NCBI RefSeq assembly: GCF_028707975.1
Contig: NZ_JAQVZX010000013.1
Coordinates: 1 to 37,813 of the forward strand
Source: Syntrophomonas sp.
Lineage (GTDB): Bacteria > Bacillota > Syntrophomonadia > Syntrophomonadales > Syntrophomonadaceae
Direction: 5' to 3'
DNA: 37,813 bases
The notes under the pieces were generated by a model. That model ran no database searches. It saw nothing but the letters and a program-made list of their open reading frames with translations, and was not told the origin of the DNA. Below are positions 1-37,813 of this stretch, piece by piece; within the stretch, counting starts at the first letter, position 1, and every line of letters starts with the position of its first letter. Both the position numbers and the translations under genes were made by a program.

Positions 1-1682
1 TTATAGTTATTACCAAAGGAGCAGAAAGGGTATCTGAAGTTGCCGCCCGCTTCACTTTGGATGCCATGCCGGGAAAACAAATGGCTATTGATGCTGATTT
101 AAATGCTGGGCTCATTGATGAGGATACAGCCAGGAACCGGCGAGAAAACATCCAGCGGGAGGCCGATTTTTACGGGGCCATGGATGGTGCCAGCAAGTTC
201 GTCAAGGGTGATGCTATCGCTGGTATAGTTATTATAATAATTAATATCGTTGGTGGCTTTATCATAGGTATGCTGCAAAAAGGCATGAGCTGGAACGAGG
301 CTTTGCAGGTTTATACTTTGCTGACAGTTGGAGATGGGCTGGTAACGCAGATTCCGGCCCTGCTTATTTCAACGGCTACTGGAATTGTAGTTACCAGGAG
401 CGCCTCGAAGCTGAGCCTGGGTCAGGAAATGACCACCCAGTTATTTGCCTATCCCAAAGCTATAGGTTTGGCCGCGGTTATTCTGCTGGTTCTGGGTACC
501 ATAGGTTTACCGCGGATACCCATGTATTCACTGGCAGCATTCTTCGGCATACTATATTTTGCTTTCCGCAATTCTACCGGGGAATTGGTGGATGAAGAGC
601 ATTTAGAGGAAGTGGAAGAAGCAGAGGCTATTAAGAAGCCGGAAAATGTGGTGGAGTTATTGCAGGTGGAAAAAATGGAGATGGAACTGGGTTATGGACT
701 GATTCCACTGGTTGATGCCGAGCAGGGGGGGGATCTCCTGGATCGGATTGTTATGATTAGGCGGCAGTGTGCAGTAGAATTGGGTTTTATAGTACCTCCT
801 ATTCGTATACGGGATAATATGCAATTAAGGCCTAACAACTATGCGATAAAAATAAAGGGAACTCAAATTGCGGTGGGAGAATTACTGTTGGATCATTATC
901 TGGCTATGGGACCAGGCATAGAAAACGATCATGAATTCCTGGGAATTGATACTATTGAGCCGGCATTTAATCTGCCGGCACGCTGGATTGACACGGCGGA
1001 AAAAGACCAGGCCGAGCTCAAAGGCTATACGGTGGTAGACCCACCATCAGTTTTGGCTACTCACCTGACCTCCATCATTAAAACGCATGCTTTTGAATTG
1101 TTGGGAAGACAGGAAATACAAAACACCATAAACTTTATTAAAGAACAGAATTCTGCAGTAGTGGAGGAATTAATTCCTGACTTGATGAATATTGGCGATG
1201 TACAAAAGGTTCTGGCCAATCTGCTCAAAGAACAGGTAGCTATAAGGGATATGGTTAGTATTTTGGAAACTCTGGCCGATTATGCGAAAATCACCAAGGA
1301 TACTGATATATTAACTGAATATGTGCGGCAAGCCTTGAAGAGACAGATCAGTACCCAATATGCCGGTGAAGAGGGCAAGTTGAGTGTGTTGACTTTAGAT
1401 CCCTCTCTGGAGGAAATATTAAGGGATTCCGTGCAGCAAAGTGACTTTGGTTCTTATTTGGCTCTTGATCCAGATATTGCACAAAAGATGATGGATAAGT
1501 TATCTTTGTATTATGAGGATTTAACTAATAAGGGTATTACTCCCGTTATTTTATGTGCACCGGTTTTGCGTTTGTATTTGAAACGTCTGATAGAGCGTTT
1601 CATTCCCCATCTGCTGGTGCTTTCTTATAATGAGATAGACAGTGGAATCAGTGTTGAAGTGATAGGGATGGTGTCACCATGA
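1..1682 (+). CDS. flhA: Flagellar export apparatus protein FlhA (5'-truncated by window edge)
   Basis: FlhA is the large inner-membrane component of the flagellar type III export gate; its cytoplasmic C-terminal domain docks chaperone-substrate complexes. The reading frame is open from base 3, upstream of the TTG the ORF track uses, and reads ITKGAERVSEVAARFTLDAM, the conserved FHIPEP-family segment. About 559 residues are present; the family is usually near 690, so roughly the first 130 residues and their membrane helices lie outside the window. Hydrophobic helices follow (AGIVIIIINIVGGFIIGML and two more before about residue 180), then the soluble domain to the C-terminus. The stop overlaps the flhF start by 4 bp (ATGA), as expected for translational coupling in a flagellar operon. 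Identification is firm; only the N-terminus is unseen. Confidence 0.96.
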   Translation, partial: IVITKGAERVSEVAARFTLDAMPGKQMAIDADLNAGLIDEDTARNRRENIQREADFYGAMDGASKFVKGDAIAGIVIIIINIVGGFIIGMLQKGMSWNEALQVYTLLTVGDGLVTQIPALLISTATGIVVTRSASKLSLGQEMTTQLFAYPKAIGLAAVILLVLGTIGLPRIPMYSLAAFFGILYFAFRNSTGELVDEEHLEEVEEAEAIKKPENVVELLQVEKMEMELGYGLIPLVDAEQGGDLLDRIVMIRRQCAVELGFIVPPIRIRDNMQLRPNNYAIKIKGTQIAVGELLLDHYLAMGPGIENDHEFLGIDTIEPAFNLPARWIDTAEKDQAELKGYTVVDPPSVLATHLTSIIKTHAFELLGRQEIQNTINFIKEQNSAVVEELIPDLMNIGDVQKVLANLLKEQVAIRDMVSILETLADYAKITKDTDILTEYVRQALKRQISTQYAGEEGKLSVLTLDPSLEEILRDSVQQSDFGSYLALDPDIAQKMMDKLSLYYEDLTNKGITPVILCAPVLRLYLKRLIERFIPHLLVLSYNEIDSGISVEVIGMVSP

Positions 1683-2869
1683 TAATTAAAAAATTTATCG
1701 CCAAAGATTTTCAGGGGGCTTTAAAGCAGGCTAAGAAAGAAATGGGTAGTGATGCCATAATCTTGCATACCAGCAAGTTGAGAAGAGGAGGTATTTTAAG
1801 TTTCCTTTTTGCACCTCAAGTGGAAATAACTGTGGCCGTGGATGAAAAGTTGCAGGTAAATAGCGACCGGCTAAGAAAACCGGTATCTTCCCCGGTAGTT
1901 GCTACCGAAGCAAATGGCCCCGAATCTTCGCTGCAGGATAGGGATCCGGGGGAGAAAACCAGGGCTCAAACAGCGCCAGGCGAATTATTGCAGGAACTGC
2001 AAACGATGAAGAACCTTATGAAAGAGGTCAAGAACAAGATATCTGAAGTGGAGCAGATTAAAGGCATTTCTCAGGAAGTGCAGCCTTTTTACGAAACCCT
2101 GCTAAACAACCAGGTAGACAAAGAACTGGCTCTTAGCATAATCAGCCGGGTGGAATCCCGTTTGCCCCGGGATAGCAAAGGGGACGATGAACTTTGGGTG
2201 CGTGATTTGTGCTTGCATACGGTTCAGGAATACATAAAGGAAATACGGCCTATCGACTTGCCGTGGGATAGAAAGGGAGTCCTAGTTTTTATGGTAGGGC
2301 CTACCGGCGTAGGGAAGACCACGACCATAGCTAAATTGGCTGCCAACATGAGTTTTTTGGAAGGCAAGGATGTAGCCTTGATTACCCTGGACACCTACCG
2401 CGTTTCAGCTGCTCAGCAACTCAGAACCTTTGCTGAAATAATCGGTATACCTATAAGCGTAGTTTTTAATCCTCAGGATTTGGGAGCAGCCATTCATCAC
2501 TATCAAGAAAAAGACGTTATTTTTGTGGATACGGCCGGGCGTAGTCCTTATAAGGATGAACATATGGAGGAACTGCAGGAGTTTATTGAAGTAGCTAATC
2601 CTGATGAAACTATTCTAGTATTGAGTGTTACTACTGACAGCAGTGACTTAATCAACATTTACCAGAAGTTTAACCACATTGGTGTGGATAAAATTATTTT
2701 TACCAAATTGGACGAAAGTTACAGTTACGGGAGGATTCTGAATACTATTTATCATATCCGCAAGCCTATTGCCTATTTAACTACGGGTCAAAATGTACCC
2801 GACGATATTGAGGTGCCTGATACCCTTGATTTGGCGCGCATGCTGCTTCGGGAAGGGGGAGGCTTATGA
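1679..2869 (+). CDS. flhF: Flagellar biosynthesis SRP-type GTPase FlhF
   Basis: FlhF is an SRP54/FtsY-like GTPase that, with FlhG, sets the number and position of flagella. The 396-residue protein has a basic N-terminal part, a polar and probably coiled-coil linker (about residues 70-135), and a C-terminal NG domain. The G1 P-loop GPTGVGKTTTIAKLA lies near residue 205, G3 DTAGR near 283 and G4 TKLD near 341, all intact. It starts inside the flhA stop codon and ends inside the flhG start, both ATGA-type 4 bp overlaps. FtsY or Ffh are excluded by the N-terminal part (IIKKFIAKDFQGALKQAKKE, typical of FlhF) and by the context. Confidence 0.96.
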   Translation: MIIKKFIAKDFQGALKQAKKEMGSDAIILHTSKLRRGGILSFLFAPQVEITVAVDEKLQVNSDRLRKPVSSPVVATEANGPESSLQDRDPGEKTRAQTAPGELLQELQTMKNLMKEVKNKISEVEQIKGISQEVQPFYETLLNNQVDKELALSIISRVESRLPRDSKGDDELWVRDLCLHTVQEYIKEIRPIDLPWDRKGVLVFMVGPTGVGKTTTIAKLAANMSFLEGKDVALITLDTYRVSAAQQLRTFAEIIGIPISVVFNPQDLGAAIHHYQEKDVIFVDTAGRSPYKDEHMEELQEFIEVANPDETILVLSVTTDSSDLINIYQKFNHIGVDKIIFTKLDESYSYGRILNTIYHIRKPIAYLTTGQNVPDDIEVPDTLDLARMLLREGGGL

Positions 2870-3768
2870 GAGACCAGGCGGAAAAATTAAGAGAAATGGC
2901 CTTAAACCTGAAGCAGGAAATAGAGGCTGAGATAAGCCGGGACTTAAGACATAGCCGGGTAGTGGTAATAAGCAGTGGTAAAGGCGGAGTGGGGAAAAGT
3001 ACCCTGGCTCTTAACCTGAGCATAAAGCTATGTACCCGGGGTATGAAAGTAATACTGATGGATGCCGATATGGGCCTGGCTAACCTCGATGTTATGCTGG
3101 GTCTGGTTGCAAAATACAATATCTATCACATGGTTCAAGAAAAGAAGACCCTGGCAGATATCACCATATCGGGCCCGGAGGGCTTAAAAATCATTCCCGG
3201 GGGATCGGGCATAAGTGAGCTGGCAAACCTAAAGGAAAATGAACTAAAGAGAATACTGGTAGAATTACGCAAGCTGGATGGTGCATATGACTATATGATT
3301 ATAGATACCGGGGCTGGTATCTCCAAGAGTGTAATGGCTTTTCTTCTGGCGGCTGATGACATAATCGTTATAACTACTCCTGAACCAACTGCCATAACTG
3401 ATGCATATAGTACAATTAAGAATGTGGCAAAAAATGCTTTTAAGGGAAATATATTCTTGGTAGTCAACCGGGTAGCCAATGATTCTGAAGGAATACTGGT
3501 AGCGGAAAAATTCAAACTGGTCTGCCAGAAATTCCTTTCCTGTGAGATTAAAATATTGGGTCATATTGAAAACGAACCCTTAATTGGAGAAGGAATCAGG
3601 CGTCAGAAAGCTTTTGTCCAGATTTACCCCCGAAGCACAGCCAGTAGGAATATCAATGCTATTATTGACAGAATGATTGAAGTTAGTGGTATGAATGTCC
3701 CCGATTTAAAGGCAAAAAGCGGGGGAATAAGGAAATTTATTGAGAAAATGGCTGGTTTGATTAAGTGA
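2866..3768 (+). CDS. flhG: MinD-like flagellar number regulator FlhG (YlxH)
   Basis: FlhG is a ParA/MinD-family ATPase that stimulates FlhF GTPase activity and limits flagellar number. A deviant Walker A motif, SSGKGGVGKST, sits at about residues 36-46, and the switch I-type segment MDADMGLANLDVMLG follows. Another Walker-type motif appears as YMIIDTGAG. The 300-residue length fits the family. The C-terminus ends in a basic, hydrophobic tail (KFIEKMAGLIK) that could act as the membrane-targeting amphipathic helix found in MinD-like proteins; that part is inferred. Its position directly after flhF separates it from the cell-division MinD. Confidence 0.94.
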   Translation: MRDQAEKLREMALNLKQEIEAEISRDLRHSRVVVISSGKGGVGKSTLALNLSIKLCTRGMKVILMDADMGLANLDVMLGLVAKYNIYHMVQEKKTLADITISGPEGLKIIPGGSGISELANLKENELKRILVELRKLDGAYDYMIIDTGAGISKSVMAFLLAADDIIVITTPEPTAITDAYSTIKNVAKNAFKGNIFLVVNRVANDSEGILVAEKFKLVCQKFLSCEIKILGHIENEPLIGEGIRRQKAFVQIYPRSTASRNINAIIDRMIEVSGMNVPDLKAKSGGIRKFIEKMAGLIK

Positions 3769-3788
3769 GATAAAGGGAGAACTAATCA

Positions 3789-4448
3789 ATGAAAGCACAT
3801 GTTATCAAGGTTAATCACCTTCTGGAAATCGAAATGGAAAATGATAGCGAAAAGGAATATATTCCCAGTCGCTTGGAAGAGATTAGTGGGGATTACTGGC
3901 ATATTTCCATGCCTATGCGCAAAGGTATATACATCACCATGCGGGTAGGTCAGAAGATTAGAATTGTTTTGCGCTATAAGAAGACTATGTTTGCCGCCTC
4001 TACAGTTATTGCCGCCCGCAGGAGGGGCCATATTCCGGTTTTAATAGTAAATAAACCTCAGGATTTGGTGGCTATAAACCAGAAAAGGACATATGTTCGA
4101 CTTAGCGTGGCCATTCCAGTAGGCTTCAGATTGTTATTGCCTGGTGGGGAGAAGGGGGAACTTGTGGAAGGAGTTACCGGCGATATCAGTGCCGGGGGTA
4201 TGCTTTTGTTTTCCACGCAAGAAATGGAGAAAGAACAAAAAATTGAAATAGAGATAAAACTACCGGATAGCGAGTCAATTTTCTGCCAGGCACATGTGGT
4301 AAGGGTATTGGATAAAGCAACTAAAGAAGGAACCCATAACAAATATGCTGTGGAATATGATGATATTAATGAAGGACAGCGCGACCGGATATTCAGATTC
4401 ATTTTTGATAAGCAACGCGAATGGCTGAGAAAAGGAGTAACAGAATAG
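3789..4448 (+). CDS. PilZ-domain (YcgR-like) c-di-GMP-binding flagellar protein
   Basis: This 219-residue protein has an N-terminal YcgR-like beta domain (about 1-95) and a C-terminal PilZ domain (about 96-205). The c-di-GMP binding signatures are visible: QKRTYVR (RxxxR) at about residues 97-103 and DISAGGM (D/NxSxxG) near 131. YcgR-type proteins bind c-di-GMP and slow flagellar rotation by acting on the motor; that role here is inferred from domains and position. The gene lies between flhG and cheB, 20 bp after flhG, with the Shine-Dalgarno site AAAGGGAG upstream. Bacillus subtilis has no PilZ gene at this spot, so this is a clostridial-type arrangement. I give no gene symbol because names vary by lineage. 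Confidence 0.88.
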   Translation: MKAHVIKVNHLLEIEMENDSEKEYIPSRLEEISGDYWHISMPMRKGIYITMRVGQKIRIVLRYKKTMFAASTVIAARRRGHIPVLIVNKPQDLVAINQKRTYVRLSVAIPVGFRLLLPGGEKGELVEGVTGDISAGGMLLFSTQEMEKEQKIEIEIKLPDSESIFCQAHVVRVLDKATKEGTHNKYAVEYDDINEGQRDRIFRFIFDKQREWLRKGVTE

Positions 4449-4461
4449 AGGAGGCTGTCAC

Positions 4462-5520
4462 ATGCCCAAGAAGAGGGTGCTGGTGGTTGATGATTCTGCT
4501 TTTATGCGCAAAATGATTGCTGACATAATCAATAGTGATGATGGGCTCGTAGTGGCGGGAAAAGCCGGCAATGGTCTGGAGGCCCTGGAGAAAATCAAAG
4601 AACTGCAGCCGGATGTAGTTATAATGGATGTTGAATTGCCGGTTCTCGATGGTTTGTCAACCCTGAGCCGGATAATGGAGTTCCAACCGCTGCCGGTAAT
4701 AATGTTTAGCAGTCTGACCAGGGAAGGAACGGAGCAAACCTTAAAGGCTTTGCAGCTGGGTGCGGTTGATTTTATTCCCAAGCCATCAGGGCAGATATCT
4801 CTGAACATCAGCAGCATTAAAGAGGAGCTTATCAAAAAGCTCAAGATGGCGGCAAATACTAAAAGAAAACTACAAGTATACAAGAGCCTTCCCGAGCCGA
4901 TTTTAAAAACGGAAAAGTCGCTGCCAGATCAGGGCGGGAGGCTAAATAAATTGCTGGTTATTGCCACCTCTACCGGGGGACCCAAAGCTCTGTATCAGGT
5001 CATTCCCCGCTTCCCGGCTGACTTAGATGCGGCCATTTTAGTAGTGCAGCATATGCCTCCTGGTTTCACCAGATCGTTGGCGGAAAGACTGGATTCACTG
5101 TCGGAAATGAAAGTGAAGGAGGCCGAGCAAGGAGAAAAAGTGCTGCCTGGTTGTGTTTATATAGCTCCGGGCGATTATCATTTAAAAACCAGATCACGCT
5201 TAAAGGGAATGGAAAACGAACTATACATAGAGCTGGATCAATCAAAGCCCCGAGGAGGACTGCGACCGGCAGCCGATATTATGTTGGAATCGATAGCTGA
5301 GCAATTTTGGTCTAATATAGTATGTGTAATTATGACGGGTATGGGTCATGATGGGGCGGCAGCGCTACCGTATATTAAGGAGAAGAAGGGAAAGATTATC
5401 GCGGAACATCAATCTACTTGTATTGTATATGGCATGCCCAAAGCTGCGGTGGAAACAGGATTGGTAGACAAGATAGTCCCACTTTCGGAAATCAGTGAGG
5501 AAGTATTAAGGATGCTATAA
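4462..5520 (+). CDS. cheB: Chemotaxis response regulator protein-glutamate methylesterase/deamidase CheB
   Basis: CheB removes methyl groups from, and deamidates, chemoreceptor glutamates/glutamines when phosphorylated by CheA. The receiver domain (about 1-120) has acidic residues D10/D11, the phospho-acceptor D56 in VIMDVELP and the lysine in PKPSG. The catalytic methylesterase domain follows a linker: the serine nucleophile is S170 in ATSTGGPKAL, the histidine H197 in QHMPPGFT, and the aspartate lies in MTGMGHDGA. All catalytic residues are present and the length (352) is normal. The Shine-Dalgarno GAGGAGG lies just upstream of the ATG. It begins the che block of this operon. Confidence 0.97.
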   Translation: MPKKRVLVVDDSAFMRKMIADIINSDDGLVVAGKAGNGLEALEKIKELQPDVVIMDVELPVLDGLSTLSRIMEFQPLPVIMFSSLTREGTEQTLKALQLGAVDFIPKPSGQISLNISSIKEELIKKLKMAANTKRKLQVYKSLPEPILKTEKSLPDQGGRLNKLLVIATSTGGPKALYQVIPRFPADLDAAILVVQHMPPGFTRSLAERLDSLSEMKVKEAEQGEKVLPGCVYIAPGDYHLKTRSRLKGMENELYIELDQSKPRGGLRPAADIMLESIAEQFWSNIVCVIMTGMGHDGAAALPYIKEKKGKIIAEHQSTCIVYGMPKAAVETGLVDKIVPLSEISEEVLRML

Positions 5521-5566
5521 TCGGCTGGCTGCTACAAGCGGGCTATTTCTTATGGAGGTGATTGAG

Positions 5567-7603
5567 ATGAAAATGGATATGTCCCAATATCTGGATGTTT
5601 TTTTGGAGGAGAGTAAAGAACACCTGGAGAGCCTGAACCAAAAACTACTGGACTTGGAGAAAAACTCCGGAGATATTGCGGCTTTGAACGAAATATTTCG
5701 GGCTGCCCACACCCTTAAAGGTATGTCTTCAACCATGGGCTTTGAAGACCTGGCCGATCTAACCCATCATATGGAAAATGTATTATCTGATTTGAAAGAA
5801 GGTCTTTTGGAGGTTAATTCCCAAGTCGTAGATATTCTCTTTCAATGCTTTGACCGAATCCAGCTAATTATTGAGCGGATTGAATCCAATGGTTCTGGAG
5901 AAATGGATAACAGCGAGTTGGTTATGATCCTGGAAGGCATTAAGAGAGGCAATTTTCAGATGACAACCCCGACAACAGGGAGTGTGCAGAACTCGAAGCA
6001 GGAGGAAAGCCTTAAAAAACCACCGTATTCCAATACTTCTTCATTTGAATTTAATCAGTATGATATGACGCTTATGCGCGAAGCAGCCAGCAGAAATTTT
6101 AATAGTATATATATTAAACTGGTCGTGGATTCGGGTTGTTTGATGAAGTCGGTTCGCGCCTTTATGGTTTTTAAGGCTTTGGAAGAAGATAGTGAAATCA
6201 TAAAGTCTCTGCCTCCGGCTGCAGATTTAGAAGAAGGGAAATTCGAAGAGAAAATCGAACTTCTGGTTATAAGTGCTTCACCCTCGAGCGAGCTGGAAAA
6301 GCGTTTGAACGCTATTTCAGAAATCAAGGTTATGGAGATTAAAGAAATTGACTTAGCTTCCCTGAGCCCAGACACTCTGCCAGAAGCGAACGGGAATTTG
6401 ATTAGCGGCAGTCAGGATCTGCATAAGGAGAGTAAAGGGATGCAAAAAGGGCACAAAGTCAAACAGACCGTTCGGGTTGACATTGATCGCCTGGATGTTT
6501 TGATGAACCTGGTGGGTGAACTAGTCATGCACAAGGGGCGCCTGGAACAAATCGGAGCGATCAGCAAAATCGCGGAGCTTAACGAAACCATTGAACAGAT
6601 CGACCGGATTAGCGGAGATCTTCAATCAGTGGTGATGAAAGTGCGTATGGTTCCAGTTGAACAGGTATTTAACCGTTTTCCCCGGATGGTAAGAGACCTG
6701 GCCAAGGAGTTGAATAGGGAAGTTGATTTTCTTATTGAAGGCAAAGAAACTGAACTGGATCGAACCGTTATTGATGAAATTGGCGATCCACTGGTGCACT
6801 TGTTGAGAAATGCCATTGACCATGGGGTCGAATCACCTCAAGATCGTTTGAAGAGGGGAAAGACGCAGAAAGCCACCGTAATGCTGCGAGCTCGGCATGA
6901 AGGGAACAATGTATATATTGAGGTGGAAGATGACGGGGCAGGAATTAATATCAAAAGAGTAATGGAGAAAGCAGTGGAAAAAGGAATTATAAGCCTTAAA
7001 GAAGCGGAACTTATGAGCCCTGAGGAGGCTATTCAAATCCTGTTTAATCCTGGTTTTACTACGACCGAGAATATCACCGATGTCTCAGGGCGGGGAGTGG
7101 GACTGGATGTAGTTAAAACTAAGATAGAGTCTCTGTCCGGGGAGATATTTGTTGATTCCAGGCCTGGCCAGGGAACCCGGTTTAAGATTAAATTGCCTTT
7201 AACCCTGGCCATTATTCAAGCCCTGATGATTTCCGTAAGCCAGGAAATCTATGCAATACCTCTGGGTTCAGTAGATGAAACGACCATGATTAAAAGTGAA
7301 GATATCAAAGCGGTACAAAACCAGGAAGTTATAGTACTCAGGGGAAATGTACTACCATTATTCCGGTTGGCCAGCCTTTTGGAAATACCAGGCGATGTTA
7401 CTAAGAAAGACGAAATGTATGTAGTGATAGTACGCAAAGGCGAACGACAAATTGGTCTGGTAGTGGATACCCTGATAGGACAGCAGGAAATAGTAATCAA
7501 ATCCCTGGGTAGAATACTGACCGGTATTCCCGGCATAGCAGGAGCAATTGTGTCTGGGGATGGCTTCGTAAGACTAATCATTGATGTTGCCACCCTTTTT
7601 TAA
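5567..7603 (+). CDS. cheA: Chemotaxis histidine kinase CheA
   Basis: CheA is the cytoplasmic histidine kinase that receives signals from chemoreceptors through CheW and phosphorylates CheY and CheB. In order there are the Hpt (P1) domain with H48 in RAAHTLKGM, a P2-like region, the dimerization domain, the HATPase domain (N-box HLLRNAIDHGVE, then VEDDGAGIN and GRGVGLDVVK) and a C-terminal CheW-like P5 domain. I start it at the ATG at 5567 rather than the ORF-track start at 5552, because the strong site GGAGGTG lies between the two and is correctly spaced only for 5567. This gives 678 residues, normal for the family. cheW follows closely. Confidence 0.97.
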   Translation: MKMDMSQYLDVFLEESKEHLESLNQKLLDLEKNSGDIAALNEIFRAAHTLKGMSSTMGFEDLADLTHHMENVLSDLKEGLLEVNSQVVDILFQCFDRIQLIIERIESNGSGEMDNSELVMILEGIKRGNFQMTTPTTGSVQNSKQEESLKKPPYSNTSSFEFNQYDMTLMREAASRNFNSIYIKLVVDSGCLMKSVRAFMVFKALEEDSEIIKSLPPAADLEEGKFEEKIELLVISASPSSELEKRLNAISEIKVMEIKEIDLASLSPDTLPEANGNLISGSQDLHKESKGMQKGHKVKQTVRVDIDRLDVLMNLVGELVMHKGRLEQIGAISKIAELNETIEQIDRISGDLQSVVMKVRMVPVEQVFNRFPRMVRDLAKELNREVDFLIEGKETELDRTVIDEIGDPLVHLLRNAIDHGVESPQDRLKRGKTQKATVMLRARHEGNNVYIEVEDDGAGINIKRVMEKAVEKGIISLKEAELMSPEEAIQILFNPGFTTTENITDVSGRGVGLDVVKTKIESLSGEIFVDSRPGQGTRFKIKLPLTLAIIQALMISVSQEIYAIPLGSVDETTMIKSEDIKAVQNQEVIVLRGNVLPLFRLASLLEIPGDVTKKDEMYVVIVRKGERQIGLVVDTLIGQQEIVIKSLGRILTGIPGIAGAIVSGDGFVRLIIDVATLF

Positions 7604-7619
7604 TCGGAGGTGTGAATTT

Positions 7620-8084
7620 GTGGATGAGATGATAAATCTGCAAAGTGAAGAAGACTTGAGCCCGGATGATGGTATCCAGGTAGTAGCTTTCCGGCTGGGA
7701 AAAGAAGAATATGCCGTAGATATCTTGCATGTTCAGGAGATTGTGCGTCTCCTGAGCATTACCCGAGTACCCCGCAGTGCTAAGCATATTGAAGGGGTGG
7801 TGAACCTCAGGGGCAATATTGTTGCCATAATAAACCTGCATAAGCGTTTCAATATTGCATCTGCAGGAGAGGTGGAGGATAAACGCATCGTGGTTTTCCA
7901 GTTTGATGATTTAAAAGCGGGAATTATTGTAGATGAAGTGTCCGAGGTTCTAGCTTTGAATAGTAAGGATATAGAAGAAACCGACAAGGTCTATAGTTCA
8001 ATGAGTTCGGATTTCATCAAGGGAATTGCCCGATTAGAAGATAGACTTTTTCTTTTGTTGGATCTGCAAAAGATTGTCGAATAA
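7620..8084 (+). CDS. cheW: Chemotaxis coupling protein CheW
   Basis: CheW is the SH3-like adaptor linking chemoreceptors to CheA. The whole 154-residue protein is one CheW domain: VVAFRLGKEEYAVDILHVQE near the start, RVPRSAKHIEGVVNLRGNIV in the middle, and a C-terminal segment FIKGIARLEDRLFLLLDLQK. I choose GTG at 7620 because GGAGGTG (7606-7612) precedes it by 7 bases; the ORF-track ATG at 7581 lies inside cheA and would add 13 residues encoded by the cheA end. It could in principle be named CheV, but no receiver domain is present. The gene is followed by a 129 bp gap before cheC. Confidence 0.95.
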   Translation: MDEMINLQSEEDLSPDDGIQVVAFRLGKEEYAVDILHVQEIVRLLSITRVPRSAKHIEGVVNLRGNIVAIINLHKRFNIASAGEVEDKRIVVFQFDDLKAGIIVDEVSEVLALNSKDIEETDKVYSSMSSDFIKGIARLEDRLFLLLDLQKIVE

Positions 8085-8213
8085 AGGATTTCCCTAATTA
8101 AAGTAGTATACATATGCTAAACAGATAATTGGCTACTGCCCCCCATATAATACTTAAATGCTATTTAACTGTTTTTCGCAGAGTAATCAACAAAGGGAGC
8201 TAGGTGAAGGTAA

Positions 8214-8840
8214 TTGGTATATGATTTCAGTGAGCTTTCTGGTATGCAATTAGATATTCTCAAAGAAATTGGCAATATAGGTTCAGGAAATGCGGCTACA
8301 GCTTTGGCTCAGCTGTTAAATGCCAAGATTGATATGAATGTCCCCCAGGTAAATATTTTGCCTTTTGCCGAGGTGCCTGATTTGGTGGGCGGACCCGATC
8401 TTCATGTGGTAGGTCTTTTCCTGCTTGCCAGCGGTTCTGCTCCTGCCAGTATACTCTTTCTTCTACCCGTAGATAAAGCCTGTTTGCTGGTAGATATGCT
8501 GATGGGAAAAGAGTGGGGACAGACTAATCCCGAAATTCTTTCCGATATGGATATCTCAGCCCTTATGGAATTGGGCAATATTATCTGCGCTACCTACCTA
8601 AATGCTCTGGCCATGTTTACCCAACTGGAGTTTCGTCCTTCAGTTCCGGCCCTGGGAATCGATATGGCAGGGGCTATTTTGAACTCAGTACTGGCTCAAT
8701 TCGGGGCTGTGGCTGACCATGTTCTGGTCCTGGAAACACAATTTAAAAGGGAGGAGCAGGAAATAGTGGGTCATTTTTTTCTCCTGCCTGAGCCCGGTTC
8801 TCTAGACGTTATTCTAGCATCGCTTGGGGTGAGTCTATAA
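8214..8840 (+). CDS. cheC: CheY-P phosphatase CheC
   Basis: CheC dephosphorylates CheY-P and binds CheD in the Bacillus-type adaptation system. The 208-residue protein has the two pseudo-symmetric active-site helices of the family: E18/N21 in LKEIGNIGSGNAATAL and E119/N122 in LMELGNIICATYLNAL, so both sites appear intact. The start is TTG at 8214, with AGGTGAAGG just upstream; the nearby ATG at 8221 is out of frame. The stop overlaps the cheD ATG by one base (TAATG). FliY, a relative, is excluded because it carries an additional C-terminal FliN domain. Confidence 0.95.
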   Translation: MVYDFSELSGMQLDILKEIGNIGSGNAATALAQLLNAKIDMNVPQVNILPFAEVPDLVGGPDLHVVGLFLLASGSAPASILFLLPVDKACLLVDMLMGKEWGQTNPEILSDMDISALMELGNIICATYLNALAMFTQLEFRPSVPALGIDMAGAILNSVLAQFGAVADHVLVLETQFKREEQEIVGHFFLLPEPGSLDVILASLGVSL

Positions 8841-9325
8841 TGAGCAAAATTATTCAAGTTGGTATGGCTGACTATAAGTTGGCTACAGCTCCAGACAAAC
8901 TGATAACCGCTGGTCTGGGTTCCTGTATCGGTATATGTCTTTATGATAAAGCGATTAAATTAGGAAGTTTGACCCACATAATGTTGCCTTCCAGCAGCCA
9001 GGCCAAAAACACCTCCAATGAAGCCAAGTTTGCCGATACTGGAATAAAGCTGGCTATCAGGGAAATGGAAAAAAAGGGGGCCATACCCGCGCGCCTCCTG
9101 GCTAAAATAGCTGGAGGTGCGCAGATGTTCAAGTTTTCAGGGGAGAGCGATATCATGAAAATTGGAGAGCGTAACAGCATAGCGGTGAAGGAAAACCTGG
9201 AAGTACACCGAATTAAGTTGCTCTCCAGCGATACGGGCGGAAACTATGGCCGTACCATTATTTTTGATCTCGAAACCGGGGATTTGCTGGTGAAGACCAT
9301 TGGACACGGGGAGAGAGTTATTTAA
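8840..9325 (+). CDS. cheD: Chemoreceptor glutamine deamidase CheD
   Basis: CheD deamidates receptor glutamines and increases CheC phosphatase activity by complex formation. The catalytic cysteine is C29 in GLGSCIGICLYD and the histidine is H46 in LTHIMLP, matching the papain-like Cys-His arrangement of the family. Length is 161 residues, as usual. It overlaps cheC by one base and abuts the sigma factor gene with no gap (TAA then ATG), so the three genes are tightly coupled. The combination of CheC and CheD indicates a Bacillus-type rather than an enterobacterial adaptation circuit. Confidence 0.96.
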   Translation: MSKIIQVGMADYKLATAPDKLITAGLGSCIGICLYDKAIKLGSLTHIMLPSSSQAKNTSNEAKFADTGIKLAIREMEKKGAIPARLLAKIAGGAQMFKFSGESDIMKIGERNSIAVKENLEVHRIKLLSSDTGGNYGRTIIFDLETGDLLVKTIGHGERVI

Positions 9326-10111
9326 ATGAAACCCGATTTGAAGCCAGATACCATGTCATTATGGATTCGACTAAAAGAGAATGAGGACATTGAGGCCAGA
9401 GACCAGTTGATTATTCACTTTGCACATCTGGTAAAGTATGTAGCTAGCCGTCTGGCCATTCATCTTTCTTCACTGGTTGAACTGGATGAGTTGATTTCTT
9501 ATGGGATTGAGGGCTTGATAGACGCTATTGAGAAATTTGACCATAAACGAAATATCAAGTTCGAAACTTATGCTTTAACCCGAATAAGGGGTTCAATGAT
9601 AGATGGCTTACGTTCCATGGATTGGATTCCCGTTTCATTACGTCAGAAAAGCAAGCAACTGGAAAAGGCTTATATGACCGTTGAAACCAGGTTGGGACGG
9701 TCAGCCAGCGATTCGGAGGTGGCTGAAGAATTAGGCCTGAACCTTGATGAATTGGCGGTACTCTTAAGGGATGTAGCTGCAACCACGATAATATCTTTAG
9801 ATGACTTTTTACTCGGCGAAGATGGGGATCAGAAGAAAAAACGCATGGTTGACATCTTGGAAGACCATAACAGCGTAAGTGCTCTGGATTTAGTGGAATT
9901 CAACGAAGTTAAGGATTTACTTGCCAAAGCCATTTCCCGTTTGCCAGATAAAGAAAAAATGGTGGTCTATTTATACTATTACGAAGGTTTAACTCTGAAG
10001 GAGATAGGTGCTGTCATCAGCCTATCGGAATCACGAATATCCCAGCTGCATACCAAGGCCATACTGAGGTTAAGGGGAAGCCTGAGCAAAAAGAAAAACC
10101 TGGTGGTTTAA
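9326..10111 (+). CDS. sigD: Flagellar/motility sigma factor (SigD/FliA family)
   Basis: This sigma-70 family factor of the FliA/WhiG/SigD type directs RNA polymerase to late flagellar and chemotaxis promoters. Region 2 is clear (DELISYGIEGLIDAIEKFD, then FETYALTRIRGSMIDGLR, the family hallmark), region 3 follows (SEVAEELGLNLDELAVLL), and region 4 ends the protein (LTLKEIGAVISLSESRISQ). Length is 261 residues. The ATG directly follows the cheD stop and the Shine-Dalgarno (GGGAGAGAG) lies inside cheD. Position after cheD is the same as B. subtilis sigD. No FlgM is present in the window, so anti-sigma control cannot be judged here. Confidence 0.95.
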   Translation: MKPDLKPDTMSLWIRLKENEDIEARDQLIIHFAHLVKYVASRLAIHLSSLVELDELISYGIEGLIDAIEKFDHKRNIKFETYALTRIRGSMIDGLRSMDWIPVSLRQKSKQLEKAYMTVETRLGRSASDSEVAEELGLNLDELAVLLRDVAATTIISLDDFLLGEDGDQKKKRMVDILEDHNSVSALDLVEFNEVKDLLAKAISRLPDKEKMVVYLYYYEGLTLKEIGAVISLSESRISQLHTKAILRLRGSLSKKKNLVV

Positions 10112-10125
10112 GAGGGGGCTGAATT

Positions 10126-11529
10126 ATGGCAGAGGAAAAGAAAATCGATGGGTACGTCAAAACAATAGTTCATAAGGATATGATGCGGGCCTTCATCGAA
10201 ATTATTGGCCCTGAGGCGGAAGGAGTACCGTGTTCGCTGGAACAGGTCAAAAAAGCACTGGCGGAAAAAGGGGTAGTATACGGAATAAATGAAGAGGCTC
10301 TCCAGCAAGCCGTGCTAGAAGAGAACTGGCATCGTGAAATATTGGCAGCGGAAGGTTTGGTACCGGTTGATGGGATTAATGCCTCAATTATCTTCAAGTT
10401 TCCTTTGCCTAAAGAAAGGATGGGCCCTAAAGTAGATGACAAAGGCAATGTTGATTACCATGATTTGGGCTTGATTTATAATGTTAAAAAGGGCACCTTG
10501 CTGGCTGAGAGGATTCCAGCCGTTGAAGGCCAGCCTGGGATTAATGTTATGGGAGTGCAGATTCCCCCAAAAAGGGCCAAAGAACTGCGCATACCACGGG
10601 GCAAAAACACGATAGCGGATAACGAAGAGAGGTTCCTGTATGCAGCCACTGATGGACATGTAACCATAATTGACAATAAAGTCGTCATCGATCCTATTCT
10701 GCAGATTAATGGAAACATAGATTATTCAACGGGAGACATAGATTTTATTGGAAATATCTTAATAAGCGGAGTGGTAAATAGCGGCTTCAAGGTTAAAGCT
10801 GAAGGAGATATAGAAATAAATGGGTTTATTGAAGGTGCTGATGTTACGGCCGGGGGTAATATTGTAGTTAAAGGGGGCATTACCGGCGGCCTAAAGAGCA
10901 TGGTAAAGGCTGGGGAGAGCATTTATGCCCGGTTTATTGAAAATTCCCGGGTGGAAGCGAGAAAAGATGTAATCGTAAAAGACGCCATAATGCAATCCTT
11001 CGTTAAGGCTGGAGGTAGTGTCCGGGTTAGCGACAGAAAAGCCATAATTGTTGGCGGTTGCATTCAGGCTTTTCAAGAAGTCGAATCCAAAGTTCTGGGT
11101 TCTCAGTTGGCCACCCAAACCGTTGTGGAGGTGGGAATTAATCCACTGTTCAGGGCCGAATACCAGAAATTAATTAAGCAAAGGGTCGAAAAGAAAAGGT
11201 TGTTTGACAACCTCAGCCATAACTTGCAGATCTTTCAGAGAAGTGGAGTATCGCCGGACAGTCTTAGTGAGAACAAGAGACGAACCTTATTAAAGATGTT
11301 GGATGATTTTAAAAACCTGCGCCAGGAACTAGCCGAGATGGAAGAGAGAATAATATATCTGGAAGAGGAGTTTGAAAAGGGCAGTATGGCCAAGGTTAAG
11401 GTATTAGAGACAGTATATCCGGGAGTGCGGGTAAGCATAGGGCATTCTATGTATATTGTAAATGATACAGCAAAATTCACCGCTTTTGTTCTGGATCAGG
11501 GGGAAGTAAAGTTAACTTCGCTCCGCTAG
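10126..11529 (+). CDS. FapA/DUF342-family polymer-binding-like protein
   Basis: This 467-residue protein belongs to the FapA (flagellar assembly protein A, DUF342) family. An N-terminal alpha/beta region (about 1-170) is followed by a right-handed beta-helix made of short glycine-rich turns such as GDIEINGFIEGADVTAGGNI and VVKGGITGGLKSMVKAGESI. A coiled-coil segment follows (about 345-430: EYQKLIKQRVEKKRL and EMEERIIYLEEEFEKG) and then a short beta tail. FapA-type proteins are linked to flagellar assembly in Vibrio, but the biochemical role is not settled; here the link rests on its position between sigD and the swrB-position gene. The start has GAGGGGG upstream. Confidence 0.85.
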   Translation: MAEEKKIDGYVKTIVHKDMMRAFIEIIGPEAEGVPCSLEQVKKALAEKGVVYGINEEALQQAVLEENWHREILAAEGLVPVDGINASIIFKFPLPKERMGPKVDDKGNVDYHDLGLIYNVKKGTLLAERIPAVEGQPGINVMGVQIPPKRAKELRIPRGKNTIADNEERFLYAATDGHVTIIDNKVVIDPILQINGNIDYSTGDIDFIGNILISGVVNSGFKVKAEGDIEINGFIEGADVTAGGNIVVKGGITGGLKSMVKAGESIYARFIENSRVEARKDVIVKDAIMQSFVKAGGSVRVSDRKAIIVGGCIQAFQEVESKVLGSQLATQTVVEVGINPLFRAEYQKLIKQRVEKKRLFDNLSHNLQIFQRSGVSPDSLSENKRRTLLKMLDDFKNLRQELAEMEERIIYLEEEFEKGSMAKVKVLETVYPGVRVSIGHSMYIVNDTAKFTAFVLDQGEVKLTSLR

Positions 11530-11548
11530 GGCTAAGGAGGAAGATATA

Positions 11549-11869
11549 ATGACCATTAGAAGCGTTGATATGCAAGTTCTCGTACAGAAGGTTGGCGATG
11601 TAGCCAGGATACAACAAAGCCAGCAATTGGAGAATAATAGCAGACAGCAAGAGTTTGTACAACAGATTAGCCAGCAAACGGATAAGAATGCAAAAACCGT
11701 AAACCAGATGTTGAGAAATGAACAAGCCTATGTACATGAAAAACAGGAAAAGGAGGAATCAGGAAAAAAGAAGCGTACCAAAAAAGGGAAAAGCGAGAAA
11801 ATGGCGAATAAGGACAAGATGGAGGCGCGGCTCAATAACCCAGGTAATAAGCTGGATATTACTGTTTGA
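11549..11869 (+). CDS. Small coiled-coil/basic hypothetical protein of the flagellar operon
   Basis: I do not recognise a named family. The 106-residue protein has a glutamine/asparagine-rich, probably helical N-terminal half (residues 1-60; MQVLVQKVGDVARIQQSQQL) and a highly charged lysine-rich stretch (about 65-95; KKKRTKKGKSEKMANKDKME). There is no membrane segment or signal peptide. A perfect Shine-Dalgarno (AAGGAGG) lies upstream of the ATG, so it is surely translated. Its TGA overlaps the TTG of the next gene (TTGA), indicating translational coupling with the swrB-position membrane protein. The basic tail might contact acidic partners or nucleic acid; this is a guess. Confidence 0.8.
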   Translation: MTIRSVDMQVLVQKVGDVARIQQSQQLENNSRQQEFVQQISQQTDKNAKTVNQMLRNEQAYVHEKQEKEESGKKKRTKKGKSEKMANKDKMEARLNNPGNKLDITV

Positions 11870-12603
11870 AGAAGGTGAATACCATAGGCAGCTATTCTAT
11901 AATTCTGGTCTTGTTTCTGGCGGCGATGCTTATCTTTATCATTGCGCAAAGGTCTTCTCATATGGGTACTTATTCTCAGGAACTCAAGCAAACTGTACTT
12001 GAAGCCAGTGCCATAAGAGATGAACTGGAAAAGATGATGGAGAACAGTTTAAGCATTTCTGAATTGATAGTTGATCGCCTAGATACTGGAGCAAGCAGTG
12101 CGAACCACAGTTTATCAAGGGAAGAAGATTTGCTTGCTGTTCAAGAAGAGGAATCGACTTCTTCTCTGCTCCCGCTTGGTGAAAAAAATGTCAGTGGAGT
12201 AAAAGTAAGGATTTATGAACTGGCTCGGGATTTGGAGATGAATAGCAAAGAATTGATTCAGCTGCTTAAGGATATGGGTTATAGTTATTCCCACCATATG
12301 AACCAGCTCAGTCAAGAAACGGCAAAAATCATTAAAGCCAAAATCTTGGAAAATAACCCGGCTTCTCCACCTGCTTCCTTACTGGAGACGGATGTTTTTA
12401 CTGAAGAAGAAACAGCCATAAAGGAAGAGCGACCCTTGGATGAGTTTTCCCTGCTTGAGCTGAGAACCGCCCACCCCTACCTGGCTGTACGAAGCCTGCA
12501 TGAAAAGGGCTATAGTGTCAAAGAGATTGCCCAGATACTGGAACGGGGTCAAGGAGAAGTAAGTTTGATACTTAACCTGACCCAAAAAAAATCAGTGATC
12601 TAA
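11866..12603 (+). CDS. Membrane-anchored SwrB-position protein with an IF2 N-terminal-like domain and HTH-like C-terminus
   Basis: The 245-residue protein begins with a single transmembrane helix (about residues 11-27, SIILVLFLAAMLIFIIA), then a helical region (about 35-72), an acidic linker, and at about 112-160 a segment, VKVRIYELARDLEMNSKELI, that closely resembles the first domain of IF2. The infB in this same window starts [20 protein letters not shown]. The C-terminus (about 206-240, LHEKGYSVKEIAQILERGQG) looks like the helix-turn-helix-like end seen in SwrB/YlxL-type proteins. B. subtilis swrB lies in the same place, between sigD and rpsB, encodes a single-pass membrane protein and promotes flagellar export activation. 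Homology to SwrB is inferred from position, topology and C-terminus. The TTG start overlaps the preceding stop. The combination of domains is unusual. Confidence 0.82.
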   Translation: MKKVNTIGSYSIILVLFLAAMLIFIIAQRSSHMGTYSQELKQTVLEASAIRDELEKMMENSLSISELIVDRLDTGASSANHSLSREEDLLAVQEEESTSSLLPLGEKNVSGVKVRIYELARDLEMNSKELIQLLKDMGYSYSHHMNQLSQETAKIIKAKILENNPASPPASLLETDVFTEEETAIKEERPLDEFSLLELRTAHPYLAVRSLHEKGYSVKEIAQILERGQGEVSLILNLTQKKSVI

Positions 12604-12640
12604 GGACACAGTCCATGCCCTTGTCACTCTTTTTTTTTGC
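12604..12640 (+). terminator. Possible weak terminator of the flagellar/chemotaxis operon
   Basis: A run of nine T residues (12630-12638) follows the stop codon within 30 bases, preceded by a weak dyad (GACA near 12605 with TGTC at 12622). The T-run is convincing but the stem is short, so this is a tentative call. Confidence 0.4.
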
Positions 12641-12653
12641 TTAAACTTGACGC

Positions 12654-12701
12654 CACTGCAAAAAACCCTTTTTGTTGCATAAGGGTTGCATGAATATACA
12701 A
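12654..12701 (+). repeat. Dispersed ACTGCAAA element, copy 1
   Basis: This copy reads CACTGCAAAAA, then TTGCATAAGGG and TTGCATGAATATACAA. It aligns base by base, with one gap, to the copy before dxr (19027-19073, opposite strand) and more loosely to the other two. The last palindrome fits the pattern TGnATnnnnATnCA, that of an ArgR operator, though no function is shown. Confidence 0.65.
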
Positions 12702-12722
12702 AACGCTGGTGAAGGTGAAAGC

Positions 12723-12745
12723 GGGCGGTCGAAGACCGCCCCTAC
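12723..12745 (-). repeat. REP-like hairpin 1
   Basis: A perfect 8 bp stem, GGGCGGTC/GACCGCCC, with loop GAA is followed directly by CTAC. Read on the minus strand this is GTAG followed by a palindrome, the layout of REP elements recognised by REP-associated tyrosine transposases. Confidence 0.6.
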
Positions 12746-12780
12746 AATGTCTTGCGGTCGCTAGTTGTTGCGCCTGATTC

Positions 12781-12806
12781 GGAACGACACGGGGGTCGTT
12801 CCCTAC
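12781..12806 (-). repeat. REP-like hairpin 2
   Basis: A second perfect 8 bp stem, GGAACGAC/GTCGTTCC, with loop ACGGGG is again followed directly by CTAC. It has the same orientation and layout as hairpin 1 but a different stem sequence. Confidence 0.6.
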
Positions 12807-12810
12807 ATAG

Positions 12811-12902
12811 CCTGCGGTCGCTATTAAGGATGCACCCTGCGGGCACTTCTGATGCACCCTGCGGGCACTTCTGATGCTCCCTGCGGTCGCTATTAAGGAT
12901 GC
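12811..12902. repeat. Short direct repeats (23 bp flanking pair, 22 bp tandem pair)
   Basis: The 23-mer beginning CCTGCGGTCGCTATTAAGGA occurs at 12811-12833 and again at 12880-12902. Between them the 22-mer beginning GATGCACCCTGCGGGCAC is repeated exactly in tandem at 12829-12850 and 12851-12872. There are no spacers as in a CRISPR array. A related ACTATTAAGG sequence lies at about 33911, before rbfA. Confidence 0.75.
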
Positions 12903-12952
12903 TGAGCGGTATATTTATGCGCACTAATGCGTATTTATTACTTTTTGCAGTG
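12901..12952 (-). repeat. Dispersed ACTGCAAA element, copy 2 (inverted)
   Basis: On the minus strand this reads CACTGCAAAAAG and ends in GCATAAATATACCGCTCAGC. It matches 33721-33770 at 45 of 50 positions by eye. It forms the right inverted end of the composite block before rpsB. Confidence 0.75.
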
Positions 12953-12977
12953 ACATCAAACTTTTGATTTCCCCAAC

Positions 12978-13007
12978 TTGCCAATCAATATAATTTTGTG
13001 ATATATT
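12978..13007 (+). promoter_or_regulatory. Candidate rpsB promoter
   Basis: TTGCCA (12978-12983) and TATATT (13002-13007) are separated by 18 bases and fit a housekeeping sigma factor. Transcription would begin near 13014, giving a leader of about 100 bases before the rpsB TTG. The gap is just downstream of the repeat block, so a local promoter would be needed if the flagellar operon ends at the T-run. Confidence 0.45.
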
Positions 13008-13113
13008 ATCTTGTGGAAAATACACACGCCAGTGGACTTCCTGAAAGGTGCTAGCGATAGTCTTCAAGAAGGATGAGACGGCGGAGGAAAAAACTGAAAG
13101 GGAGTGCATATTT

Positions 13114-13812
13114 TTGTCAGTAGTAACCATGAAGCAACTCCTGGAGGCAGGAGTGCATTTCGGACACCAGACTCGCCGGTGGAACCCCAAGATGGCAACC
13201 TATATTTATATGGAGAGAAATGGAATCTATATTATTGACCTGCAGCAGACAGTTAAGAAATTTGATGCGGCCTATGATTTTGTCAAGAGTGTGGCTGCGG
13301 CAGGAAAAGGGGTTCTCTTTGTCGGTACCAAGAAACAAGCGCAGGAAACGATTAGAGAAGAAGCTGGCAGGTGTGGCATGTATTTTGTGAACCAGCGCTG
13401 GCTGGGAGGCATGTTAACCAATTACAAAACCATCAAAAGGCGGGTTCTTCGCCTGAAGGAACTGGAAAGACAGGAAGCCGAGGGGGCTTTTGAGGTATTG
13501 AGTAAAAAGGAAGTAGCCCGCCTGCTGAACGAAAGAGAGCGTCTGGAAAGGTTCCTGGGAGGTATAAAAGAAATGGACAAACTGCCAGGAGCAGTTTTTG
13601 TAGTAGATCCCCGCAAGGAAAGAATAGCGGTAGCGGAAGCCCGCAAGCTTAATATTCCTGTGGTAGCCATAGTGGATACAAACTGTGACCCGGATGAAAT
13701 TGACTATGTTATACCGGGAAATGATGATGCCATACGGGCGGTGAAATTAATCTCCTCCAGAATAGCCGATGCAGTATTGGAGGGTAAACAAGGGGAACAA
13801 ATTACGGCATAA
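13114..13812 (+). CDS. rpsB: 30S ribosomal protein S2
   Basis: S2 binds at the head-body junction of the small ribosomal subunit and is among the last proteins to assemble. The N-terminus [20 protein letters not shown] is the classic family start, and [23 protein letters not shown] and [20 protein letters not shown] follow. I choose TTG at 13114 because GGGAG lies about 8 bases upstream. The ORF-track start (13048) would add 22 residues that the family does not have; an ATG at 13129 is the other option. The result is 232 residues, normal. A terminator follows, which separates it from tsf more than usual. Confidence 0.97.
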
Positions 13813-13819
13813 AGGGGAG

Positions 13820-13850
13820 AGGGGGTGTTGGTGTAATCCGCCCCCTTTTT
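13820..13850 (+). terminator. Rho-independent terminator after rpsB
   Basis: The stem AGGGGGTG pairs with CGCCCCCT (one G-T pair) around an 11-base loop, followed directly by TTTTT at 13846-13850. It lies 8 bases after the rpsB stop, so some or all rpsB transcripts end before tsf. Confidence 0.82.
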
Positions 13851-13897
13851 CGTGCTATTTTCGTGCTAAGAATTAGCGTAAAGAGGATTTTTAAAAT

Positions 13898-13989
13898 TAA
13901 CCCCCCGTAGCTGAGCGTAATTCCTATCTGGAGTACCGTAGGGTGGAGGACAGAACCACCAATGAAAATAAAGGCATTACAGGGGGTTA
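13898..13989. repeat. Intergenic element with TAACCCCC inverted ends and an internal REP-like hairpin
   Basis: TAACCCCC (13898-13905) and GGGGGTTA (13982-13989) form inverted ends around about 76 bases. Inside, GTAG (13938-13941) is followed by GGTGG and CCACC (13956-13960) as a short hairpin, again a GTAG-footed REP-like arrangement. The coding tracks here show nothing gene-like. It is a small non-coding insertion in the rpsB-tsf gap; short inverted ends alone could be chance. Confidence 0.4.
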
Positions 13990-14014
13990 TTATAGACGCT
14001 GATTTACACAGATA

Positions 14015-14045
14015 TATTATGATATATATCAGAAGGACCGTCCCC
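14015..14045 (+). repeat. Dispersed GGGGACGGTCC element, copy A
   Basis: The 31-mer starts TATTATGATATATATC and ends AAGGACCGTCCCC. Its reverse complement occurs at 33676-33706 with a single difference. This copy lies only about 45 bases upstream of the tsf start codon. Confidence 0.85.
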
Positions 14046-14088
14046 ATGATATATTATCTTGCTAACCAAATTTAAGGAGGCTAATAAT

Positions 14089-14733
14089 GTGATTACTGCT
14101 GAAATGGTTAAAGAACTTCGGGAGCGAACTGGTGTCGGCATGATGGATTGTAAAAAGGCCCTGGTCGAGACCAATGGTGATATGGAAAAGGCGATTGACG
14201 AATTAAGAACCAAAGGCCTGGCCAAGGCAGCAAAAAAAGCTGGCCGGATAGCCAGCGAAGGGGTGGTAACTTCTTATATACATGGTGGTGGTCGGATAGG
14301 GGTATTGGTGGAAGTGAACTGCGAGACTGATTTTGTCGCCAAAACCAACGATTTCAAGCAACTGGCCTATGATATTGCCATGCAGGTTGCTGCTTCCAAT
14401 CCGGAATACCTTAATCGTGAGAGCGTGCCCCAGGAAGTTATTAACCGGGAGAAAGAAATCTTGAAGGCCCAGGCTCTGGAAGAAGGCAAACCGGAAAAGG
14501 TTATCGAGAAAATGGTGGAAGGTCGGGTAGAAAAGTTTTTTAAAGAACGCTGCTTAATGGAGCAAGCCTTTATAAAGGACCTTGATAAAAGCGTTCAAGA
14601 ACTGGTAAATGAGAATATAGCCCGAATGGGTGAGAACATAAATGTAAGAAGGTTTGCGCGTTACGAAGTGGGCGAAGGAATTGAAAAAAAGAGCTGTGAT
14701 TTTGCCAGTGAAGTTATGTCCCAGATCAAATAA
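14089..14733 (+). CDS. tsf: Translation elongation factor Ts (short form)
   Basis: EF-Ts is the nucleotide exchange factor that releases GDP from EF-Tu. The UBA-like N-terminal domain carries the hallmark [16 protein letters not shown], followed by the core ending near [19 protein letters not shown], and a compact C-terminal part. The start is GTG at 14089: AAGGAGG (14074-14080) is spaced 8 bases from it, whereas the ORF-track TTG at 14059 lies upstream of that site. The length of 214 residues is that of the short EF-Ts class, which lacks the longer core of E. coli EF-Ts (283). Repeats and a terminator lie between it and rpsB. Confidence 0.96.
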
Positions 14734-14778
14734 AGAGCAGTATGCTGAATGCCTGGTAACTCCGAAAATAATGTTTTA

Positions 14779-14796
14779 GCTTCTGCTTTTAGAAGC
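14779..14796 (+). promoter_or_regulatory. Small hairpin in the tsf-pyrH gap
   Basis: GCTTCT and AGAAGC form a perfect 6 bp stem around GCTTTT, just before the pyrH Shine-Dalgarno. It has no T-run, so it is not a terminator; a role in mRNA processing or start-site exposure is possible but unproven. Confidence 0.3.
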
Positions 14797-14814
14797 AGTC
14801 CGGGAGGTAATCAT

Positions 14815-15531
14815 TTGCAAAAGCCCAAGTTTAAACGTGTAGTATTAAAACTTAGTGGAGAAGCACTGGCCGGCCATAATGCTTCTGGCATTGATAACGA
14901 AGTATTGAATTCCATCGCCCAGCAGGTGGTGGAAGTAGTACAGCAGGAAGTGCAAGTAGCCATAGTTGTTGGGGGAGGTAATATTTGGCGTGGTGTAGCT
15001 GGAAGCGCCAAGGGCATGGATCGAGCTACTGCGGATTATATGGGGATGCTGGCTACAGTAATTAATGCCCTGGCCTTGCAAGATGCCTTGGAACAGGAGG
15101 GTATGGGAACCCGGGTTATGTCAGCCATTGAAATGAAAGAGGTCTGTGAGCCCTATATCCGGCGCAGGGCTATTCGCCATTTGGAAAAGGGACGGGTGAC
15201 TATTTTTGCCGCTGGAACCGGCAACCCTTATTTTTCCACAGATACCGCAGCCGCTTTGAGGTCAGCTGAAATTGAGGCTGAAGTGATACTTATGGCCAAA
15301 AAAGTGGATGGGGTCTATGATGCAGATCCGGTTAAGAACCCGGCGGCTCATAAATTCGACCGTTTGAATTACATAGATGTCTTAAGCCGGGGATTAGGGG
15401 TAATGGACTCCACAGCAGCATCCCTTTGCATGGATAATGGGATTCCCATTATTGTCTTTGATTTGACCCAGGAGGGTAATATTTTAAAGGCAGTAATGGG
15501 TGAAGATATAGGAACCTATGTAGGGAGGTAA
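14815..15531 (+). CDS. pyrH: Uridylate kinase (UMP kinase)
   Basis: PyrH phosphorylates UMP to UDP in pyrimidine nucleotide synthesis and belongs to the amino-acid kinase fold, not the P-loop NMP kinases. Visible motifs are [13 protein letters not shown] at the N-terminus, [30 protein letters not shown], and [21 protein letters not shown] start it at TTG 14815 with GGGAGGT (14802-14808) upstream; the ORF-track start at 14749 adds 22 residues before the Shine-Dalgarno site. Length is 238 residues, standard. Its stop overlaps the frr Shine-Dalgarno region (GGGAGGTAA). Confidence 0.96.
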
Positions 15532-15536
15532 AAAGA

Positions 15537-16094
15537 GTGATTAAGGACATTTTAAGTGATACTGAAGACAGAATGAAAAAAACCATTGAACATTTGAGAA
15601 AAGACCTGGCATCGTTAAGAGCAGGCAGAGCCAATCCCGCCATGGTGGAAAAGATTATGGTTGATTACTATGGGCAGCTTACTCCCATTAATCAACTGGC
15701 TAACATAACCGTGCCTGAAGCCCGATTGTTGGTTATACAGCCCTGGGATAAGACCATTATTTCTGCCCTTGAAAGAGCCATTATGAAATCTGATCTGGGG
15801 ATAAATCCCTCCAATGATGGAAATGTAATACGGCTGGCTATCCCCCAGTTGACAGAAGAAAGAAGGAAGGAACTGGTCAAGGTGGTTCGGAAAAGAGCAG
15901 AAGAAGCCCGGGTAGCGGTAAGAAATATTCGCCGGGATGCCAACGATCTCTTGAAGAATGGAGAAAAGGAAAAGCTTATTTCTGAGGATGAAAACAAAAA
16001 GGGTATGGATGATATTCAAAAGGAAACGGATCGGAATATTAAAGATATAGACAGTGTGTTGCAGGCCAAAGAGAAAGAAATAATGGAAGTCTAG
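15537..16094 (+). CDS. frr: Ribosome recycling factor
   Basis: RRF splits post-termination ribosomes together with EF-G. The 185-residue protein has the family's helical-bundle segments: [20 protein letters not shown] at the start (the LRAGRA motif is diagnostic), the small domain ([20 protein letters not shown], then [14 protein letters not shown]), and the C-terminal helices with [20 protein letters not shown]. It starts at GTG 15537, 5 bases after the pyrH stop, with a Shine-Dalgarno overlapping the pyrH end. A terminator lies about 50 bases after its stop, so frr may end a tsf-pyrH-frr unit. Confidence 0.97.
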
Positions 16095-16124
16095 ATTTTT
16101 CTTTCGCATTCTCCTGGCTATGGT

Positions 16125-16130
16125 TATAAT
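16125..16130 (+). promoter_or_regulatory. Possible -10 element upstream of uppS
   Basis: TATAAT at 16125-16130 has only a weak -35 candidate (TTCGCA, 16 bases upstream). A second TATAAT at 16141 abuts the terminator stem. If used, transcription would start just before or within the terminator hairpin, an awkward arrangement, so this call is weak. Confidence 0.25.
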
Positions 16131-16146
16131 GTTACTAGCATATAAT

Positions 16147-16170
16147 ACCCCCTGATGGGGGTTTTTAGTT
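16147..16170 (+). terminator. Rho-independent terminator between frr and uppS
   Basis: A perfect 6 bp stem, ACCCCC/GGGGGT, with loop TGAT is followed by TTTT and AGTTT. It lies about 53 bases after the frr stop and 15 bases before the uppS ATG, so uppS is expressed either by read-through or by a promoter I cannot place firmly. Confidence 0.75.
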
Positions 16171-16184
16171 TAGGGTGAAAGCGT

Positions 16185-16928
16185 ATGGCCATAAATAATA
16201 AAACGAAATGGGAAGAGCTTATCAATCGAAACAATCTACCGCAGCACATAGCCATAATTATGGACGGAAACGGGCGCTGGGCAAGCAAGCGTCTTATGCC
16301 CAGAACTATGGGGCATCGGGCTGGGATGAGTTCCTTGAAGGAAGTGGTGCGGGCCTGTTCAGATGTCGGCGTATCCACCCTGACCGTCTTTGCCTTTTCT
16401 ACGGAGAACTGGAAGCGTCCTTTGCCAGAAGTTGACTATCTAATGAAACTTCTGGTGGAATATCTTCACCGGGAATTAGATGAATTACATGCCAATGCAG
16501 TTCGTATTAATGTACTGGGGGACTATAATTCTCTACCTCAGCAATGTCGGCAGGAAATAACGGAAGCACTGCAGATTACCCAACATAACAAGGGTTTAAA
16601 GTTTAATATTGCCCTCAACTATGGTTCCCGGGCGGAGATTATAGCTGCAGTTAAGAAGCTGGCAAGCAAGCTTTTAACCGGGGAAATAAGCGCCGAAGAT
16701 ATTTCAGAGGAGAGCTTTGCTGCTTGTTTAACCACCGTAGGGCTGCCAGATCCTGACTTATTAATAAGAACAGCAGGAGAGATGCGAATAAGCAATTTTC
16801 TTCTCTGGCAGATTGCCTATACTGAACTCTGGGTTACCGATTGCCTGTGGCCGGATTTTTCCCGGGAGCACCTTATGCAGGCTATCTGGGATTTCCAGCA
16901 CCGGGAAAGGCGTTTTGGCGGGATTTAG
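16185..16928 (+). CDS. uppS: Isoprenyl transferase (undecaprenyl diphosphate synthase)
   Basis: UppS condenses isopentenyl diphosphate units onto farnesyl diphosphate to give C55 undecaprenyl diphosphate, the lipid carrier for peptidoglycan. The catalytic aspartate is D27 in HIAIIMDGNGRWA, followed by GHRAGMSSLKEVVRACSDVG, TVFAFSTENWKRP, and the C-terminal RTAGEMRISNFLLWQIAYTE and RRFGGI, all family hallmarks. Length 247 is normal. It stands next to cdsA, as in B. subtilis, and supplies the lipid pathway to which dxr and ispG in this window feed precursors. Confidence 0.95.
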   Translation: MAINNKTKWEELINRNNLPQHIAIIMDGNGRWASKRLMPRTMGHRAGMSSLKEVVRACSDVGVSTLTVFAFSTENWKRPLPEVDYLMKLLVEYLHRELDELHANAVRINVLGDYNSLPQQCRQEITEALQITQHNKGLKFNIALNYGSRAEIIAAVKKLASKLLTGEISAEDISEESFAACLTTVGLPDPDLLIRTAGEMRISNFLLWQIAYTELWVTDCLWPDFSREHLMQAIWDFQHRERRFGGI

Positions 16929-16951
16929 TAAAAGCTAACAGGGGGAGAAGA

Positions 16952-17737
16952 ATGTTTAAAACCAGGGTAATAAGTTCGCTTATCGGGGTTCCCCTCTTAC
17001 TCGCCGTTTTTTACCAGGGGGGATGGTATTGGAAAGGCTTTTTTATTTTCTTGGCCATCATTGGACTTTATGAATTCTATCGTATGATTTTAAGCAGGGG
17101 GCATAGGATTCTCCAGTTGCCCGGTTATTTCCTGCTCTTAATTTTATTATTAGGATCGGATTATCCTCAGTACTTACTTCCGGGCATTTACCTTTTATTA
17201 GTGGCAGCACTATTGTATTTTGTCCTTTGCTATCCCCGTTTTTCACCGCTGGATTTGGCCTGGACGTTTTTGGGTTCTTCCTATATCGGCTTTTTGTTGG
17301 GCTATGCTTTGCAGATTGCTGACCTTGACCAGTCTTTTTTGCTAATACTCCTGGCCTTTCTTCTTACCTGGGCCAGTGACATAGGGGGTTACCTTTTTGG
17401 TTCTGTTTGGGGCACATATAAAATGATTCCTTTACTCAGCCCGGGAAAGAGCTGGGAAGGAGCAGCAGGATCGCTATTCTTATCTGTATTGGTTTCATTT
17501 TTGTTTTTTAAATTCTTGCACCTGGGGCAGCCGGGGATTAGCCCAGTAATTTTACTGGGCGTGGTAGCAAGTATTCTGGCCCAGTGCGGGGATCTGTTTA
17601 TTTCTGCTATCAAAAGATATTCTGGTGTTAAGGATACCGGAAAGATTATACCCGGCCACGGGGGAGTGCTGGATCGTTTTGACGCCTTTCTCCTGGTGGT
17701 GCCTGCGGTTTATTATTTCTTTGTTTATTGGGGATGA
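16952..17737 (+). CDS. cdsA: Phosphatidate cytidylyltransferase (CDP-diglyceride synthase)
   Basis: CdsA makes CDP-diacylglycerol from phosphatidic acid and CTP, the branch point of phospholipid synthesis. The protein is strongly hydrophobic with about eight membrane helices, and its C-terminus carries the full family signature SAIKRYSGVKDTGKIIPGHG followed by GVLDRFD. I start it at ATG 16952 with GGGGGAG (16941-16947) upstream. The ORF-track start at 16841 lies within uppS in another frame and adds 37 residues that do not look like a CdsA N-terminus. The result is 261 residues, typical. Confidence 0.95.
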   Translation: MFKTRVISSLIGVPLLLAVFYQGGWYWKGFFIFLAIIGLYEFYRMILSRGHRILQLPGYFLLLILLLGSDYPQYLLPGIYLLLVAALLYFVLCYPRFSPLDLAWTFLGSSYIGFLLGYALQIADLDQSFLLILLAFLLTWASDIGGYLFGSVWGTYKMIPLLSPGKSWEGAAGSLFLSVLVSFLFFKFLHLGQPGISPVILLGVVASILAQCGDLFISAIKRYSGVKDTGKIIPGHGGVLDRFDAFLLVVPAVYYFFVYWG

Positions 17738-17741
17738 GTCA

Positions 17742-17760
17742 GGGGGCGGTTCTTTGACTC
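17742..17760 (+). repeat. Degenerate GGGGACGGTCC-type sequence
   Basis: GGGGGCGGTTCTTTGACTC resembles the start of the 31 bp dispersed element (GGGGACGGTCCTTTTGA). It also sits in a small dyad (GAGTCA at 17736, TGACTC at 17755). The similarity is short and could be chance. Confidence 0.35.
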
Positions 17761-17860
17761 AAAAATTTGACAGCTATTAAGGTCAGCTAAAATGTGGGGA
17801 TAGAGGTAAACATAGGGTGATTAGTCTCGAAAATCTCGCTAAAATAGGTTTAAGGAGTTT

Positions 17861-18979
17861 ATGTCTTTGGATCCGGAATTACAAAAATATTTAAAAACAC
17901 TGAGCAAGACATCCATAATGGTAATGGTGCTGCTGGCTATTTACCTTTTATTCCATTATGTATTTCCCTTGGCTGGGAAAATCCTGGCTCATTTACCCAG
18001 CCTGTTTTTACCCTTTATTTTTGCCATCCTGCTGGCGGTAATTATTGAACCGGTAGTAAATTTCTTTGAGAAAAAGGCTCATCTTAATAGGAATTGGTCG
18101 GTAGTCATTAGTCTGCTGCTCGTAGTGGGAGGCTTTTTTTCCCTGCTGTCCTTGCTTGTTTCCCGAATAATAAATGATATGTCCCGACTCTATCCCCAGC
18201 TTCTGCATTATTCTGAACAAATGACGGCCGGCTTTATGCTGGCTATCAGTGATTTGAAGCTCTTTTATCTGGGCCTCAATCTCTCCCCCCAGGCTCAAAT
18301 AGCCCTGCAGAAAAATATGGAGAACGGGATAAAGCTGGTAAGCAGCCTGATGGAAAAGAGTATTAATGGATTGGTTCATGGCCTGGCTATGTTGCCAGGC
18401 ATCCTGGTTTTTCTAATGATTGCCACCGTTGCTACCTTTTTTATAATTAAAGATCGAGCCATGATAAGAACTTTCATCATGCAATGGATTCCCGGTAATG
18501 TTCGCTCCAAAACTCGGGAAGTATTTGCTGAACTCTTCCGGGTTCTGGTAGGGTTTGTTAAAGCTTACAGCATACTTATATCGGTTACCACCATAGTTAC
18601 TATGGTGGCCTTGAGGATATTGGGTCTTGACTATGTAATTACCATTGGCATAATCGTAGGCCTCCTGGATATCCTTCCGGTTTTGGGACCGGGAGCCTTT
18701 TTTATCCCCTGGATTATATGGCAATTTATGGCGGGCGACCTGCGCCTGGGGATTAGCCTAATGATTGTTTATCTCTTGATTTCAGTAGTCAGGCAGTTCC
18801 TCGAACCCAAGATAGTGGGAGATAATATTGGTTTGCATCCCCTGGCCACTTTGATATCGCTTTATGCCGGTTTGCAGTTGGGCGGGCTTACGGGGATGAT
18901 ACTGGGTCCGGTTTTGCTGGTGATACTGATTGCCGGTTATCGGGCGGGTATATTTGACGGTCTTAACTGGAGGAAATAA
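17861..18979 (+). CDS. AI-2E family transporter (YdiK/TqsA-like permease)
   Basis: This 372-residue integral membrane protein belongs to the AI-2E/UPF0118 family. About eight hydrophobic helices are visible; the region YSILISVTTIVTMVALRILG, GLLDILPVLGPGAFFIPWII (the LDxxPxxGP family motif) and RQFLEPKIVGDNIGLHPLAT are characteristic. Members are reported as exporters of quorum signal AI-2, as Na+/H+ antiporters or of unknown substrate, so substrate is not assigned. Start is ATG 17861 with TAAGGAG upstream. Its place between cdsA and dxr differs from B. subtilis and it looks like an addition to the conserved cluster. Confidence 0.9.
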   Translation: MSLDPELQKYLKTLSKTSIMVMVLLAIYLLFHYVFPLAGKILAHLPSLFLPFIFAILLAVIIEPVVNFFEKKAHLNRNWSVVISLLLVVGGFFSLLSLLVSRIINDMSRLYPQLLHYSEQMTAGFMLAISDLKLFYLGLNLSPQAQIALQKNMENGIKLVSSLMEKSINGLVHGLAMLPGILVFLMIATVATFFIIKDRAMIRTFIMQWIPGNVRSKTREVFAELFRVLVGFVKAYSILISVTTIVTMVALRILGLDYVITIGIIVGLLDILPVLGPGAFFIPWIIWQFMAGDLRLGISLMIVYLLISVVRQFLEPKIVGDNIGLHPLATLISLYAGLQLGGLTGMILGPVLLVILIAGYRAGIFDGLNWRK

Positions 18980-19026
18980 AATCTCGCCTTCGTCGGGTAT
19001 TGCATCCATGCTTCGTCAACGCTCGC

Positions 19027-19073
19027 TTGTATATTTATACAAGCCTTATGCATCAAAAGAGGTATTTGCAGTA
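19027..19073 (-). repeat. Dispersed ACTGCAAA element, copy 3 (inverted)
   Basis: On the minus strand this reads ACTGCAAATACC, then GATGCATAAGGC and TTGTATAAATATACAAG. It aligns with copy 1 (12654-12701) with one gap. It contains the clearest palindrome of the family: CTTGTATA and TATACAAG around TT (19026-19043 on the plus strand). It lies in the 147 bp gap before dxr. Confidence 0.65.
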
Positions 19074-19126
19074 AAGTCATCATTTCATACTGTTACCTGC
19101 CTAATGGCGAAAGGAAGGTTATATAA

Positions 19127-20281
19127 ATGAATAAGAAGCAGTCCAATGTAATAATTCTTGGTTCTACCGGTTCCATTGGCAGACAAGCACTTGATGTAAT
19201 CCGTATGCACTCGGATTCGTTTAGAGTACTGGGCCTGGCGGCCAAAGATGAAGTAAAGCTCTTGCAAGAACAGATTGAACTCTATAAGCCTGAATATATT
19301 TCCCTGGCTGATAGGGAAAGCTTGAAGCAACTCAGGGAGTTGGGTGGCAGCGGAGTTAAAAAAGCTCTGCCTGGGGTAGAGGGATTATGTGAATTGGCCA
19401 GTTTGCCGGAAGTTGATATTGTGCTGGTGGCTTTGAGTGGGGCCATAGGTATTCTGCCTACTCTGGCAGCAATCGAGGCCCGGAAACGGGTAGCCCTGGC
19501 TAATAAGGAGACCCTGGTGGCAGCCGGGGAAATTGTAATGCGGCAAGCACGGCAGCAGGGAGCCGCGATTATCCCTGTGGACAGCGAACATTCAGCTATA
19601 TTTCAATGTTTAGCAGGTGAAGAAAAGCATCTGCATCGAATTTGGCTCACCGCTTCCGGCGGTCCTTTCCGGGATTTTACTCCTGAGCAGTTAGAAAAGG
19701 TTAATTTGGAAATGGCCTTACAGCACCCCAACTGGTCCATGGGACCCAAAATAACCATAGACTCTGCTACCCTGATGAACAAGGGCTTGGAAGTTATCGA
19801 GGCTCATCATCTTTTTGGAGTGGGGTATAATGAAATTGAAGTTCTTATTCAAGCCGAGAGTATCATCCATTCCATGGTGGAATTGCAGGATGGATCATTC
19901 CTGGCTCACCTGGGAAGGCCTGATATGAGAATACCTATTCAATATGCCCTTACTTACCCGGAGCGGATGGAATCTCCAGTGGAAAGGCTGGATTTCAGAA
20001 CGCTTGGGGCCATCCATTTTAGTTGTCCGAATACTCAGGCTTTTCCAGCTCTGGCTCTGGCTTACGAGGCGGGTAAAACAGGAGGCAGCATGCCCGCAGT
20101 GCTTAACGCAGCCAATGAGGTGGCGGTAAACTTTTTTATGCAAAGAAGGATATCCTTCTCCAGCATTCCCTCTTTGGTGGGAAGGGTTATGGAAATGCAT
20201 AATGTAGTGAAGCAGCCTGACCTGGACAGCATACTGGCGGCTGATGCCTGGGCGCGGGCCCGTTGCGAGGAACTTGTTTAA
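19127..20281 (+). CDS. dxr: 1-deoxy-D-xylulose 5-phosphate reductoisomerase
   Basis: Dxr converts DXP to methylerythritol 4-phosphate with NADPH, the committed step of the MEP isoprenoid pathway. The N-terminal NADPH fold is LGSTGSIGRQALDVIRMH. The metal and substrate site includes VDSEHSAIFQCL, TASGGPFRDF and GPKITIDSATLMNKGLEVIE, all intact. Length 384 is standard. Start ATG 19127 with AAAGGAAGG upstream. It pairs functionally with ispG downstream and feeds uppS. The gap before it holds one dispersed repeat. Confidence 0.97.
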   Translation: MNKKQSNVIILGSTGSIGRQALDVIRMHSDSFRVLGLAAKDEVKLLQEQIELYKPEYISLADRESLKQLRELGGSGVKKALPGVEGLCELASLPEVDIVLVALSGAIGILPTLAAIEARKRVALANKETLVAAGEIVMRQARQQGAAIIPVDSEHSAIFQCLAGEEKHLHRIWLTASGGPFRDFTPEQLEKVNLEMALQHPNWSMGPKITIDSATLMNKGLEVIEAHHLFGVGYNEIEVLIQAESIIHSMVELQDGSFLAHLGRPDMRIPIQYALTYPERMESPVERLDFRTLGAIHFSCPNTQAFPALALAYEAGKTGGSMPAVLNAANEVAVNFFMQRRISFSSIPSLVGRVMEMHNVVKQPDLDSILAADAWARARCEELV

Positions 20282-20358
20282 GAAAAGTGAGGGGCAAGGG
20301 GTTAAGGTTATTTCCTACCACATCATACTATTCAAACCCAGCTAGTATTTCACTTTTC
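20282..20358. repeat. Spaced inverted repeat downstream of dxr
   Basis: GAAAAGTGA (20282-20290) and TCACTTTTC (20350-20358) are exact 9 bp inverses 59 bases apart in the dxr-rseP gap. They might form a long-looped stem; there is no T-run, and no function is assigned. Confidence 0.35.
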
Positions 20359-20427
20359 ATGGGTGGTTGTGCTCCTTGGACATGGGGGTTAATAGATAAA
20401 TCTCGAAATAGCTTTTAGGAGGCTTGC

Positions 20428-21459
20428 ATGAACACTATTCTTATTACTCTATTGATTATTGCGGTGCTGATTCTGGCCCATGAATGGGGGCATTTTGTAG
20501 TGGCCCGCCGGATTGGCATACCGGTTTACGAGTTTGGGATTGGCTTTGGCCCCAAACTCTTCTCCTGGAAAAGAAACGGGGTAGTTTATTCTCTGCGTGC
20601 GATTCCTTTAGGGGGGTTTGTGCGGATGGCCGGAGAAGAACCTGGTGATCCGGAAGAACCCGATGGTTTTAGCCATAGGACTCCCCTGGAAAAAATCCGG
20701 GTTTCCTTTGCCGGGCCTTTTATGAATTTTATTCTGGCCTTGCTGATTTTTGTTTTCAGCTATAGCGTGATGGGCCTCCCCCACAGTTCCAATGAAGCGG
20801 TAATAGGAACTGTAATCAAGGGGAAACCAGCGGATCTGGCGGGGATCAGGGCCAATGACAGGATAGTTTCGGTAAACGGTATTGCCATTAATAGCTGGGC
20901 TGATTTTAATCAGCAAACCTCCCAGAGCAACGGTCAGCCCTTGGAGCTGCAGTTGGAGCGAAACCAGCAGCTCGTTAGCCTGCAGGTTGTGCCGGTAAAA
21001 CTTGATTCTTCCGGCAATATGGGCATTGGCGTTCTTAACCGGGTGATTTATGAGAAGCAGGGAATTATAAAATCCATGGAATTAGGGCTAAAACAAACCT
21101 ATGAACTTACTCTTTTACTCTTTTCCGCTTTGGGAATTCTGATAACTGGTGGTGCATCCATGGGAGATTTGGCCGGTCCGGTGGGTATAACCCGTCTGGT
21201 AGATGAGTTTGCCCAGGTGGGGATAGTATTCCTGCTTAACTTTACAGCGTTTCTCAGTATTAACCTGGGTATCATGAACCTCTTGCCTATTCCGGCTCTG
21301 GACGGCAGTAAAATTGTATTCGCCGTGGTGGAGGCCATACGCAAGAAGCCTCTGGATCCGGAAAAGGAAGGTTTTCTTAACTGGATAGGTTTTCTCTTTC
21401 TTATTGGTTTAATGATTATTGTGACTTTTAATGATATTGTAAGATGGATACGAGGATAA
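20428..21459 (+). CDS. rseP: Site-2 protease RseP (intramembrane zinc metalloprotease, RasP/YluC)
   Basis: RseP/RasP cleaves membrane-embedded substrates such as anti-sigma factors and remnant signal peptides. The zinc motif HEWGH is at residues 18-22 in the first membrane helix, the PDZ domain lies at about 120-190 (VIKGKPADLAGIRANDRIVS), and the second catalytic motif LPIPALDGSKIV sits in a C-terminal helix. Length 343 is near the Gram-positive norm, with one PDZ domain rather than the two of E. coli RseP. Shine-Dalgarno AGGAGG precedes the ATG. ispG follows within 5 bases. Confidence 0.95.
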   Translation: MNTILITLLIIAVLILAHEWGHFVVARRIGIPVYEFGIGFGPKLFSWKRNGVVYSLRAIPLGGFVRMAGEEPGDPEEPDGFSHRTPLEKIRVSFAGPFMNFILALLIFVFSYSVMGLPHSSNEAVIGTVIKGKPADLAGIRANDRIVSVNGIAINSWADFNQQTSQSNGQPLELQLERNQQLVSLQVVPVKLDSSGNMGIGVLNRVIYEKQGIIKSMELGLKQTYELTLLLFSALGILITGGASMGDLAGPVGITRLVDEFAQVGIVFLLNFTAFLSINLGIMNLLPIPALDGSKIVFAVVEAIRKKPLDPEKEGFLNWIGFLFLIGLMIIVTFNDIVRWIRG

Positions 21460-21464
21460 AGGGT

Positions 21465-22520
21465 ATGCGTCATAAAACCAGGGTAATCAAAGTGGGAACA
21501 GTCCCGGTCGGGGGAGAGCATCCCGTGGTGGTGCAATCGATGACTAACACCGATACCCGTGATATTGAAAGGACCGTTAAACAGATACAGCAGCTGGAAG
21601 CCGTCGGCTGTGAGCTCGTACGGGTGGCGGTGGTTGATGAGGAAGCCGCCCGGGCGCTTGCCCGCATTAAAGAGAAGATAAATATTCCCTTGATTGCCGA
21701 TATCCATTTTGATCATCGCCTGGCTTTGAAAAGCCTGGAGGCTGGAGCTGATGGCTTGCGGATAAACCCGGGCAATATAGGGGAAGAGAAGAAGCTGCGT
21801 GAAGTAGTGAAGGCTTGCCAGGAGAAAAAAACACCCATAAGAATCGGGGTTAATGCCGGCTCTCTGGACAAAAGGATCTTGGAGAGATTCGGGGGAATCT
21901 CGGCCGAGGCCATGGTGGAAAGCGCCCTGGAAAATGTAAAGCTTTTGGAAGATATGGACTTCCATGAAATAAAGTTGTCGTTAAAAGCCTCCTCGGTTAT
22001 GCTGACGGTGGAGGCCTATCGCCTGCTGGCCGGAAAAGTTGATTACCCGCTGCATGTGGGCATTACCGAAGCCGGTACCAAGGATCGTGCCTTGATTAAG
22101 TCGGCCCTGGGAATAGGGATGCTTTTGTACGAAGGGATTGGAGATACCATTAGGGTTTCGTTAACCGCAGATCCAGTGGATGAAGTATGGGCCGCCTATG
22201 AAATACTGCGTAGTTTGGGTCTGCGCCAGCGTGGAATTGAACTGATTTCCTGCCCCAGTTGCGGCCGCTGTGAGATTGACTTGATAGAAACCGCCGAAGA
22301 GGTCGACAGGAAAATCAGGCATTACCCGCAAGCCTTGAAGGTGGCGGTTATGGGTTGTGTGGTCAATGGACCGGGGGAAGCCCGGGAAGCTGATCTTGGT
22401 ATTGCCGGGGGACGGGGATTTGGTTTATTATTCAGGAACGGTGAGATAATTAAAAAAGTACCGGAAAACGAGCTGGTAACAGTGCTTTTACGGGAAATTG
22501 AGGATAGCAGTAAAAAGTAA
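21465..22520 (+). CDS. ispG: 4-hydroxy-3-methylbut-2-en-1-yl diphosphate synthase
   Basis: IspG (GcpE) is the [4Fe-4S] enzyme that converts MEcPP to HMBPP in the penultimate step of the MEP pathway. The TIM-barrel N-terminal part reads VGGEHPVVVQSMTNTDTRDI and IADIHFDHRLAL; the cluster cysteines lie in ISCPSCGRCEIDL and MGCVVNGPGEAREADLG. I prefer ATG 21465, just after the rseP stop, with GAGGA (21452-21456) correctly spaced; the ORF-track ATG at 21444 overlaps rseP and has no visible Shine-Dalgarno. This gives 351 residues. In B. subtilis ispG is elsewhere, so linkage with dxr here groups two MEP-pathway genes. Confidence 0.95.
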   Translation: MRHKTRVIKVGTVPVGGEHPVVVQSMTNTDTRDIERTVKQIQQLEAVGCELVRVAVVDEEAARALARIKEKINIPLIADIHFDHRLALKSLEAGADGLRINPGNIGEEKKLREVVKACQEKKTPIRIGVNAGSLDKRILERFGGISAEAMVESALENVKLLEDMDFHEIKLSLKASSVMLTVEAYRLLAGKVDYPLHVGITEAGTKDRALIKSALGIGMLLYEGIGDTIRVSLTADPVDEVWAAYEILRSLGLRQRGIELISCPSCGRCEIDLIETAEEVDRKIRHYPQALKVAVMGCVVNGPGEAREADLGIAGGRGFGLLFRNGEIIKKVPENELVTVLLREIEDSSKK

Positions 22521-22534
22521 GGGGGTTTGAACTC

Positions 22535-24247
22535 TTGAAAGCTTCAGAATTATTCTTTCCCACATTGCGGGAGGTACCCAGCGAGGCTGAAGTCTTGAGT
22601 CACCAGTTGCTGTTGAGAGCCGGCTTTATAAGAAAAGCCACGGCAGGTGTTTATAGCTATTTGCCTTTGGCCAACCGGGTTCTCAAAAAGATAATGAGTA
22701 TTGTCCGGGAAGAAATGGATCGGGCCGGGGGCCAGGAAGTAATTCTACCTATAGTCCAACCGGCGGAGCTGTGGAAGAAATCAGGCCGTTGGGAGGTTTA
22801 TGGCGATGAGATGTTTCGGCTAAAAGACCGGCACAATCGCGATTTTGCCCTGGGACCGACTCACGAAGAGATAATTACCACTCTGGTGGATGCTGATGTT
22901 CATTCCTACCGTCACCTGCCTTTGCTGCTTTACCAGATACAGAACAAATACCGGGATGAAATTAGGCCCCGTTTTGGCTTGATGCGCGGGCGGGAATTTA
23001 TCATGAAAGACCTCTACTCCTTTGATATTGATGAGGAAGGGTTGGATATTTCCTATCACAAAATGTACGCGGCCTATAATCGCATATTCCAGGGATTAAA
23101 GCTGCAATACCGGGTGGTGGAGGCTGACAGCGGGGCTATAGGCGGGAATGAAAGCCATGAATTCATGGTTCTGGCGGAAAATGGCGAAGCGGAGATAGTA
23201 TACTGCGAAAACTGTGATTATGGAGCGAATACGGAAAAGGCGGTTTGTTTCCTGGAGGAATCAAAGGCCGAAGAAGAGCAGTTGGAACGGGAAAAGGTCC
23301 ATACCCCGGGACAGAGAACCATACAGGACCTGCTTGATTATATGAGTATTCCCAAAGAAAAACAAATAAAGACCTTGATTTATTATGCGGATGAAGAGCT
23401 AGTAGCGGCAATAGTACGAGGGGACCGCGAGCTAAACGAAATCAAATTCAAGAATGTGCTGGGCTGCAATCAATTATTCATGGCGGATGAGGCCGCGGTA
23501 AAACAGCTTTGTGGTGCCGGTTTCGGTTCGCTGGGACCGGTGGGGATGCCGCTGAAAAGCTATGTAGACCTGGAAGTAAGCCAGATGAAGAATTTTGCCT
23601 GTGGGGCCAATGAAGATGATTATCATTTTATCAATGTAAACCTGGGAAGGGATTTTACGCCGGCAGGCATCAACGATATTCGCAATGCTGTTGCGGGTGA
23701 CAGTTGTCCGGTTTGTTCAGCTCCTTTATACAGCATGCGGGGAATTGAGGTAGGACACATTTTTAAGCTGGGAACCAAGTATTCTGAGGCCATGGAGGCC
23801 AATTTTCTGGATCAGAAGGGGAAGGAAAGGCCTATGGTTATGGGTTGTTATGGAATCGGCATATCGCGTACCATGGCAGCAGCCGTCGAACAGAGTGCTG
23901 ATGAAAATGGTATTGTCTGGCCGCTTCCCATTACCCCCTTTGAAGTTATTATTGTTCCGGTCAACAGCAAAAATGAGGAACAGATGCAGGCGGCCTGGTC
24001 ACTTTATGAAGAGTTTAAACAAGAGGGATTGGAGACTATTATTGACGACCGGGATGAAAGGGCGGGTGTAAAGTTTAAGGATGCCGATCTCATTGGAATC
24101 CCGCTGAGGATTACTATTGGCCCTCGCTCCCTGCAGGAAAAACAGGTGGAAGTCAAGAAAAGAACCGCTAAAGATCCGGAACTGGTTCCGCTGGACGTGG
24201 TTAGCAGCAGGGTGAAGCTTATGCTGAAGGAAATGTCTAAGCAGTGA
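22535..24247 (+). CDS. proS: Prolyl-tRNA synthetase (bacterial type with editing insert)
   Basis: ProS attaches proline to tRNA-Pro. It is the 570-residue bacterial form: class II motif 1 region GGQEVILPIVQPAELW, motif 2 with FALGPTHEEIIT and FRDEIRPRFGLMRGREF-like YRDEIRPRFGLMRGREFIMK, a YbaK-like editing insert at about 230-390 (includes AIVRGDRELNEIKFKNVLGC), motif 3 VMGCYGIGISRTMAA, and the C-terminal anticodon-binding domain. The start is TTG 22535 with AAGGGGG upstream. It sits between ispG and the MgtC gene; the family usually neighbours polC, as here with one gene between. Confidence 0.96.
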   Translation: MKASELFFPTLREVPSEAEVLSHQLLLRAGFIRKATAGVYSYLPLANRVLKKIMSIVREEMDRAGGQEVILPIVQPAELWKKSGRWEVYGDEMFRLKDRHNRDFALGPTHEEIITTLVDADVHSYRHLPLLLYQIQNKYRDEIRPRFGLMRGREFIMKDLYSFDIDEEGLDISYHKMYAAYNRIFQGLKLQYRVVEADSGAIGGNESHEFMVLAENGEAEIVYCENCDYGANTEKAVCFLEESKAEEEQLEREKVHTPGQRTIQDLLDYMSIPKEKQIKTLIYYADEELVAAIVRGDRELNEIKFKNVLGCNQLFMADEAAVKQLCGAGFGSLGPVGMPLKSYVDLEVSQMKNFACGANEDDYHFINVNLGRDFTPAGINDIRNAVAGDSCPVCSAPLYSMRGIEVGHIFKLGTKYSEAMEANFLDQKGKERPMVMGCYGIGISRTMAAAVEQSADENGIVWPLPITPFEVIIVPVNSKNEEQMQAAWSLYEEFKQEGLETIIDDRDERAGVKFKDADLIGIPLRITIGPRSLQEKQVEVKKRTAKDPELVPLDVVSSRVKLMLKEMSKQ

Positions 24248-24263
24248 TATCACTATTGGGATT

Positions 24264-24941
24264 GTGAGTGAAAGTATGGGAATCTATGAAATAGTGTTTA
24301 AGCTTACCCTGGCCAGTATTCTGGGGGCCTTGATAGGCTTGGAGAGGGAGAGCCTGAATCGACCTGCCGGGCTTAGAACCTATACCCTGGTCTGTGTGGG
24401 GTCAGCTTTAGCCATGATTGTATCCATAGATATCTACCTGCAGTATTATCACACGGTAAATGCTGATCCCGGTCGTATTGCCGCACAAGTGGTAAGCGGA
24501 ATCGGGTTTTTAGGAGCGGGAACCATTATAAGAGAGGGAGCCACAGTTCGCGGTCTGACTACTGCTGCTGGACTCTGGGCCGTAGCTTGTATCGGATTGG
24601 CTGTGGGATCGGGCCTGTATATTCCAGCTGTGGTTACTACTGTTCTAATTCTTTTTGTATTGATTTACTTTGTAAAATTTGAAGAAAAAATTACCGGAAT
24701 GCGTGATTACAAAGGTTTGGTCATGGTAGTGGAAGATCGTCCTGGACAGGTGGGAAACATAGGCTCAATACTTGGTGAGCTCTGTGTTTTAATAAAGAAC
24801 ATACAATTAACCCGAATAGATGAAGGCGACAGTTTGGAGATTGAAGTTCTGCTGCAACTACCACCCAACATGTCTATTGAGGAAGTCATACAGGAGTTAT
24901 CCATCATTAAGGGACTGCGTAGTATTGACCGCCTGGGCTAG
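24264..24941 (+). CDS. MgtC/SapB-family membrane protein with C-terminal ACT-like domain
   Basis: The 225-residue protein has four to five membrane helices in its first 140 residues, with the family signatures GALIGLERESLNRPAGLRTY and QVVSGIGFLGAGTIIREGAT, then GLTTAAGLWAVACIGLAVGS. The C-terminal segment (about 150-225, LVMVVEDRPGQVGNIGSILG) resembles an ACT-like regulatory domain seen in some MgtC proteins. MgtC itself supports growth in low magnesium and inside macrophages by acting on ATP synthase; that function is not claimed here, and the family is broad. Start GTG 24264, or ATG 24276. It is an insertion between proS and polC relative to B. subtilis. Confidence 0.88.
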   Translation: MSESMGIYEIVFKLTLASILGALIGLERESLNRPAGLRTYTLVCVGSALAMIVSIDIYLQYYHTVNADPGRIAAQVVSGIGFLGAGTIIREGATVRGLTTAAGLWAVACIGLAVGSGLYIPAVVTTVLILFVLIYFVKFEEKITGMRDYKGLVMVVEDRPGQVGNIGSILGELCVLIKNIQLTRIDEGDSLEIEVLLQLPPNMSIEEVIQELSIIKGLRSIDRLG

Positions 24942-24964
24942 GCATAAGAGTGGGAGAGTGGGGA

Positions 24965-27900
24965 ATGGTAAACGGAGATTTTTATAGCTTTATTTCTAAT
25001 TCCACCGGTTCTTTGAGCAAGTATTGGAGAGATTCTTCAGTGGAGAAACTGGAAGTCTTTCGCAGTGATAAGAAATGGAAGCTCTATGTTGCAGTAACGG
25101 AAGCGTTACCTGCAGATGTCCTACAACAAAGCACCGACAGACTTAAACAAGCCCTGCCTTTTCTAGATGGTTTGGAAATCATTACCTGCTTAAAAGATTT
25201 CGCCCAGCAAATGGAGAATATATTACGCTTACGGCAAAACGAGATCTTGTCAGAGGTTTTCATGTCTGATCAGGAAATTTTTGCCTCGCTGGGATGGCAT
25301 TTTAACGAGAATCGGATAGATATGCTGGTTCAGGATAGGAATGTCTATAAAAACCTGATTGATAAGGAAACCTGCAGCCGGTTTTCCCAGTGGCTGGGGC
25401 AGCAATATGCTCTGCGGGTTTTGGTAAGGGCTATATGTACTGAGAACAACACAAACGATCTTGCTGACAACTATCTGCTGGCAGGGAGAAAGGTAGAAGT
25501 CCTGACAGGAACGGAAGAATTCATAGGGAGAAAAAAGCGCTACTTGGCAAGGAATAGTGGCGGGACAAAATTACTGGAGAACAGCAAGACTATTACAATA
25601 TCGGAATTGCAAGAGGGCATGAAAAATGCAGTTATTGAAGGCGAGGTATGGCATAAGGAAATCAGCAGCTTGAAAGACAACAGTATAGTGGTTGCTTATT
25701 ACTTAAGTGATTACGGCAGTAGTATTATTGCCAAACTTTTTTTGAATAAACTGGGGGATGATAAGATTGAGCCCGGTGATTGGATAAAGGCCGCTGGGAG
25801 TATTCGCTATGATAGCTATGTCAAAGAAGCCGTGTTGTTCATCGATGCCTTTATCCGCTTGGAAAAACCAGAAAGAAAAGATACAGCCGCCGAAAAAAGG
25901 ATCGAACTTCATGCCCATAGCAAGATGAGTGCCATGGACGGTCTAACGGAGGTGTCCATGCTAGTGAAAAGGGCTGCGGAATGGCAGCATCCAGCCATTG
26001 CTATCACTGACCACGGTTGCATCCAGGCCTTTCCTGAAGCCTATAAGGCAGCCCGAAAATATAAAATTAAAGTGATATATGGTGTCGAAGCATATTTGGT
26101 CGAAGATGACAAAAGGGAACGTCCTTTTCATATCGTATTACTGGCTTTAAACCAAAGAGGTTTGAAGAATCTCTATCACCTGGTCAGTATTTCCTACCTC
26201 GATTATTTTTATCGTTACCCCAAAATTCCCCGCCGGGAATTAATCAATAAGCGGGAAGGGCTTCTTCTGGGCAGTGCCTGTGAAGCGGGGGAGGTTTTTC
26301 GAGCCATGGTCAGAGGGGCGGAGGAGAAAGAGATTGAAGAGATCGCCGGTTTTTATGACTATCTGGAAATACAACCCCTGGATAATAATGATTTTTTGGT
26401 AAGGGAAGGCAGTATCGCGTCACGAGAAGATTTACAGGAAATCAACCGTAGGATTATCCGACTGGGGCAGAGACTCAAGAAACCGGTAGTAGCTACTGGG
26501 GATGTTCATTTTCTCGATCCTCATCACGAGATATTCCGGCGGATTATTCAAGCGGGACAGGGCTATGAGGATGCTGAAAGCCAGGCTCCTCTCTACTTCC
26601 GTACCACCGATGAAATGTTGGCTGAAATGGCATATTTAAGCGAAGAAGAGGCGCGGGCTGTGGTTATCGATAATCCTGCCTTTATAGAGGAAATGATAGA
26701 GGATATACGGCCGGTGCCGGAGGGCTTTTACCCCCCCAAGATTGAGAGCGCCGCCGAGGAGGTTACCCAGATAAGCTGGGAGAAGGCTCATTCTTTATTT
26801 GGTGAAAAACTGCCACCCATTGTGGAGAATCGTATAGTGAAGGAATTAGATGCTATTACCCGCCATGGTTTTAGTGTTCTTTATCTCATAGCCCACAAAC
26901 TGGTGGAAAAGTCCAATCAGGATGGATATATAGTAGGTTCGCGGGGGTCGGTAGGCTCTTCCCTGGTGGCTTTTTTAACCGGGATTACCGAAGTCAATCC
27001 ACTTCCTCCCCACTATTTGTGCCCTTCCTGCCAGTTTAGTGACTTTGTAAGTGATGGTATTGCTAATTGTGGGGCTGACCTTTCCGAGCGCTCTTGTCCT
27101 GATTGTGGGGGCAAAATGCATCAGGACGGATTTGATATTCCTTTTGAGACCTTTCTGGGTTTTGAAGGCGACAAGGTGCCGGATATCGACCTCAATTTTT
27201 CCGGCGATTACCAGAGCCGAGCTCACCAGTATGTTGAGGACTTGTTTGGTAAAGAGAATGTTTACCGGGCGGGTACCATTTCGACTATTGCAGAAAAAAC
27301 CGCCTATGGTTTTGTTAAGAAATATATGGAAGGCAGACAAATAGAACTCAGGAATGCTGAGATTAATCGCCTGGTTAAAGGGGTAACCGGGGTAAGAAGG
27401 ACCACGGGACAACACCCTGGAGGTTTGATAGTTGTGCCCCAGGATCGGGACATTATGGAATTCACCCCCCTGCAGCATCCTGCGGACAAGAAAGATTCAG
27501 GGGTAATAACTACTCACTTTGAATATCACGCAATAGGCGATCAACTAGTCAAGCTTGATATATTGGGTCATGACGATCCGACTGTACTTAAGGAACTGGA
27601 GGATCTTACCGGAAAGAAAGCCTTCAGCATAAAACTTAACGAAAAGGAGACCATGAAACTCTTTTCTGGAGTCGAGCCTCTGGGTTTGGAAGCTGCCGAT
27701 ATTCTTTCCAGCGTGGGAACCTATGGGATTCCTGAGTTTGGCACCCGCTTTGTGCGGCAAATGCTGGAGGCTACCCGCCCGACCACATTTTCCGAACTGG
27801 TTAGGATTAGTGGGCTTTCTCATGGTACCAATGTATGGCTCAATAATGCCCAGAGTCTGATAAAAGACGGAACCGCCAGCCTGAGTGAAGTCATTTGTAC

Positions 27901-28603
27901 ACGGGATGATATAATGAGCTATTTAATTCAAAAGGGCTTGGATAAAAAGCAGGCCTTCAAGATCATGGAAAATGTGCGTAAGGGCAATGGATTGAATAGT
28001 AAAGAATGTGGGCTGATGGTGGGGCAGAGTGTTCCTTCCTGGTATATAGATTCCTGCCAGAAGATTGAATATATGTTCCCCAAAGCCCATGCTGTGGCTT
28101 ATGTCACTATGGCTTTTCGTATAGCCTATTTCAAGGTTTACTATCCTTTGCAATTCTACGCTAGTTTTTTCAGTATCAGGGCGGAAGATTTTGATTCCCA
28201 GATTATTTTGGAGGGTTATGAGGCCTTAAAAAAAAGAATTCAGGAGATTGAAAAAGCTGGTTTGTCTGCTTCCCAGAAGGAAAGAAAACTTTTACCCGTT
28301 TTTGAAGTAGCTCTGGAAATGTATGCCCGGGGATTTAGCTTTCGACCTGTGGACATTTATAAATCTGATGCCAACAAATATTTGGTTGCAGACAATGCGC
28401 TATTATTGCCTTTTTCAGCACTGCCCAATGTGGGTGCAGCTGCAGCTCAGGGTATTATTGAATCAAGGGATGGGGGCAATTATATTTCCGTGGAAGATTT
28501 CCAACAGCGATCGCGGCTTAACAAAACTGCCATGGAGGTACTACGAAAATTCGATTGTCTGAATCATCTTCCGGAAACCAGCCAAATCAGTCTCTTTGGC
28601 TAA
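24965..28603 (+). CDS. polC: DNA polymerase III PolC-type alpha subunit, apparently without the exonuclease domain
   Basis: PolC is the Gram-positive replicase. In order: an N-terminal region, an OB-fold (about 215-290), a PHP domain (HAHSKMSAMDGLTEV, AITDHG, GVEAYLVED), a zinc-ribbon-like cysteine set (CPSC, then CPDCGG), the polymerase palm with the PolC motif PDIDLNFSG, fingers and tau-binding regions, and a C-terminal clamp-binding motif QISLF. B. subtilis PolC is 1437 residues with a ~200-residue 3'-5' exonuclease inserted in the PHP domain right after the GVEAYLVED-like segment. Here the sequence runs straight on to KRERPFHIVLLALNQRGLKN at about residue 380, and the length is 1212. The PHP metal ligands appear kept. 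Start chosen at ATG 24965 with GGGAG upstream rather than GTG 24950. Confidence 0.95.
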   Translation: MVNGDFYSFISNSTGSLSKYWRDSSVEKLEVFRSDKKWKLYVAVTEALPADVLQQSTDRLKQALPFLDGLEIITCLKDFAQQMENILRLRQNEILSEVFMSDQEIFASLGWHFNENRIDMLVQDRNVYKNLIDKETCSRFSQWLGQQYALRVLVRAICTENNTNDLADNYLLAGRKVEVLTGTEEFIGRKKRYLARNSGGTKLLENSKTITISELQEGMKNAVIEGEVWHKEISSLKDNSIVVAYYLSDYGSSIIAKLFLNKLGDDKIEPGDWIKAAGSIRYDSYVKEAVLFIDAFIRLEKPERKDTAAEKRIELHAHSKMSAMDGLTEVSMLVKRAAEWQHPAIAITDHGCIQAFPEAYKAARKYKIKVIYGVEAYLVEDDKRERPFHIVLLALNQRGLKNLYHLVSISYLDYFYRYPKIPRRELINKREGLLLGSACEAGEVFRAMVRGAEEKEIEEIAGFYDYLEIQPLDNNDFLVREGSIASREDLQEINRRIIRLGQRLKKPVVATGDVHFLDPHHEIFRRIIQAGQGYEDAESQAPLYFRTTDEMLAEMAYLSEEEARAVVIDNPAFIEEMIEDIRPVPEGFYPPKIESAAEEVTQISWEKAHSLFGEKLPPIVENRIVKELDAITRHGFSVLYLIAHKLVEKSNQDGYIVGSRGSVGSSLVAFLTGITEVNPLPPHYLCPSCQFSDFVSDGIANCGADLSERSCPDCGGKMHQDGFDIPFETFLGFEGDKVPDIDLNFSGDYQSRAHQYVEDLFGKENVYRAGTISTIAEKTAYGFVKKYMEGRQIELRNAEINRLVKGVTGVRRTTGQHPGGLIVVPQDRDIMEFTPLQHPADKKDSGVITTHFEYHAIGDQLVKLDILGHDDPTVLKELEDLTGKKAFSIKLNEKETMKLFSGVEPLGLEAADILSSVGTYGIPEFGTRFVRQMLEATRPTTFSELVRISGLSHGTNVWLNNAQSLIKDGTASLSEVICTRDDIMSYLIQKGLDKKQAFKIMENVRKGNGLNSKECGLMVGQSVPSWYIDSCQKIEYMFPKAHAVAYVTMAFRIAYFKVYYPLQFYASFFSIRAEDFDSQIILEGYEALKKRIQEIEKAGLSASQKERKLLPVFEVALEMYARGFSFRPVDIYKSDANKYLVADNALLLPFSALPNVGAAAAQGIIESRDGGNYISVEDFQQRSRLNKTAMEVLRKFDCLNHLPETSQISLFG

Positions 28604-28636
28604 CCTACAAATAACGCTTGACAATGGCCAAATGGC

Positions 28637-28666
28637 TTGAATTAATTTATGTGAATATGCTATACT
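28637..28666 (+). promoter_or_regulatory. Promoter of the rimP-nusA-infB operon
   Basis: TTGAAT (28637-28642) is followed after 18 bases by TATACT (28661-28666), preceded by an extended -10 TG (TGCTATACT). A TTGACA at 28618-28623 is too far from it to be the -35. Transcription should begin near 28672, just ahead of the leader terminator. Confidence 0.6.
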
Positions 28667-28696
28667 ATTCGCAAGCATACTAATACCATTAACCAC

Positions 28697-28724
28697 AAAG
28701 TGGGTACCTGCCCACTTTTTCTAT
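28697..28724 (+). terminator. Leader terminator (attenuator) before rimP-nusA
   Basis: AAAGTGGG (28697-28704) pairs perfectly with CCCACTTT (28711-28718) around the loop TACCTG, and a T-run (TTTTTCT) follows. It lies after the promoter and before rimP, so it would act on initiating transcripts from that promoter; it may also stop polC read-through. Confidence 0.75.
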
Positions 28725-28740
28725 TGTTGGATCTATCTAT

Positions 28741-29232
28741 TTGAGAATAGATAAAGAAAAACCGGGGGTGGAAATAATAGAGCGGACCACAATCCTCGCT
28801 AGGATCAAAAAACTAGCCGAAGAGAGACTAAATGAACTGGAACTGGAGCTGGTTGATATAGAATACCGCAAGGAAAACAAAGAGCAGATCTTGCGTGTTT
28901 TTATCGATAAAGACAGCGGGGTTGATCTGGAGTTGTGTAGCAAAGCCAATCGTGCCATAAAAGAGGGCATTGATGAAGAGGATATTTCCTACGATTATCT
29001 CGAAGTCTCTTCTCCGGGTTTGGATCGGGTCTTAAAAAAGGAGCGGGATTGGGAACGCTTTTCCGGATATCGGGTTAAGCTTAAAACCTTGAAATCATAC
29101 CCGGGACCACTACGGATAACTGGTATATTGCGGGGTTTTGATAGCGAAAACATAGTGGTGGAGAGCGAAGGAGAGCTTTCTAAAGTGCCTCGTGACATGA
29201 TAAGTGCAATCAGGTTGCATCCAGAATTTTAA
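28741..29232 (+). CDS. rimP: Ribosome maturation factor RimP
   Basis: RimP assists 30S subunit assembly. The 163-residue protein shows the family pattern: ELVDIEYRKENKEQILRVFI, the CSKANRAI-type helix, YLEVSSPGLDRVLKKERDWE and a C-terminal SH3-like domain (VKLKTLKSYPG). The start is uncertain: the TTG at 28741 gives the track protein but lacks a clear Shine-Dalgarno; GTG 28768 is an alternative that removes 9 residues. It heads the nusA operon as in B. subtilis, directly behind the leader terminator. Confidence 0.93.
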   Translation: MRIDKEKPGVEIIERTTILARIKKLAEERLNELELELVDIEYRKENKEQILRVFIDKDSGVDLELCSKANRAIKEGIDEEDISYDYLEVSSPGLDRVLKKERDWERFSGYRVKLKTLKSYPGPLRITGILRGFDSENIVVESEGELSKVPRDMISAIRLHPEF

Positions 29233-29246
29233 GAGGAGGAAACGCA

Positions 29247-30395
29247 ATGTCTAATGAACTGGTACAGGCATTGAATGACATAGAGAAAGAACGGGGTATT
29301 CCTAAAAGGGCTCTGGTGGAAGCCATAAAGTCAGCCTTGAGCACTGCGTATAAGAAGAACTTTGGGATATCCCAGAATGTAAGTGTGGAGTTTAATGAGA
29401 TTAATGGTGAAGTCAAGGTTTTTTCTCAGAAGAAGATCAGCAATGAAGTGAAAGATCCCCGCTTGGAGATGTCCTTGGAAGAAGCCAAGGAACTCTATCC
29501 GGACTGCAAAGCCGAAGACCTGGTCTATGTTGAAGCTACGCCATCTGATTTCGGGCGCATCGCGGCTCAGACGGCCAAACAGGTAGTAATACAGAAACTG
29601 AGAGAAGCAGAGAGAAGTCTGATATATGAAGAGTTTTTGGAAAGAGAGGGCGAAATCATAGCCGGTACTATTCAGAGGATTGAATCCAAAACCATATATA
29701 TCAGCCTGGGTCGTACGGAAGGAATAATGCTGGCTTCAGATCAAATCTACGGGGAAAGATACGAAGTTGGACAGAGGATTAAGGCTTATATTCATGAAGT
29801 CAAGAACACATCCAAAGGGCCTAATATATTTGTATCCAGATCCCACCCCTATTTTTTAAGGCGTTTGTTTGAAATGGAAGTCCCGGAGATATATGATGGA
29901 GTGGTGGAAATAAAGTCTATAGCTCGCGAGGCAGGAGCAAGATCTAAAGTAGCCGTCTATTCCTTGGATGATAAAATTGACTCGGTGGGTGCCTGTGTAG
30001 GACCCAGAGGCTTGAGGGTACAAAACATCGTTTCCGAATTGGGTGGAGAAAAAATAGATATCATTAAATACGACAAAGATCCGGAAAGGTATATTTCCAA
30101 TGCCTTAAGCCCTTCCCGGGTGATTTTGGTAAATGTCAATGAGGCTGATAAAGTAGCCCGGGTTGTTGTACCGGATTACCAGCTTTCGCTAGCTATCGGA
30201 AAAGAGGGTCAAAATGCCCGCCTGGCCGCCAAGCTTACCGGATGGAAAGTGGATATAAGAAGTGAGAGCCAGGTGAATGATCACTATAATGAGATAGATG
30301 AAGAGATAGATGAAGAGATAGATGAAGAGATATTGGAACAGGATGGGACTGAAGTAAATACCGGGGAGAATGAAATAGATGACCAGGATTCGTAA
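29247..30395 (+). CDS. nusA: Transcription termination/antitermination factor NusA
   Basis: NusA binds RNA polymerase and RNA to control pausing and termination. Visible parts are the N-terminal polymerase-binding domain (about 1-120), an S1 domain (about 130-200, EGEIIAGTIQRIESKTIYIS), and two KH domains (about 205-345) with GACVGPRGLRVQNIVSELGG and LSLAIGKEGQNARLAAKLTG. Length is 382 residues. It ends in an acidic tail with a short tandem repeat (DEEI units). Shine-Dalgarno AAGAGGAGG precedes the ATG. Its last 17 bases overlap ylxR. Confidence 0.96.
   Translation: MSNELVQALNDIEKERGIPKRALVEAIKSALSTAYKKNFGISQNVSVEFNEINGEVKVFSQKKISNEVKDPRLEMSLEEAKELYPDCKAEDLVYVEATPSDFGRIAAQTAKQVVIQKLREAERSLIYEEFLEREGEIIAGTIQRIESKTIYISLGRTEGIMLASDQIYGERYEVGQRIKAYIHEVKNTSKGPNIFVSRSHPYFLRRLFEMEVPEIYDGVVEIKSIAREAGARSKVAVYSLDDKIDSVGACVGPRGLRVQNIVSELGGEKIDIIKYDKDPERYISNALSPSRVILVNVNEADKVARVVVPDYQLSLAIGKEGQNARLAAKLTGWKVDIRSESQVNDHYNEIDEEIDEEIDEEILEQDGTEVNTGENEIDDQDS
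30291..30332 (+). repeat. 12 bp tandem repeat in the nusA tail
   Basis: GAGATAGATGAA occurs three times exactly in tandem (30291-30326) plus a half unit, encoding the acidic EIDE units in the C-terminal tail of NusA. Confidence 0.9.
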
Positions 30396-30660
30396 ACAGC
30401 CGCAGAGAATGTGTGTAGGCTGCCGGGAAATGAAGAATAAACGGGAACTGGTTAGGATTGTACGAAGCCCTCAGGGGGAAATTGAATTGGATACCACGGG
30501 CAAAAAGCCCGGTCGGGGGGCTTATATTTGTCCTGAACCGGAGTGTATTAAGCAGGCTATCAAGGGAAAGAGATTGCAAAAGGCCCTGGAACAGGATATA
30601 CCTGCTGGCGTAATGGAAAAGATTAGAGAACAAATAGACCAGAATAAGCCTGGTCAATAA
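30379..30660 (+). CDS. ylxR: YlxR-family RNA-binding protein
   Basis: YlxR (DUF448) is a small nucleic-acid-binding protein nearly always encoded between nusA and infB; in some Gram-positives it has been linked to RNase P. The family motifs RMCVGCREMKNKRELVRIV and PGRGAYICPEPECI are both present in the 93-residue protein. The ATG lies inside the 3' end of nusA (17 bp overlap), so its translation is likely coupled to nusA. The next gene begins 2 bases after its stop. Confidence 0.95.
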   Translation: MTRIRKQPQRMCVGCREMKNKRELVRIVRSPQGEIELDTTGKKPGRGAYICPEPECIKQAIKGKRLQKALEQDIPAGVMEKIREQIDQNKPGQ

Positions 30661-30661
30661 G

Positions 30662-31015
30662 GTGAGTGAGAGTTTGAAAAAAAGCTATGCTGTTTTGGGT
30701 TTTGCCCAGAAGGCCGGAAAGGTATCTTCAGGAGCTTTGGCGGCAAAATCCAGTATAATAAGGCGAAGAGCGTTTCTGTTAATTATTAGCAATGATATAG
30801 CGGAAAATACCAAGCAGGGCTTGATCAGCAGTTGTCAGAAACAGAAGATTCCCTGGATCATATTGGGCAACAAGTATGAGATCGGGGCTTCCATAGGGAA
30901 GGCATACCGGGTTGCCGTGACGATAAATGACCAGGGAATGGCTGAGTCCCTGATAAAATCGCTGGAGGCTGTCGGAGCAAAAGTAAGCACGGGGGTGGTT
31001 GAATGGCAAAAATAA
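30662..31015 (+). CDS. ylxQ: L7Ae-family RNA-binding protein YlxQ
   Basis: YlxQ is a ribosomal protein L7Ae-like K-turn-binding protein. The 117-residue sequence has the family's features: [33 protein letters not shown], and [20 protein letters not shown]. Start is GTG 30662 (TTG 30674 possible). It overlaps the infB start by 13 bases and ylxR ends 1 base before it, so the ylxR-ylxQ-infB genes are coupled, as in B. subtilis. Confidence 0.93.
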
Positions 31016-33666
31016 GAGTACATGAACTGGCCAAGGAACTGGGAATTGCTAGCAAAGAAATGGTTGAAGTTCTGGTAAAAATGGGTTTAGATGTAAAAAA
31101 TCATATGAGTACGGTGGAGGAATCACAGGCCAGCTGGGTTAAGAAGCGTTTAAGCGCCAAGGATGAGAGCAACGATAAACAAGCAACTAAACCAGTTGCC
31201 GGGGATGAAGCCACAGGAAAGCGTTCCGGGGATGCACCAAGGTCAGCTCCCCAGAAAAGACCAGGCATACAGGCGCATAATTCCACCAGTCCTGGTGCGG
31301 GTTCGCGTCCTCAAGAGGGTTCCAGACCAACTGGCAGTTCAGAAAGGCGCGATTATTCTGGAAACCGAGAAGCAGCTCCAAAAAGGGATGAAAGACGCCC
31401 AATCAGCCCTCAATCAGGCAAAGAAACGACTAGCCCGAGGAACAACACTGCGCCTCGGCCAACAGCGCGACCAGAGCAGCGAGGTTCCGGGCCAACTGGG
31501 AGACCAGATAATAGAGCTCCCGGCGCAAGCGGCAGACCAGACAACAGAGCTCCTGGAGCAACTGGGAGACCAGATAATAGAGCTCCCGGAGCAAGTGGCA
31601 GACCAAACAACAGAGCTCCTGGAGCAACTGGCAGACCAGATAATAGAGCTCCCGGAGCAAGCGGCAAGCGAACCCCCCAGAGAGCAGTGCCGAATAATAC
31701 CCCCAGGCCAGTATCATCTCCGGAGCGAACAAGTGAGAACAAGACCAGGGAAGCAAGTTCAAGACCATTACCCAGTGGCCCCAAAACTGCAGGTGACAAG
31801 AAAGTTGTTCGGAGAAACACTCCTGCTGCGGTTCAGCACCAGAGTAAAGACTACAGTCGCCCGGGCCGGAAAACGAAACACAAGCGCAAAAAGGAGAGCA
31901 TGGAATTTCATACCCCCGAAAGCATAAGTATTGAAGGCTCCATAATGGTTCGAGATTTAGCCGAGAAGCTTAATAAGAATCCGGCTGAAATAATGAAGAA
32001 ATTAATGGAATTAGGAATCATGGCTACTATTAACCAAAATATTGATTATGAAACTGCGGAGATAGTATCCAGCCTCTATGATGTTAAAGTTGAACGAGAG
32101 CTTTCCGAAGAAGAGAAGATACTAGAAGAACTTGTTGATGTAGATGATGATGTCAAACTCAAGGCACGCCCGCCAGTTGTCACAGTAATGGGACATGTAG
32201 ACCATGGTAAAACTTCCCTGCTTGATCGTATCAGACAGGCAAATGTGGTTTCGGGAGAAGCGGGGGGTATTACTCAGCATATTGGTGCTTATCAGGTAAC
32301 GATAAAAGACAATAAGATAACCTTTATCGATACCCCTGGACATGAGGCCTTTACTGCCATGAGAGCTCGTGGGGCTAATCTCACAGATATTGTAATCCTG
32401 GTGGTAGCGGCGGATGATGGGGTAATGCCCCAGACGGTTGAAGCAATAAACCATATCAGGGCTGCCAAGGTTCCTTTTCTGGTAGCAATAAACAAAATAG
32501 ATAAACCGCAAGCTGACCCGGAAAGACTCAAGCAACAATTAACGGAATATAATATTGTCCCTGAAGAATGGGGTGGAGATACCATATTTGTTCCGGTCTC
32601 AGCTAAAAGTGGAGAAGGAATCGAAAACCTGTTGGAAATGATTTTATTGGTAGCGGAAATGAATGAAATAAGGGCTAATCCGGATAGAGCTGCTTATGGT
32701 CTGGTAATCGAAGGAGAGCTGGATAAAGGAAGGGGAGCGGTAGCCACCGTACTGGTATTGAATGGAACCCTCAAGATAGGGGACTATGTAATCTGTGGAA
32801 CCAATTGGTGCAGGGTGCGGGCTATGATTGATGATCGGGGTAAAAGGGTGGAGTTGGCATCGCCCTCCATGCCGGTCGAAATAATGGGATGGTCCGGTGT
32901 ACCCGAGGCTGGTGGCAAAGTTCGGGTCTGTGATGAAAAAGTAGCCAAGGAAATCATCGGTCTGAGATTGAGTGAAAAGAAGATTGAAGAACAAAAACAA
33001 AGCAGCCGAGTTTCTCTGGATGAGTTTTTCCAGCAGATGAAGGATGCCGAGGTTAAGGAACTTACAATGATTATAAAAGGCGATGTCCAGGGTTCAGTAG
33101 AAGCTCTCCGGCAATCGCTACTGCGTTTGGCGACCAGCGAAGTCAAAGTAAATGTAATCCATTCAGCGGTAGGTGCTATTACCGAAACCGATGTTATGTT
33201 GGCATCTGCTTCCAATGCAATAATTATTGGCTTTAATGTAAGACCGGATAGTAAGGCTAGAAAATATGCTGAAGAAGAAAAGATAGATGTTCGCATGTAC
33301 CGGGTCATATACGAGGCTATTGAGGATGTTAAAAAAGCCATGAGCGGCCTGCTGGATCCGGAATACAAAGAGAAGTTCCTGGGTCGTGCTGAAGTTCGGG
33401 CTCTTTTCAAAGTACCTAATGTGGGAGTTATCGCCGGGTCTTATGTTGTTGACGGAAAGATTCAGAGAAATGCCAGTGTGCGGGTCTTGCGAGATGGAGT
33501 AATTGTATACGAGGGCAACCTGGCCTCGCTAAAACGCTTTAAGGATGATGCCAAAGAAGTAGTGGAAAACTATGAATGTGGCATTGGAATCAAGGATTTC
33601 AATGATGTCAAGGAAGGAGATATTATTGAAGCCTATACCATGGAGGAAATCCCTAGAGAATTATAG
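31003..33666 (+). CDS. infB: Translation initiation factor IF-2
   Basis: IF-2 is the GTPase that brings initiator tRNA to the 30S subunit. The N-terminus starts [20 protein letters not shown] (IF2 N-domain). A low-complexity proline/arginine-rich linker (about 50-295) contains a 33 bp tandem repeat. A second IF2 N-like domain follows (about 310-360, [20 protein letters not shown]). The G domain has [28 protein letters not shown] and NKID, and the C-terminal domains complete 887 residues. GTP-binding residues are intact. The operon continues to rbfA after an unusual repeat-filled gap where many Bacillota carry ylxP. Confidence 0.97.
31495..31659 (+). repeat. 33 bp tandem repeat in the infB linker
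   Basis: Five units of 33 bp encode the 11-residue [10 protein letters not shown] repeat, each preceded alternately by T and S so that the period is really 66 bp. One unit has N for D. Because 33 is a multiple of 3, all reading frames stay open, which explains the long shadow ORFs on both strands here. Confidence 0.95.
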
Positions 33667-33675
33667 GCTTGCATA

Positions 33676-33706
33676 GGGGACGGTCCTTTTGATATATATC
33701 ATAATA
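33676..33706 (-). repeat. Dispersed GGGGACGGTCC element, copy B (inverted)
   Basis: This 31-mer, GGGGACGGTCCTTTTGATAT and the following ATATCATAATA, is the reverse complement of 14015-14045 with one difference. It lies 10 bases after the infB stop. Confidence 0.85.
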
Positions 33707-33718
33707 CATCTATGATTC

Positions 33719-33770
33719 CACTGCAAAAAGTCATAAATATGCATTAGCTTGCATAAATATACCGCTCAGC
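33719..33770 (+). repeat. Dispersed ACTGCAAA element, copy 4
   Basis: This copy runs CACTGCAAAAAG and then two ArgR-box-like palindromes, CATAAATATGCA and GCATAAATATAC, 20 bases apart, ending CCGCTCAGC. It matches the inverse of 12901-12950 at 45 of 50 positions. Confidence 0.75.
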
Positions 33771-33777
33771 TACCTAC

Positions 33778-33910
33778 GTAGCGACACCCGAAGGGTGGAG
33801 CATCAGTTGTACTCGACAGGGCGCTACGCATGGGCAACACCTGCGGCTTGTCTTGCGGCTCAAGGGGTACCGCGCTAATCTCCCGTCCTGGTGTTTCACC
33901 CTTCGGGTGT
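33778..33910. repeat. Inverted-repeat block upstream of rbfA
   Basis: ACACCCGAAGGGTG (33784-33797) is repeated in inverse as CACCCTTCGGGTGT (33897-33910); GTAGCG (33778) and CGCTAC (33822) are also inverses. GTAG directly precedes the first hairpin, as in the REP-like hairpins before rpsB. The infB-rbfA gap (33667-33960, 294 bp) has no other gene-like content. Confidence 0.6.
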
Positions 33911-33960
33911 CACTATTAAGGTTGCGGGCATGGGGATTAGTAAGAAAGGTGGGTATATAT

Positions 33961-34335
33961 ATGAGTAAACGCCGGCAGGAAAGAATGTCTGTGGAAATAA
34001 TGCGCGTTTTATCCCAGATAATTCAGGAGGAGATAAAGGATCCTCGTATCGAATTTAAAAACCTTTCCATAACTCGAATAGATCTCAGCAATGACTATAG
34101 CCATGCCCGGGTAAATATCAGTATATTGGGGGATGAAAGCCAGAGGGAAGAGGCGATGAAAGCCCTGCAAAAGGCCAAAGGTTATTTCAGGAGCGCTCTA
34201 GCCCAGCAGCTAAAGGTGCGCCATGCTCCAGAACTGGAATTTCGCCTGGATCGCTCTATAGAACATGGAATAAGGATTTCCTCCCTCCTGGAAGAAATTA
34301 GAGAAGAGGAAGAGGCTAAAGGTAGTAATGAATGA
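33961..34335 (+). CDS. rbfA: Ribosome-binding factor A
   Basis: RbfA binds the 30S subunit during late 16S maturation. The 124-residue protein has the KH-like fold signatures: RQERMSVEIMRVLSQIIQEE, IKDPRI, SHARVNISILG and LEFRLDRSIEHGIRI. I start it at ATG 33961 with AAAGGTGGG 7-8 bases upstream; the ORF-track TTG at 33853 adds 36 residues encoded by the repeat block and is not a family N-terminus. Its stop overlaps the nrnA ATG by 8 bases. Confidence 0.95.
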   Translation: MSKRRQERMSVEIMRVLSQIIQEEIKDPRIEFKNLSITRIDLSNDYSHARVNISILGDESQREEAMKALQKAKGYFRSALAQQLKVRHAPELEFRLDRSIEHGIRISSLLEEIREEEEAKGSNE

Positions 34336-35290
34336 TTTAAAAGAAATCGCCAGGAAAATAAAGGACAGCGATGACTTTTTACTCGTGGGGCATAAAGCCC
34401 CGGATGGAGATTGTATTGGTTCTTTACTGGGCTTATACCTGGGACTTGAGGCCATGGGCAAAAGGGTTGGAATTCTTTTGTCCGACCCTGTTCCCCCGAT
34501 CTACCACTACCTGACTGCGGTGGAACAGGTGAAACAGCCTGGAGAAATACAGTCTCAACCCCCCAACCTCATTTTTCTGGATTGTTCGGATGAACAGCGG
34601 GTAGGCCAGGAAACCTTCGCTCTCATACAGCATAGGAACTGCAGTATTAACATCGATCATCACCAAAGTAATAATTTCTTTGGTGATTTTAACTATATTG
34701 ATGCCAGTGCTGCGGCTACTGCCGAAATAATTACTGAATTGCTTCTGCATATGCAAGTAAATATCAACGCGGCTATGGCGGATGCTCTTTTGGCCGGTAT
34801 TATTATGGATACGGGAAGTTTTTTAAATGCCAATACTACCGGTAAAACCCTGAGAATAGCCGCTGAGTTGCTCAATTTTGGTGCCAGTGTCAATCTTGCC
34901 AGGATAAACCTTTTTGAATCCAAGTCGCGAAAAGAATTATTAATGTTGCAGAGGGCTCTGCAACATTTAGATTTTACTGCTGACGGCAGAATAGCCTGGA
35001 TGAGCCTGCCCTACCAGGAAATGGCGGATATCGGGGCGGAAGACTTGTATCCGGAAGGGCTTATCAACTATACTCGTATGATTGAAGGAGTGGAAGTAGG
35101 GATTTTGTTTCGTGAAATGCCGGCAGGAAAGATTAAAGTCGGCTTCCGATCACGGGGACAGGTTGATGTTGCTGCTCTGGCCCAAAAATTTGGCGGAGGT
35201 GGCCACAGGCAGGCATCAGGAGCCCAGTGCGAAGGTAAGCTGGAGGAAGTAAAGTCTACAGTAATTCTAGCGGTTAAGGATGTGATCTGA
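34328..35290 (+). CDS. nrnA: Bifunctional oligoribonuclease and 3'-phosphoadenosine phosphatase NrnA (DHH/DHHA1)
   Basis: NrnA degrades short RNAs (nanoRNAs) and dephosphorylates pAp, linking RNA turnover and sulfur metabolism. DHH motifs are present: GHKAPDGDCIGSLLGLYLG (motif I), LDCSDEQRVG, NIDHHQSNN (motif III) and GSFLNANTT; the DHHA1 domain ends with the glycine-rich FGGGGHRQASGAQC. Length 320 is normal. It overlaps rbfA and runs straight to truB (3 bases apart), the typical clostridial arrangement. RecJ is excluded by length. Confidence 0.93.
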   Translation: MNDLKEIARKIKDSDDFLLVGHKAPDGDCIGSLLGLYLGLEAMGKRVGILLSDPVPPIYHYLTAVEQVKQPGEIQSQPPNLIFLDCSDEQRVGQETFALIQHRNCSINIDHHQSNNFFGDFNYIDASAAATAEIITELLLHMQVNINAAMADALLAGIIMDTGSFLNANTTGKTLRIAAELLNFGASVNLARINLFESKSRKELLMLQRALQHLDFTADGRIAWMSLPYQEMADIGAEDLYPEGLINYTRMIEGVEVGILFREMPAGKIKVGFRSRGQVDVAALAQKFGGGGHRQASGAQCEGKLEEVKSTVILAVKDVI

Positions 35291-35293
35291 TTT

Positions 35294-36193
35294 TTGGATG
35301 GGTTTCTTAACATCAACAAATCCCAGGGTATGACTTCTTTTGATGTTATAAGAAAGCTTAAAAGATCTCTACCTCGAAAATACAAGTTGGGGCATTTGGG
35401 TACTTTGGATCCTATGGCTGAAGGAGTTCTGCCCGTAGCAATCGGCCAGGGCACCAGAATAATTGCTTTTGTGGAGGATGAGACCAAGGAATATTTAGCC
35501 ACCATGACCCTGGGAGCTTTATCCGATACCCAGGATGCCTGGGGAGAAATTACATACAGTAGCAAAAGAAAGGTAGAGCCGGGCCAAGTGGAAAAGGTCC
35601 TGGCTTTGTTTCGCGGTAAGAGCAGGCAAATTCCGCCCATGTACTCAGCCGTCCATCATGAAGGCAAAAGACTCTATGAACTAGCCCGTCAGGGTCTGGA
35701 GGTAGAGAGAAAAGCAAGAGAAATTGAGATTTTTGAGTTGGAACTGTTGGATAGTTATTGGGAGCGGGAATTTCCGCAGCTATGTTTGCGGGTAAGCTGT
35801 TCCCGAGGAACTTATATTCGCACACTATGTCATGATATAGGCCAGGAACTAGGCACCGGAGCCTATTTGTCCAGTTTATGTCGTAGTCGTTCCGCTTGCT
35901 TCAAGATAGAGGGGGCCATAAGCCTGGATTATATTCTGGAGAAACCGGAAAATCTGAGCCAGGCCTTACTGCCCATGGATTACCCTTTAAAAAATATGCC
36001 GCTTATTAGTGTAAGAACCGAAGAAATGTCTGCTATAATAAACGGAAATCAGATAAGCCGAACTGCCAAGATGCTGTTTCCCCGGGTGAGGCTCTATTCG
36101 CCGGAAGGACAACTGCTGGCTATTGCCAAAACAAAAAACTATAGTGACAAAACCGTTTTTGAGCCCTGCCGGGTGTTTAAGATTGGTGAATGA
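35294..36193 (+). CDS. truB: tRNA pseudouridine(55) synthase TruB
   Basis: TruB makes pseudouridine 55 in the T-loop of tRNAs. The start region GFLNINKSQGMTSFDVIRKL and the catalytic motif LGHLGTLDPMAEGVLPVAIG (with the nucleophile aspartate) are clear, as are RGTYIRTLCHDIGQELG and the C-terminal PUA-like part. Length 299 is normal. The start is TTG 35294 with AAGGATGTG about 10 bases upstream; the nearby ATG at 35298 is out of frame. ribF follows after 52 bases. Confidence 0.94.
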   Translation: MDGFLNINKSQGMTSFDVIRKLKRSLPRKYKLGHLGTLDPMAEGVLPVAIGQGTRIIAFVEDETKEYLATMTLGALSDTQDAWGEITYSSKRKVEPGQVEKVLALFRGKSRQIPPMYSAVHHEGKRLYELARQGLEVERKAREIEIFELELLDSYWEREFPQLCLRVSCSRGTYIRTLCHDIGQELGTGAYLSSLCRSRSACFKIEGAISLDYILEKPENLSQALLPMDYPLKNMPLISVRTEEMSAIINGNQISRTAKMLFPRVRLYSPEGQLLAIAKTKNYSDKTVFEPCRVFKIGE

Positions 36194-36245
36194 GTGAGGG
36201 GACAATTAAAGGTAACCCTAACGAAGAAATAGAAGGAGTTGCGGT

Positions 36246-37193
36246 ATGGAGGTAGTAAGAGAAATAGATAATTATACCAATAATGAAGATCCGTTGTTTT
36301 TGGCCCTGGGCAATTTTGACGGGGTACACCGGGGGCACCAGCGATTGATAGGTGATTTGGTGCAGAAGGCCCGAGCCAGCAAGGGCATCGCGGCGGCTTT
36401 TATTTTTGAACCTCACCCGGCTACGGTACTTAATCCCAGCCGGGCTCCCAAACTTCTGGTAAGCGCAAAACGAAAAGCGGAGTTAATGAAGGAATTGGGT
36501 TTGGATAAACTGATCTACAACAGATTTGATTCGGCCATAGCCAGGTGCTCCCCGGAAGAATTTGCAAAAACCATACTGGTGGAGAGACTGCAAATTAAAG
36601 AAACATTTGTGGGATTTAACTATTCTTTTGGGCACAAAGGCCTGGGTACGCCTCAACTTTTACAAGAGCTGGGAAAAAAATATACTTTTCGGGTTAATAT
36701 TATTCCCCCGGTAGAAGTCAATGGGCAGGTAGTATCCAGCAGCATTATCCGCCGGGCCTTGGATGCCGGTGATATCCAATTAGCCCGGGAAATGTTGGGT
36801 TACTGTCCCATGCTTGAAGGGGAAGTAATTGAAGGGGAAAAGCGAGGGGGAACTATTGGTTTCCCTACGGCCAATCTGGGAATTCGGGCGGAGCTAAATA
36901 TACCCGGAAAAGGGGTATATGCGGCTTTCGCAGAGATAGAAGGCGAGAATTTTGGGGCGGCAGTGAACATTGGGAGCAAGCCTACCTTTCATCAGGAGTA
37001 TCCCGTTTCAGTTGAGGCTAATTTAATAGATTTTGATAGACAGGTTTATGGACAAGATATAAGGCTGTATTTTCTCCAAAAAATTAGAGATGAAAGAAAA
37101 TTCAGCGGCGTAGACGAACTGATTAAACAGATTAAAATTGACCGCGAGCAGGCTATAAGAATTTATGAGTCGATAGAAAATAATAGAAAATAG
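36246..37193 (+). CDS. ribF: Bifunctional riboflavin kinase/FAD synthetase
   Basis: RibF phosphorylates riboflavin to FMN and adenylates FMN to FAD. The N-terminal FAD synthetase domain has ALGNFDGVHRGHQRLIG (HxGH-type), FVGFNYSFGHKG and SSSIIRRAL; the C-terminal riboflavin kinase domain has GGTIGFPTANL and VNIGSKPTF. Length 315 is typical. Start ATG 36246 with AAGGAG upstream. The order truB-ribF-rpsO is conserved in Bacillota. Confidence 0.95.
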   Translation: MEVVREIDNYTNNEDPLFLALGNFDGVHRGHQRLIGDLVQKARASKGIAAAFIFEPHPATVLNPSRAPKLLVSAKRKAELMKELGLDKLIYNRFDSAIARCSPEEFAKTILVERLQIKETFVGFNYSFGHKGLGTPQLLQELGKKYTFRVNIIPPVEVNGQVVSSSIIRRALDAGDIQLAREMLGYCPMLEGEVIEGEKRGGTIGFPTANLGIRAELNIPGKGVYAAFAEIEGENFGAAVNIGSKPTFHQEYPVSVEANLIDFDRQVYGQDIRLYFLQKIRDERKFSGVDELIKQIKIDREQAIRIYESIENNRK

Positions 37194-37267
37194 AATAATG
37201 GGATGATTCAGAAACTTTAGGTTAGGAATTGGTATTAGCATTCATCAACATAAACATAAGATAGGCC

Positions 37268-37398
37268 TTGCTTATCAAGCCATGATTGTATAAAATTAGG
37301 ATTGGATTTATAAAGAGTCAGAACCTCAGGCTAGGGCTAACGATTTCACCAGCGTTTTCCTTGGCCGATGGCGATTATCAGGCAGAGGAGGTGAAAAC
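37268..37398 (+). promoter_or_regulatory. Candidate rpsO promoter and structured leader
   Basis: TTGCTT (37268-37273) and TAAAAT (37291-37296), 17 bases apart, make a fair promoter. The following ~100 bases contain possible pairings (CCTC near 37325 with GAGG before the start; AACG with CGTT) and end with the strong Shine-Dalgarno AGGAGGTG. S15 is known to repress its own translation through leader structures in several bacteria; whether this leader does is unproven. Confidence 0.35.
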
Positions 37399-37668
37399 TT
37401 GTCATTATCTCTAGAAAGAAAAGGGGAAATAATTAAGACCTACCAGATTCATGAGAACGATACCGGTTCACCGGAAGTTCAAATTGCTATACTTACGGAA
37501 AGAATAAATTACCTGAATGAACATCTGAAAATAAATTCCAAAGACCATCATTCCAGAAGAGGATTGCTGAAAATGGTAGGACAGCGCCGGTCGCTTTTAG
37601 ATTATCTTAAGAAAAAAGACTTTGAGCGCTATCGGAGTATTGTTACCCGGTTGGGTCTGCGCAGGTAA
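37399..37668 (+). CDS. rpsO: 30S ribosomal protein S15
   Basis: S15 binds the central domain of 16S rRNA early in 30S assembly. The 89-residue protein has the complete family pattern: [60 protein letters not shown]. It starts at TTG 37399 with GGAGGTG 7 bases upstream. A terminator overlaps its stop codon. This is the last gene in the window. Confidence 0.97.
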
Positions 37669-37694
37669 AGAGCGGTAATCCGCTCTTTATCTTT
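37667..37694 (+). terminator. rpsO terminator
   Basis: AAAGAGCGG (37667-37675) pairs perfectly with CCGCTCTTT (37680-37688) around TAAT; a T-rich tail (TTTATCTTT) follows. The left arm begins within the rpsO stop codon. Confidence 0.88.
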
Positions 37695-37697
37695 ATG

Positions 37698-37813
37698 GTG
37701 TGCCCGGCATGGGCGCAGTCTAATGGGTGAAAGTCCCTAGTGCGGGTTGATAGTGCCAAGCACATAGCCAAGGGCAAGGGTGTCCGCGGCGACGCGGAAT
37801 CTGAAGGAAGCCG
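37698..37813 (+). mobile_element. 5' end of a group II intron (truncated by window end)
   Basis: The sequence starts GTGTGCCCGGCATGGGCG, a GTGYG-type 5' splice site, and continues with GGGTGAAAGTCCC and GGGCAAGGGTGTCC and GAATCTGAAGGAAGC, which I recognise from the domain I region of bacterial group II introns that encode an LtrA-type reverse transcriptase/maturase. The intron starts 9 bases after the rpsO terminator stem; insertion behind terminator hairpins is typical of class C introns. The maturase gene would lie beyond the window. Boundaries are by eye. Confidence 0.85.

Follow-up and report, generated by a model that had tools for sequence, protein, structure and literature searches.

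An IF2 N1-like domain in a SwrB-type membrane protein encoded at the end of the fla/che operon of Syntrophomonadaceae

Our analysis of the window (the whole stretch of Syntrophomonas sp. DNA studied here, 37,813 nucleotides) shows that the fla/che operon ends in a gene at the swrB position, and profile and fold comparisons indicate that the membrane-anchored, SwrB-type protein it encodes carries an insert descended from the N1 domain of translation initiation factor IF2. In the literature searched we found no description of an IF2 domain on a membrane protein. The gene (11866..12603, + strand; a mechanical ORF with a TTG start and a 245-aa product) belongs to the order flhA (partial)-flhF-flhG-like ATPase-unassigned gene-cheB-cheA-cheW-cheC-cheD-sigD-fapA-orf106-swrB-position gene-rpsB-tsf, and this synteny bears out a preliminary description of the same DNA, which had placed it where swrB lies, between sigD and rpsB; fapA and orf106 intervene after sigD. 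The closest named relative is Syntrophomonas wolfei subsp. methylbutyratica (69-70% identical), and a scan of named genomes for close relatives returned only that subspecies and an ordinary IF2 (L035). Directly 5' of the gene, orf106 (11549..11869, + strand) is conserved between fapA and the swrB gene in loci of the family and also in some other families (L157, L174, L182), and matched no Pfam family. Because the orf106 stop codon either overlaps with or directly adjoins the swrB Shine-Dalgarno sequence, translational coupling of the two genes is likely. An Rfam scan of 9000-15000 gave no match. Between the swrB-position gene and rpsB lies a repeat-rich stretch (12647-12959) in which 18-nt inverted arms, 89% complementary and 277 nt apart, surround several 22-23 nt direct repeats, the whole resembling a small mobile or REP-type element.

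The protein begins with a single membrane helix (residues 9-27; 11890..11946), recognized in the preliminary description and borne out here by a hydropathy of 2.73 across 19 residues, and continues with a coiled-coil-like helix (residues about 30-73; 11953..12084), the IF2_N domain (residues 113-159; 12202..12342) and a C-terminal DUF6115/DUF2802-like domain containing G215, E231 and L234 (12460..12591), all on the + strand. The coil is seen in a low-confidence full-length AlphaFold model as part of a continuous helix spanning residues 6-89 with pLDDT mostly 55-80; this model, built on a two-row alignment and reaching a pLDDT of 56, is too poor for the C-terminal domain, which was assigned by a PF19610 match above cut-off, by DUF2802 matches in relatives and by conservation. 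Searching NCBIfam with the protein returned no family, and a profile search gave no match to the GTP_EFTU or IF-2 domains, so that it is not a whole IF2. Linker lengths vary widely, the proteins being about 156-389 aa long, and in two genomes (G019 and G034) the protein is far longer, at 388-389 aa, with long linkers flanking IF2_N (L085 770-1936; L092 3087-4250).

The identity of the insert was addressed at the level of profile, fold and origin. Residues 113-159 match PF04760 (IF2_N) with 52 bits and an E of 6.2e-14 at a curated cut-off of 25.3, all 20 aligned family members match the same profile, and the whole genome contains three IF2_N matches, two in IF2 and one in the swrB-position protein. 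PDB sequence matches across residues 112-162 are all to IF2 of the Thermus type (E 1e-5). An AlphaFold2 model of the domain, made from six window and locus sequences, reached a pLDDT of 87.6, and the solved folds nearest to it are IF2 N domains (probability 0.99-1.00, TM 0.69-0.77, best E 0.003); no fold match falls below E 0.001, which is not surprising for 53 residues, and since the model alignment contained IF2 rows, the fold evidence depends in part on the sequence evidence. The IF2 N-terminal-like segment proposed in the preliminary description is thus borne out by both the Pfam match and the predicted fold. That description had left open whether the segment reflects domain capture from infB or merely a shared small helical fold. 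Profile-profile comparison gave E values of 4e-25 against N1 of the same family, 2e-30 against N1 of the phylum and 6.5e-7 against N2, and as the values for N1 are far better we read the insert as derived from N1, not N2. These values favor capture and speak against a merely shared fold, indicating that the insert descends from IF2 N1. The infB gene of the window, the type of the captured domain's source, lies at 31003..33666 (+ strand), with N1 at 31003-31134 and a second IF2_N at 31942-32085. Multiple independent captures of IF2_N are not needed, as SwrB-type IF2_N forming a single clade was not rejected (AU p 0.815); the domain tree is weak at 53 columns, and no donor can be named from it.

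Within the insert, the core pattern K-I-R-V-Y-E-L-A-x-x-L-x-x-x-S-K is retained in the SwrB-type domains, and Y117 is found in 91% of them, compared to Tyr in 70% of the N1 domains of other families and His in 100% of those of its own family, so that at this position the insert is closer to the N1 of other families. The loop K-N-H-M-S-T, near-invariant in IF2, takes the form x-x-[HPQ]-[ML]-N-x in the SwrB type, where K142 and T147 are lost and Ser is replaced by Asn at 146 in 91%; the Trp found at position 155 in its own family's N1 is also changed. The net charge is +2 in both copies in the window, IF2 N1 and the swrB-position IF2_N. The fold of IF2_N is thus kept and the most IF2-specific surface altered, and because the KNHMST loop has changed, the ligand of IF2 may have been lost.

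A class survey of 63 genomes located the fusion of IF2_N with DUF6115 in 24 genomes of 12 genera, all Syntrophomonadaceae, and in seven other Syntrophomonadaceae genera and two sister families the gene occupies this position but lacks the insert. Among 399 phylum genomes searched with the full-length profile no fused form was found outside Syntrophomonadaceae, and in 38 genomes, most of them picked because of long DUF6115 proteins, IF2_N was found only in IF2, a few short IF2_N frames among them resembling IF2 broken at contig ends. The preliminary description had allowed that SwrB family members might commonly carry the segment; the insert is restricted to one family and not general in SwrB relatives, so this objection falls away. 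Five changes of the trait are required on a tree built from six linked genes, and a single clade holding all carriers is rejected (AU p 0.0003); this pattern suggests one gain and about four losses. Having been lost several times, the insert is dispensable. Between the source genome (G000) and G001, IF2_N has a dN of 0.12 and a dS of 0.93, the linker a dN of 0.28-0.39 and the C-terminal domain a dN of 0.08; in most close pairs IF2_N is under purifying selection that is stronger than in the linkers and weaker than in the C-terminal domain, the close pair G001/G002 showing relaxed constraint (dN 0.11, dS 0.20).

The C-terminal domain matches PF19610 (DUF6115), a SwrB-family profile of the kind that the preliminary description had proposed to look for, at 31.5 bits against a curated Pfam cut-off of 27 and extending to residue 238. 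In all 46 inspected loci matching the family profile (a few of them one place fetched twice) DUF6115 adjoins sigD, fapA or rpsB, and in three that lack fapA, as B. subtilis does, the family member lies between sigD and rpsB (L239-L241). A PF19610 match is also present somewhere in the B. subtilis control genome. The C-terminus had earlier been described as helix-turn-helix-like; it is better explained as an FlhF-binding domain of the DUF6115/DUF2802 type than as a DNA-binding one. DUF2802 (PF10975) is the C-terminal domain of FipA, an FlhF-binding membrane protein of gamma-proteobacteria whose gene sits directly after flhA-flhF-flhG-fliA and chemotaxis genes (PMC11620751). A DUF2802 search of 250 phylum genomes gave matches in 107, five of these genomes above the curated cut-off, and most matches, among the matches listed, fall at DUF6115 places; some aligned family members match weakly, and the swrB-position protein gave no match at E 0.1. 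In the relative L091, residues 196-249 align to DUF2802 positions 15-67 with conserved G, E and L at positions 43, 59 and 62, which are the positions of G110, E126 and L129 of FipA (domain 68-135), a comparison that uses the Pfam model and the residue positions published in PMC11620751, not FipA sequences. Through the register of L091 these FipA residues correspond to G215, E231 and L234 of the swrB-position protein, conserved in 46/46, 46/46 and 42/46 family members, and the spacing G-x15-E-x2-L occurs in 44 of 46 phylum proteins compared to 4% of shuffled tails. That the DUF6115 domain of SwrB belongs with the DUF2802 domain of FipA is, by these alignments, well supported.

FipA of Vibrio no longer binds FlhF when G110 or L129 is replaced by alanine (PMC11620751). 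Since the G, E and L residues of FipA match those conserved in SwrB-type proteins, the latter are predicted to bind FlhF. This prediction would be consistent with the genetics of SwrB, a single-pass protein that acts via FliP, depends on FliF and can be bypassed by the FliG Q132R substitution (PMC4526659), and with the binding of FlhF to FliG in Shewanella (stated in PMC11620751). The relation between SwrB and FipA may already have been raised around the FipA article, for example in review letters. Several further matches were seen in these searches. DUF6468, which may be a further flagellar family related to this one, was matched weakly by six of the 20 aligned proteins (best E 1.6e-4). Three more frames of the source genome (303, 315 and 176 aa; G000:C37:8146-8229, G000:C19:892-975, G000:C49:1960-2040) have weak DUF2802 matches and are probably other helix-turn-helix proteins. 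Outside the flagellar locus, another weak DUF6115-like match (G000:C120:15987-16301) was found within a conserved protein of some 661 aa, with frames of 661-665 aa in G001, G002 and G027.

The start codon of the gene also appears to be unusual. An ATA at 11884..11886 (+ strand; residue I7 of the mechanical ORF) begins 5 nt after the Shine-Dalgarno-like AAGAAGGTGA (11869..11878, + strand; 9/10 matches to AAGGAGGTGA) and, given the ATT or ATA conserved at 5-6 nt spacing in relatives, appears better supported as the start than the mechanical TTG at 11866. In 13 of the 23 readable IF2_N carriers, as well as in G020, no ATG, GTG or TTG precedes the membrane helix in frame after the upstream stop, and 19 of the 23 (18 by script and G012 by eye) have an in-frame ATT or ATA 5-6 nt past the Shine-Dalgarno sequence, which in its typical strong form reads AGGCAGGTGA. 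Genus g9, except G010, has ACG or GCG at the proposed place, the sister families mostly start at ATG, and AUU or AUA is also found in some relatives without IF2_N (G015, G020, G022, G024, G035). ATC occurs in none of the 24 sequences with an Ile codon at the start place, while it accounts for 18% of the Ile codons of the genes concerned (P 0.007). As a control, 157 of 157 copies of sigD, fapA, orf106, rpsB and tsf begin with a canonical start codon close to the conserved N-terminus; cheD and pyrH, whose anchors lie before the start, are left out of this control. In the Syntrophomonadaceae clade swrB therefore appears to start at a rare AUU or AUA. Such a start recalls that of infC, which is AUU. 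It also recalls the GTC start of Streptomyces sigR, which is subject to IF3 and provides a regulatory precedent (PMC5472188).

Building on the domains, their homology, distribution, gene order and conservation as observed above, we give an even chance to the reading that the protein is a flagellar adaptor of the SwrB/FipA class, whose C-terminal domain acts on FlhF and whose IF2 N1-derived insert is an extra docking module. The membrane helix and coiled coil would hold the protein at the membrane, probably as a dimer, while the helical DUF6115/DUF2802-type domain would bind FlhF or act at the FlhF-FliG assembly step, making the basal body competent for export. An IF2 N1 domain would then have entered the protein, between its coil and its C-terminal domain, in an ancestor shared by most Syntrophomonadaceae, and may dock a further partner next to the basal body. 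The first candidates would be NusA or the 30S subunit, since both are known to be bound by the N1 domain or N-terminal region of IF2: domain I of E. coli IF2 makes direct contact with NusA in pull-down and cross-linking experiments (PMC12297416), and IF2 is anchored to the ribosome through its N-terminal domain (PMC4611024). The altered KNHMST loop is the main argument against these partners, and together with the repeated loss of the insert it counts against a docking role. In the literature searched no contact between FlhF and SwrB was found, and the phenotypes of B. subtilis SwrB, which concern FliP, FliF and FliG rather than FlhF, count against the FlhF mechanism, just as the DUF2802 score of the swrB-position protein, below cut-off, and the reported absence of FipA from Bacillus (PMC11620751) count against an adaptor of the SwrB/FipA class. 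Our confidence declines from FlhF binding through the partner of IF2_N to translational regulation.

The preliminary description had also hinted at a link between ribosomes or RNA and flagellar export, for which we found no support, the loop most conserved in IF2 being altered; a ribosome or RNA link of the insert is possible. In its fullest form, IF2_N would keep the N1 ligand and tether NusA, along with RNA polymerase, or the 30S subunit to the flagellar base, coupling flagellar gene expression to assembly. The IF2 contacts cited above and the retained fold, core residues and net charge favor this, yet the substitutions described above fall in the most invariant loop of IF2 and NusA here, at 382 aa, seems to have no room for the C-terminal acidic repeats involved in E. 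coli, and we consider such a tether unlikely. Wide variation in linker length and about four losses would instead suit an insert that is a neutral passenger, or serves as a structural spacer, within a length-tolerant linker, but purifying selection in most pairs (G001/G002 excepted), the family-specific Asn146 and retention of the insert in so many genomes and genera make this improbable as well.

Since the next fold matches after IF2 are the DNA-binding domains of RacA and BldC (TM about 0.65-0.69), IF2_N, whose fold resembles MerR-type winged helices, might bind DNA, as a chromosome anchor or in transcription at the membrane; the E values of these matches, however, exceed 0.4 at identities of 10-17%, and the sequence homology is to IF2 and not to MerR families, making this very improbable indeed. 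The insert and the AUU/AUA start could also be linked, the protein itself or IF3-type discrimination setting its translation as for infC or sigR. Both traits map near the same branch and the start is proposed in most readable carriers, but the start codons are deduced from sequence, relatives without IF2_N share them, most g9 carriers have other codons there, and because the two traits share ancestry their correlation is weak evidence; we think the link quite doubtful. We regard as similarly doubtful a membrane-bound sensor in which the captured domain and the start together connect translation initiation, by IF3/IF2-type discrimination and 30S or NusA contact, to flagellar assembly.

Returning to the SwrB/FipA-class adaptor, if the relation between the two proteins holds, SwrB, as a Gram-positive activator of export, and FipA, as a polar partner of FlhF, form one superfamily, and the mode of action of SwrB becomes a direct question of whether it binds FlhF. 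For its part, a flagellar gene with a conserved AUU/AUA start would join the few known cases of start-codon choice as a regulatory device. Compared to IF2 N1 (PF04760; T. thermophilus 4b3x; E. coli domain I), the insert has homologous sequence and the same predicted fold but sits on a membrane protein without the GTPase, with a changed KNHMST loop, including Ser to Asn at 146, and a changed Trp 155. FipA shares the layout of membrane helix, coil and C-terminal domain with G-x15-E-x2-L, and the gene place just after the flhA-flhF-flhG-fliA-che operon, whereas the protein described here is longer, has the IF2_N insert, comes from another phylum and has FlhF binding as a prediction only. Also close is B. 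subtilis SwrB (YlxL), the activator of flagellar type III export, which occupies the same place after sigD and before rpsB and has a single N-terminal membrane helix and probably the same C-terminal DUF6115, to which the protein studied here adds the IF2_N insert; and whereas the 2015 SwrB paper described SwrB as conserved only in Bacillus, we find DUF6115 in 156 of 296 good phylum genomes.
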